The notes under the pieces are model-generated. The model worked only from the letters and a program-made list of their open reading frames with translations. It was not told where the DNA came from and did no database searches. The position numbers and the translations under genes are program-made. A DNA stretch of 34,765 nucleotides from Bryobacterales bacterium (GTDB lineage: Bacteria; Acidobacteriota; Terriglobia; Bryobacterales; Bryobacteraceae), in contig PMTT01000744.1 in NCBI GenBank assembly GCA_003167275.1, positions 5,664 through 40,428 of the forward strand, written 5' to 3'. Below are positions 1 through 34,765 of this stretch, piece after piece (position 1 is the stretch's first letter; each line of letters begins with the position of its first letter).

Positions 1-576
1 CGCCGTGCCGGCGGCACGCTCGATGTCGGTCATGATGAGGGTCGGGTTGGCCGGGGTTTCCAGGTAGACGATCGAGCAGTTCGGGGCCGAGCGAATGGCT
101 TCGTCGATGGCCGCGGCGTCTCCGGAGGGCACCGCGATGCCCCGCACGCCAAACGGCTCCAGGAAGGAGTGGATGAGTCCGGTGGTCCCGCCGTAGAGGG
201 GCGTGGTGTAGACGATGGTGCTGTCGGGCTTGGCGAACGCGAAGAAGGCGGTCATGATGGCGGCCATACCCGAGTTGAAGACCGCGGCATCGGTGGCGCC
301 GGTCTCCAGAGGCACGATCTGGTCTTCCAGGATTTCCGCGTTGGGATGAGAGAAGCGGGAGTAGATCAGGTCCGCGCGTTCGCCGCCGGCCGGTTGGATC
401 TTCCCCGTGGTGATCGCAAACGCGTGCTCCGCCGCTTCGGGGCTGGCAAAAGCGTACGTCGAACTACGAAAGACCGCCGGCCGCGCCGAACCGAACGACA
501 AGCTGGGATCGAACCCCCGCGTGAGCACCGCGGTACGCGGGCGCACCGCGCCATGACCGTTCCCTAGATCCGCCAT
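1..576 (-). CDS. Cys/Met-metabolism PLP-dependent enzyme (partial, C-terminus beyond window)
   Basis: The minus-strand frame from the ATG at 576 stays open to the window edge, giving 192 residues of the N-terminal part of a cystathionine gamma-synthase / methionine gamma-lyase family enzyme. Visible family signatures are YSRFSHPN near residue 73, NSGMAAI around 100, YTTPLYGGTT around 120 and VYLETPANPT around 172. These belong to the fold-type I PLP enzymes; the catalytic lysine would lie further on, outside the window. The start is supported by a GGTGGAGG ribosome site about 5 bases upstream. Members interconvert or cleave cystathionine, homocysteine or methionine in the cytoplasm, and sequence alone does not separate synthase from lyase here. 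The gene follows the hairpin at 646-666, so it may have its own promoter. Confidence 0.87.
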   Translation of the reverse strand, partial: MADLGNGHGAVRPRTAVLTRGFDPSLSFGSARPAVFRSSTYAFASPEAAEHAFAITTGKIQPAGGERADLIYSRFSHPNAEILEDQIVPLETGATDAAVFNSGMAAIMTAFFAFAKPDSTIVYTTPLYGGTTGLIHSFLEPFGVRGIAVPSGDAAAIDEAIRSAPNCSIVYLETPANPTLIMTDIERAAGTA

Positions 577-645
577 AAAGCCTCCACCAATGAGTGTAGC
601 TTAAGAACGGAGTGGGCGCACAACTAGCAGGTGGTGGTTGTGGTT

Positions 646-666
646 GGGCTGGTCGGTGACCTGCCC
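646..666. repeat. Short dispersed hairpin repeat, copy 1
   Basis: GGGCTGGTC and GACCTGCCC flank a GGT loop (8 of 9 pairs). The 20 bases at 651-670 occur identically at 27692-27711. Both copies sit within ten bases of the stop codon of a minus-strand gene. No T-tract follows on the minus strand, so a classical intrinsic terminator is not evident; a dispersed REP-like element is the better reading. Confidence 0.7.
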
Positions 667-670
667 CACG

Positions 671-943
671 TTAGATATACGCCGTCGTCTTGACGCCGGA
701 GATGTCGAAGCGCTTGCGGCAGCGCAGGTTTTTGCACGCTACCTTATCGTCCAAAAGGACCATGTAGCTTTGCCACTTCTGGAACTTGGCGCGGTCGCGC
801 TCGTCGCCGCCCTGGGGAATCCGGTCCTTCTTCTTGCGGACCAGCCATCGCAGGTCGTAGGTTTCGGCCGAGCGACAGAAGGGGCAGTTCAAGGTCGCCG
901 GTTTGGTGGTCGGAGATTCGTTGTAGAACGCTCGCTCATCCAT
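671..943 (-). CDS. Small zinc-ribbon-like hypothetical protein
   Basis: This 90-residue protein starts 15 bases after the citrate synthase stop, so the two are probably co-transcribed. It has two cysteine pairs, C20-x2-C23 and C70-x4-C75, spaced as in a zinc ribbon, with a strongly basic patch (VRKKKDR, residues 35-41) and many charged residues between them. There is no signal peptide or membrane segment, so it should be cytoplasmic. I do not recognise a named family. A role in nucleic-acid or protein binding is only a guess from the metal-site pattern. The ribosome site is a modest GGCGGAA directly before the ATG. A hairpin repeat follows its stop codon by four bases. Confidence 0.75.
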   Translation of the reverse strand: MDERAFYNESPTTKPATLNCPFCRSAETYDLRWLVRKKKDRIPQGGDERDRAKFQKWQSYMVLLDDKVACKNLRCRKRFDISGVKTTAYI

Positions 944-958
944 TTCCGCCTGCTTTCG

Positions 959-2080
959 CTAACGCTGTGCGATCGGAATCCACGTCTGGCCGTCAGGGTT
1001 GCCCTTGTATTCGGCACGCGGGCGGATCAGGCGGTTGTTACGGTATTGCTCCAGAACGTGCGCCGTCCATCCCGACATGCGGCTCACCGCGAAAATCGGA
1101 GTGAAGAGGTCGATCGGAATGCCCAGCGAATAATAAGTGGAAGCCGAATAGAAGTCCACATTCGGATCCAGCCCCTTGATCCCTTTCACCGTCTCTTCCA
1201 TACGCTTCGAGAGCCGGTAGAGTTTCTCCTGGCCGGTGCGCTTCCCCAACTCCTCCGAGAGCACCCGCAGATGCGTGGCGCGAGGGTCTTCGGTCCGGTA
1301 GACGCGATGCCCGAAGCCGGGGATTTTGACCTTCCGCGCCAGGGTATTCTTGACGCGCTCCACGGCTGCGTCCTCGTCGCCCAGGTCCAATAACCACTTG
1401 ATTACGTCCTGGTTGGCGCCGCCGTGCAGCGGCCCTTTCAACGCGCCGATCCCGCTGGTGACCGAAGAGTAGATATCCGAAAGCGTCGCCGCAGTCACGC
1501 GCGCGGCGAAGGTGGACGCGTTCAGCTCATGATCGGCGTGGAGCACCATGGCCACATCGAAGGCGCGCTCCATCACGTCGTCGGGACGATTACCAGTCAG
1601 CGTGTAGAGGAAATTCGCGGAAAATCCGAGATTCGGGTCGCCCGGGATGATCTCCTTGCCCTTGCGCAACCGGTCGAAACCGCTCGCGATATCGGCGGTA
1701 CGTGCCATCAGCCGCACGGCCTTACGATGGTTGGCCTCGGCGGACATGTCCTGCGCCTCGGAATCGTACAGGCTGAGCATGGAAACGGCGGTACGCAGCA
1801 CGTCCATGGGGTTGCCGTTCGAGACGCCCTTGAGGAAGTCGATCACCCCGGCCGGCAGTCCGCGCTCCGCCACCAGGTCCTTCTTAAGCTGGTCGAGTTG
1901 CGCCGCGGTGGGCAGCCACCCGTTCCAGAGCAGGAAAATCACTTCCTCGAAGCTGGCGTTGTCGGCCAGCGTGTGGATATTGAAGCCGCGGTAGCTGAGG
2001 ATGCCCTGATATCCGTCGATGTAACAAATCTCGGATTCGCCCGCGATCACACCTTCCAGACCTGCTATTGACGTTCCCAT
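959..2080 (-). CDS. gltA: Citrate synthase
   Basis: The 373-residue product condenses acetyl-CoA and oxaloacetate to citrate at the entry to the TCA cycle. It carries the citrate synthase signature GFGHRVYRTEDPRA at 255-268, with likely catalytic His219 (GPLHGGAN), His258 and Asp309 (NVDFYS), and a C-terminal arginine-rich region RNNRLIRPRAEY. Its length matches the short type (about 370-390 residues) that also includes 2-methylcitrate synthases, so some methylcitrate activity cannot be excluded; no prpB or prpD genes are nearby. The ATG at 2080 has a GGAG ribosome site. The leader contains three tandem 9-base repeats (2084-2110) and a TACAAT-like -10 element at 2112-2117. Confidence 0.95.
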   Translation of the reverse strand: MGTSIAGLEGVIAGESEICYIDGYQGILSYRGFNIHTLADNASFEEVIFLLWNGWLPTAAQLDQLKKDLVAERGLPAGVIDFLKGVSNGNPMDVLRTAVSMLSLYDSEAQDMSAEANHRKAVRLMARTADIASGFDRLRKGKEIIPGDPNLGFSANFLYTLTGNRPDDVMERAFDVAMVLHADHELNASTFAARVTAATLSDIYSSVTSGIGALKGPLHGGANQDVIKWLLDLGDEDAAVERVKNTLARKVKIPGFGHRVYRTEDPRATHLRVLSEELGKRTGQEKLYRLSKRMEETVKGIKGLDPNVDFYSASTYYSLGIPIDLFTPIFAVSRMSGWTAHVLEQYRNNRLIRPRAEYKGNPDGQTWIPIAQR

Positions 2081-2083
2081 TTT

Positions 2084-2117
2084 CGCTCCGTCCGCTTTGT
2101 CCGCTTTGTCTATTGTA
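2084..2117 (-). promoter_or_regulatory. gltA leader: three 9-bp tandem repeats plus possible -10 box
   Basis: Read on the minus strand, TACAAT (2112-2117) is followed by GACAAAGCG twice and then GACGGAGCG, ending three bases before the citrate synthase ATG. No good -35 is seen 16-18 bases upstream of the TACAAT. The last repeat supplies the ribosome-binding GGAG. The tandem repeats could be slippage-prone or bind a regulator; both ideas are inference. Confidence 0.4.
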
Positions 2118-2141
2118 ATCGCAAGTCGCAGGCCGCCACGG

Positions 2142-2582
2142 TCAGCGTGGAGCCGGGCACCCGGGCAGGGGGGAAAACCCGATCGTCAAATCGTCCCGCG
2201 CCACCCAAAGTTTTTCCATTTGGTTCTTGCCGAAATCCACCGTCAGGATCACGCCGTTCCCACAGGAGCGGCTCTTGGAGATATGAAAGTCGCTCACGTC
2301 GCGGTGATCGCCTTGCGGACCCCAATCCCGCAAGAAGGTGTCGTAGGTGTACCCCTTGCGGTCGGATTCCGTGCGAACCCACAAAACGTAGGCCGCCTGG
2401 TAGTCCTTGTGCTCCAGCAGGTCGAAGAATCGTTTGACCTGCTGCTCCTGACGATAGTTGTGAAAGATGAAAAAGGCGGTTCCGCCGATTACCAGCAGAG
2501 CCACCAGAGAGATCACCAAAGACTTGATGATCTTGAGGCGCCGCTCGTCGCCCTCGCCGTAGTGATCGAGATAGCCGGACAT
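2142..2582 (-). CDS. Membrane-anchored hypothetical protein
   Basis: A 146-residue protein with a charged cytoplasmic start (about residues 1-20, ERRLK), one membrane segment at about 21-43 (SLVISLVALLVIGGTAFFIF) and an extracytoplasmic domain. The soluble part opens with a helix QVKRFFDLLEHKDYQAAYVLW and later has a strand-rich section with a single cysteine. This resembles small anchored NTF2/DUF4864-like proteins seen in acidobacteria, but I cannot place it in a named family with confidence. It lies 19 bases after the OmpH/Skp stop on the same strand, so it probably belongs to the groES-skp transcription unit and may act at the cell envelope. The ribosome site is weak (GGGG). Confidence 0.72.
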   Translation of the reverse strand: MSGYLDHYGEGDERRLKIIKSLVISLVALLVIGGTAFFIFHNYRQEQQVKRFFDLLEHKDYQAAYVLWVRTESDRKGYTYDTFLRDWGPQGDHRDVSDFHISKSRSCGNGVILTVDFGKNQMEKLWVARDDLTIGFSPLPGCPAPR

Positions 2583-2601
2583 CTACACCCCGACTTCCAG
2601 A

Positions 2602-3144
2602 TTACTTCGCCGCGGGGGCTGCTGTCACGGGGTAGGCCTTATCGTAGGCAGCAATGGCGTCGTTGGTGAGGTCCAGCACCGGCTTGAAATAGAGGGTGGT
2701 GGACGTGTCAACGATCAGGTCAAGGCCCTTTTCCTCCGCCAGCTTCTTGATGATCTCCGTCATTTTCTGGGAACTCTTTTGGAGAACTTCGTTGCGGTAG
2801 GCTTGGGAATCGGCATTCAGGTCGTCCGTCTTGTACTTCAAGGTCCGCTGCTTGTTCTGGCCCAACGCGGTCATGTCGGCGACCTGCTGATCGCTCAGCT
2901 TCCCGTTGCTGCCTTGCAACTGCTTGGCCAAGTCGGCGATTTCCTTATCGAGGCGGTCGATTTCATCCTGGCGAGGCTTGAAAGTGGCCTGCATCTGGGC
3001 GTCGGCCTTCTTGATTTCGGCCGAGTCGAACACGGCGCGCTGCAAGTTGACCACCGCTACCTTTGTCTGGGCGGGCAAAACCTGACTGATAGCGAAGAGC
3101 GTGGCGCAGACCATAAGCGGCCTGAGGCCCATCCGTAAAAGCAT
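2602..3144 (-). CDS. OmpH/Skp-family periplasmic chaperone
   Basis: The product is 180 residues if started at the ATG at 3144, chosen because AGGAG lies eight bases upstream and a signal peptide follows directly (hydrophobic core to about residue 24, VLPAQ cleavage region). The mature protein opens with KVAVVNLQRAVFDS, the typical OmpH first strand. A long charged, coiled-coil helical hairpin follows (about residues 45-125, with repeated K/E/D/Q), and the C-terminal strand reads LDLIVDTSTTLYF. Family members form jellyfish-shaped trimers that hold unfolded outer-membrane proteins in the periplasm. It sits 45 bases after groES. The longer reading frame from 3186 would bury the signal peptide and has no ribosome site. 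Confidence 0.88.
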   Translation of the reverse strand: MLLRMGLRPLMVCATLFAISQVLPAQTKVAVVNLQRAVFDSAEIKKADAQMQATFKPRQDEIDRLDKEIADLAKQLQGSNGKLSDQQVADMTALGQNKQRTLKYKTDDLNADSQAYRNEVLQKSSQKMTEIIKKLAEEKGLDLIVDTSTTLYFKPVLDLTNDAIAAYDKAYPVTAAPAAK

Positions 3145-3189
3145 GAAACAACTCCTGAATTGGTGTGTGTACGTCCAGGTTAGCACAGG

Positions 3190-3477
3190 CTATTCCAGGA
3201 CGCCGAGGATCTCGTCTTCCTTTAAGATCAGGAACTCGTCGCCATCGATTTTGATTTCGGAGCCCGAGTACTTGCCGAACAGAATGCGGTCTCCGGGCTT
3301 GACTTCGGGCGCGACCCGTTCGCCGGACTCCATGAGTTTGCCGCTGCCAACGGCCTTGACCAAAGCCTGTTGCGGTTTCTCCTTCGCGCTGTCGGGAATA
3401 ATGATTCCGCCTTGGCGCTGTTCGCCTTCTTCCAGGCGCTTTACGAGAACTCGATCGTGTAGGGGACGTAGATCCAT
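3190..3477 (-). CDS. groES: Co-chaperonin GroES
   Basis: This 95-residue protein has the full GroES pattern: the N-terminal strand [15 protein letters not shown], the mobile GroEL-binding loop around residues 16-33 ([18 protein letters not shown]) and the C-terminal [27 protein letters not shown]. It caps the GroEL ring in the cytoplasm. No groEL lies beside it in this window, so it is either separated from groEL or an additional copy. The ATG at 3477 follows the stop of the upstream gene by only eight bases and lacks a strong ribosome site, which suggests translational coupling or a leader not recognised here. No CIRCE heat-shock palindrome is visible upstream. Confidence 0.95.
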
Positions 3478-3485
3478 GTCTGTAA

Positions 3486-4160
3486 TTATACAATCACGGC
3501 GGCGGGGCTGGCCGTGAAGAAAACGCTCGTGCTTTGGTTGTGTCCTAAAGTTGCGGCGGCGGAACGGGGCACGGAAACGGGGGCCACGGCCAGGGGTTGA
3601 GGGGGGAACTGCGCGGGCTGTGGCGGAACGAACCCAATTGCAGGGCTTGGGGGTTTGGTTTCTTGGGGTTGCGGAGCGGCGGCAGGCTCTGGGCCGGGCT
3701 GAGGGGCGCGGGCGGATTGGAGTTGCTGGATCTCGCGGAGGGCGCTCTTGTAGGAACGCTCGGTGGCGTTGATACGGCGCTGGAGTCGTTCGAAGGTATG
3801 GTCGGCGAAGGAGAAAGCGTGGCCGAGAGGGGTTTCCTTGTCGGGATGGAAGAAGCCTTCGATCTTGAATCCCCAGATTTGGGCGTCGGCGGTGGCGAGA
3901 CGGCGAAGTTGCCAGTCGTCGCGGATGAGGATGTCGACGAAGAAGCGTTCCTCGGGCGTGGCGGGCTGAAAGCGGTCGAAGTATTCGGCGGTGAGGGCTT
4001 CGAGGTCCTCGGGTTTTTCGCCCTGGATGATTTGGGATTGGGAGTGGATGCCGGATTTCAGGGCATTGCGAGAAGCGGTGGCCTTGCCGGTGGCAGAGCG
4101 CGGGCCAGTGGATTTCTGGGCGTTGAGGCGGTTGGCCTCGATTTGATGGATGGTAGCCAT
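3486..4160 (-). CDS. Unknown protein with [17 protein letters not shown] N-terminal motif
   Basis: A 224-residue protein beginning with [18 protein letters not shown] and then [11 protein letters not shown]. This motif opens a family repeatedly found in acidobacteria and some planctomycetes, whose function I do not know. The middle (about residues 55-145) is charged and probably helical, including [21 protein letters not shown] and [13 protein letters not shown]. The last 75 residues are low-complexity and rich in proline, alanine and glutamine. It has no signal peptide or membrane segment. It ends eight bases before groES on the same strand. Just upstream is a small inverted repeat (GGAACG, six-base loop, CGTTCC), and no clear ribosome site is seen at the ATG. 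Confidence 0.72.
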
Positions 4161-4589
4161 GATTCTTGAGGGAACGGAGAAGCGTTCCTACCCACCAGAG
4201 TAAAGGGCGAGGGTTGGGGAGTTGGGGCGGTTTCGCTGTAAGATATTGAAAAGAAATAGACGAATTATTTTGAAAATCAGTGACCGGGTTAGCGGCCAAA
4301 GGGAAAAGATCGAGCCAGGCCAACGTTCTGCTGGACGCGGAGACGCGAAGACGCGGAGGAAAACGCGGAGAGAAGAAAAAGACAAGAAAGAGAGAACACA
4401 AGAAAGAGAAAAACGGAGGAAGCGGAGAGCACGAAACGTTGTTGCTGGGCGGTGCGAGCCGCGAGACAGGCGTAGATTGGCCAGTAAACGATTGAAATCC
4501 ATATTGAGATTTTCAGATCTAAACATATCCCATAGATGTATACTGTACTGAACCGGGGAGTTCAAAATGGAAATCCCGGTTGAGGTTTT
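4161..4589. other. Divergent intergenic gap with purine-rich 'ACGCGGAG' repeat
   Basis: This 429-base gap separates divergent genes. At 4333-4347 it carries GGACGCGGAGACGCG and at 4360-4374 AAAACGCGGAGAGAA, both found identically in the large hairpin at 32661-32820. Here only one arm is present, followed by about 60 bases of almost pure A/G. The last 100 bases are AT-rich, and TATACT at 4539-4544 could be the -10 box of the metalloprotease, though no matching -35 is convincing. The open frames through the A/G stretch look like artefacts of composition. Confidence 0.6.
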
Positions 4590-5489
4590 ATGTCCGCCTT
4601 CGAAACCAAATCTCCACCGAAGCGAATCTCGCTCACCACGGTCTACCTTCGTCCCAACCAGACGCTGGATCTGTTCGTCCGGGGCTGGGTCAGCGGCCTG
4701 TCCGTGGGCTCGACCGACGACAACGCGGTGACCGTCTCCAAGCCTTTGGCCCCGGATGGTTCGTGCACCATCAAGGGAGTAAGCCCGAATCAGTTGCAGG
4801 TTCCCCGTATCGAGCTAGTGATGCAAGGGCAGGGGGTTTGGGATTACTTCGAAGTTTCGGTTTCTGCCGGCACTCTGCCGGCGGGGTGGGGCCAACAGCA
4901 TAACTACATCGATCCCGGCCACCATACGGTGCGAGTGACCGCGTATTGGGCGAAGAGCGCAACCCCCAATACTTTCGCCCGATCGGTGGACGTGGCGCGG
5001 TTGATTCTGGAAAATCATGGAATGAAATTGTCCGTCAAGCCGGGACCTCTTCCGGACCCCTCGCACCAGTTGCCATTCAATGGCGAGGTGAGCAGCGGCT
5101 CGGACATCATCGAGCTGCGGAAGCAGGTGGATACCTTGAACCCCGAGTCCGACCGTCAGGTGGTGATCGTCGCACCCTGCGCCAGCCATTTGGCCGGGGC
5201 GGGCGACGATCAGGGTACACCTTATGGGTGGACTTTTCACGGAGACTATGCGGGCGGTACCTGGTCCGACGACTACATTGTGATCAATTCGAGCAATTGG
5301 TCGCCCACGGGAGTCACTTTGCTGCATGAGATCGGGCACGCGGCCGGACTGGGGCACACGTATGGCGGCGTCAATGCCGCGGTGGCCAACTTCATGAACG
5401 AGCCTCTGTATCAGGTCTTCAAGTCGCCGGGGACGGACATGCTCATCAGCCAGGTGCAAGCACTCGCCGGGGCCCTGTTTGCGCGTTAG
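4590..5489 (+). CDS. Metzincin-like zinc metalloprotease
   Basis: A 299-residue protein whose C-terminal third holds the extended zinc site HEIGHAAGLGH (His246, Glu247, His250, His256), the HExxHxxGxxH signature of metzincins, followed by a candidate Met-turn at Met269 (NFMNEP). This predicts a zinc peptidase with three histidine ligands and Glu247 as general base. The N-terminal half (about 1-130) looks beta-rich and may be a binding or pro-domain. No signal peptide or membrane helix is visible (start MSAFETKSPPKRIS), which is unusual because most bacterial metzincins are secreted. The ATG has GAGG five bases upstream. The matrixin, snapalysin and pappalysin subfamilies cannot be separated by eye. 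No protease inhibitor gene is adjacent. Confidence 0.82.
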   Translation: MSAFETKSPPKRISLTTVYLRPNQTLDLFVRGWVSGLSVGSTDDNAVTVSKPLAPDGSCTIKGVSPNQLQVPRIELVMQGQGVWDYFEVSVSAGTLPAGWGQQHNYIDPGHHTVRVTAYWAKSATPNTFARSVDVARLILENHGMKLSVKPGPLPDPSHQLPFNGEVSSGSDIIELRKQVDTLNPESDRQVVIVAPCASHLAGAGDDQGTPYGWTFHGDYAGGTWSDDYIVINSSNWSPTGVTLLHEIGHAAGLGHTYGGVNAAVANFMNEPLYQVFKSPGTDMLISQVQALAGALFAR

Positions 5490-6015
5490 CGTTCTTGCGC
5501 GGCCGGAAGATCCGAATCCGGCTACGCAACGCCGAATAGCAGGGCCGTGTAATCCTTCGAGGCAAGCGTGTTCTCGATAGTTGGCCGCACCATACTGGTG
5601 CGCGTCCGACGCCACCCACTTCACCAGTTTTGCCGCCAACAGACAGCGGCATAAGGAAGTCCTGCCAGTGTAGCCAATCCGCCGATCCACCCGAAGCGTT
5701 GTCAGTTCCTGTCCGTTCCTCCAAGCAAGCCGACCGGGGGGTCGGCTGCGGACCAGGGGGTCCGCCCCACCAAAATCGTCGCAAGACTGGACAAGAGGCG
5801 GGGTTTCCTTCCATCGGGCGATGGCGTACCCGCCGGCCCACTTTCCGATATCGCCCGATTTCTGCCGTTACCGGAAAATGCAGGTTAGGCGAGGCCCCCC
5901 GTCACCTCTCGACCCCCAATGCCGGTTTCCACTGGAGTTGTTTCCGAGTGGCGCGATCCGGGCGCTACGACCCCGCCCGATCCACGGGCCGGCGCCACAG
6001 CCCACTGGAGGAGCG
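5490..6015. other. Intergenic gap with tandem hairpins, no supported gene
   Basis: Between the metalloprotease stop and the TetR operator I see no convincing gene. The frames crossing it on both strands have no start context and read as Arg/Pro/Gly-rich noise. The one clear structure is the pair of abutting perfect hairpins at 5728-5765. The remainder may be decayed coding sequence, but no family is recognisable. Confidence 0.5.
5728..5765. repeat. Two abutting perfect hairpins
   Basis: AGCCGACC-GGGG-GGTCGGCT (5728-5747) is directly followed by GCGGACC-AGGG-GGTCCGC (5748-5765). Both stems are perfect (8 and 7 pairs) and both loops are four purines. No T-tract follows, so a plain terminator is unlikely. 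The paired layout resembles a short dispersed extragenic repeat. Confidence 0.7.
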
Positions 6016-6017
6016 AT

Positions 6018-6066
6018 GTTCGTTACGAACTATGTTCTTGACGAACTGTGTTCGTCAGGCTATTCT
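6018..6066 (+). promoter_or_regulatory. TetR promoter with overlapping palindromic operators
   Basis: A perfect palindrome GTTCGTTACGAAC (6018-6030) is followed 16 bases on by a near-perfect copy GTTCTTGACGAAC (6034-6046) and a half-site GTTCGT (6050-6055). TTGACG (6038-6043) and TATTCT (6061-6066), 17 bases apart, form a strong promoter, and its -35 lies inside the second palindrome. Binding of the downstream TetR protein here would block its own promoter. Confidence 0.72.
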
Positions 6067-6072
6067 ATCAGC

Positions 6073-6810
6073 ATGAGTGAAGAGGCACCGCGCAACATCG
6101 TCAGCCGCCGGAACCGTCCCGCCAAGGCTCCGCTGAGCCGCGATGCGATCGTTTGGACGGCTCTTCACATTCTGGAGGAAGACGGCTTGTCCGGATTGAG
6201 CCTGCGCCGGGTTGCGACCGCTTTGGACACGGGGGCTGCTTCGCTTTATGTCTATGTGGCGAATCTTGACGAATTGCATTCGCTGATGCTCGATCAGGCG
6301 CTCGGAAAGGTCAAGCTGCCTAAGCCGGGCAGATCGCCTTGGCAGGGCCGGCTCAAGGCCCTCCTTCTCTCGTATTTCCATGTTCTCTACGAGCGTCAGG
6401 GTTTGGCTCAACTCGCCATGTCGACGATCGCCTCTGGCCCCAACACACTACGCATTTGGGAGATGCTGCTTGGTCTCCTCAAGGAGGGAGGCGTCGAGGA
6501 CGTCAAAGCAGCGTGGGGTGTGGACCTTCTGACTCTATACGTCACGGCCATTGCCGCGGAGCAAGGCCTGCAGCGCGAGAGCGGTGAGGGGATGCGACGG
6601 GTGGAGAACGCGCTCTCCGCTGTCTCCGCGGGAGAATTTCCGCTGGTGTTCACCTCTAAGGAGGCGTTGCTCTGCGGCGAAGGCAAGAGACGCAGCGAGT
6701 GGGCACTGGATGTCATCCTCGGCGGCATCGCCGGCGGTCAGAATCCACTTAGGACGCCTCGCGGCCCGTCCTACAACAGCAGAGAGCGCCGCGGTCAGCG
6801 CAAGAAATAG
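6073..6810 (+). CDS. TetR-family transcriptional repressor
   Basis: A 245-residue regulator. The N-terminal helix-turn-helix lies at about residues 20-70 (LSRDAIVWTALHILEEDGLSGLSLRRVATALDTGAASLYVYV), with the family pattern of a Ser/Leu-rich recognition region and a tyrosine-bearing recognition helix. The C-terminal half is the helical ligand-binding and dimer domain, of the TetR_C tetracycline-repressor type. The ATG at 6073 is chosen because the -10 box ends six bases upstream, so the transcript should begin at or next to the ATG and be leaderless; there is no ribosome site. The frame is open further upstream, but that part contains the operator. The ligand is unknown. The methyltransferase 68 bases downstream may be its target. 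Confidence 0.88.
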   Translation: MSEEAPRNIVSRRNRPAKAPLSRDAIVWTALHILEEDGLSGLSLRRVATALDTGAASLYVYVANLDELHSLMLDQALGKVKLPKPGRSPWQGRLKALLLSYFHVLYERQGLAQLAMSTIASGPNTLRIWEMLLGLLKEGGVEDVKAAWGVDLLTLYVTAIAAEQGLQRESGEGMRRVENALSAVSAGEFPLVFTSKEALLCGEGKRRSEWALDVILGGIAGGQNPLRTPRGPSYNSRERRGQRKK

Positions 6811-6878
6811 CGATGCCGGCTCGGCGTGCGGCACCAAGTCCTTTATAGTCTCGTGGTTTTACACAAACGGAGAATCCT

Positions 6879-7520
6879 ATGCCGGAAGACAGAGAACTGC
6901 CCATGCAAAACGAACTATCAGCCTTGTCTGGCTTTACGAAGATTTACGCAGAAACCAATCCGCCGTGGGATATCGGCAAGCCGCAGCCTCCTTTCGTGGC
7001 GGTCGCCGACCAGGTGGTCAGTCCCGTACTCGACGCCGGATGTGGCACGGGCGGGACGTCGATTTTCTTCGCGGCCCGCGGCGAACAAGTCACGGGCATC
7101 GATTTTGTGGAAGAAGCAATCCGACGCGCTCGGGCCAGAGCCCACGAGCACGGTCTGGCCGTGGAGTTCCTGGTTAAAGACGCCATGACGCTGCGCGATT
7201 GGGACAAGAGCTTCGCCAGCGTGATCGACAGCGGGCTGTTTCATGTCTACGCGGGCGACGAACGCAAACGCTATGTCCAAGGGCTCGCGCGCGTTCTTAG
7301 GCGGGGCGGGCGGCTCTTCCTGTATAGCTTCAACGATGACCCGGCGTGGCCAGGCGGTGGCGTGTCCCGGCAGGAGTTGTGCGACGCCTTCTCCGAGGGT
7401 TGGGAGGTTGAATCGCTGGAGTTGGCCGGGGGCGAGGTGAATCCGGCATTTGAGGCAGAGTTTTCGGGAATGCTCACAAACAAGAAAATGTGGTTCGCGA
7501 TCATCCGCCGGAAGGAGTGA
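6879..7520 (+). CDS. Class I SAM-dependent methyltransferase
   Basis: A 213-residue cytoplasmic methyltransferase. Motif I, which binds S-adenosylmethionine, reads LDAGCGTGGTSIF at 51-63; the acidic motif II residue is in GIDFVEEAI, and FASVIDSGLFHV is the post-II strand. The N-terminal NPPWDIGKPQPPFV resembles the thiopurine/tellurite-type methyltransferase group, whose members methylate small molecules. The substrate cannot be told. The ATG at 6879 has GGAGA six bases upstream; a second ATG nine codons in is possible. It follows the TetR gene on the same strand and may share its transcript, which would suggest detoxification induced by the TetR ligand. Confidence 0.88.
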   Translation: MPEDRELPMQNELSALSGFTKIYAETNPPWDIGKPQPPFVAVADQVVSPVLDAGCGTGGTSIFFAARGEQVTGIDFVEEAIRRARARAHEHGLAVEFLVKDAMTLRDWDKSFASVIDSGLFHVYAGDERKRYVQGLARVLRRGGRLFLYSFNDDPAWPGGGVSRQELCDAFSEGWEVESLELAGGEVNPAFEAEFSGMLTNKKMWFAIIRRKE

Positions 7521-7607
7521 GTTACACGATGACGCCGGAGAATGATTGTTGGTAGTTTAGCGCATTCCCGCTTCCATACGTGCCGCGCCGGGTGTAGGAT
7601 CGGGACG

Positions 7608-9197
7608 ATGGATGACGAGGTTTTGAACCAACCCCCGCCGCTCGCCGACTACAATCTGTTTGCGACGGATCGCGTCTTGCGGGAGGCCGTGATCCGTGAA
7701 GGCGCCGGCTGGGTCATCGCGGAGGTCGAAGAGTACGGGCGCAAGGCTGGATCGGCTGAGGCGATCGAGTGGGGCGTGCTGGCGAATGAGTATCCGCCAG
7801 TCCTCGAGACGCACGACCGGTACGGACAACGGCGCGACGAGGTCGAGTTCCACCCGGCCTGGCACCAACTGATGCGGATGGCCGTGGAGCATGGAATCCA
7901 CAACCTGCCATGGGCTCGGCCGCGCCCTGGGGCACACGTGGCACGAGCGGCGCTGGCGATGCTGGCATCGGAAAACGAAGCCGGCCACATTTGCCCGATC
8001 TCGATGACCTATGCCGCCGTACCGGTACTCCGTCAAAACGACGGGATAGCGGACGAGTGGAACCCGCGGATCTTTGCCACAACCTACGATCCGGCATTTC
8101 GTCCGGCGGCAGAAAAACAGGGCGCGCTAATCGGTATGGCTATGACCGAGAAACAGGGCGGTTCGGACGTGCGGACCAATTTGACCCAGTCCCAGCCGGC
8201 TGACGGCGCATACGTGCTGAACGGCCACAAGTGGTTCTGTTCGGCGCCCATGAGCGACGCGTTCCTGACACTGGCACAGGCCCCCCGCGGTCTCTCGTGC
8301 TTCCTGCTGCCGCGCTGGACACCGGATGGGAAGCGCAATGCCCTTCATTTCCAGCGGCTGAAACCCAAGCTGGGGAACCGATCCAACGCTTCCAGCGAGG
8401 TTGAGTTTCACGGGGCGTGGGGGCGGCTGATTGGCGAAGAAGGCCGCGGAATAGCGACGATCATGGAGATGGTGCACCATACGCGGCTGGACTGCGTCAT
8501 CGGATCGGCGGCCCTGATGCGGCGAGCCGTGGTGGAAGCCCTGCATCATGCACGTTATCGACACGCGTTCGGGCGGGCCCTGATCCGCCAACCCCTGATG
8601 CGCAACGTGCTGGCAGACATGGTTTTGGAATCGGATGCGGCGACGATGCTGGCGATACGGTTGGCGCGGGCCTTCGATGAAGGAGACCGGACGTTCGGCC
8701 GCCTGGCGGTGGCGGTCGGCAAGTTCTGGGTGTCGAAGCGCACCGCGCCGCTGGTGGCCGAAGCGCTGGAATGCCTGGGAGGCAATGGTTTCGTGGAACA
8801 CAGCATGATGCCGCGTTTGTATCGGGAGGCACCCCTCAATTCGATCTGGGAGGGCTCGGGCAACGTGATTGCGCTGGATGTGCTGAGGGCCATCGTGAAG
8901 GAACCAGAGACCCTGGAGCGGGCGGTAGCAGAGATTCGACTGGCAAACGACGCGCGCCTGGAGAGGTTCGTGGCGGATGTCCACAAGGATGTTGGGCCGA
9001 GTGGAGCGCGGCGTACGGCGGAACGACTGGCTCTGGCGCTGGAGGCATCGCTGTTGATCCGTTTCGGCTCGCCGACGGCAGCGGACGCGTTCTGCGCTTC
9101 GCGCCTGGAGGGAGATTGGGGACACACGTTTGGCTCATTGCCAGGGGGATGCGACGTCGACGCAGTGATCGCGAACTGCGGTATCGAGGCGACGTGA
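7608..9197 (+). CDS. aidB: AidB-like acyl-CoA dehydrogenase family protein
   Basis: A 529-residue FAD-binding protein that can be followed along E. coli AidB: an opening FNQPPPL-like NQPPPLADYNLF, REGAGW, FHPAWHQLM, GMAMTEKQGGSDVRTN, GHKWFCSAPMSDAFLTLAQ, KLGNRSNASSEVEF and LYREAPLNSIWEGSGNV. E. coli AidB (541 residues) is induced during adaptation to alkylating agents and binds DNA; weak isovaleryl-CoA dehydrogenase activity is known. The ATG at 7608 aligns with the family start; a frame open from 7542 adds residues without homology. The C-terminal stretch after about residue 440 is more divergent. No ada or alkB gene is seen next to it. Confidence 0.93.
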   Translation: MDDEVLNQPPPLADYNLFATDRVLREAVIREGAGWVIAEVEEYGRKAGSAEAIEWGVLANEYPPVLETHDRYGQRRDEVEFHPAWHQLMRMAVEHGIHNLPWARPRPGAHVARAALAMLASENEAGHICPISMTYAAVPVLRQNDGIADEWNPRIFATTYDPAFRPAAEKQGALIGMAMTEKQGGSDVRTNLTQSQPADGAYVLNGHKWFCSAPMSDAFLTLAQAPRGLSCFLLPRWTPDGKRNALHFQRLKPKLGNRSNASSEVEFHGAWGRLIGEEGRGIATIMEMVHHTRLDCVIGSAALMRRAVVEALHHARYRHAFGRALIRQPLMRNVLADMVLESDAATMLAIRLARAFDEGDRTFGRLAVAVGKFWVSKRTAPLVAEALECLGGNGFVEHSMMPRLYREAPLNSIWEGSGNVIALDVLRAIVKEPETLERAVAEIRLANDARLERFVADVHKDVGPSGARRTAERLALALEASLLIRFGSPTAADAFCASRLEGDWGHTFGSLPGGCDVDAVIANCGIEAT

Positions 9198-9279
9198 GTT
9201 CTTGGGAGTCGTGGTGGCGCCTGGCCGAGCAGCCATCGCTGGGGCTATGTGGACCAGCGTGAGAAGAATCGAGCGGCAA

Positions 9280-9960
9280 TCAGCTTTCGTGCGTTTCGTT
9301 CTCGAATTCAGAGACTTTCGCGAGGAAGGCGGTCGCCGCGTTCAGGTTGTAACCCGCGAGTTCCCTCATCAGCCGCTCGATAACTGGGGAGCGGTCCATA
9401 CGGGCCCCGAATTTCCTCGAGACCCAAATAGCCAGCGGGATAATGGCCAGTCCGACCGCGATATTCGCTAGCAGAAAACCGGTGCCGAATACTTTGTAGG
9501 CGTCCACGTCCCAAAATCCCTTGAGCGCGACAATCAGGAACGGTATCCACCAAACGACCTGCCCCGTCAGCAAAGCCCATTGGGTAATCCGAATGCGCAG
9601 CACCCGCACGGACTCAAGCTGCTTCTGGATCGAAGCAATCGGCTTGTCGTAGTCGATCTCGAGCGCCATCGCGATTTGACGAATCGATGCCGCCAGGCTT
9701 GCGATCACCCAGACGTGCAAGACCACAGCGGGCAGCACAAAGCGCGGCTCGGCCCAGTGCTGGTAAATGAACTGGCCAAGAATCACGGGGCTGATCAGCC
9801 CGATCAGTGCTCCCAAGCCCATGAAAAAGGCCAACCGCCGCAAGGGCGCTCGCACCCGGTTCATGTTCGCCGCCATCAGAAGCTGCCGGTTCAGACGGAT
9901 GCTGACGTCGAGCTTTCGGTCATATTCAGCCCACTTCTCTTTGAGTCGATCGAGTTCCAT
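9280..9960 (-). CDS. Four-helix membrane protein, possible anti-sigma partner
   Basis: A 226-residue protein with a charged N-terminal cytoplasmic helix (MELDRLKEKWAEYDRKLD) and four predicted membrane segments at about 43-66, 74-96, 125-147 and 157-181. It has no recognised catalytic motif. Its gene starts 12 bases after the stop of the ECF sigma factor on the same strand, the usual position of an anti-sigma factor. The N-terminal cytoplasmic tail is the likely sigma-binding part. It lacks the HxxxCxxC zinc motif of ZAS anti-sigma factors, so the regulatory role rests on position alone. Its gene converges with aidB, leaving 82 bases between the stops. Confidence 0.75.
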   Translation of the reverse strand: MELDRLKEKWAEYDRKLDVSIRLNRQLLMAANMNRVRAPLRRLAFFMGLGALIGLISPVILGQFIYQHWAEPRFVLPAVVLHVWVIASLAASIRQIAMALEIDYDKPIASIQKQLESVRVLRIRITQWALLTGQVVWWIPFLIVALKGFWDVDAYKVFGTGFLLANIAVGLAIIPLAIWVSRKFGARMDRSPVIERLMRELAGYNLNAATAFLAKVSEFENETHES

Positions 9961-9972
9961 TGCTCTTGCTCC

Positions 9973-10479
9973 TTAAGCCTGTTCGGCTCCGCCTAATTCC
10001 TGCTTCATCTTGTTTTTCAATCTGCTTATTTTGGTAGCGACGTTGGTTTCCGTGATGCCCAGCACGTCCGCGATTTCCCGGTAGCTGTTCTCGTCCAAGT
10101 ACAGCAGGATGAGAGCCTTGTTCAACGGGTCAAGTGCTTCGATGAACTGGTAAAGAAGCCGAATGTCCTCAGGTTGGTTCTCCGTTTCATCAGCCGTTTC
10201 CAGAAGATGCTGTTCGCCGGAAATCACGTGCCGTGTTCTGGTGCTCTCTTTGCGATAAAACGAAATGGCGACGTTGAGGGCGATCCGGTACATCCATGTG
10301 GAAAAGCGGCAGCGCCCGTCGAATTTGCTGAAAGATCGCCACAGATGGATCATGATTTCCTGCGCAAGATCGTCCCGGGAGTCACGCTCCCTGCAGTACG
10401 AGTTGCAGACCTTGTAGAGGATTTTCTTGTGCTCCTCAACCAAGTGCTGAAACGTTTCGTGAAGATCCCGCGTGGTCAT
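9973..10479 (-). CDS. ECF-type RNA polymerase sigma factor
   Basis: The 168-residue protein has the two-domain layout of extracytoplasmic-function sigma factors. Region 2 spans about 18-80 (DLAQEIMIHLWRSFSKFDGRCRFSTWMYRIALNVAISFYRK), binding core polymerase and the -10 element. Region 4 spans about 110-160 (PLNKALILLYLDENSYREIADVLGITETNVATKISRLKNKMK), a helix-turn-helix for the -35. The linker (about 82-105) is acidic. AAGGA lies six bases before the ATG. It is followed by a membrane protein that may hold it inactive, which would make the pair an envelope-signal switch. The target promoters cannot be read from this window. Confidence 0.92.
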   Translation of the reverse strand: MTTRDLHETFQHLVEEHKKILYKVCNSYCRERDSRDDLAQEIMIHLWRSFSKFDGRCRFSTWMYRIALNVAISFYRKESTRTRHVISGEQHLLETADETENQPEDIRLLYQFIEALDPLNKALILLYLDENSYREIADVLGITETNVATKISRLKNKMKQELGGAEQA

Positions 10480-10731
10480 CTACTTCCTTATCTTGCGCCA
10501 CGGTCACAACCTGCGCTGTCCTTCATACCGTTATTCGCGCGCGGCGTGGAAAGATCACGATCGGGGACGGATTCTTTCGAGAGATTCCCACGCGGCCAGG
10601 CGCTTCAACGTTTTCTGACCCCGCGACTGCCGAAGCATTGCGACAATGTACCCATTGCAGCATACGGCTCCGGAAAGGCCGGCCGCGTGTTTTGCGCTTG
10701 CAGAATGCGAGATGTTAGGATCTGGCTTCGA

Positions 10732-11349
10732 ATGCACAGTGGCTTTTATACGCGAATCCGGCGAGCCTTCCGCCATACCATCTTCGGGATCTGGACCATC
10801 GCACTGACGTATGGCCTCTTCGTTCTGGCGGGCCTCTCGATGGTACATTCGGGCAACCGGTTCGCTCTCGATTTTCGAGACAAGCTGGTCGGCAAAGCTC
10901 AACACGAGTCTCGGATCTTGCGGCAACTCGATCGCGGGAATTCCGCAGCCGCCGCGGGCCTGGACGCCGCAGGAAACAGTGCCGCCGGATTCCTCAGCAT
11001 GGTAGCCGGCTACGGCGTACCGGCAGGCTACGGAGTCGCAGCATATCGGGGCTGGATTGGCGGCATTGTTTCGGTTGACGGTAGGCATCGAAGCAGATTG
11101 TCGAGACCCTTTCCGGCGTTCTATTACCTGGTAACGCTGCTTTTGCAGTTGCTCCCCTACTCCCTGGCCGGAGGGGCGGGGGTGAGCATGGGGATAGCCG
11201 CCTTTGCCGGAGGGGACCGAACCGGATACAACGGCCCGCGCATACGGTTCCTGCAAATCCCCTATGAAGCGATCGGCGATGCGGCATGTATATACGCGAT
11301 CTCGGTTCCTCTGTTCGCGATTGCATCCCTTTTCGAATTCATGATATGA
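10732..11349 (+). CDS. SpoIIM/DUF95-like integral membrane protein
   Basis: A 205-residue membrane protein. Hydrophobic segments are seen at about 20-38 (GIWTIALTYGLFVLAGLSM), about 88-110 (a glycine-rich helix), about 130-160 (YYLVTLLLQLLPYSLAGGAGVSMGIAAF) and at the C-terminus (ACIYAISVPLFAIASLFEFMI). The LLPYSLAGGAGVSMG element resembles the conserved motif of stage II sporulation protein M-like proteins, which in non-sporeformers are of unknown role. The ATG at 10732 is favoured because AGGA lies eleven bases upstream; an ATG at 10705 is possible, and the frame open from 10174 overlaps the sigma gene and is not real. It is divergent from the sigma gene across 252 bases, a candidate target of that factor. 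Confidence 0.62.
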   Translation: MHSGFYTRIRRAFRHTIFGIWTIALTYGLFVLAGLSMVHSGNRFALDFRDKLVGKAQHESRILRQLDRGNSAAAAGLDAAGNSAAGFLSMVAGYGVPAGYGVAAYRGWIGGIVSVDGRHRSRLSRPFPAFYYLVTLLLQLLPYSLAGGAGVSMGIAAFAGGDRTGYNGPRIRFLQIPYEAIGDAACIYAISVPLFAIASLFEFMI

Positions 11350-11505
11350 AAACAGCGGACGAATCGGGCACGTCAGGTCGCGAGTGACGCTGAGGTGTTT
11401 CCAGATCCAGGCCTAAAGAGCGCCCACCATGCTGGTTCCGCAGACGCGGGAAGAATTAAGGCGGCGTTTCGAGGGAGAATCCGATCGCCCCCGGTAACAA
11501 CGCCC

Positions 11506-11601
11506 CGTAGGGTATGCTTTATTCTCTACAGCTTGGCCCAGCCTTAAGGGAACGGTCGGGCAAGGTAAGGCAGGTCGGGGCAAGCTAAAGCATACCGTAC
11601 G
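11506..11601. mobile_element. MITE-like element with 16-bp terminal inverted repeats
   Basis: CGTAGGGTATGCTTTA (11506-11521) and TAAAGCATACCGTACG (11586-11601) are inverted copies with one mismatch, bounding a 96-base non-coding unit. The right end, read backwards with two more bases, recurs at 34748-34765 with 16 of 18 matches. A small non-autonomous element or other dispersed palindromic repeat fits. No transposase is seen, and flanking duplications are not obvious. Confidence 0.6.
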
Positions 11602-11615
11602 ATTACCAGCGCCCT

Positions 11616-14288
11616 TCACTCTTGCCGCAGGGTTGCCATCGGATCCATTCGGGCGGCGCGGCGCGCCGGCGCCAGTGCGGCCACCGTTCCTACCGCCAGC
11701 AAGACCATGCCTGTCGACGCGAACATCGTAAGTCCCGCGGGCGGCAATCCGTCCAGCACCGCGCGCACGGCCCGCGCCGCCGCTATCGCCAACGGCAAGC
11801 CCACCACCAAGCCTGCCGAGACCAGCAGCAAGGCATCGCGCAGCACCATCCACAGAACTCCGCTCCGCCGCGCGCCCAGCGCAATGCGCACGCCGATTTC
11901 GCGCGCCCGCTGTGCCGTCCCGTACGCCACCACGCCGTAAAGTCCTACCGCGGCCAGCAGCAGCGCCAGGACGCCGAAGAACCCGCCAAGCATCGCCAGG
12001 ATCCGCTCCTGGAAAATCGAGTCGTCGATGTGCCGCGCGATCGTCTCCGGCTCGGTGAGCACCACTTCGCCCGACAGCTTCGCCATCTCCCGACGCAATG
12101 CCTGTGCCACGGCGGCTGGAGGAGCCTGGGCGTCCACCAGCACCGACGGACCTCCCATGGCCTGCGGTTGCGCCACCGGCGAATACACCGTTGGCTTCGA
12201 GGGCTCACGGAGGCCCGCGTGCCGGATATCCTGCACCACCCCGACGATGAAGGTGCGCTCGCCGCCCTCCGGCTTGCTATCGTCGAAGCTCAGAGCCCGT
12301 CCGATGGGCGCACTCACTCCCGGAAAGAACCGGCGCACGAACGCCTCATCCACAATCGCCACACTGGAGGACGTTTTCGTGTCCTTGGCGTCGAACTCGC
12401 GGCCGGCCAGCAGTCGCGTCCCGACGGTCTCGAAGTATCGCGGTGCTACTGTCGCACTCGCCACCTCGGCCGACTTGGCAGCAGTCGCCGCGGACCCCGG
12501 CACCCGAATCGACGCGCTGGCCCTCCCCATCTCGAAGGGCCCGGGAAATCCATAGCTCACGGATGCGACTCCCGGCAACCGCGACACCCGATCCACAAAT
12601 CCATCCAGCACCTGCTGCCTCTGCGCATGGCCCCACTTCGCCGGACAATCCAGTTTGAAGGCGAGCACGTTCTGGTTGCGGAAGCCCACGTCCACTGCGC
12701 GCAACCGATCGAGGCTCGCACCGAACAATCCCGCCAGGGATACCAGGACTACGGAGAGCGCCACCTGCACGACCACCAGCGCCCTGCGCAACACCGGCCG
12801 CCCAGTGGTTCGTCCGCCATCGCCGCGCAGGCCCGCGGCCGGATCCACCGCCGTCGACCGCCAGGCCGGCGCGAGTCCGAACAGCACGGCCGCCAGGACC
12901 GAAATCCCAACCGCAAACGCGAGCACCGGTCCATCCGGCGCCAAGGCGAAAGGATCGATCGTTTTCGACGGCAGGAATCCCAGAATGGCTTGCTGGCCCC
13001 ATACGGCAAACCCCATTCCCAACCCACTGCCCAGCAAGCTGAGCAGCAGACTTTCCGTCAACGCCTGCCGCACCAGGCGTGCGCGTGTCGCGCCGAGCGA
13101 GAAGCGCAAGGCGATCTCCCGGTATCTGGCCGCGCCACGTGCCAGCAACAGGTTCGCCAGGTTGGCGCAGGCCGCCATCAGCACCAGCCCCACGACCGCC
13201 ATCAGCACCAGCAGCGGTTTCCCGAACAGGAAGCGCAGAGAGGAGATGCCCGCGTCGGCGCCATAGACCTCCAATCGCTGCCCAAAAGCCGACTTTCGGA
13301 AGTCCGCATCGTTGTTCTTGCCATAACGTTCCGTCAGGTGCTGCTGCATCACCGCGTCGACGACGGACTGAATCCGCTCCCGCGAAACTCCCGGATGCCG
13401 GCGTCCCAGTGCCCAGACCCAATTCATACCGGGGTTCATGATCCTCCCGTCGTACATCATGCAAGGCACCCACAGGTCGGGATGATGTTCCACCTCGACC
13501 CCGCGAAATCCCTGTGCGGCGACTCCGATGACGGTCAGCGGCTGGCCGTCCACCACGACCGTGGCACCCAGCACGGCCGCGTCACCGCTGAAACGATTGC
13601 GCCAGAATTCGTAGCTCAATACCGCGAGCGGGTGTCCCTTGGGGGTGAGATTGTCGCTTTCGCCGATCAGCCGCCCGATGGCGGGCTTCACTCCGAGAAG
13701 GCCGAAGTAATTGCCGCTGACGTACTCCGTCTGCGCGAATTCCACCCCCGCCGATTCCGGCCGGCTGAACCGCGACCGCCAAATCCCGCTACGCGCCGCC
13801 GCGCCTTCGAATATGTCGGCGCGCTTGGCCATATCGAGATACAGCGGGTACGACATGAATCCTCTGCCCCAGCCGCCGGTCCGGTACAAATAGACCAGTT
13901 CCTGCGGCCGCGTCACCGGCAGCATGCGCAGCATCAGGTTGCGCACCAACGAGAATATGGCCGTGTTCGCGCCGATGCCGAGGGCCAGCGACAGCACCGC
14001 GGCCGCTGTGAACCCCGGATTGCGGGCCAGCCCGCGAACCGCGTAGCGCAGGTCCTTGAGGGTGTTCTCCACCCAGGCCACCCCGCGCCGCTCGCGATAG
14101 GCTTCCACGATCTGGGTGACCCCACCGAACTCGCGCTGGGCTCGCAGCCGCGCTTCCGCCGCGCTCATACCGCGCGCCCGGAATTCTTCTTCCTGCATGG
14201 CCAGGTGGATCGAGATCTCTTCTTGCAGTTCGCCATCCAACCGCCGTTTGCGGAACAACGCCGCCACACGCTTCCCAAGCATGCTCAT
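11616..14288 (-). CDS. ADOP-family ABC permease (MacB/FtsX-like)
   Basis: An 890-residue member of the Acidobacterial duplicated orphan permease family. Residues 1-75 are the charged permease prefix domain (RRLDGELQEEISIHLAM, AEARLRAQREFGG). A first membrane helix at about 92-114 follows RNPGFTAAAVLSLALGIGANTAIFS, then a MacB-like extracytoplasmic core, an FtsX helix bundle (about 375-500), a second core and a second FtsX bundle (about 775-885), so the unit is internally duplicated. The family is called orphan because the ATPase partner is usually not adjacent; none is seen here. The ATG at 14288 has AGGAG nine bases upstream and starts 11 bases after the padR stop, so PadR should control it. 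The substrate is unknown; MacB relatives act on peptides, macrolides or lipoproteins. Confidence 0.95.
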   Translation of the reverse strand: MSMLGKRVAALFRKRRLDGELQEEISIHLAMQEEEFRARGMSAAEARLRAQREFGGVTQIVEAYRERRGVAWVENTLKDLRYAVRGLARNPGFTAAAVLSLALGIGANTAIFSLVRNLMLRMLPVTRPQELVYLYRTGGWGRGFMSYPLYLDMAKRADIFEGAAARSGIWRSRFSRPESAGVEFAQTEYVSGNYFGLLGVKPAIGRLIGESDNLTPKGHPLAVLSYEFWRNRFSGDAAVLGATVVVDGQPLTVIGVAAQGFRGVEVEHHPDLWVPCMMYDGRIMNPGMNWVWALGRRHPGVSRERIQSVVDAVMQQHLTERYGKNNDADFRKSAFGQRLEVYGADAGISSLRFLFGKPLLVLMAVVGLVLMAACANLANLLLARGAARYREIALRFSLGATRARLVRQALTESLLLSLLGSGLGMGFAVWGQQAILGFLPSKTIDPFALAPDGPVLAFAVGISVLAAVLFGLAPAWRSTAVDPAAGLRGDGGRTTGRPVLRRALVVVQVALSVVLVSLAGLFGASLDRLRAVDVGFRNQNVLAFKLDCPAKWGHAQRQQVLDGFVDRVSRLPGVASVSYGFPGPFEMGRASASIRVPGSAATAAKSAEVASATVAPRYFETVGTRLLAGREFDAKDTKTSSSVAIVDEAFVRRFFPGVSAPIGRALSFDDSKPEGGERTFIVGVVQDIRHAGLREPSKPTVYSPVAQPQAMGGPSVLVDAQAPPAAVAQALRREMAKLSGEVVLTEPETIARHIDDSIFQERILAMLGGFFGVLALLLAAVGLYGVVAYGTAQRAREIGVRIALGARRSGVLWMVLRDALLLVSAGLVVGLPLAIAAARAVRAVLDGLPPAGLTMFASTGMVLLAVGTVAALAPARRAARMDPMATLRQE

Positions 14289-14299
14289 GCTGCCGCTCC

Positions 14300-14638
14300 T
14301 TATTCCGCCGGCCGCAGAAACCGGGCCATCAGCGCCACGGTCCGCTCCCAGTCGCACGATTCGCGCGTCACTTGGCGCCGTCCCGCGGGCGTCAGCTTAT
14401 AGAACTTGGCCCGCCGGTTCGCGTCGGACGTGCCCCACTCGGACGCGATCCACCCCTTCTGTTCCAGCCGCAGCAGGGCCGGATAGAGCGTGCCCTGGTT
14501 GAGCTCCAGGGCGCCTTCGGAGATCTGTTGGATCCTTTTGGCGAGCCCGAAGCCATGCTGTGGGCCCATCGATTCGAGAGTCCGCAGCACCATCAGGTCG
14601 AGCGTGCCTTGCAGAACGTCGCTTTTCCCTGTAGACAT
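14300..14638 (-). CDS. PadR-family transcriptional repressor
   Basis: A 112-residue regulator with the PadR winged helix. LQGTLDLMVLRTLES opens the domain, HGFGLAKRIQQIS and LNQGTLYPALLRLEQKGWIASEW form the helix-turn-helix and start of the wing, and RRAKFYKLTPAGRRQV is the wing strand and linker to the dimer helix. PadR proteins repress transport and stress genes and release DNA on ligand binding. PadR next to ADOP is a characteristic acidobacterial pair, so autoregulation of this two-gene operon is expected. The ATG at 14638 lies eight bases after the -10 box with no ribosome site, which implies a leaderless transcript. Confidence 0.94.
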   Translation of the reverse strand: MSTGKSDVLQGTLDLMVLRTLESMGPQHGFGLAKRIQQISEGALELNQGTLYPALLRLEQKGWIASEWGTSDANRRAKFYKLTPAGRRQVTRESCDWERTVALMARFLRPAE

Positions 14639-14646
14639 CCAAAAGA

Positions 14647-14675
14647 AGAGTAACGCCTCTTATTTAGAATGTCAA
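14647..14675 (-). promoter_or_regulatory. padR-ADOP promoter with overlapping inverted repeat
   Basis: On the minus strand TTGACA (14670-14675) and TACTCT (14647-14652) are exactly 17 bases apart, and the padR ATG follows eight bases after the -10. An inverted repeat AAGAG-N6-CTCTT (14646-14661 region) covers the -10 box and could be the PadR operator. The promoter is strong by consensus; the operator assignment is inference. Confidence 0.7.
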
Positions 14676-14797
14676 CAGGAGAGTGGCCATACGGCGGAAT
14701 GGTGCACTCATATGGCACGACCCAAATGGTAATGTACGAATATGTCGACGGCGCCCCGGATCGCTTAAGGCCGGGCGCTCGAGAGGCGAGGAGAGAA

Positions 14798-16033
14798 ATG
14801 ACGATGAAATTGGCGAAAGCGCCGTTGCTTTTCACCCTGGTATCGGTTGCGGCCTGGGCCCAGGTCAATGTGGGCGAACAGAAGCCCGAAGACAGCCTGC
14901 CCTTCACCATGACGACGGTGGCCACTTTTAAACTGCCCTGGCGGCTGGCCTTCCTGCCCGATGGCCGCATGTTGGTCACGGAAAAGGTTGGGCCGGTTTG
15001 GCTGGTATCCCAGCAGGGAGAGAAGATTCCGGTGGACAACACGCCCCCCGTCTATTGGCAGGGCCAGAGCGGCATGCACGGCGTCTTCCTCTCACCACGT
15101 TACGCCACCGACCACAGTATCTATCTCACCTATGCCGAGCCGGGTGAATATGGCGGGGGCCTGGCGCTCGCGCGCGCCAAGCTGAATGCCACCGCCGACT
15201 CGGCCAAACTCGAAAACTTCGAGGTGCTGTGGCATCAGATGCCCAAGGGCAAGGGCGGGCAGGAAGGCGCGCAGGTCGCCTTCTCGCCCGACGGCCAGTA
15301 TCTGTTCCTCGCCGTTGGCGACCGCCAGCGCATGACTCCCGCCCAGGATCCAGACCAGCCCGTAGGCAAGATCCTGCGCCTGACGCTGGACGGCAAACCA
15401 GCCCCTGGCAATCCCAACTTCGGCAAGACCGGCGCTGCCACCATTCCCCTGATCGATCCGCCCAGTGACACCGAAGCTGCCAAGACCGCGAAGGTGGTAA
15501 GCACCTATACCTTTACTGGCCCCAATCTGACACCGGCTGAAACCTGGGCCAGCGGCGTCCGCACGCCCTATGGCCTGGCGTTTTCGCCCACCGGCGAATT
15601 GTGGGAGGTTGAGCATGGTCCGCGCGGCGGCGACGAGTTGAACCTGATCGAGAAGGGCAAGAATTATGGCTGGCCGCTCGTCTCCTATGGCCTGAACTAT
15701 AACGGTGTGCCCATTGCCAAGCCCGACACGCGGCCCGACCTGGCGAAACCCGTGCTGTATTGGGTGCCGGTGATCGCGCCGGGCAATCTGATGTTCTACA
15801 GCGGCGCCAAGACCTTCCCGCAATGGAACGGCAGCGGCTTCGTCAGCGGCCTAGCCACCAAGTCGCTCGTCCGCATCGTCTTTGACGGCCATGGCGGGGC
15901 CAAGACCGCCGAGCGCTGGGATGTGGGCCACCGCATCCGCGATGTGGAACAAGGCCCCGACGGTTCGCTGTGGATGCTGGAAGACGCCAATCCCGGCGCT
16001 CTGATCCATGTGACACCCATCACTTCGCGTTAA
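14798..16033 (+). CDS. Exported PQQ-dependent sugar dehydrogenase-like protein
   Basis: A 411-residue six-bladed propeller protein of the soluble glucose/sorbosone dehydrogenase family, related to aldose sugar dehydrogenase YliI. A signal peptide MTMKLAKAPLLFTLVSVAAWA ends at a typical AxA site, placing it in the periplasm. Family features are LPWRLAFLPDGRMLVTEK, GMHGVFLSP, ASGVRTPYGLAFSPTGELWEVEHGPRGGDELN, NYGWPLVSYG and DVEQGPDGSLWMLED. Such enzymes oxidise aldoses to lactones with PQQ, which must come from elsewhere because no pqq genes are here. The ATG at 14798 has GGAG nearby; the longer frame from 14669 runs through the padR promoter. The terminator style and protein wording recall alphaproteobacteria, so the gene may be acquired. 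Confidence 0.9.
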   Translation: MTMKLAKAPLLFTLVSVAAWAQVNVGEQKPEDSLPFTMTTVATFKLPWRLAFLPDGRMLVTEKVGPVWLVSQQGEKIPVDNTPPVYWQGQSGMHGVFLSPRYATDHSIYLTYAEPGEYGGGLALARAKLNATADSAKLENFEVLWHQMPKGKGGQEGAQVAFSPDGQYLFLAVGDRQRMTPAQDPDQPVGKILRLTLDGKPAPGNPNFGKTGAATIPLIDPPSDTEAAKTAKVVSTYTFTGPNLTPAETWASGVRTPYGLAFSPTGELWEVEHGPRGGDELNLIEKGKNYGWPLVSYGLNYNGVPIAKPDTRPDLAKPVLYWVPVIAPGNLMFYSGAKTFPQWNGSGFVSGLATKSLVRIVFDGHGGAKTAERWDVGHRIRDVEQGPDGSLWMLEDANPGALIHVTPITSR

Positions 16034-16045
16034 GTGAACAAAAAG

Positions 16046-16075
16046 CAAAAGGGCCGGAGCAATCCGGCCTCTTTG
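16046..16075 (+). terminator. Intrinsic terminator of the sugar dehydrogenase gene
   Basis: GGCCGGA-GCAA-TCCGGCC (16052-16069) is a perfect 7-pair stem with a GCAA tetraloop, followed by TCTTTGG and preceded by an A-rich run that extends pairing. It lies about 18 bases after the stop codon. It could also help stop the converging toxin transcript. Confidence 0.8.
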
Positions 16076-16101
16076 GTTTGCCGGTCGCCGCTTGTATCAG
16101 T

Positions 16102-16563
16102 TCACGTTTCAGACCGGCTAGATTGAGTAAATGGCGAGTGCCGGCAGCGGTAGCACTTCGATCTGTCGCGCGATCTGGCCTTGCAGTGCCAAGGCACCGA
16201 CCAGCGCACGGCCGCGCTGGTAACGCGATCTGAAAACAGCGTTCTGATCAAGCCGCGTCGAGTTGAACCCCCTTTAAACTGGGGGGCCTTTCTGGAACTA
16301 TGCCAGAAGTGCAGAATCTCAATGGCTCCCCGGTCTTGGTCCACACGGTAGTAGACATAGGGTGGAGAATGGAGCATCCGCCTGACTTGAGGGTGTCCGT
16401 TTACGGGAGTGCCCACGAAAGGAAGGGCTTCGAGCAATCCGAGGTGGTCGAAAAGATCGTCGGCAAATTGTTCGGTTGTTTCGGGATGCTTCTCCCTCGA
16501 CCAATCGGAAATTTCTTCCAGATCGGCTAACGCGTCTTCGTGGTAGAGGATTTTGAAAGCCAT
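16102..16563 (-). CDS. ParE/RelE-type toxin with abnormal C-terminal extension
   Basis: A 153-residue product whose first 95 residues match the ParE/RelE toxin fold: FKILYHEDALADLEEISDWSREKHPE, a long helix, LPFVGTPVNGHPQVRRML, then YVYYRVDQDRGAIEILHFWHSSRK at the usual family end. The remaining 55 residues are basic, contain scattered Cys and Trp, and resemble no family. The extension starts at a G6 run on the plus strand (16281-16286), where a single-base shift would place a TAA directly after. So the extension probably reflects a lost stop. The ATG at 16563 overlaps the antitoxin gene by 37 bases, as is common for such pairs. The toxin may be inactive. Confidence 0.82.
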   Translation of the reverse strand: MAFKILYHEDALADLEEISDWSREKHPETTEQFADDLFDHLGLLEALPFVGTPVNGHPQVRRMLHSPPYVYYRVDQDRGAIEILHFWHSSRKAPQFKGGSTRRGLIRTLFSDRVTSAAVRWSVPWHCKARSRDRSKCYRCRHSPFTQSSRSET

Positions 16564-16715
16564 TGCTGGATTCGCTTGCGGGCGTCTTGGACGGAAACCA
16601 GGCGGCCTTCCTCGGCACTCTTGATCCGCTGCTTGAGAATGGAACTGGTGGCGGCGCTGATCTGAACTGCCGGCTCGTCGCAAACAAACGGATCAAAGCT
16701 CTTGAGCTTAGCCAT
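16527..16715 (-). CDS. Antitoxin of a ParDE/RelBE-like pair
   Basis: A 62-residue protein immediately upstream of, and overlapping, the ParE-type toxin. The sequence KSFDPFVCDEPAVQISAATSSILKQRIKSAEEGRLVSVQDARKRIQQWLSKS has the feel of a small antitoxin: a helical middle and the GRLVSVQDARKRIQQWLSK end typical of addiction-module antitoxins whose C-terminal helix wraps the toxin. A clear ribbon-helix-helix is not obvious, so the DNA-binding class is uncertain. In such systems the antitoxin, alone and with toxin, represses the shared promoter. Confidence 0.8.
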   Translation of the reverse strand: MAKLKSFDPFVCDEPAVQISAATSSILKQRIKSAEEGRLVSVQDARKRIQQWLSKSSTTKTR

Positions 16716-16867
16716 ACTTCACAATAGCCCTAAATCAGGGGGCGCGCAAACGGATTGTTTGCTGAACCTGCTCCCGTTCCCCGAACTCTCCAGCGAGTAT
16801 GTCGAGTTTCAATCGAATACTCATCCCGTCGCCTACTGGAGATTGATGAAAACGTGCCCCACTCATG

Positions 16868-17692
16868 CTACCAGGGCAATACTCCGATAAGCTTTAGCCC
16901 TAGCTCCGAGAGCACCGCGGGGGCTCCCGGCTCCGGATCAAGTTGTCCGGGCAGACCCCGCCAGTAATCGGGGGCTCGTTTTGTCAGCCACCAGGTCTTC
17001 ATCGACTCTCGAAGTTGCGCGCTATCGGCGCAAGGCTCCATCGAAACGAACGCCGCGACCCTCGGGCGGTTTGACAGATTGGTTGCAGTGCCGTGCGGGA
17101 GCTTCGTCGACCACAAAATGACGTCGCCCGCGTTACCCTCGATTTGTGTCGTTTCCCTGTGATTCAGCCCTGGATTGAAGAAATCAAAATCGTCACGGCG
17201 TGCGTGCCGTTCAAGCCAAGGGTCCAGGTTTTGGTAAACCTCAGGCAGGCACTGGAAACCACCGCAATCGCGGCCAACATCGGTCAGCAGGACCACGGCC
17301 TGCAACGAAGCCGGTTCCACCCTGGGATCGGTGTCCCAGTGAATACTTCCATGGCTGATGGCCGGATAGCGTGGATCGACTGGTGGGCGAAAAATACATC
17401 GGTTGACATCCACCATGAGCCGCGAGGTTCCAAAGAACTCCGTGAAGATCCGGTAAAGATTCGGGAACTGGCGAATGTCCCACAGCGATTGGGCATGATG
17501 CATCGGCACGACACCGTCGAGCTCCGGTGCGCAGCCATACCATGTCGCGCTGTCGGCAAGATCGGCGCCAACGAATGCGGCAATCTCACGAACTGCATTT
17601 CCAGTGAGGCCGGAAGGGACCACATTTCTTATCACCATGTATCCCAGTGCATGGAATTGCTGCCTGTCATGGTTCGTAATCCATTGGCCCAT
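16868..17692 (-). CDS. Phytanoyl-CoA dioxygenase-like Fe(II)/2-oxoglutarate oxygenase
   Basis: A 274-residue non-haem iron oxygenase. The HxD pair is His118/Asp120 (GSIHWDTDPR), the distal histidine is His200 (STKLPHGTATN), and the 2-oxoglutarate arginine is Arg209 or Arg211 (SNRPRVAAFVSM), giving the full facial triad of the PhyH family. The N-terminal FHALGYMVIRNVVP is also typical. Members hydroxylate or halogenate diverse small molecules, so the substrate is unknown. The frame also starts at a TTG at 17710; the ATG at 17692 is preferred, though neither has a clear ribosome site. It stands alone between the toxin pair and a small membrane protein, so context gives no pathway. Confidence 0.87.
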   Translation of the reverse strand: MGQWITNHDRQQFHALGYMVIRNVVPSGLTGNAVREIAAFVGADLADSATWYGCAPELDGVVPMHHAQSLWDIRQFPNLYRIFTEFFGTSRLMVDVNRCIFRPPVDPRYPAISHGSIHWDTDPRVEPASLQAVVLLTDVGRDCGGFQCLPEVYQNLDPWLERHARRDDFDFFNPGLNHRETTQIEGNAGDVILWSTKLPHGTATNLSNRPRVAAFVSMEPCADSAQLRESMKTWWLTKRAPDYWRGLPGQLDPEPGAPAVLSELGLKLIGVLPW

Positions 17693-17791
17693 ATTCGAAG
17701 GGTACGTCAACTATCGTGCAAGGTTCTACTCGGGTTGTTGATGGAACCAGAAGGAGCCAGGGCTAATTGAGCGCGACTTTATTGCTGGCCA

Positions 17792-18085
17792 TTACCTGGT
17801 ATGGGATTTGAGGAACAGCGCCACAACCAGATAGGCCCCGGAAATCACCATCAGGATCTCCAACCCGGAGGTTTGTACCGTCCCCGAAGTCAATCCGAGC
17901 CGATAACTGGCTCTCTCCGGCAGGAGCCAGCTAGAAATCGAGGACATTACCTCAGGCAAGCAACCAAGCAGGCTAAGGAGTAAAACCGCCGCCGACAGAT
18001 AGATGGAAAGGGAAAACCAGCCTTCCGCCCGCGCTCTTCGACTGGAACCATAATCGAGGTAGACTCGACGGCGATGCATTGGCAT
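17792..18085 (-). CDS. Small two-helix membrane protein of unknown function
   Basis: A 97-residue protein with a basic N-terminus (MPMHRRRVYLDYGSSRRARAE) followed by two hydrophobic segments, about residues 25-45 (SLSIYLSAAVLLLSLLGCLPE) and 75-92 (LEILMVISGAYLVVALFL). The basic start predicts both ends in the cytoplasm. I do not recognise a family. The start is well supported by AGGAGG ten bases before the ATG. The 99-base gap to the PhyH start allows a shared transcript, but nothing links their functions. Confidence 0.72.
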   Translation of the reverse strand: MPMHRRRVYLDYGSSRRARAEGWFSLSIYLSAAVLLLSLLGCLPEVMSSISSWLLPERASYRLGLTSGTVQTSGLEILMVISGAYLVVALFLKSHTR

Positions 18086-18568
18086 TAGTCAGAGCCTCCT
18101 CTAAGATATATACCGCAAACTGCCCTTCGTTGAAAGCCATTTTTTGTCCCATTTGAAACTGCCTGGACCGATCGGGCCGATAGACGGCTTACCGGTAACT
18201 TGGACGGTTCCGGTCCACATGAGTCGCTCCCCGACCCCATCTCTGGTCAGTCTGGTCCGTCTCGGGCCGCGCAACCCACGGTCCGGAGGATGTATCCTGG
18301 ACCTATATATCACCGGCAGAACGATTGGACTGAAGGATGGACTGGAATTGGTCCGAGTCTCACATCCTTCGATAGCAAAGTGAGCGGGGCGGGTGGGTGG
18401 CTTTCCTTCGGTGATTTCCGGCAAAGCGGTCGCGAAGCGGGTGTACCGTCACTCAGCCAGCGATTAGGAGCGGGAAATGTCGTCGCGAAGCTCCTCGCGA
18501 AGCCCGCCCAACCGCACGAACTCCTTCCGCCCGCTTGTGGGATAATCAATAGAGCTTCCCCACACTCG
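18086..18568. other. Long gap upstream of lepA, no supported gene
   Basis: This 483-base stretch separates the small membrane protein from the lepA start. Frames on both strands lack ribosome sites and recognisable domains. There is an inverted repeat GAAGGATG / CATCCTTC (about 18334-18371) with an inner GGAC/GTCC pairing, and several repeated GGTCCG/GGACC units at 18200-18360, so a structured leader or small RNA is possible but unproven. A CGCGAAGC word recurs three times at 18430-18510. Confidence 0.4.
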
Positions 18569-20377
18569 ATGGATCGCGAATTCATACGGAATTTTTCCAT
18601 AATTGCCCACATAGACCACGGTAAGTCGACGCTGGCGGACCGTCTCCTCGAGACCACTGGCGCGCTGTCCCATCGCGAAATGATGGAACAGGTGCTGGAT
18701 ACCATGGACCTGGAGCGCGAGCGCGGCATCACCATCAAGGCCCACGCCGTCCGTCTGAACTACCGCGCCGATGACGGCAACCTGTACCAGTTGAACCTCA
18801 TCGATACGCCCGGCCACGTGGACTTCTCCTACGAGGTCTCCCGCAGCCTGCAGGCCTGCGAAGGCGCCCTGCTGGTGGTGGACGCCTCCCAGGGCGTCGA
18901 GGCCCAGACCCTTGCCAATACCTACCTGGCCCTGCACCACAACCTCGAAATCATCCCGGTGATTAACAAGATCGACCTCCCGGCCGCGGAGCCGGAGCGC
19001 ATCCGCGAGCAGATCGAGACGATCATCGGTCTGGACGCGCGCGACGCCATTCTCTGCAGCGCCAAGCAGGGGGTCGGGGTCCACGACATCCTGGAAGCCA
19101 TCGTCCACCTGGTGCCGCACCCTAAGGGGTCTATCGACGCCCCGCTGCGGGCGCTGATCTTCGACTCGTGGTTCGATACCTACCGGGGCGTCATCATCCT
19201 GCTTCGCGTGCTGGACGGCCGTCTGCGCCTCGGCCAGAAGATCCGGCTGTGGTCCAACGGCCAGGTTTACGAAGTGGAAGGGCTCGGATACCAATCCCCC
19301 AAAGCCATTCCCTGCGACGAACTTTCCGCGGGCGAGGTCGGCTTCCTGTCGGCCAACATCAAGACAGTCTCCGACGCCAAGATCGGGGACACCATCGTGG
19401 ATCACCTGAACCCGGCTTCCGAACCGCTGCCGGGGTTCGAGGAGATCAAGGCCATGGTGTTCGCGGGTCTCTACCCCGTGGAATCGCATGAGCATGGCCT
19501 GCTGCGCGACGCGCTCGAAAAACTGCGGCTCAACGACAGCGCCTTCAGTTTCGAGCCCGAAAACTCCGTGGCCCTCGGCTTCGGCTTCCGCTGCGGCTTT
19601 CTGGGCCTGCTCCACCTGGAGATCGTGCAGGAGCGACTGGAGCGCGAGTTCGATATCGACCTGATCACCACCGCGCCGGGTGTGCGCTACCAGGTCACCA
19701 CGACTACCGGTGAGCTGATCCACATCGAAAATCCCACCAAGTTTCCGGACCCTTCGGAGATCAAGCAGATCGAAGAGCCGATCATCGATGCCACTGTAAT
19801 CACGCGCGAGGAGTACCTGGGCGGGATCCTCAAACTGCTTGAAGAGAAGCGCGGGACGCAGAAGAAGTTCGAGTACGTCGGCGGCGGGCGGGTGATGCTG
19901 CTGTACGAATTGCCGCTGAACGAGATTGTGCTGGATTTCTACGACCGCCTGAAGTCGGCTTCCCGGGGCTACGCCTCGCTGGATTACCACTTCTCGGGGT
20001 ACCGCGTGTCGCCCATGGTGCGGCTGGATGTCCTGGTGGCCGGGGAACCGGTGGATGCGCTCTCGATGATCGTGCACAAGGAGTTCGCCTACGAGCGCGG
20101 CAAAGATCTGATCTCGCGATTACGCAAGCTGATCCCGCGCCAGATGTTCGAAGTGGCCTTGCAGGCTGCGATCGGAAACAAGATCGTGGCGCGCGAGACT
20201 ATCTCGGCGATGGGCAAGAACGTCCTGGCCAAGTGCTACGGTGGCGACATCAGCCGCAAGCGCAAACTGCTGGAGAAGCAGAAGGAAGGCAAGAAGCGCA
20301 TGAAGCGGGTAGGGCGCGTGGACATCCCGCAGGAGGCCTTCCTGGCGGTTCTGAAGGTCGGCCAGGAAGATATCTAA
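18569..20377 (+). CDS. lepA: Elongation factor 4 (LepA) GTPase
   Basis: A 602-residue translational GTPase, the usual LepA length. The G domain has the P-loop AHIDHGKST (13-21), the switch region [18 protein letters not shown] and NKIDLP. EF-G-like domains follow, with [23 protein letters not shown]-type text (here [14 protein letters not shown]). The LepA-specific C-terminal domain ends [51 protein letters not shown]. LepA acts on ribosomes, favouring back-translocation or aiding initiation and 30S maturation. The ATG at 18569 gives the family start [19 protein letters not shown]; the frame is open to 18200, but the extra residues are not LepA. Confidence 0.97.
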
Positions 20378-20457
20378 CCCGGCACACCCGGCACCCTTGC
20401 CGTTGGATGACTCTCCGGACGATGATAAGCTGGAGAAGACTGCTGAAGGATTAGGCT

Positions 20458-21129
20458 ATGGCCGCACCGGTTTTTCCTCCGCTTTTGAGAGACGGCGACC
20501 GCCTCACGCGCGATGAGTTCATGCGCCGCTGGGAAGAGATGCCGTTCTTGAAGTGCGCGGATTTGATCGATGGAATCGTATACATACTTCCGGTCTCAGA
20601 TCTTCACGGCCGTCTTCGTGTTCTCTTGGGCTACTGGGCGAGTGGCTACATCGCGGCGACTCCAGGTTGTAAGGCTGGGATCATAGGCACCTGGCTAATG
20701 TCTGAGGACAGCGCACCACAACCGGATCTGTCGTTGGAGATCGACCCCAAGCGTGGCGGGCAATCCCGGATCGAGGGCGAATACCGGGCGGGGGCGCCGG
20801 AACTGGCCGTCGAAATCAGCCAAACCGGAAGCACAATTGACATGGGCGCGAAGCTTCGGCTCTATGAGCGATCGCGCGTCCTGGAATACGTGACGCTTCA
20901 GCCCCGGCAGCATCAGATAATCTGGTACTAACTCATCGACGGCAAGTACCGCGAGATCGCTCCGGACGAAGACGGCCTACTGCGCTCGCGGATCTTCCCA
21001 GGGTTGTGGCTGAATCCGGCGGCACTGTGGGCTGATGATTTCGCCGGTTTGGCGGCGACGGTTCAACAGGGAATTGCGACGTCCGAACATGCGGAATTCG
21101 TCGAGCGGTTGGCCCGCGCGAAGCGCTGA
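20458..21129 (+). pseudogene. Uma2-family endonuclease-like gene, interrupted by a nonsense codon
   Basis: This frame encodes the same protein as the neighbouring intact gene at 21189-21863 but carries TAA at 20929-20931 where the neighbour has GAA. The reading frame after the stop remains fully alignable to a TGA at 21127-21129. It also lacks one codon near residue 44. As it stands it would yield 157 residues, keeping most of the PD-(D/E)xK-like core (QPDL, ELAVEIS, AKLRLYE) but losing the C-terminal strand and helix. Upstream sequences of both copies are also similar (GAAGGATTA-GCTATGGCCGC), so the duplication included the leader. A truncated product could still fold. Confidence 0.9.
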
Positions 21130-21188
21130 GGTCGTTCGGAATGCGTCCCAGATGCTAATCTGAAGAAGACCGCTTGAAGGATTAAGCT

Positions 21189-21863
21189 ATGGCCGCTCCA
21201 GTTTTTCCTCCCCTCTTGCGAGACGGCGAGCGCCTGACGCGCGATGAATTCATGCGCCGCTGGGAGCAGATGCCGGACTTGCATTTCGCGGAGTTGATCG
21301 ACGGAATCGTATACATGCCCTCTCCAGTCTCGAACGTTCATGGCGATTTCCAACTTCGTATGGGGTACTGGCTGGTTTGCTATACCGCGGCGACTCCAGG
21401 TTGTAAGGCCGCGATGTCAGGAACCTGGCTGATGTCCGAGGACAGCGCGCCTCAACCGGATCTGGCGTTGCGAATCGAGCAGGCGTTTGGCGGACCATCC
21501 CGGATCGAGGGCGAATACCCGGCAGGGGCACCGGAACTGGTCGTCGAAATCAGCCATACCACTAGCGCAAAAGACATGGGAGCGAAGCTTCGGCTCTACG
21601 AGCGATCGGGTGTCTTGGAATACGTGACGCTTCGGCCCCGGCGACAGCAGGTAGTCTGGCGTGAACTCATCGACGGCAGGTACGTCGAGATCGCTCCGGA
21701 CGAAGACGGCCTATTGCGCTCACGAATCTTTCCGGGGCTGTGGCTGAATCCAGTGGCCTTGTGGGCTGATGATGTTCAGGCTTTGGCGGCGACGGTTCAG
21801 CAGGGAGTTGCGACGTCCGAACATGCGGAATTCGTCGAGCGGTTGGCCCGCGCGAGGCGCTAG
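21189..21863 (+). CDS. Uma2-family (DUF820) restriction-endonuclease-like protein
   Basis: A 224-residue protein of the Uma2 family, which is widespread and multicopy in cyanobacteria, acidobacteria and planctomycetes and has a PD-(D/E)xK nuclease fold of unknown role. Family marks are LTRDEFMRRWEQMPDLHFAELIDGIVYMPSPVSNVHG, SEDSAPQPDLALRI (acidic residue), APELVVEISHTTSAKDMGAKLRLYERSGVLEYV (ExS and Lys) and RSRIFPGLWLNPVAL near the end. It is the intact copy of a tandem pair with the broken gene 59 bases upstream. AGGATTAAGCT precedes the ATG. DNA cleavage by these proteins has not been generally shown. Confidence 0.9.
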   Translation: MAAPVFPPLLRDGERLTRDEFMRRWEQMPDLHFAELIDGIVYMPSPVSNVHGDFQLRMGYWLVCYTAATPGCKAAMSGTWLMSEDSAPQPDLALRIEQAFGGPSRIEGEYPAGAPELVVEISHTTSAKDMGAKLRLYERSGVLEYVTLRPRRQQVVWRELIDGRYVEIAPDEDGLLRSRIFPGLWLNPVALWADDVQALAATVQQGVATSEHAEFVERLARARR

Positions 21864-21919
21864 GAGTGGCCCGCGGGGCGGGTTCGGGTGCGAAAACAAC
21901 ACAGGCAAGAACGCCCGTG

Positions 21920-23504
21920 TTACTGGGGCTCCTTTACCGTGTGTAGCTTCGCCGCGGCATGTCCCTTGGCCTCGACCGACACCGCCTCGCCCTGCTTTTC
22001 GTACTTCTTGAGGAACTCCGGATCCTGCCACGCGCCGTCCTCGACATCTTCCCACGCGAACAGCTTGTAGTCGCCCGGAGGCACACCCCGCAGCTCGAAA
22101 TGTCCATACTGGTCAGTGGTGCTCTTCCGGAAGCGGTCGGCGCGGGCTCGCAGCTTAGGGTCAGGCACCAGGACAACAGTCGCCCCCACCACCGGGTGTT
22201 CGTCGTGATCCAGAACGTCTCCGTCTACGACGCTGCTGGAAAGGGCCGTCACGATCTCCAGCGGAACCACTCCCGTGGCTGGCACCGCCAGTCCGTCGAC
22301 CAGTACGTCAATCTCCCCGGACCGCATGCTCTTGATGTAGAACCCCTGGCCCCATCCCCATCCGCCGTAGAGTTCGATTGAGTATTGATCGGGCGGCAGG
22401 CTTGCAGTGAAGGTATTGTCGTCCTTGACGGGGGGCGTCGATCCCGTGTGGCCGTCCGTCGTCAAGAAAACCCCACCGGGGGTTGAAGCCGGCCTTCGCT
22501 TCGCCCTCCACCGTAATATGCCCTTTGACCTCGGCCCCCGGCAGTGAGGAGACGCGAAGGCCCTCCAGGTCGAAGCTTCGCACCTCTACGGGCACTCGCG
22601 CCTCACCCGCCGTAAGGAAGTACGATCCGGGCGGCACGCCTCGCAATTCGAAATCTCCGGAGGCATTTTGGGTCGTAGTGCGGATGGGGAAATCCAGCAG
22701 TCGACTCCTGTTGTCGCGTTCGGTCAAGGCCACCGCCACGCGCCCGGTCCCCGCCGGGTTGTCCACACGACCGCTGATCCGGAATACGCGGCTGCGCACC
22801 ATCGTCACATCGATCCCGGTCAGCCGCGCGCCTGTCGCAACCTCGATCGGCGCAGCCAGCGATACATCGTGCACCCCCGGATAAGCTGTCGGCACCACCG
22901 CTTGAACCGGCTTATCCGATTTGGGAGAGTGATCCACCTGGTCCCATCCGGACGGCTTAGTCTGCACCGCGATGTAGTATTTGCCCGGCTCCAGCCCGTG
23001 AAACCGGTATTGCCCGAGATCGTCGGTGTCCGTGCTGTCGGCTCCTGTCACTAACACCCTGCCGAATTCGGAAGTTCGCCGTCCGAGGACCACGTGCGCC
23101 TCGGCGATCGGTTCGCCGTCGCTGTCGCGCACCGTGCCCGCCACGACTCCGGCCGGCGACAGCTTGAGTTTCAGATCCGGAAGCGCCTGCCCCTCCTGCA
23201 ACTGGAGGACGCTACCCTCGCCGCCCGCCCGCCGTGCGCCGTAGGACGACTCCAGATACCCGTTGCGCTTGCCCCGCAGCCGGTACCTTCCGGCATCCAG
23301 ATCCACCAGCGTGAAGGCGCCCTTCGAATCTGAGCTGGTGACGGCGGTGTGGCCGGCCGAACGGTCCACGGGCTCCAGCACAATCTGAGCCTTGCCGAGT
23401 GGTTCGCCTGTGACCGAGTCGGCCACTGTCCCCGAAATCGAACACTTCTCCGGCGGCTTATCCTGGTGAAAAAGAAGGAACGCGAGCAACCATAGCGTCG
23501 TCAC
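21920..23504 (-). pseudogene. Carboxypeptidase-regulatory-like domain protein, frameshifted
   Basis: Two overlapping frames together encode one exported beta-sandwich protein of about 527 residues. The first part starts at a GTG (23504) with a short hydrophobic leader TLWLLAFLLFHQ, then repeats of the CarboxypepD_reg-like type, for example ISGTVADSVTGEPLGKAQIVLEP, VAGTVRDSDGEPIAEAHVVLG and ISGRVDNPAGTGRVAVAL. The second frame carries DGDVLDHDEHPVVGATVVLVPDPKL and FELRGVPPGDYKLFAWEDVE. They join if one base is removed from the G5 run at 22478-22482, giving FNPGGVFLTTDG. Such proteins are common acidobacterial cell-surface proteins of unknown role. A sequencing error in the homopolymer is possible; otherwise the product stops early after about 398 residues. 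Confidence 0.82.
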
Positions 23505-23531
23505 GTCCCATCGCTATGCACGCCGAATGCC

Positions 23532-24536
23532 CTACATGTCGCAGAGGGCTGCTACCAGGGCTCCCTTGGCGGTCGCAGTGAGGGGATCTCCGGCCATCCG
23601 AATCTCGGACAGCTCCACAGGGAACTTACTGTCTCCCAGAATCTTCTCGAACCGCTCGCGGAAGCCCTTGGGCATGGCCGTGCCGCCGCTCAGCACCAGT
23701 GGGATGGGCCTCCCCAGCTTAGGCATGTTGCGGGAGGTCAGGAACGCGTTTCGCAGACCGGTCACCAAGGTCTGGATCATGTCGTCGTAATACACACTCA
23801 CCACCTGCCGGAACTGGTCTTCATGGTGGCCGTTCATCTGGAACGACTGTTCTTTCAGGATGCGCACGCGGTTGGCGCGCTCCCCCATCACCGAAGCCGC
23901 GCTGGCGTCGATGAAATCCCCCGCCTTGGGAATGCTAAAGCTCAGGATCGGAACCGACAGGTACGCGAAGCACACGTTGCAAAGGCCCCCGCCGCAACTG
24001 ATCCCGATACCGGTGTAGTTGGTGCTCTCCATCTCGCCATAGACCACCGCCAGGCCCTCATTGATGCTCTTGACATCGTACCCGAGGTCAGTTAAGATCT
24101 CGCGTAAAGTGGCGTCGTGGTAGGTGAGGTTCTCCTCCGCCCCGAGCGGTGCCGCCGGCACGGTGTAGCAAAGCTTCTGGCCCTTCTCCCCTTTGCCTGC
24201 AAGGGAAGTGGCGATGTCGCGGATCAATCTGACGCTGTCGGGCTCGTTGGAATTCAGGATTCCGCGCGCCATGGTCCGACGGATGTCTTTCTGCAGGAGA
24301 TCCGCGAATCGCTCCGATTCGTTTCCATGCACGACGATCTCATTGCCTTCCACGGTGTGCGAGACACCCTCCTTACGGAGGACGTTCTCGGTCATCTTCG
24401 AGTAAGGGATGGTGACGAAAGCGTTCAACTGACTGTCATATTTGAAGCCCTGGTCCGCCTGCCGCGCGGCCACGATGCGGCTGGTGCCCACATCCAGGCC
24501 AAGTGCTGCCGGGCCTTTTGCTGTCTCGGTTTTCAT
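23532..24536 (-). CDS. MreB/ParM-like bacterial actin homologue
   Basis: A 334-residue protein with all five actin-fold motifs in order: phosphate-1 LGLDVGTSR (12-20), connect-1 INEGLAVVYG (158-167), phosphate-2 GIGISCGGGLCNV (176-188), adenosine LVLSGGTAMPKGF (280-292) and connect-2 DPLTATAKGALVA (317-329). Length fits MreB (about 340), but phosphate-1 differs from the canonical GIDLGTANT, and Cys181/Cys186 in phosphate-2 are unusual. It could polymerise on ATP binding; an Hsp70-like nucleotide switch is the alternative. No signal peptide is seen. Its ATG lies one base after the stop of the membrane-anchored amidase gene, with GAGGAG inside that gene's end, so the two should be translated together. 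Confidence 0.87.
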   Translation of the reverse strand: MKTETAKGPAALGLDVGTSRIVAARQADQGFKYDSQLNAFVTIPYSKMTENVLRKEGVSHTVEGNEIVVHGNESERFADLLQKDIRRTMARGILNSNEPDSVRLIRDIATSLAGKGEKGQKLCYTVPAAPLGAEENLTYHDATLREILTDLGYDVKSINEGLAVVYGEMESTNYTGIGISCGGGLCNVCFAYLSVPILSFSIPKAGDFIDASAASVMGERANRVRILKEQSFQMNGHHEDQFRQVVSVYYDDMIQTLVTGLRNAFLTSRNMPKLGRPIPLVLSGGTAMPKGFRERFEKILGDSKFPVELSEIRMAGDPLTATAKGALVAALCDM

Positions 24537-24537
24537 C

Positions 24538-25821
24538 TCAGTTCTCCTCGTCCGCGCCCCTGTTCCGGAGCGCAGTCATTTCATCTCGATATCTCTTATG
24601 CAAAATCGTTCGGTATTGCGCCACGGACATGAGATTCGCCGCGGCGCGGTCGCGCAACCATTCTTCGGCCAGGGCGAGGCCCTTCCGGATTCCGGGACCA
24701 ATCGCATGGAGATACACGGAATCGTATTCGAACCCCAGCAGGTAGAGGCTGGGCGGCGGCTGTTCGTAGTTGTCGGGGAGGCCGACCTCCCGGAACGGGA
24801 AGCCCTTTCCCCAATCGCTATGCCAACCGATGCGCATGTTGTCCGGATTCACCGAGACCTGCGCATGCGTCACGCAGTTCTCCGCCGGGATATTGTACTT
24901 ACTCCGGAGCATCTCCGTGAGGACTTTGGCGGCGTGCACCTGCGCCTCATTAATCGGCGGCTGGTCGGTTTGCATGCTGGCTTCGAAGGCCACACTCAGG
25001 AAGCTCTGGTTGAGTCCCAGATACAGCCACCGCGAATCGGCCCAAACCGAATTGCCGGCGTGGTTGGCGGCATCGGATTCCACCACGATCCGATGGACCC
25101 CACCAAAACGGTCGATCACGAAGTGGTAAGCGCGCTTGTTCCGGACGTAGAGTAGCGTCTCGAGGCCGATCCGATGCAGGTTATGCTGCTGGGTGGCCTC
25201 AAACGGCGCCTGGTCGCTTTCGGTGGTGTGGAACAAGATTCCCGCCGGTTGTGTACGGAGTAGTACGGACGATGATTTTGGATCGTCATCGGGACGGCTT
25301 GACTGGTTGGCAGCCGGTGGAACGCCCCCGGTGTCCATGGGCTTCTCGCTGCCGGGATGAGGCTGAATTTCCCGCGCCAACGACGAGCCTAAAGCCAGCC
25401 GCGCCAGCCGGGGATGCTGGTCGGCGCCCTGTTCCAGGCTCACCATCTGGTACGACCGCGGCTCATTGGAAACCGCAAACCGGTTCTCGATGCGAAGGCC
25501 ATTGCTATAGACTTCGTAGTCCTTGGTCGCTTCGACCCTCCAGACATTGGGGGTCTCCTGTTTCACCGCCCGAATGGCGTCAGCCGTCGGGCGGCTACCC
25601 GGCAGGCGGCGAAGGTGGGCATCGGACCGCATGGAGAGCAGCAACACCACCATAGAGACAGCGGTGAGAGGACCCCAGTGGGGCCAGGCTGGTGGCGGCG
25701 CGGTGGTGGCGGCGCGCAGGTATTTCAGGCGCTGGATCGGGTCGCTGATCTTCTGCGCGTTCCGCTCGATCCGGGCAGCGTGGCGGAAAACCTGCGGTTT
25801 TTCCGGAGCGACAGGGGACAT
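24538..25821 (-). CDS. Membrane-anchored N-acetylmuramoyl-L-alanine amidase (Amidase_2/PGRP type)
   Basis: A 427-residue protein in three parts. Residues 1-47 are a charged, probably helical cytoplasmic tail; about 49-64 (WGPLTAVSMVVLLLSM) form one short membrane segment; the rest faces outward. A linker domain (about 95-190) includes DYEVYSNGLRIENRFAVSNEPRSY and a low-complexity stretch. The catalytic Amidase_2 domain (about 193-345) shows FHTTES with His198 as zinc ligand, AYHFVIDRFGGVHRIV, NHAGNSVW, LGLNQSFLSVAFE, and HAQVSVN with His319; Asp336 (WHSDWGKGFPF) is the likely third ligand. This type cuts the bond between muramic acid and the stem peptide. It is the first gene of a pair with the actin-like protein. 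Confidence 0.87.
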   Translation of the reverse strand: MSPVAPEKPQVFRHAARIERNAQKISDPIQRLKYLRAATTAPPPAWPHWGPLTAVSMVVLLLSMRSDAHLRRLPGSRPTADAIRAVKQETPNVWRVEATKDYEVYSNGLRIENRFAVSNEPRSYQMVSLEQGADQHPRLARLALGSSLAREIQPHPGSEKPMDTGGVPPAANQSSRPDDDPKSSSVLLRTQPAGILFHTTESDQAPFEATQQHNLHRIGLETLLYVRNKRAYHFVIDRFGGVHRIVVESDAANHAGNSVWADSRWLYLGLNQSFLSVAFEASMQTDQPPINEAQVHAAKVLTEMLRSKYNIPAENCVTHAQVSVNPDNMRIGWHSDWGKGFPFREVGLPDNYEQPPPSLYLLGFEYDSVYLHAIGPGIRKGLALAEEWLRDRAAANLMSVAQYRTILHKRYRDEMTALRNRGADEEN

Positions 25822-25947
25822 TGGCTTTCAGGCTATCAATGTTTATTATGCCAATCTTCGGGCCGGCTCCGGATGCGGGTATAGATTCTCTTCAGGTTAT
25901 CTTCAGATGTTATCCATAGGGATGGTACCGGATAAGGGTACTAGGCA

Positions 25948-26404
25948 CTAGGGGGATGCGGAAAAAGATCTGGGCCGCAGGGCGAGCCCTCCAAAGTCGA
26001 TTCCTTGAGGGCCATAAGAGCGGCGGGAATTGCGAGGGCCCGTCCCACCATCTTCTTTGGCGATCTTGACCGAGGCGACTTCGAAAGCGGGCCGGTTGGC
26101 GGGATCGGATTGCGCCCAGCCCAGCTTCGCATTGACCACGCCGGTCGCGACGGGACCAGCCAATGCCGTGATTGCGGCGAGCACCAGTAACAGCTTTCGG
26201 CTAAAACCCAATTGGAGAGCGGTGCGATGTCTCATGATTCCCTCGATTCGCTTCTTGAGATTGGAGCCTGTTACCCCGGCGGCACAAACGGGCGCTGACT
26301 TGCAGACAGAATCGGCACACTGCGAGAATTCCACGCGCGTAGACCTCCGGTTCGCCGATGGCGCGCAGAACTTCCTCATCGCAGGCCGTTTCGCGCTCGT
26401 CCAT
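25948..26404 (-). pseudogene. Remnant of an M56/BlaR1-TIGR03435 fusion gene
   Basis: The piece read from 26404 encodes DERETACDEEVLRAIGEPEVYARGILAVCRFCLQ, the region after the metalloprotease site of M56 (BlaR1-type) sensor peptidases. A shift near 26296 is needed to continue with APVCAAGVTGSNLKKRIEGIM, a membrane segment (KLLLVLAAITALAGPVATGVV) and FEVASVKIAKEDGGTGPRNS, the start of the soil-associated TIGR03435 domain. The frame ends soon after GIDFGGLAL. So the 5' part with the HExxH site, the frame and most of the TIGR03435 domain are all missing. This combination is typical of Solibacter-type genomes. No blaI-like repressor is nearby. No product is expected. Confidence 0.8.
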
Positions 26405-26502
26405 CCAGCATAGTTGGTCTGTAAGGGTCTTTGGGCGATTTTGGGCGGGAGATTCTGACTGGGCACCAGCGATTTGCGATTTGTCTCAGCTTCTCGATGC
26501 GA

Positions 26503-27588
26503 TTACCCTTCCTTGGGCTTGGGCGATGAAACGCGCGTCGCAGGCCGCTCCAGGGCTGTGCGACGCTGGGAAGGCAGCGGCTTGTCGAGATCGTCTTCCG
26601 GAAAAGCTTCCCCGAAGAACTCGACCGATCTCGGAAGTGTAGTGCGATGTTTTTTCAGGAGCGTCGCCCAGAACAGGATTCGGTTTTGAGTATTGAGAGT
26701 CGATTGGTCGCGGCCGCCGAGGTACTCCAGGTATCGGAGGGTGGAAGCATCCGCTGCTTCGTGGTTCGATGCTTCCAGCAACTGCTCCACCCACTGGCGG
26801 TGCAGGACGCAATGGGTGGTGTCTTCGTGCATGAGCTCGAACAGGCGCGGCGCCAGCAGTTCGCATGAGGCGAGATCGCGGGCGTAAAGGGCGCCACGAA
26901 ATGCGTATTGAACAACAGCTCCTTCGATCTCCGCCTCGGTCGCGGGGATCGACTCTTGCCGGGCATATTCCTGGGCGAGCTGGCGGGCGCCGTCAAGGCC
27001 GAGTTCGCCCTTGGAGCAGATCAGATGCACGTAAAGCTTGGACGCCCTGCCGAGCTCAGGCTTCGGCTGGCGGGGCGGAACGGAGCGCCTGACCAACTGA
27101 AACTGACTCTGATGCTCCTCGACAAAGGCGAAGAGCTTGGGCGCGATCTCGTAGAGGTGGTAGAACTCCTGGTCGCACGCATTGAGGACTGTGTCGTCCG
27201 GGTCCTTGGCGTAGATAGTGGCGGCGATCGCCTCGACAGACAGGGTCGGCAGACTGAGCGCCGCGATGGCCCTTTCGGCGATCGCAGCGGTGGCGTCGCA
27301 ATGGATGCGGCGCAGGCAACTCACGATGATGGGGGCGAACCTGCGCGACGAGTTGACGAAAAACTGGTGGTGACCGCCGTTGTTCACTTCACGGTCGAGG
27401 GCCCTCACGGCCAAGACCAGTTCTTCTTCGGCGGTGATACCTTGGTCGCCCTGCGCGGCGAGCTTTGCCTGAATGGCATATTCGAAAGCGCACAAAAGCG
27501 AGTCAATTCGGTGACTGGTCTTACAGGCCAGCAACTCCTCGGTTGTTTGTCCGGTGTAGTCGAGCCAGGGCAGCTTGGGCTTCCGCAT
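26503..27588 (-). CDS. DUF4375 (DMP19-like) domain protein
   Basis: A 361-residue soluble protein. Residues about 45-150 carry the DUF4375 pattern ELVLAVRALDREVNNGGHHQFFVNSSRRFAPIIVSCLRRI and ALNACDQEFYHLYE-like text (VLNACDQEFYHLYEI); the E-VNNGG-x-QFF core is the hallmark. DMP19 from Neisseria is a DNA mimic that inhibits a regulator, but most DUF4375 proteins are uncharacterised, so that role should not be assumed. The C-terminal half (about 180-345) appears helical and contains a probable helical repeat, with a basic proline-containing tail. GGGAGG lies before the ATG at 27588. It stands alone on its transcript, between the BlaR1 remnant and glnE. Confidence 0.75.
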   Translation of the reverse strand: MRKPKLPWLDYTGQTTEELLACKTSHRIDSLLCAFEYAIQAKLAAQGDQGITAEEELVLAVRALDREVNNGGHHQFFVNSSRRFAPIIVSCLRRIHCDATAAIAERAIAALSLPTLSVEAIAATIYAKDPDDTVLNACDQEFYHLYEIAPKLFAFVEEHQSQFQLVRRSVPPRQPKPELGRASKLYVHLICSKGELGLDGARQLAQEYARQESIPATEAEIEGAVVQYAFRGALYARDLASCELLAPRLFELMHEDTTHCVLHRQWVEQLLEASNHEAADASTLRYLEYLGGRDQSTLNTQNRILFWATLLKKHRTTLPRSVEFFGEAFPEDDLDKPLPSQRRTALERPATRVSSPKPKEG

Positions 27589-27686
27589 AATGGGCCTCCC
27601 CTCAGGGTAACAACGCGGTGGCCGATGCGCACCAGCGCGTTTCCCCGTTCCCTGGTCCCCGATAAGTCTTTTCCTTCGCCAGTTTT

Positions 27687-27707
27687 GGGCAGGTCGGTGA
27701 CCTGCCC
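27687..27707. repeat. Short dispersed hairpin repeat, copy 2
   Basis: GGGCAGGTC-GGT-GACCTGCCC is a perfect nine-pair hairpin, eight bases after the glnE stop codon. It shares 20 identical bases (27692-27711) with the copy at 651-670, which sits in the same position after another minus-strand gene. No T-tract follows on the minus strand. Confidence 0.75.
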
Positions 27708-27715
27708 CACGATCG

Positions 27716-30532
27716 TCACAATCGACCGAAGAGACGATTGTAATACTCCCTCGTCCGTTGGCGGATGTCGCGGAGGGTCACATCCAGGCGCTCCTGGTGC
27801 AGATGTTCGGGGGTCCAGCGCTTCACCAGGCTGGTCAGCACTTCGAACTGCGACTGGGAGGTCGGCAGGCTGCCCTCCGCATGGCCGGCCGAGACGCGCT
27901 GGCCGTGATCCAGGGCACGGTAGAAGGTGGCTGCTTCGCGCAGGAAATCGGCGTCCTCGCGGTCGAGGTGCCCCATCTTCTCGATCACGTCGATCCGCTC
28001 GGGCGTGTTCAGCACCTTGTAGAAGATCCCCGCGCCCTTGAGACGCAGGTACATCAGGGCGAAATCGATGTCGTAATACCCGCCCACTCCCGCCTTGAGC
28101 GGATTGCGCGGTCCCTGCTCGCGCTCCAGGCGGGCGCGCATCTCGGCCAACTCCTTGCGCGACCGCATGCTCTGGCCGTAGCGGCGCCAGTCAACCACCT
28201 GCAACTCGTTCAGGAAGGCGGTGGCGCGTTCCACGTTGCCCGCCACGGCCCGCGATTTCATGTAGGTGATGCCTTCCCAGGCTTCCGCGTGGCTCGCGAA
28301 ATAGGTTTTGTAAGCGCCTTCCGGCTGCACCAGGTCGCCTTCACGGCCATTCGGACGCAGGCGCGTATCCACCGCGAACATCACGCCTTCGCCGGTATAG
28401 GCGCTCATGGTCTGGATCATGCGCTCGGCCACGCCGGTCCAGAAGGCGTGCTCGGTGGCGTCGTCATCGGGAATCACGAAGATCAGGTCGGCGTCAGAGC
28501 CCAGGTCGAATTCGCCCATACCCAGGCGGCCGAGCGCAATCACCATCATCTGGTCGATGGGCATGTAGGAGGCGCTGGCCGGCGGCGGCGCTTCGCGGAG
28601 CGCGATGCGGTATGCCGCGCCGATTACGCTATCGGCCAGCACCGAGGTCTTACGCAGCGTGGAGAAGATCTCGGGCGCCCGGAGAATGCTCGCGGTCTGG
28701 ATTCGGAGCATTTGCCGGCGGTAAAAGCGGCGCAAGGTGGCGCCGTCTTGAAGCGGCCCGCCCTCCAGTTGAAAGGGCTCGTCAATCTCGTCGAGCAGTT
28801 CCGGGTAGCGCAGCAGATCGTCGGCAAAGTAAGGGCTATGCTCGAAAATGTCGATGGTCGCGGCGGAGAGCAGGGGGTCCGCATCCAGGCGGTCCAGCAG
28901 TTCGGGATTGGCGAAGGCCTTCTCCAGAAAATGCTCGAAACGTTCGCGGCCGCGATACAGGCCGCTGGCGGCGAGCGCCGCGGCCAATTGCGGGGCACGC
29001 TGATCCAGGAAGCGTGTCAGGTTGCTGGCGGGCGCAAGCGACTCCACGTCTTCCTCGATCGCGGCTGGTTCGGGGATGGTGTAGTACAACGGTTTCTGGG
29101 CGTGGATCACGCGTTCATAGATTTCGCTGACCGCGGTGCGGTGCTCTTCCAGCTTTTGGCGGAGGGTTTCTGCGGTGGCCGCCATCCCCGGACTTTCGGC
29201 CGGGAGCTTCCGGGCCAGGATAGCGAGCCGTTCCGGGTCGTCGGGCAACGTGTGGGTCTGGCGGTCTTCGTCCATCTGCAGACGGTGCTCCAGACAGCGC
29301 AGGAACTGGTAGGCGGCCGTCAGGCGGGCGTACTCTCCGTCGGAAAGGAGTTGCTTGTCGCGCAGGCGGAAGAGGGCCAGCATGGTTCCTCCGTGGCGGA
29401 TCCACTGCTCCCGGCCGCCATGCAGGCGCTGCAGGCACTGCACCAGAAATTCGATATCGCGAATCCCGCCCGGCATGAGCTTGATGTCGAGGCCGTTCTG
29501 GAGCCCGCGCTTGGCCGCCATCTTCTCGGTGATCCGCTGGCGGGTTTCGGAGACCGCTTCCAGCGCGCGAAAATCCAGCGAACTCTGGTAGATCAGGGGT
29601 TCCACGAACTCCAGCAGCGCCGCTCCGGGCTCGGGTTCGCCGGCCGAGACGCGCGCTTTGATCAGCATCTGCTTTTCCCAGTCGCGCGCGCGGTCACGGT
29701 AGTAGGTTCTGGCGCCCTCTTCGGAAATCGAGACCTCGCCCAGCGTTCCGTCAGGCCGCAGGCGGAGGTCCACGCGATAGCATTGGCCCTCGGCGGTGTA
29801 GGAGGAGAGCAGCAACGTGTACTGGTTGGCTACCTTCTTATAGAACTCTTTGTTGCTCACCGGCGAGCGGCCGTCGGTCTCGCCATTGCCGCCATAGACG
29901 AACATCAGGTCGATATCGGAGCTGTAGTTCAGCTCGCCCCCGCCGAGTTTGCCTAGCGAGATCACGGAAAGGCCGCAAGGACGGCCATCGGGAAGGCGCG
30001 GCTCGCCGTGGCGCGTAACGAACTCGGCGCGGGTGCGGCGATAGGCTAAGTCGAGAATGGAGTCGGCCAGGTTGGAGAGTTCCTGGGTCACTTCGGAAAG
30101 AGTCGCCACCCCCAGCACGTCGCGCAGCACAATGCGCAATAACTGCTGGCGGCGGAAGCGCGCCAAGTCCACCGCCAAGGGCACGCCCTGCGCGTCCTTG
30201 CCCAGGAAGTCGAACAGGCGATGCTCATATTCTTCCACCGTAAGCGCGCGGTAGAAGCTCCCCGAATTGGCCACTTGCAGGAGGCGCTCCGGATTCCTGA
30301 GCACTGACTCGGAAAGGAAGGTACTGTACGAGAAGAGATTCACCGCGCCGCGTAAGGCGGTTGGCGAACTGCAGACGCGGTAGAAGCCCGAGGGCGACTC
30401 CTGGCGCAACCGGTCGACGAAATGGGTGGCGGTGCGCGGATCCGGTACGGAGCCGAGCAACAACTGAAGGCGCGCCGCAATACGGTCCGGGAGCCCCTCC
30501 CCCAATCGGTTAGCGTCGAGCGAAATCTGCAT
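27716..30532 (-). CDS. glnE: Bifunctional glutamine synthetase adenylyltransferase / adenylyl-removing enzyme
   Basis: A 938-residue enzyme, close to the 946 of E. coli GlnE. It has two nucleotidyltransferase domains, each followed by a GlnD-like helical domain. The N-terminal active site, for removal of AMP, reads SLGKLGGGELNYSSDIDLMFVY with Asp206/Asp208; the C-terminal one, for addition of AMP, reads ALGRLGMGEFDLGSDADLIFV near residue 677. It switches glutamine synthetase off and on by modifying its tyrosine; PII proteins normally control it. Its target gene glnA lies two genes upstream. The ATG is three bases after the stop of the MOSC gene, so the two are translationally coupled. Confidence 0.96.
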   Translation of the reverse strand: MQISLDANRLGEGLPDRIAARLQLLLGSVPDPRTATHFVDRLRQESPSGFYRVCSSPTALRGAVNLFSYSTFLSESVLRNPERLLQVANSGSFYRALTVEEYEHRLFDFLGKDAQGVPLAVDLARFRRQQLLRIVLRDVLGVATLSEVTQELSNLADSILDLAYRRTRAEFVTRHGEPRLPDGRPCGLSVISLGKLGGGELNYSSDIDLMFVYGGNGETDGRSPVSNKEFYKKVANQYTLLLSSYTAEGQCYRVDLRLRPDGTLGEVSISEEGARTYYRDRARDWEKQMLIKARVSAGEPEPGAALLEFVEPLIYQSSLDFRALEAVSETRQRITEKMAAKRGLQNGLDIKLMPGGIRDIEFLVQCLQRLHGGREQWIRHGGTMLALFRLRDKQLLSDGEYARLTAAYQFLRCLEHRLQMDEDRQTHTLPDDPERLAILARKLPAESPGMAATAETLRQKLEEHRTAVSEIYERVIHAQKPLYYTIPEPAAIEEDVESLAPASNLTRFLDQRAPQLAAALAASGLYRGRERFEHFLEKAFANPELLDRLDADPLLSAATIDIFEHSPYFADDLLRYPELLDEIDEPFQLEGGPLQDGATLRRFYRRQMLRIQTASILRAPEIFSTLRKTSVLADSVIGAAYRIALREAPPPASASYMPIDQMMVIALGRLGMGEFDLGSDADLIFVIPDDDATEHAFWTGVAERMIQTMSAYTGEGVMFAVDTRLRPNGREGDLVQPEGAYKTYFASHAEAWEGITYMKSRAVAGNVERATAFLNELQVVDWRRYGQSMRSRKELAEMRARLEREQGPRNPLKAGVGGYYDIDFALMYLRLKGAGIFYKVLNTPERIDVIEKMGHLDREDADFLREAATFYRALDHGQRVSAGHAEGSLPTSQSQFEVLTSLVKRWTPEHLHQERLDVTLRDIRQRTREYYNRLFGRL

Positions 30533-30535
30533 GCG

Positions 30536-31030
30536 TCAGGCTAACGTGGCCTCGACAGCAATTATATCCCCAGGACCTACCGGGCCGGGTGAAATTACAC
30601 GGGCATAGAAGCCGCTCATACCCCATTTGAGAGAGGCGGGGTTGCGATTCTTCACTTGCTGGTCGTAGATTTCCTGCTTAATGGCGGGGCCGTAGATATC
30701 CAGTTGCAGGCAGGGACCGCGTGGCTGCGTGATCTCGAGCCACGCTCCGCCGGCACGGATCTGGTCGCCGATTCGGATGTCGCGGATGGTGAGGCCGCGC
30801 GTGGTGAGATTCTCCCCGAGGGCGCCATAGAAGACCGGGTAGCCCTGGGCCACAAGGCCGTCGATGATCTCTGAAGCAATGATGAGGATCGCCTTGCGCT
30901 CACCGCCGTGGATGTCCGGATGAGCATGACGGTCGCCTTCAATCCCCATGGGAGTGATCAGGCCTTCCGAAATCGGCCGTTTCGGCAGGCCGCCGAGGGA
31001 CGTATTGACTTGGACGATGGTTCCTTGCAC
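30536..31030 (-). CDS. MOSC-domain protein
   Basis: A 164-residue MOSC-domain protein. Conserved marks are the opening GTIVQVNTSLGGLPKRPI, GIEGDRHAHPDIHGGERKAILIIASE, GALGENLTTRGLTIRDIRIGDQIRAG, the cysteine in TQPRGPCLQLDI, which is the family's proposed sulfur carrier, and GFYARVISPGPVGPGD. MOSC domains occur in molybdenum cofactor sulfurases and in proteins that reduce N-hydroxylated compounds with Mo cofactor. The GTG at 31030 is chosen because it fits the family start; an alternative GTG at 31048 would place six codons across the T-tract and hairpin arm of the glnA terminator. Neither has a ribosome site. Its gene ends three bases before glnE. Confidence 0.9.
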   Translation of the reverse strand: MQGTIVQVNTSLGGLPKRPISEGLITPMGIEGDRHAHPDIHGGERKAILIIASEIIDGLVAQGYPVFYGALGENLTTRGLTIRDIRIGDQIRAGGAWLEITQPRGPCLQLDIYGPAIKQEIYDQQVKNRNPASLKWGMSGFYARVISPGPVGPGDIIAVEATLA

Positions 31031-31128
31031 AAAAAAGATTTGGGCCACGAATGAACACGAATAAACACGAATAAGAAAAACGGCCGCTTGGTTTTATTCG
31101 TGTTTATTCGTGTTCATTCGTGGCCCAA
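31031..31128 (-). terminator. 35-bp perfect hairpin with T-tract after glnA
   Basis: The arms 31040-31074 and 31094-31128 are perfect reverse complements of 35 bases around a 19-base loop. Each arm is built from the word CACGAAT/CACGAATAAA repeated. On the minus strand the stem is followed by ATC and six T (31031-31036), a good intrinsic terminator for glnA, whose stop is six bases before the stem. The MOSC start lies at the end of the T-tract, so it may also govern read-through into MOSC-glnE. The arm sequence is of a type found as dispersed repeats in environmental genomes. Confidence 0.8.
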
Positions 31129-31134
31129 TAATTC

Positions 31135-32544
31135 TTAGATGTCGTAGTACAGCGCGAATTCGTAGGGGTGCGGCCGCAATCTTACCGCCTCCGCTTCATT
31201 CTTCCGCTTGTAATCGATGAATGTCTCAATGAGTTCCTCGGTGAAGACGTCGCCGCGCATCAGGAACGCGTGATCGTCTTCGAGGCAGCTCAGGGCTTCG
31301 TCGAGCGAACCTGGCATGGAGGGAACGCTCTTCATTTCCTCGGGCGACAGGTCGTAAATGTCCTTATCGAGCGGCTCGCCTGGATTGAGCTTGTTGAGCA
31401 CGCCGTCCAGACCGGCCATCAGCATGGCAGCGAACGCCAGGTACGGGTTGGCCGAGGGGTCGGGCGGACGGAATTCCACGCGCTTCGCCTTGGGGCTGGC
31501 CGAGTACATCGGGATGCGGCAGGCGGCCGAGCGGTTACGGCGCGAGTACGCCAGGTTGACCGGGGCTTCGTAGCCCGGCACCAGGCGCTTATAGCTGTTG
31601 GTCGTCGGCGCGATGATGGCGGAGAGGGCGCGCGCGTGCTTCAGCAGGCCGCCGATATAGTGCAGCGCCATCTGGCTCAAGCCCGCGTAGCTGTCTCCGG
31701 CGAACAGCGGCTTACCCTCTTTCCACAGGCTTTGATGGCAGTGCATCCCGCTGCCGTTGTCCTGGAACAGAGGCTTGGGCATGAAGGTTACGGTCTTGCC
31801 ATACTGGTTAGCCACGTTGCGGATGATGTACTTGTACAGCATCATGTTGTCGGCGGACTTCACTAGCGTGTCGAAACGCTGATCGATTTCGCACTGGCCG
31901 CCGGTGGCAACCTCATGATGGTGGCATTCGATGTTCAACCCGCACTGGATCATGGTCTGCACCATTTCGCTGCGCAGGTCCTGGTAGTGATCGGTGGGGG
32001 GAACGGGGAAGTAGCCTTCCTTGTAGCGCGGGCGGTAGCCGAGATTGTTTTCCCGGCGGCCCGAGTTCCAGCGGCCTTCCTCGGCGTCGATAAAGTAAAA
32101 CCCGGAGTGCTGGTTCTGATCGAAGCTGACGTTGTCGAAAATGAAGAACTCGGCTTCCGCGCCGAAGTACGACGTGTCGGCGACGCCGCTGTTCTTCAGA
32201 TACAGTTCGGCCTTCTGTGCGATCCAGCGCGGATCGCGCTCGTACCGTTGCTTGGTGATGGGGTCTTTGACGTCGCCGTACATGACGATCGTGGGGACCT
32301 CGGCAAACGGATCCATGAAGGCAGTGGCCGGATCCGGAATCAAGAGCATATCGCTCTCGTGGATCGCCGCCCAACCGCGGATACTCGATCCATCCATACC
32401 GAACCCTTCTTCAAATCTGTCGAGCTCAAGCTCGTTGATGGGGTAAGACACGTGGTGCTGCAAACTCGGGATGTCAGTGAATCTCAGATCGAGCTGCTTC
32501 GCATCGTTTTTCTTCGCGTATTCCAAAACTTCTTGCGGACTCAT
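31135..32544 (-). CDS. glnA: Glutamine synthetase type I
   Basis: A 469-residue enzyme, the same length as E. coli GlnA, which makes glutamine from glutamate, ammonia and ATP as a dodecamer. Seen are the beta-Asp50-loop signature [11 protein letters not shown] (48-58), the metal ligands in [10 protein letters not shown] (128-136), the [15 protein letters not shown] region (263-274), [22 protein letters not shown] (319-340) and the adenylylation site Tyr397 in [12 protein letters not shown], at the same number as in E. coli. The ATG at 32544 has GGAGG six bases upstream; the frame continues to 32679, but those residues are not GlnA. With glnE nearby, covalent control by AMP addition is expected. 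Confidence 0.97.
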
Positions 32545-32660
32545 CCATCCTCCATTAAGCGGGGGTATTTTAGCGGGATCTTTCGCGGTCGCAGGTGGAC
32601 TCCAGAATAGCCCATTTCGCGGATTCCGGTCAAGCTGAGGAGCGAGGCGAGGAGAGAGGC

Positions 32661-32820
32661 GAGAGAGGCGGAGAGTCAAGTTTCTTTGGACGCGGAGACG
32701 CGGCGGCGCGGAGAAAAACGCGGAGAGAACTCTTTCATGATTCTTTCATATTCTTCTCCGCGCCGACCTCCGCGACTCCGCGTCTCCGCGTCCAAAGAAA
32801 CTTGACTCTCCGCCTCTCTC
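32661..32820. repeat. Large palindromic repeat, 43-bp perfect arms
   Basis: Arms 32661-32703 and 32778-32820 are perfect reverse complements. Pairing resumes inside with CGGCGCGGAGAA (32704-32715) and TTCTCCGCGCCG (32754-32765) after a 12-base bulge, giving 55 pairs. The bulge and loop hold further degenerate copies of the same CGCGGAG word. It lies between mqnA, ending at 32836, and glnA, starting at 32544, both minus strand. The words GGACGCGGAGACGCG and AAAACGCGGAGAGAA recur at 4333-4374, so it belongs to a dispersed family. Confidence 0.85.
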
Positions 32821-32835
32821 CTCTCTCCTTAGCCT

Positions 32836-33633
32836 CTATTCGCGAGTGCCGCAGTGCTCTACATGGAATTGCCGCGCGTACCGCAGAAACAGCTCCATCC
32901 CTTCGTGCTCCCTCGGGCCCAATTCATGGACAATGTGCTCGGTGAGATACTGCCGCACCAGGTCCGGCGGGAAGCCGCGAGCCACGGACTCTGCTGCGAC
33001 GATCTCCTCCATGTGCTCGCGGCCGTAGCGGCAGGATCCGCGGAATGCCTCGACCACGTCCGGCCCAATCGATCCTTTGCGTCCGGCCCATACCGCGAAG
33101 ACCATCGGCAACCCTGTCATCTCCACCCATTCCGCTCCCAGGTCGTAAACGTGATAAGGCACATTCAGCTCGATGCGAAGTGCGGGGTCGCCGATGATCA
33201 GGGCCGCGTCCGCGATCTTTAACATGGCCTCCAGATCGGGCGCATGCGGTATCTGCCGCGGTGCCGCACCATATCTGCGTTCGAGGATCACTCGGGCCAG
33301 TTCCACCGAGGTTCGCGAGCTCGAATCCGCCGCCAGGGTGCGGATCTCCGGGGCAAGAACGCGCGAGATCAGCAGAATACTGCGCACCGCTCCATGGCAT
33401 GCAATTCCCGTTCCGGGGATGATCTCCAGGTCTTGCCTGGTCAATTCGAAGGAGGGAATGATGCCGATGTCGGCGGCCCCTGACGCCACCTGGTCGGCGC
33501 ACCCGGCGGGAACGCGAAAATCGAGGTCGAACATGCCTCGTTGCGGGCCGTGAAGCATGCCCCAAACCAATGGTGAAGTGTTGAGAAAACTGACGGCGCA
33601 GACCCGCAGCCGGTCCGAAGTTGTTTGGCTCAA
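32836..33633 (-). CDS. mqnA: Chorismate dehydratase of futalosine menaquinone synthesis
   Basis: A 265-residue MqnA-family enzyme that dehydrates chorismate to 3-enolpyruvoyl-benzoate, the first step of the futalosine route to menaquinone. It has the periplasmic-binding-protein-like fold: VSFLNTSPLVWG at 14-25, ASGAADIGIIPSFEL around 50-64, SRTSVELARVILERRYG around 108-124, and IADAALIIGDPALRI around 140-155. The Ser-Arg-Thr-Ser turn and the Asn in FLNTSPL match residues that line the substrate pocket. The frame begins at a TTG at 33633 with AGG close by; no in-frame ATG fits. No other mqn genes are in the window. Confidence 0.93.
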   Translation of the reverse strand: MSQTTSDRLRVCAVSFLNTSPLVWGMLHGPQRGMFDLDFRVPAGCADQVASGAADIGIIPSFELTRQDLEIIPGTGIACHGAVRSILLISRVLAPEIRTLAADSSSRTSVELARVILERRYGAAPRQIPHAPDLEAMLKIADAALIIGDPALRIELNVPYHVYDLGAEWVEMTGLPMVFAVWAGRKGSIGPDVVEAFRGSCRYGREHMEEIVAAESVARGFPPDLVRQYLTEHIVHELGPREHEGMELFLRYARQFHVEHCGTRE

Positions 33634-33771
33634 TGCCTAGTGTAGCAAGGGAGCGGTCGGCGGTCGGCCTGACGGCACGGGCCAATGCCCGGCGCTGAGA
33701 AGAGTCCGGATGCGCAGGCGGCGACCGCCTTTGCCACGAGATGAAGGTACAATCGTCATAGAGTCGGACCC

Positions 33772-34743
33772 ATGCAAACACGTGCTTTCACCTTTCTTCT
33801 ACTGGCGGCTTCTTCTGCGCCGGCGCTTTTCGGCGATGTGACCGTTCGCTCGCGCAATACAATCCGTTTCGGAGCGATCATCCCTGCGCCGGTCGCGGAA
33901 CGAACCAGCAACGGCAATTTAGCCACTGTACCGGAGTCCACCGTCCGCTACAGGAAGGGGAGCAGGGAGTACCTGAAGTCGGGCAAGTTCGCCTGTCTGC
34001 TGGATTTTGGCAAACAGAAAATCACGATCATCGATGCCGGGAACAAGACCTTCGCAACGGTAGCCATGAAGGACTATGGCGACCGGCTCGCCCGTGCCAT
34101 GCCCGGGGTGCCGCAGGAATTCCGAGACGCACAGCAATCGGCCAAAACCACGCTCTCTTCCCGGAAAACGGGCCGGACCGATGTGATCCAGGGTGTGCCG
34201 GTGGAGGAAACCGAGATCGCGGTCTCTCTGGAACTCCCCGTCCCCACGGCCGACGGAAAGATCCGGACCGAACCCGTAGTAAAGGTGGCGATTCAGGTCT
34301 GGATGGCGAAGCCGGCTAAGGCTCCGCCCATTCCGGCGGTCCGCGAATTGACCGCCCACAGCATGTCGAACCCCAGATTCTCCCAATGGATCGATCCCGC
34401 CAACATCCTGGTGACGGTTTTCGGCGCGATGCCGGGACTGGGCGATGGCCTGAGCCAGATGTTCCAGGAAGTCGAGAAGAGCAAGTCCCCAGTGTTCAAG
34501 TGGCATCTGGAGGCCTCTATGCCGGGCATGGCTGCAGCGCTGCAGAACATGCAGAAGCAGCAGGGGCGTGCGCTTCCCGACGGTCTCGATCCGAACGCGC
34601 CGTTCAGCGTAGTGGACAGCGAGGTGGTCGAGCTTTCCACCGCGCCGGTCGACGATGCGGTCTTTCAGGTGCCGGCGGACTACCACGCCGCTCCCTTCGA
34701 AGATGTGGTGAAGTCGGTATCACCGAGTTTTCCAAAGTCGTAA
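33772..34743 (+). CDS. Exported hypothetical protein
   Basis: A 323-residue protein with a signal peptide (RAFTFLLLAASSAPALFG, cleavage near residue 21, before DVTVRS), so it is periplasmic or surface-bound. The mature part starts with TVRSRNTIRFG and KGSREYLKSGKFACLLDFGKQKITIIDAGNKTFATVAMKDYGDRL, resembling DUF4412-type exported proteins seen in acidobacteria. A helical stretch follows (EEVEKSKSPVFKWHLEASMPGM-type), with MAAALQNMQKQQ. I see no catalytic motif. It has no strong ribosome site. It is divergent from mqnA with a 138-base gap that should hold both promoters, although no convincing pair of boxes is visible. A repeat end lies just past its stop. Confidence 0.78.
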   Translation: MQTRAFTFLLLAASSAPALFGDVTVRSRNTIRFGAIIPAPVAERTSNGNLATVPESTVRYRKGSREYLKSGKFACLLDFGKQKITIIDAGNKTFATVAMKDYGDRLARAMPGVPQEFRDAQQSAKTTLSSRKTGRTDVIQGVPVEETEIAVSLELPVPTADGKIRTEPVVKVAIQVWMAKPAKAPPIPAVRELTAHSMSNPRFSQWIDPANILVTVFGAMPGLGDGLSQMFQEVEKSKSPVFKWHLEASMPGMAAALQNMQKQQGRALPDGLDPNAPFSVVDSEVVELSTAPVDDAVFQVPADYHAAPFEDVVKSVSPSFPKS

Positions 34744-34747
34744 GCCC

Positions 34748-34765
34748 CGTGGGGTATGCTTTAGC
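34748..34765. repeat. End of a second MITE-like element, cut by the window
   Basis: CGTGGGGTATGCTTTAGC matches 16 of 18 bases with the reversed right end (11584-11601) of the element at 11506-11601. It starts four bases after the stop of the exported protein gene. The rest would lie outside the window. Confidence 0.55.

Follow-up and report, generated by a model that had tools for sequence, protein, structure and literature searches.

What might an actin-family protein do when its gene lies directly behind that of a membrane-anchored cell-wall amidase? This question is raised by a stretch of 34,765 nucleotides from a Bryobacterales bacterium (Acidobacteriota), which we call the window. Both genes were found on the minus strand where the original prediction had placed them, with a single base (24537) between the amidase stop codon and the actin ATG. 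The features of the locus, all on the minus strand, are as follows.

23532–24536: volactin-family actin (P0001), 334 aa; from Pfam PF25216 and homologues
24538–25821, stop codon included: bitopic N-acetylmuramoyl-L-alanine amidase (P0002), 427 aa; from Pfam PF01510 and residues
24544–24548: ribosome-binding site AGGAG of the actin gene, within the last codons of the amidase gene; from reading the sequence
24541–24786: conserved C-terminal extension of the amidase, residues 346–427; 2.06 bits per column
24856–25254: Amidase_2 catalytic domain, residues 190–322; from Pfam and alignment
25624–25677: single hydrophobic (membrane) segment, about residues 49–66; hydropathy peak 1.30
25678–25821: predicted cytoplasmic N-terminal tail of the amidase, residues 1–48, N-terminal to the hydrophobic segment
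25714–25749: tail motif ISDPIQRLKYLR, residues 25–36, proposed volactin-binding tether; from column conservation and a phage-derived model

Organization of the locus

The position of the actin's AGGAG within the amidase coding sequence makes translational coupling between the two genes probable. Promoter and terminator scans around the pair gave no clear signal. The neighbouring genes in the window encode a CarboxypepD_reg protein and a DMP19-like protein, and the chromosomal genes lepA and glnE are present in the same window. Upstream of the amidase, an open frame (25948–26466) carries a C-terminal FEVASVK... segment and resembles a shortened version of some larger protein of acidobacteria. 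Elsewhere in the window, two tandem Uma2-family genes (20458–20931 and 21189–21863) have near-identical N-termini.

The actin belongs to the volactin family

P0001 matched the Pfam family Volactin (PF25216) over residues 11–330 with E = 7.9e-77 (259 bits, cut-off 35), and the Pfam search returned no MreB_Mbl (PF06723) match for it, even at E ≤ 1. A separate, true MreB is encoded in the same genome (E = 5e-147). Homologues on haloarchaeal plasmids share 36% identity with P0001 over 95% of its length (E = 2e-66), and volactin of Haloferax volcanii (VolA, HVO_2015) belongs to the same Pfam family. According to PMC10869688, volactin was named in that archaeon, where it forms dynamic filaments, aids the change from rod to disk and contacts the membrane by filament tips only.

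The label "MreB/ParM-like" in the original prediction was therefore wrong at the family level. Its reading of all five actin motifs held up: phosphate-1 (LGLDVGTS), connect-1 (NEGLAVVYGE), phosphate-2 (GIGISCGGG), adenosine (VLSGGT) and connect-2 (AKGALVAAL) can each be read in P0001, and the motif columns are mostly invariant when 12 diverse relatives are aligned. The protein also falls outside canonical MreB and Hsp70, as it matches Volactin rather than MreB, FtsA, ParM or Hsp70. We rejected an assignment as MreB, given the missing MreB_Mbl match and the fact that mreC and mreD do not adjoin the gene. An assignment as ParM was rejected as well, with no parR or parC partition neighbour around the pair and Volactin as the result of the family search. 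In a tree with MreB, FtsA, DnaK and R100 ParM the volactins stayed together; the outgroups sat on saturated branches of 7–10 changes per site, which makes their placement uninformative, and the FtsA row is a wrong or partial frame.

At the level of the fold, an AlphaFold model of the orthologous actin at locus L136 had MreB, MamK and BeeR as PDB fold matches, and the FtsA–FtsN (7q6i) and MreB–RodZ (2wus) complexes were also among them. Searching the PDB by sequence gave no close relative for the actin or for the amidase.

Domains and topology of the amidase

P0002 matched Amidase_2 (PF01510) with E = 2.6e-14 (54 bits, cut-off 26). The zinc ligands H198, H319 and D336 are invariant in its relatives, the third of them lying just past the end of the Pfam match. 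H334 is likewise invariant and occupies a position at which Lys/Thr is usual and AmpD-type enzymes carry Lys; E280 is nearly invariant (92%). The zinc-ligand residues are intact, and the protein is a presumed active amidase. The conserved C-terminal extension has no Pfam family; for the L136 orthologue, AlphaFold models it as helical.

The layout first proposed for this protein, a cytoplasmic tail followed by one membrane segment and an outward catalytic domain, is upheld by the relatives: in 82 of 88, a strong hydrophobic segment (hydropathy >1.3) follows the tail, and in nearly all the tail-side flank of this segment has a net positive charge. In the window copy this segment is short and only weakly hydrophobic (mean hydropathy 1.30) and may instead be a cleaved signal peptide.

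Conservation of the pair in Acidobacteriota

We scanned 84,980 genomes and fetched the best 80 actin relatives with their loci. These are apparently all Acidobacteriota, mostly Bryobacterales; two of them (L119 and L142) bear other organism names and are probably mislabelled. The amidase gene lies directly upstream of the actin gene, on the same strand, in 78 of these 80, frequently with a 4-bp overlap, and at the remaining two loci no amidase was found in the fetched stretch. In a phylum-wide sample of 396 Acidobacteriota genomes, the amidase adjoins volactin at 16 of 22 volactin loci, so that the pair is conserved far beyond the single genome in which it was first noticed. Volactin scored above the cut-off in 21 of the sampled genomes and the paired type of amidase occurred in 18, with 17 genomes carrying both, four volactin only and one the amidase only (Fisher p = 4e-25, with the relatedness of the genomes ignored). 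In two of the 17, the amidase is encoded elsewhere in the genome and retains the tail motif. Volactins that lack the amidase occur in a few Acidobacteriota (G062, G146 and G266/G290).

The genome of the window contains a second pair, on contig C812, whose genes are divergent; the pairing therefore survives a changed arrangement. Across 87 loci the distances among the actins and among the amidases correlate with r = 0.83 (highest of 2000 permutations, 0.15), which indicates co-inheritance and not contact, since vertical descent alone predicts such a correlation. These results support a dedicated, conserved actin–hydrolase pair in many soil acidobacteria. We found no published description of a volactin–amidase pair in the openly accessible literature.

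A conserved motif in the amidase tail

The tail of the amidase is variable in length and sequence except for one stretch of 12 residues with the consensus I-x-D-P-V-x-[RK]-L-[RK]-[YF]-[LI]-R. This motif reaches 3.12 bits per column, compared with 2.83 for the catalytic domain and 1.0–1.5 for the flanking tail, and its residues P28 and L32 are 99% conserved. When a motif model built from phage proteins (described below) was run on the window amidase, the tail motif took rank 1 of 416 windows.

The same motif beside volactin in phages and haloarchaea

A scan of viral contigs returned 325 actin relatives, and tblastn located volactin-type actin in two records from uncultured phages, 485 and 595 kb long. 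Eighty viral loci were kept (L154–L233; for example L196:2674–4002). At 69 of the 80, the gene immediately upstream of volactin codes for a single-pass membrane protein (about 100 residues) that ends in a motif such as ENISSSVNKLKNMKG. PHROGs held no family for the phage volactins or for the small bitopic proteins upstream of them. On haloarchaeal plasmids, the two loci that were read encode a membrane protein, DUF7139, directly upstream of volactin, with VDDAVDGLRQLQ, VDQQVAGLKGLK and VDDQTAKLKELR in the tails.

L152:4917–5825: DUF7139, one to two motif copies in the tail
L153:4977–5900: DUF7139, one to two motif copies in the tail

From its position and its motif, DUF7139 is a candidate volactin anchor in archaea. 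The register is common to the families, with an aliphatic residue at −7, V or I at −3 (T in one DUF7139 copy), K or R (or G) at −1, L at 0, L or M at +3 and a basic residue or Q at +4. In the phage and DUF7139 proteins the motif is far from the membrane segment.

To keep the comparison from being circular, one motif model was built from the phage proteins only and another from the amidases only; two plasmid-derived rows were left out of the phage alignment. Of 61 non-redundant amidases, each with about 390 windows, the phage model gave the tail motif the top rank in 43 and a place within the top three in 54, and the amidase model picked the C-terminal motif in 64 of the 69 phage proteins. Both models also ranked the same DUF7139 segment first in the two haloarchaeal proteins. 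The motif scores are modest (shuffled amidases have a mean best score of 4.4), individual scores are not extreme against shuffled sequences, and the argument therefore rests on the positional agreement between unrelated families. At nine further phage loci the upstream protein is non-homologous; in seven of these a mixed model found its best match close to the C-terminus, the match being strong for L162 and weak for several others. As a separate observation, the gene that follows an amidase-less volactin at L041:2594–3229 encodes a C-terminus, DISEAVQRLKEV, that resembles the motif in its phage version.

Structure models of natural fusions

To model partner and actin together, we applied AlphaFold to natural gene pairs that lie in one frame, taken as single chains with the stop read as glycine. 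In the amidase–volactin fusion of a Bryobacterales relative (L136), residues 11–37 of the tail form two helices (pLDDT 80–89) between disordered stretches; the pTM of 0.57 leaves the relative placement of tail and actin unset. The anchor–volactin fusion of a phage (L231) reached a pTM of 0.81, with the motif helix (89–103) and a strand (80–84) near pLDDT 90 and disordered linkers on both sides. By our own estimate the actin domain, placed alone, would give a pTM of about 0.7. Because the value obtained is higher, and because the strand has no partner of equal length in the tail, the phage motif segment most likely docks on volactin. The L136 model by itself does not demonstrate docking; the tail is the likely volactin contact of the amidase, with physical binding supported by indirect computation only.

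Variants and neighbours that hint at function

Six volactins (L048, L055, L056, L057, L058 and L060) carry an HU/IHF-type or HU-like N-terminal extension, with the HU domain confirmed by Pfam in all four that were scanned. The extension ends at an internal GGAGG-ATG start, and one gene may therefore give two products, a DNA-bound and a free volactin. At six loci (L044, L047, L049, L056, L058 and L060) the gene directly upstream of the amidase encodes a SPOR-type membrane protein. These six are homologous and belong to relatives outside Bryobacterales; Pfam confirmed the SPOR domain in both of those scanned. SPOR domains bind denuded glycan, which amidases strip of its peptides. One amidase-less volactin (L046) adjoins a class A penicillin-binding protein, and at L054:5751–7442 another volactin without an amidase is fused to a response-regulator receiver domain and is followed by a gene for a ParA/MinD-type ATPase. 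The HU, SPOR, penicillin-binding protein and receiver variants point to wall remodelling, possibly at division.

A proposed volactin–amidase module and its alternatives

We consider it probable that the two genes form a cytoskeleton–wall module, in which a cytoplasmic filament is coupled to wall cutting through the tail motif. Volactin would polymerise, and its filament would associate with the amidase as a bitopic protein of the inner membrane. The tail motif, phi-x-D-P-V-x-[RK]-L-[RK]-x-[LM]-[RK], would fold as an N-capped amphipathic helix and bind volactin, and the periplasmic domain would cut the amide bond that joins the stem peptide to N-acetylmuramic acid. The filament would thereby place or cluster the amidase, which would in return tether the filament to the membrane. 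Because Haloferax filaments touch the membrane by their tips only (PMC10869688), a tether of such kind is called for. On a wider scale, we lean slightly towards regarding volactins as one actin system of acidobacteria, haloarchaea and large phages, with a common 12-residue helical membrane-tether motif that unrelated proteins (the amidase, DUF7139 and the small bitopic phage proteins) have taken up, and which in bacteria yields an actin-steered wall-cutting enzyme.

The direction of control might also be the reverse, from enzyme to filament: the amidase would then be chiefly a membrane anchor for the tips of volactin filaments, its periplasmic domain gripping the wall or opening it locally to let the anchor sit there. 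Tethering is indeed the common denominator of all the partners, since those of phages and haloarchaea have the motif without an amidase, and membrane binding by tips in Haloferax volactin (PMC10869688) is in keeping with it. A pure anchor would have no need of invariant zinc-ligand residues, however, and the SPOR-domain genes upstream at six loci indicate real wall cutting, so that we regard this reading as somewhat unlikely. Another conceivable role is in DNA-linked segregation or septum clearing: volactin would connect wall and nucleoid, and the amidase would act where chromosomes need clearing. The HU/IHF-type or HU-like extension with its strong internal start in six relatives, the SPOR-domain gene at six loci and the view that salactin, another haloarchaeal actin, helps DNA partitioning (PMC10746226) all favour such a role. 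But the HU form is limited to some lineages, and the volactin of the window has neither an HU domain nor an adjoining SPOR gene; we think this role unlikely here.

If the two genes were merely co-regulated, perhaps at division or during stationary phase, the proteins would not touch and the motif would bind another partner or lipid. A basic amphipathic helix near the membrane could well bind phospholipid, but in the phage and DUF7139 proteins the motif is distant from the membrane segment, and its P and D positions suit a capped helix better than a generic lipid-binding one. Moreover, a motif of the same spacing appears in phage and archaeal proteins whose sole evident common feature is the neighbouring volactin gene, which leaves mere co-regulation quite improbable. 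As for a canonical MreB- or Hsp70-type protein with the amidase as a chance neighbour, it is favoured by the actin fold only, with MreB and MamK as the best PDB fold matches. The Volactin match (E = 8e-77) in place of MreB_Mbl, the genome's own MreB (E = 5e-147) and the adjacency in 78 of the best 80 relatives refute this explanation, to which we assign practically no chance.

Comparison with known systems

In FtsA–FtsN, MreB–RodZ and PilM–PilN, too, a bitopic membrane protein binds a partner of the actin fold through its cytoplasmic part, and in this respect they resemble the proposed volactin–amidase module; unlike the amidase, these membrane proteins are not hydrolases. In Bacillus subtilis, the actin-family protein MreBH works with the wall hydrolase LytE, so that an actin relative and a wall hydrolase act together there too. 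LytE is secreted and has no cytoplasmic tail, and the mreBH and lytE genes do not form a fused operon, whereas the volactin–amidase pair has both a tailed hydrolase and an operon. The original prediction contrasted the pair with known MreB systems, which it described as pairing with synthesis proteins (MreC, RodA); as a rule for cytoskeletal systems this is too strong, as MreBH–LytE and BacA–LmdC (PMC10945521) exist.

BacA–LmdC, known from Hyphomonas and Rhodospirillum, is similar in its overlapping cytoskeleton–hydrolase operon and in its bitopic hydrolase with a short cytoplasmic tail, which the bactofilin BacA binds with a KD near 15 micromolar (PMC10945521). It differs in its components: a bactofilin and an M23 endopeptidase there, a volactin and an Amidase_2 amidase here. 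Haloferax volactin, in turn, belongs to an archaeon without peptidoglycan; the gene upstream of volactin at the two haloarchaeal loci is that of DUF7139 and not of an amidase, and the accessible part of PMC10869688 reports no volactin partner in Haloferax. If the proposed binding holds, the volactin–amidase pair would work broadly like BacA–LmdC and MreBH–LytE while belonging to neither. Cytoskeleton–hydrolase pairs as such were already known; what is new is the pairing of volactin with an amidase and an apparently cross-domain tether motif.

Implications

The module would provide a case, open to direct testing, in which an actin filament steers wall hydrolysis instead of synthesis, in a phylum, Acidobacteriota, whose cell biology is almost unknown. 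Candidate membrane tethers also emerge from the analysis, DUF7139 for the volactin of archaea and others for the phage volactins, and it singles out a short peptide for which binding can readily be assayed. The recurrence of the tail motif beside volactin suggests a common way to tether volactin filaments and, if the motif binds, one tethering rule would link bacterial, archaeal and phage cytoskeletons.
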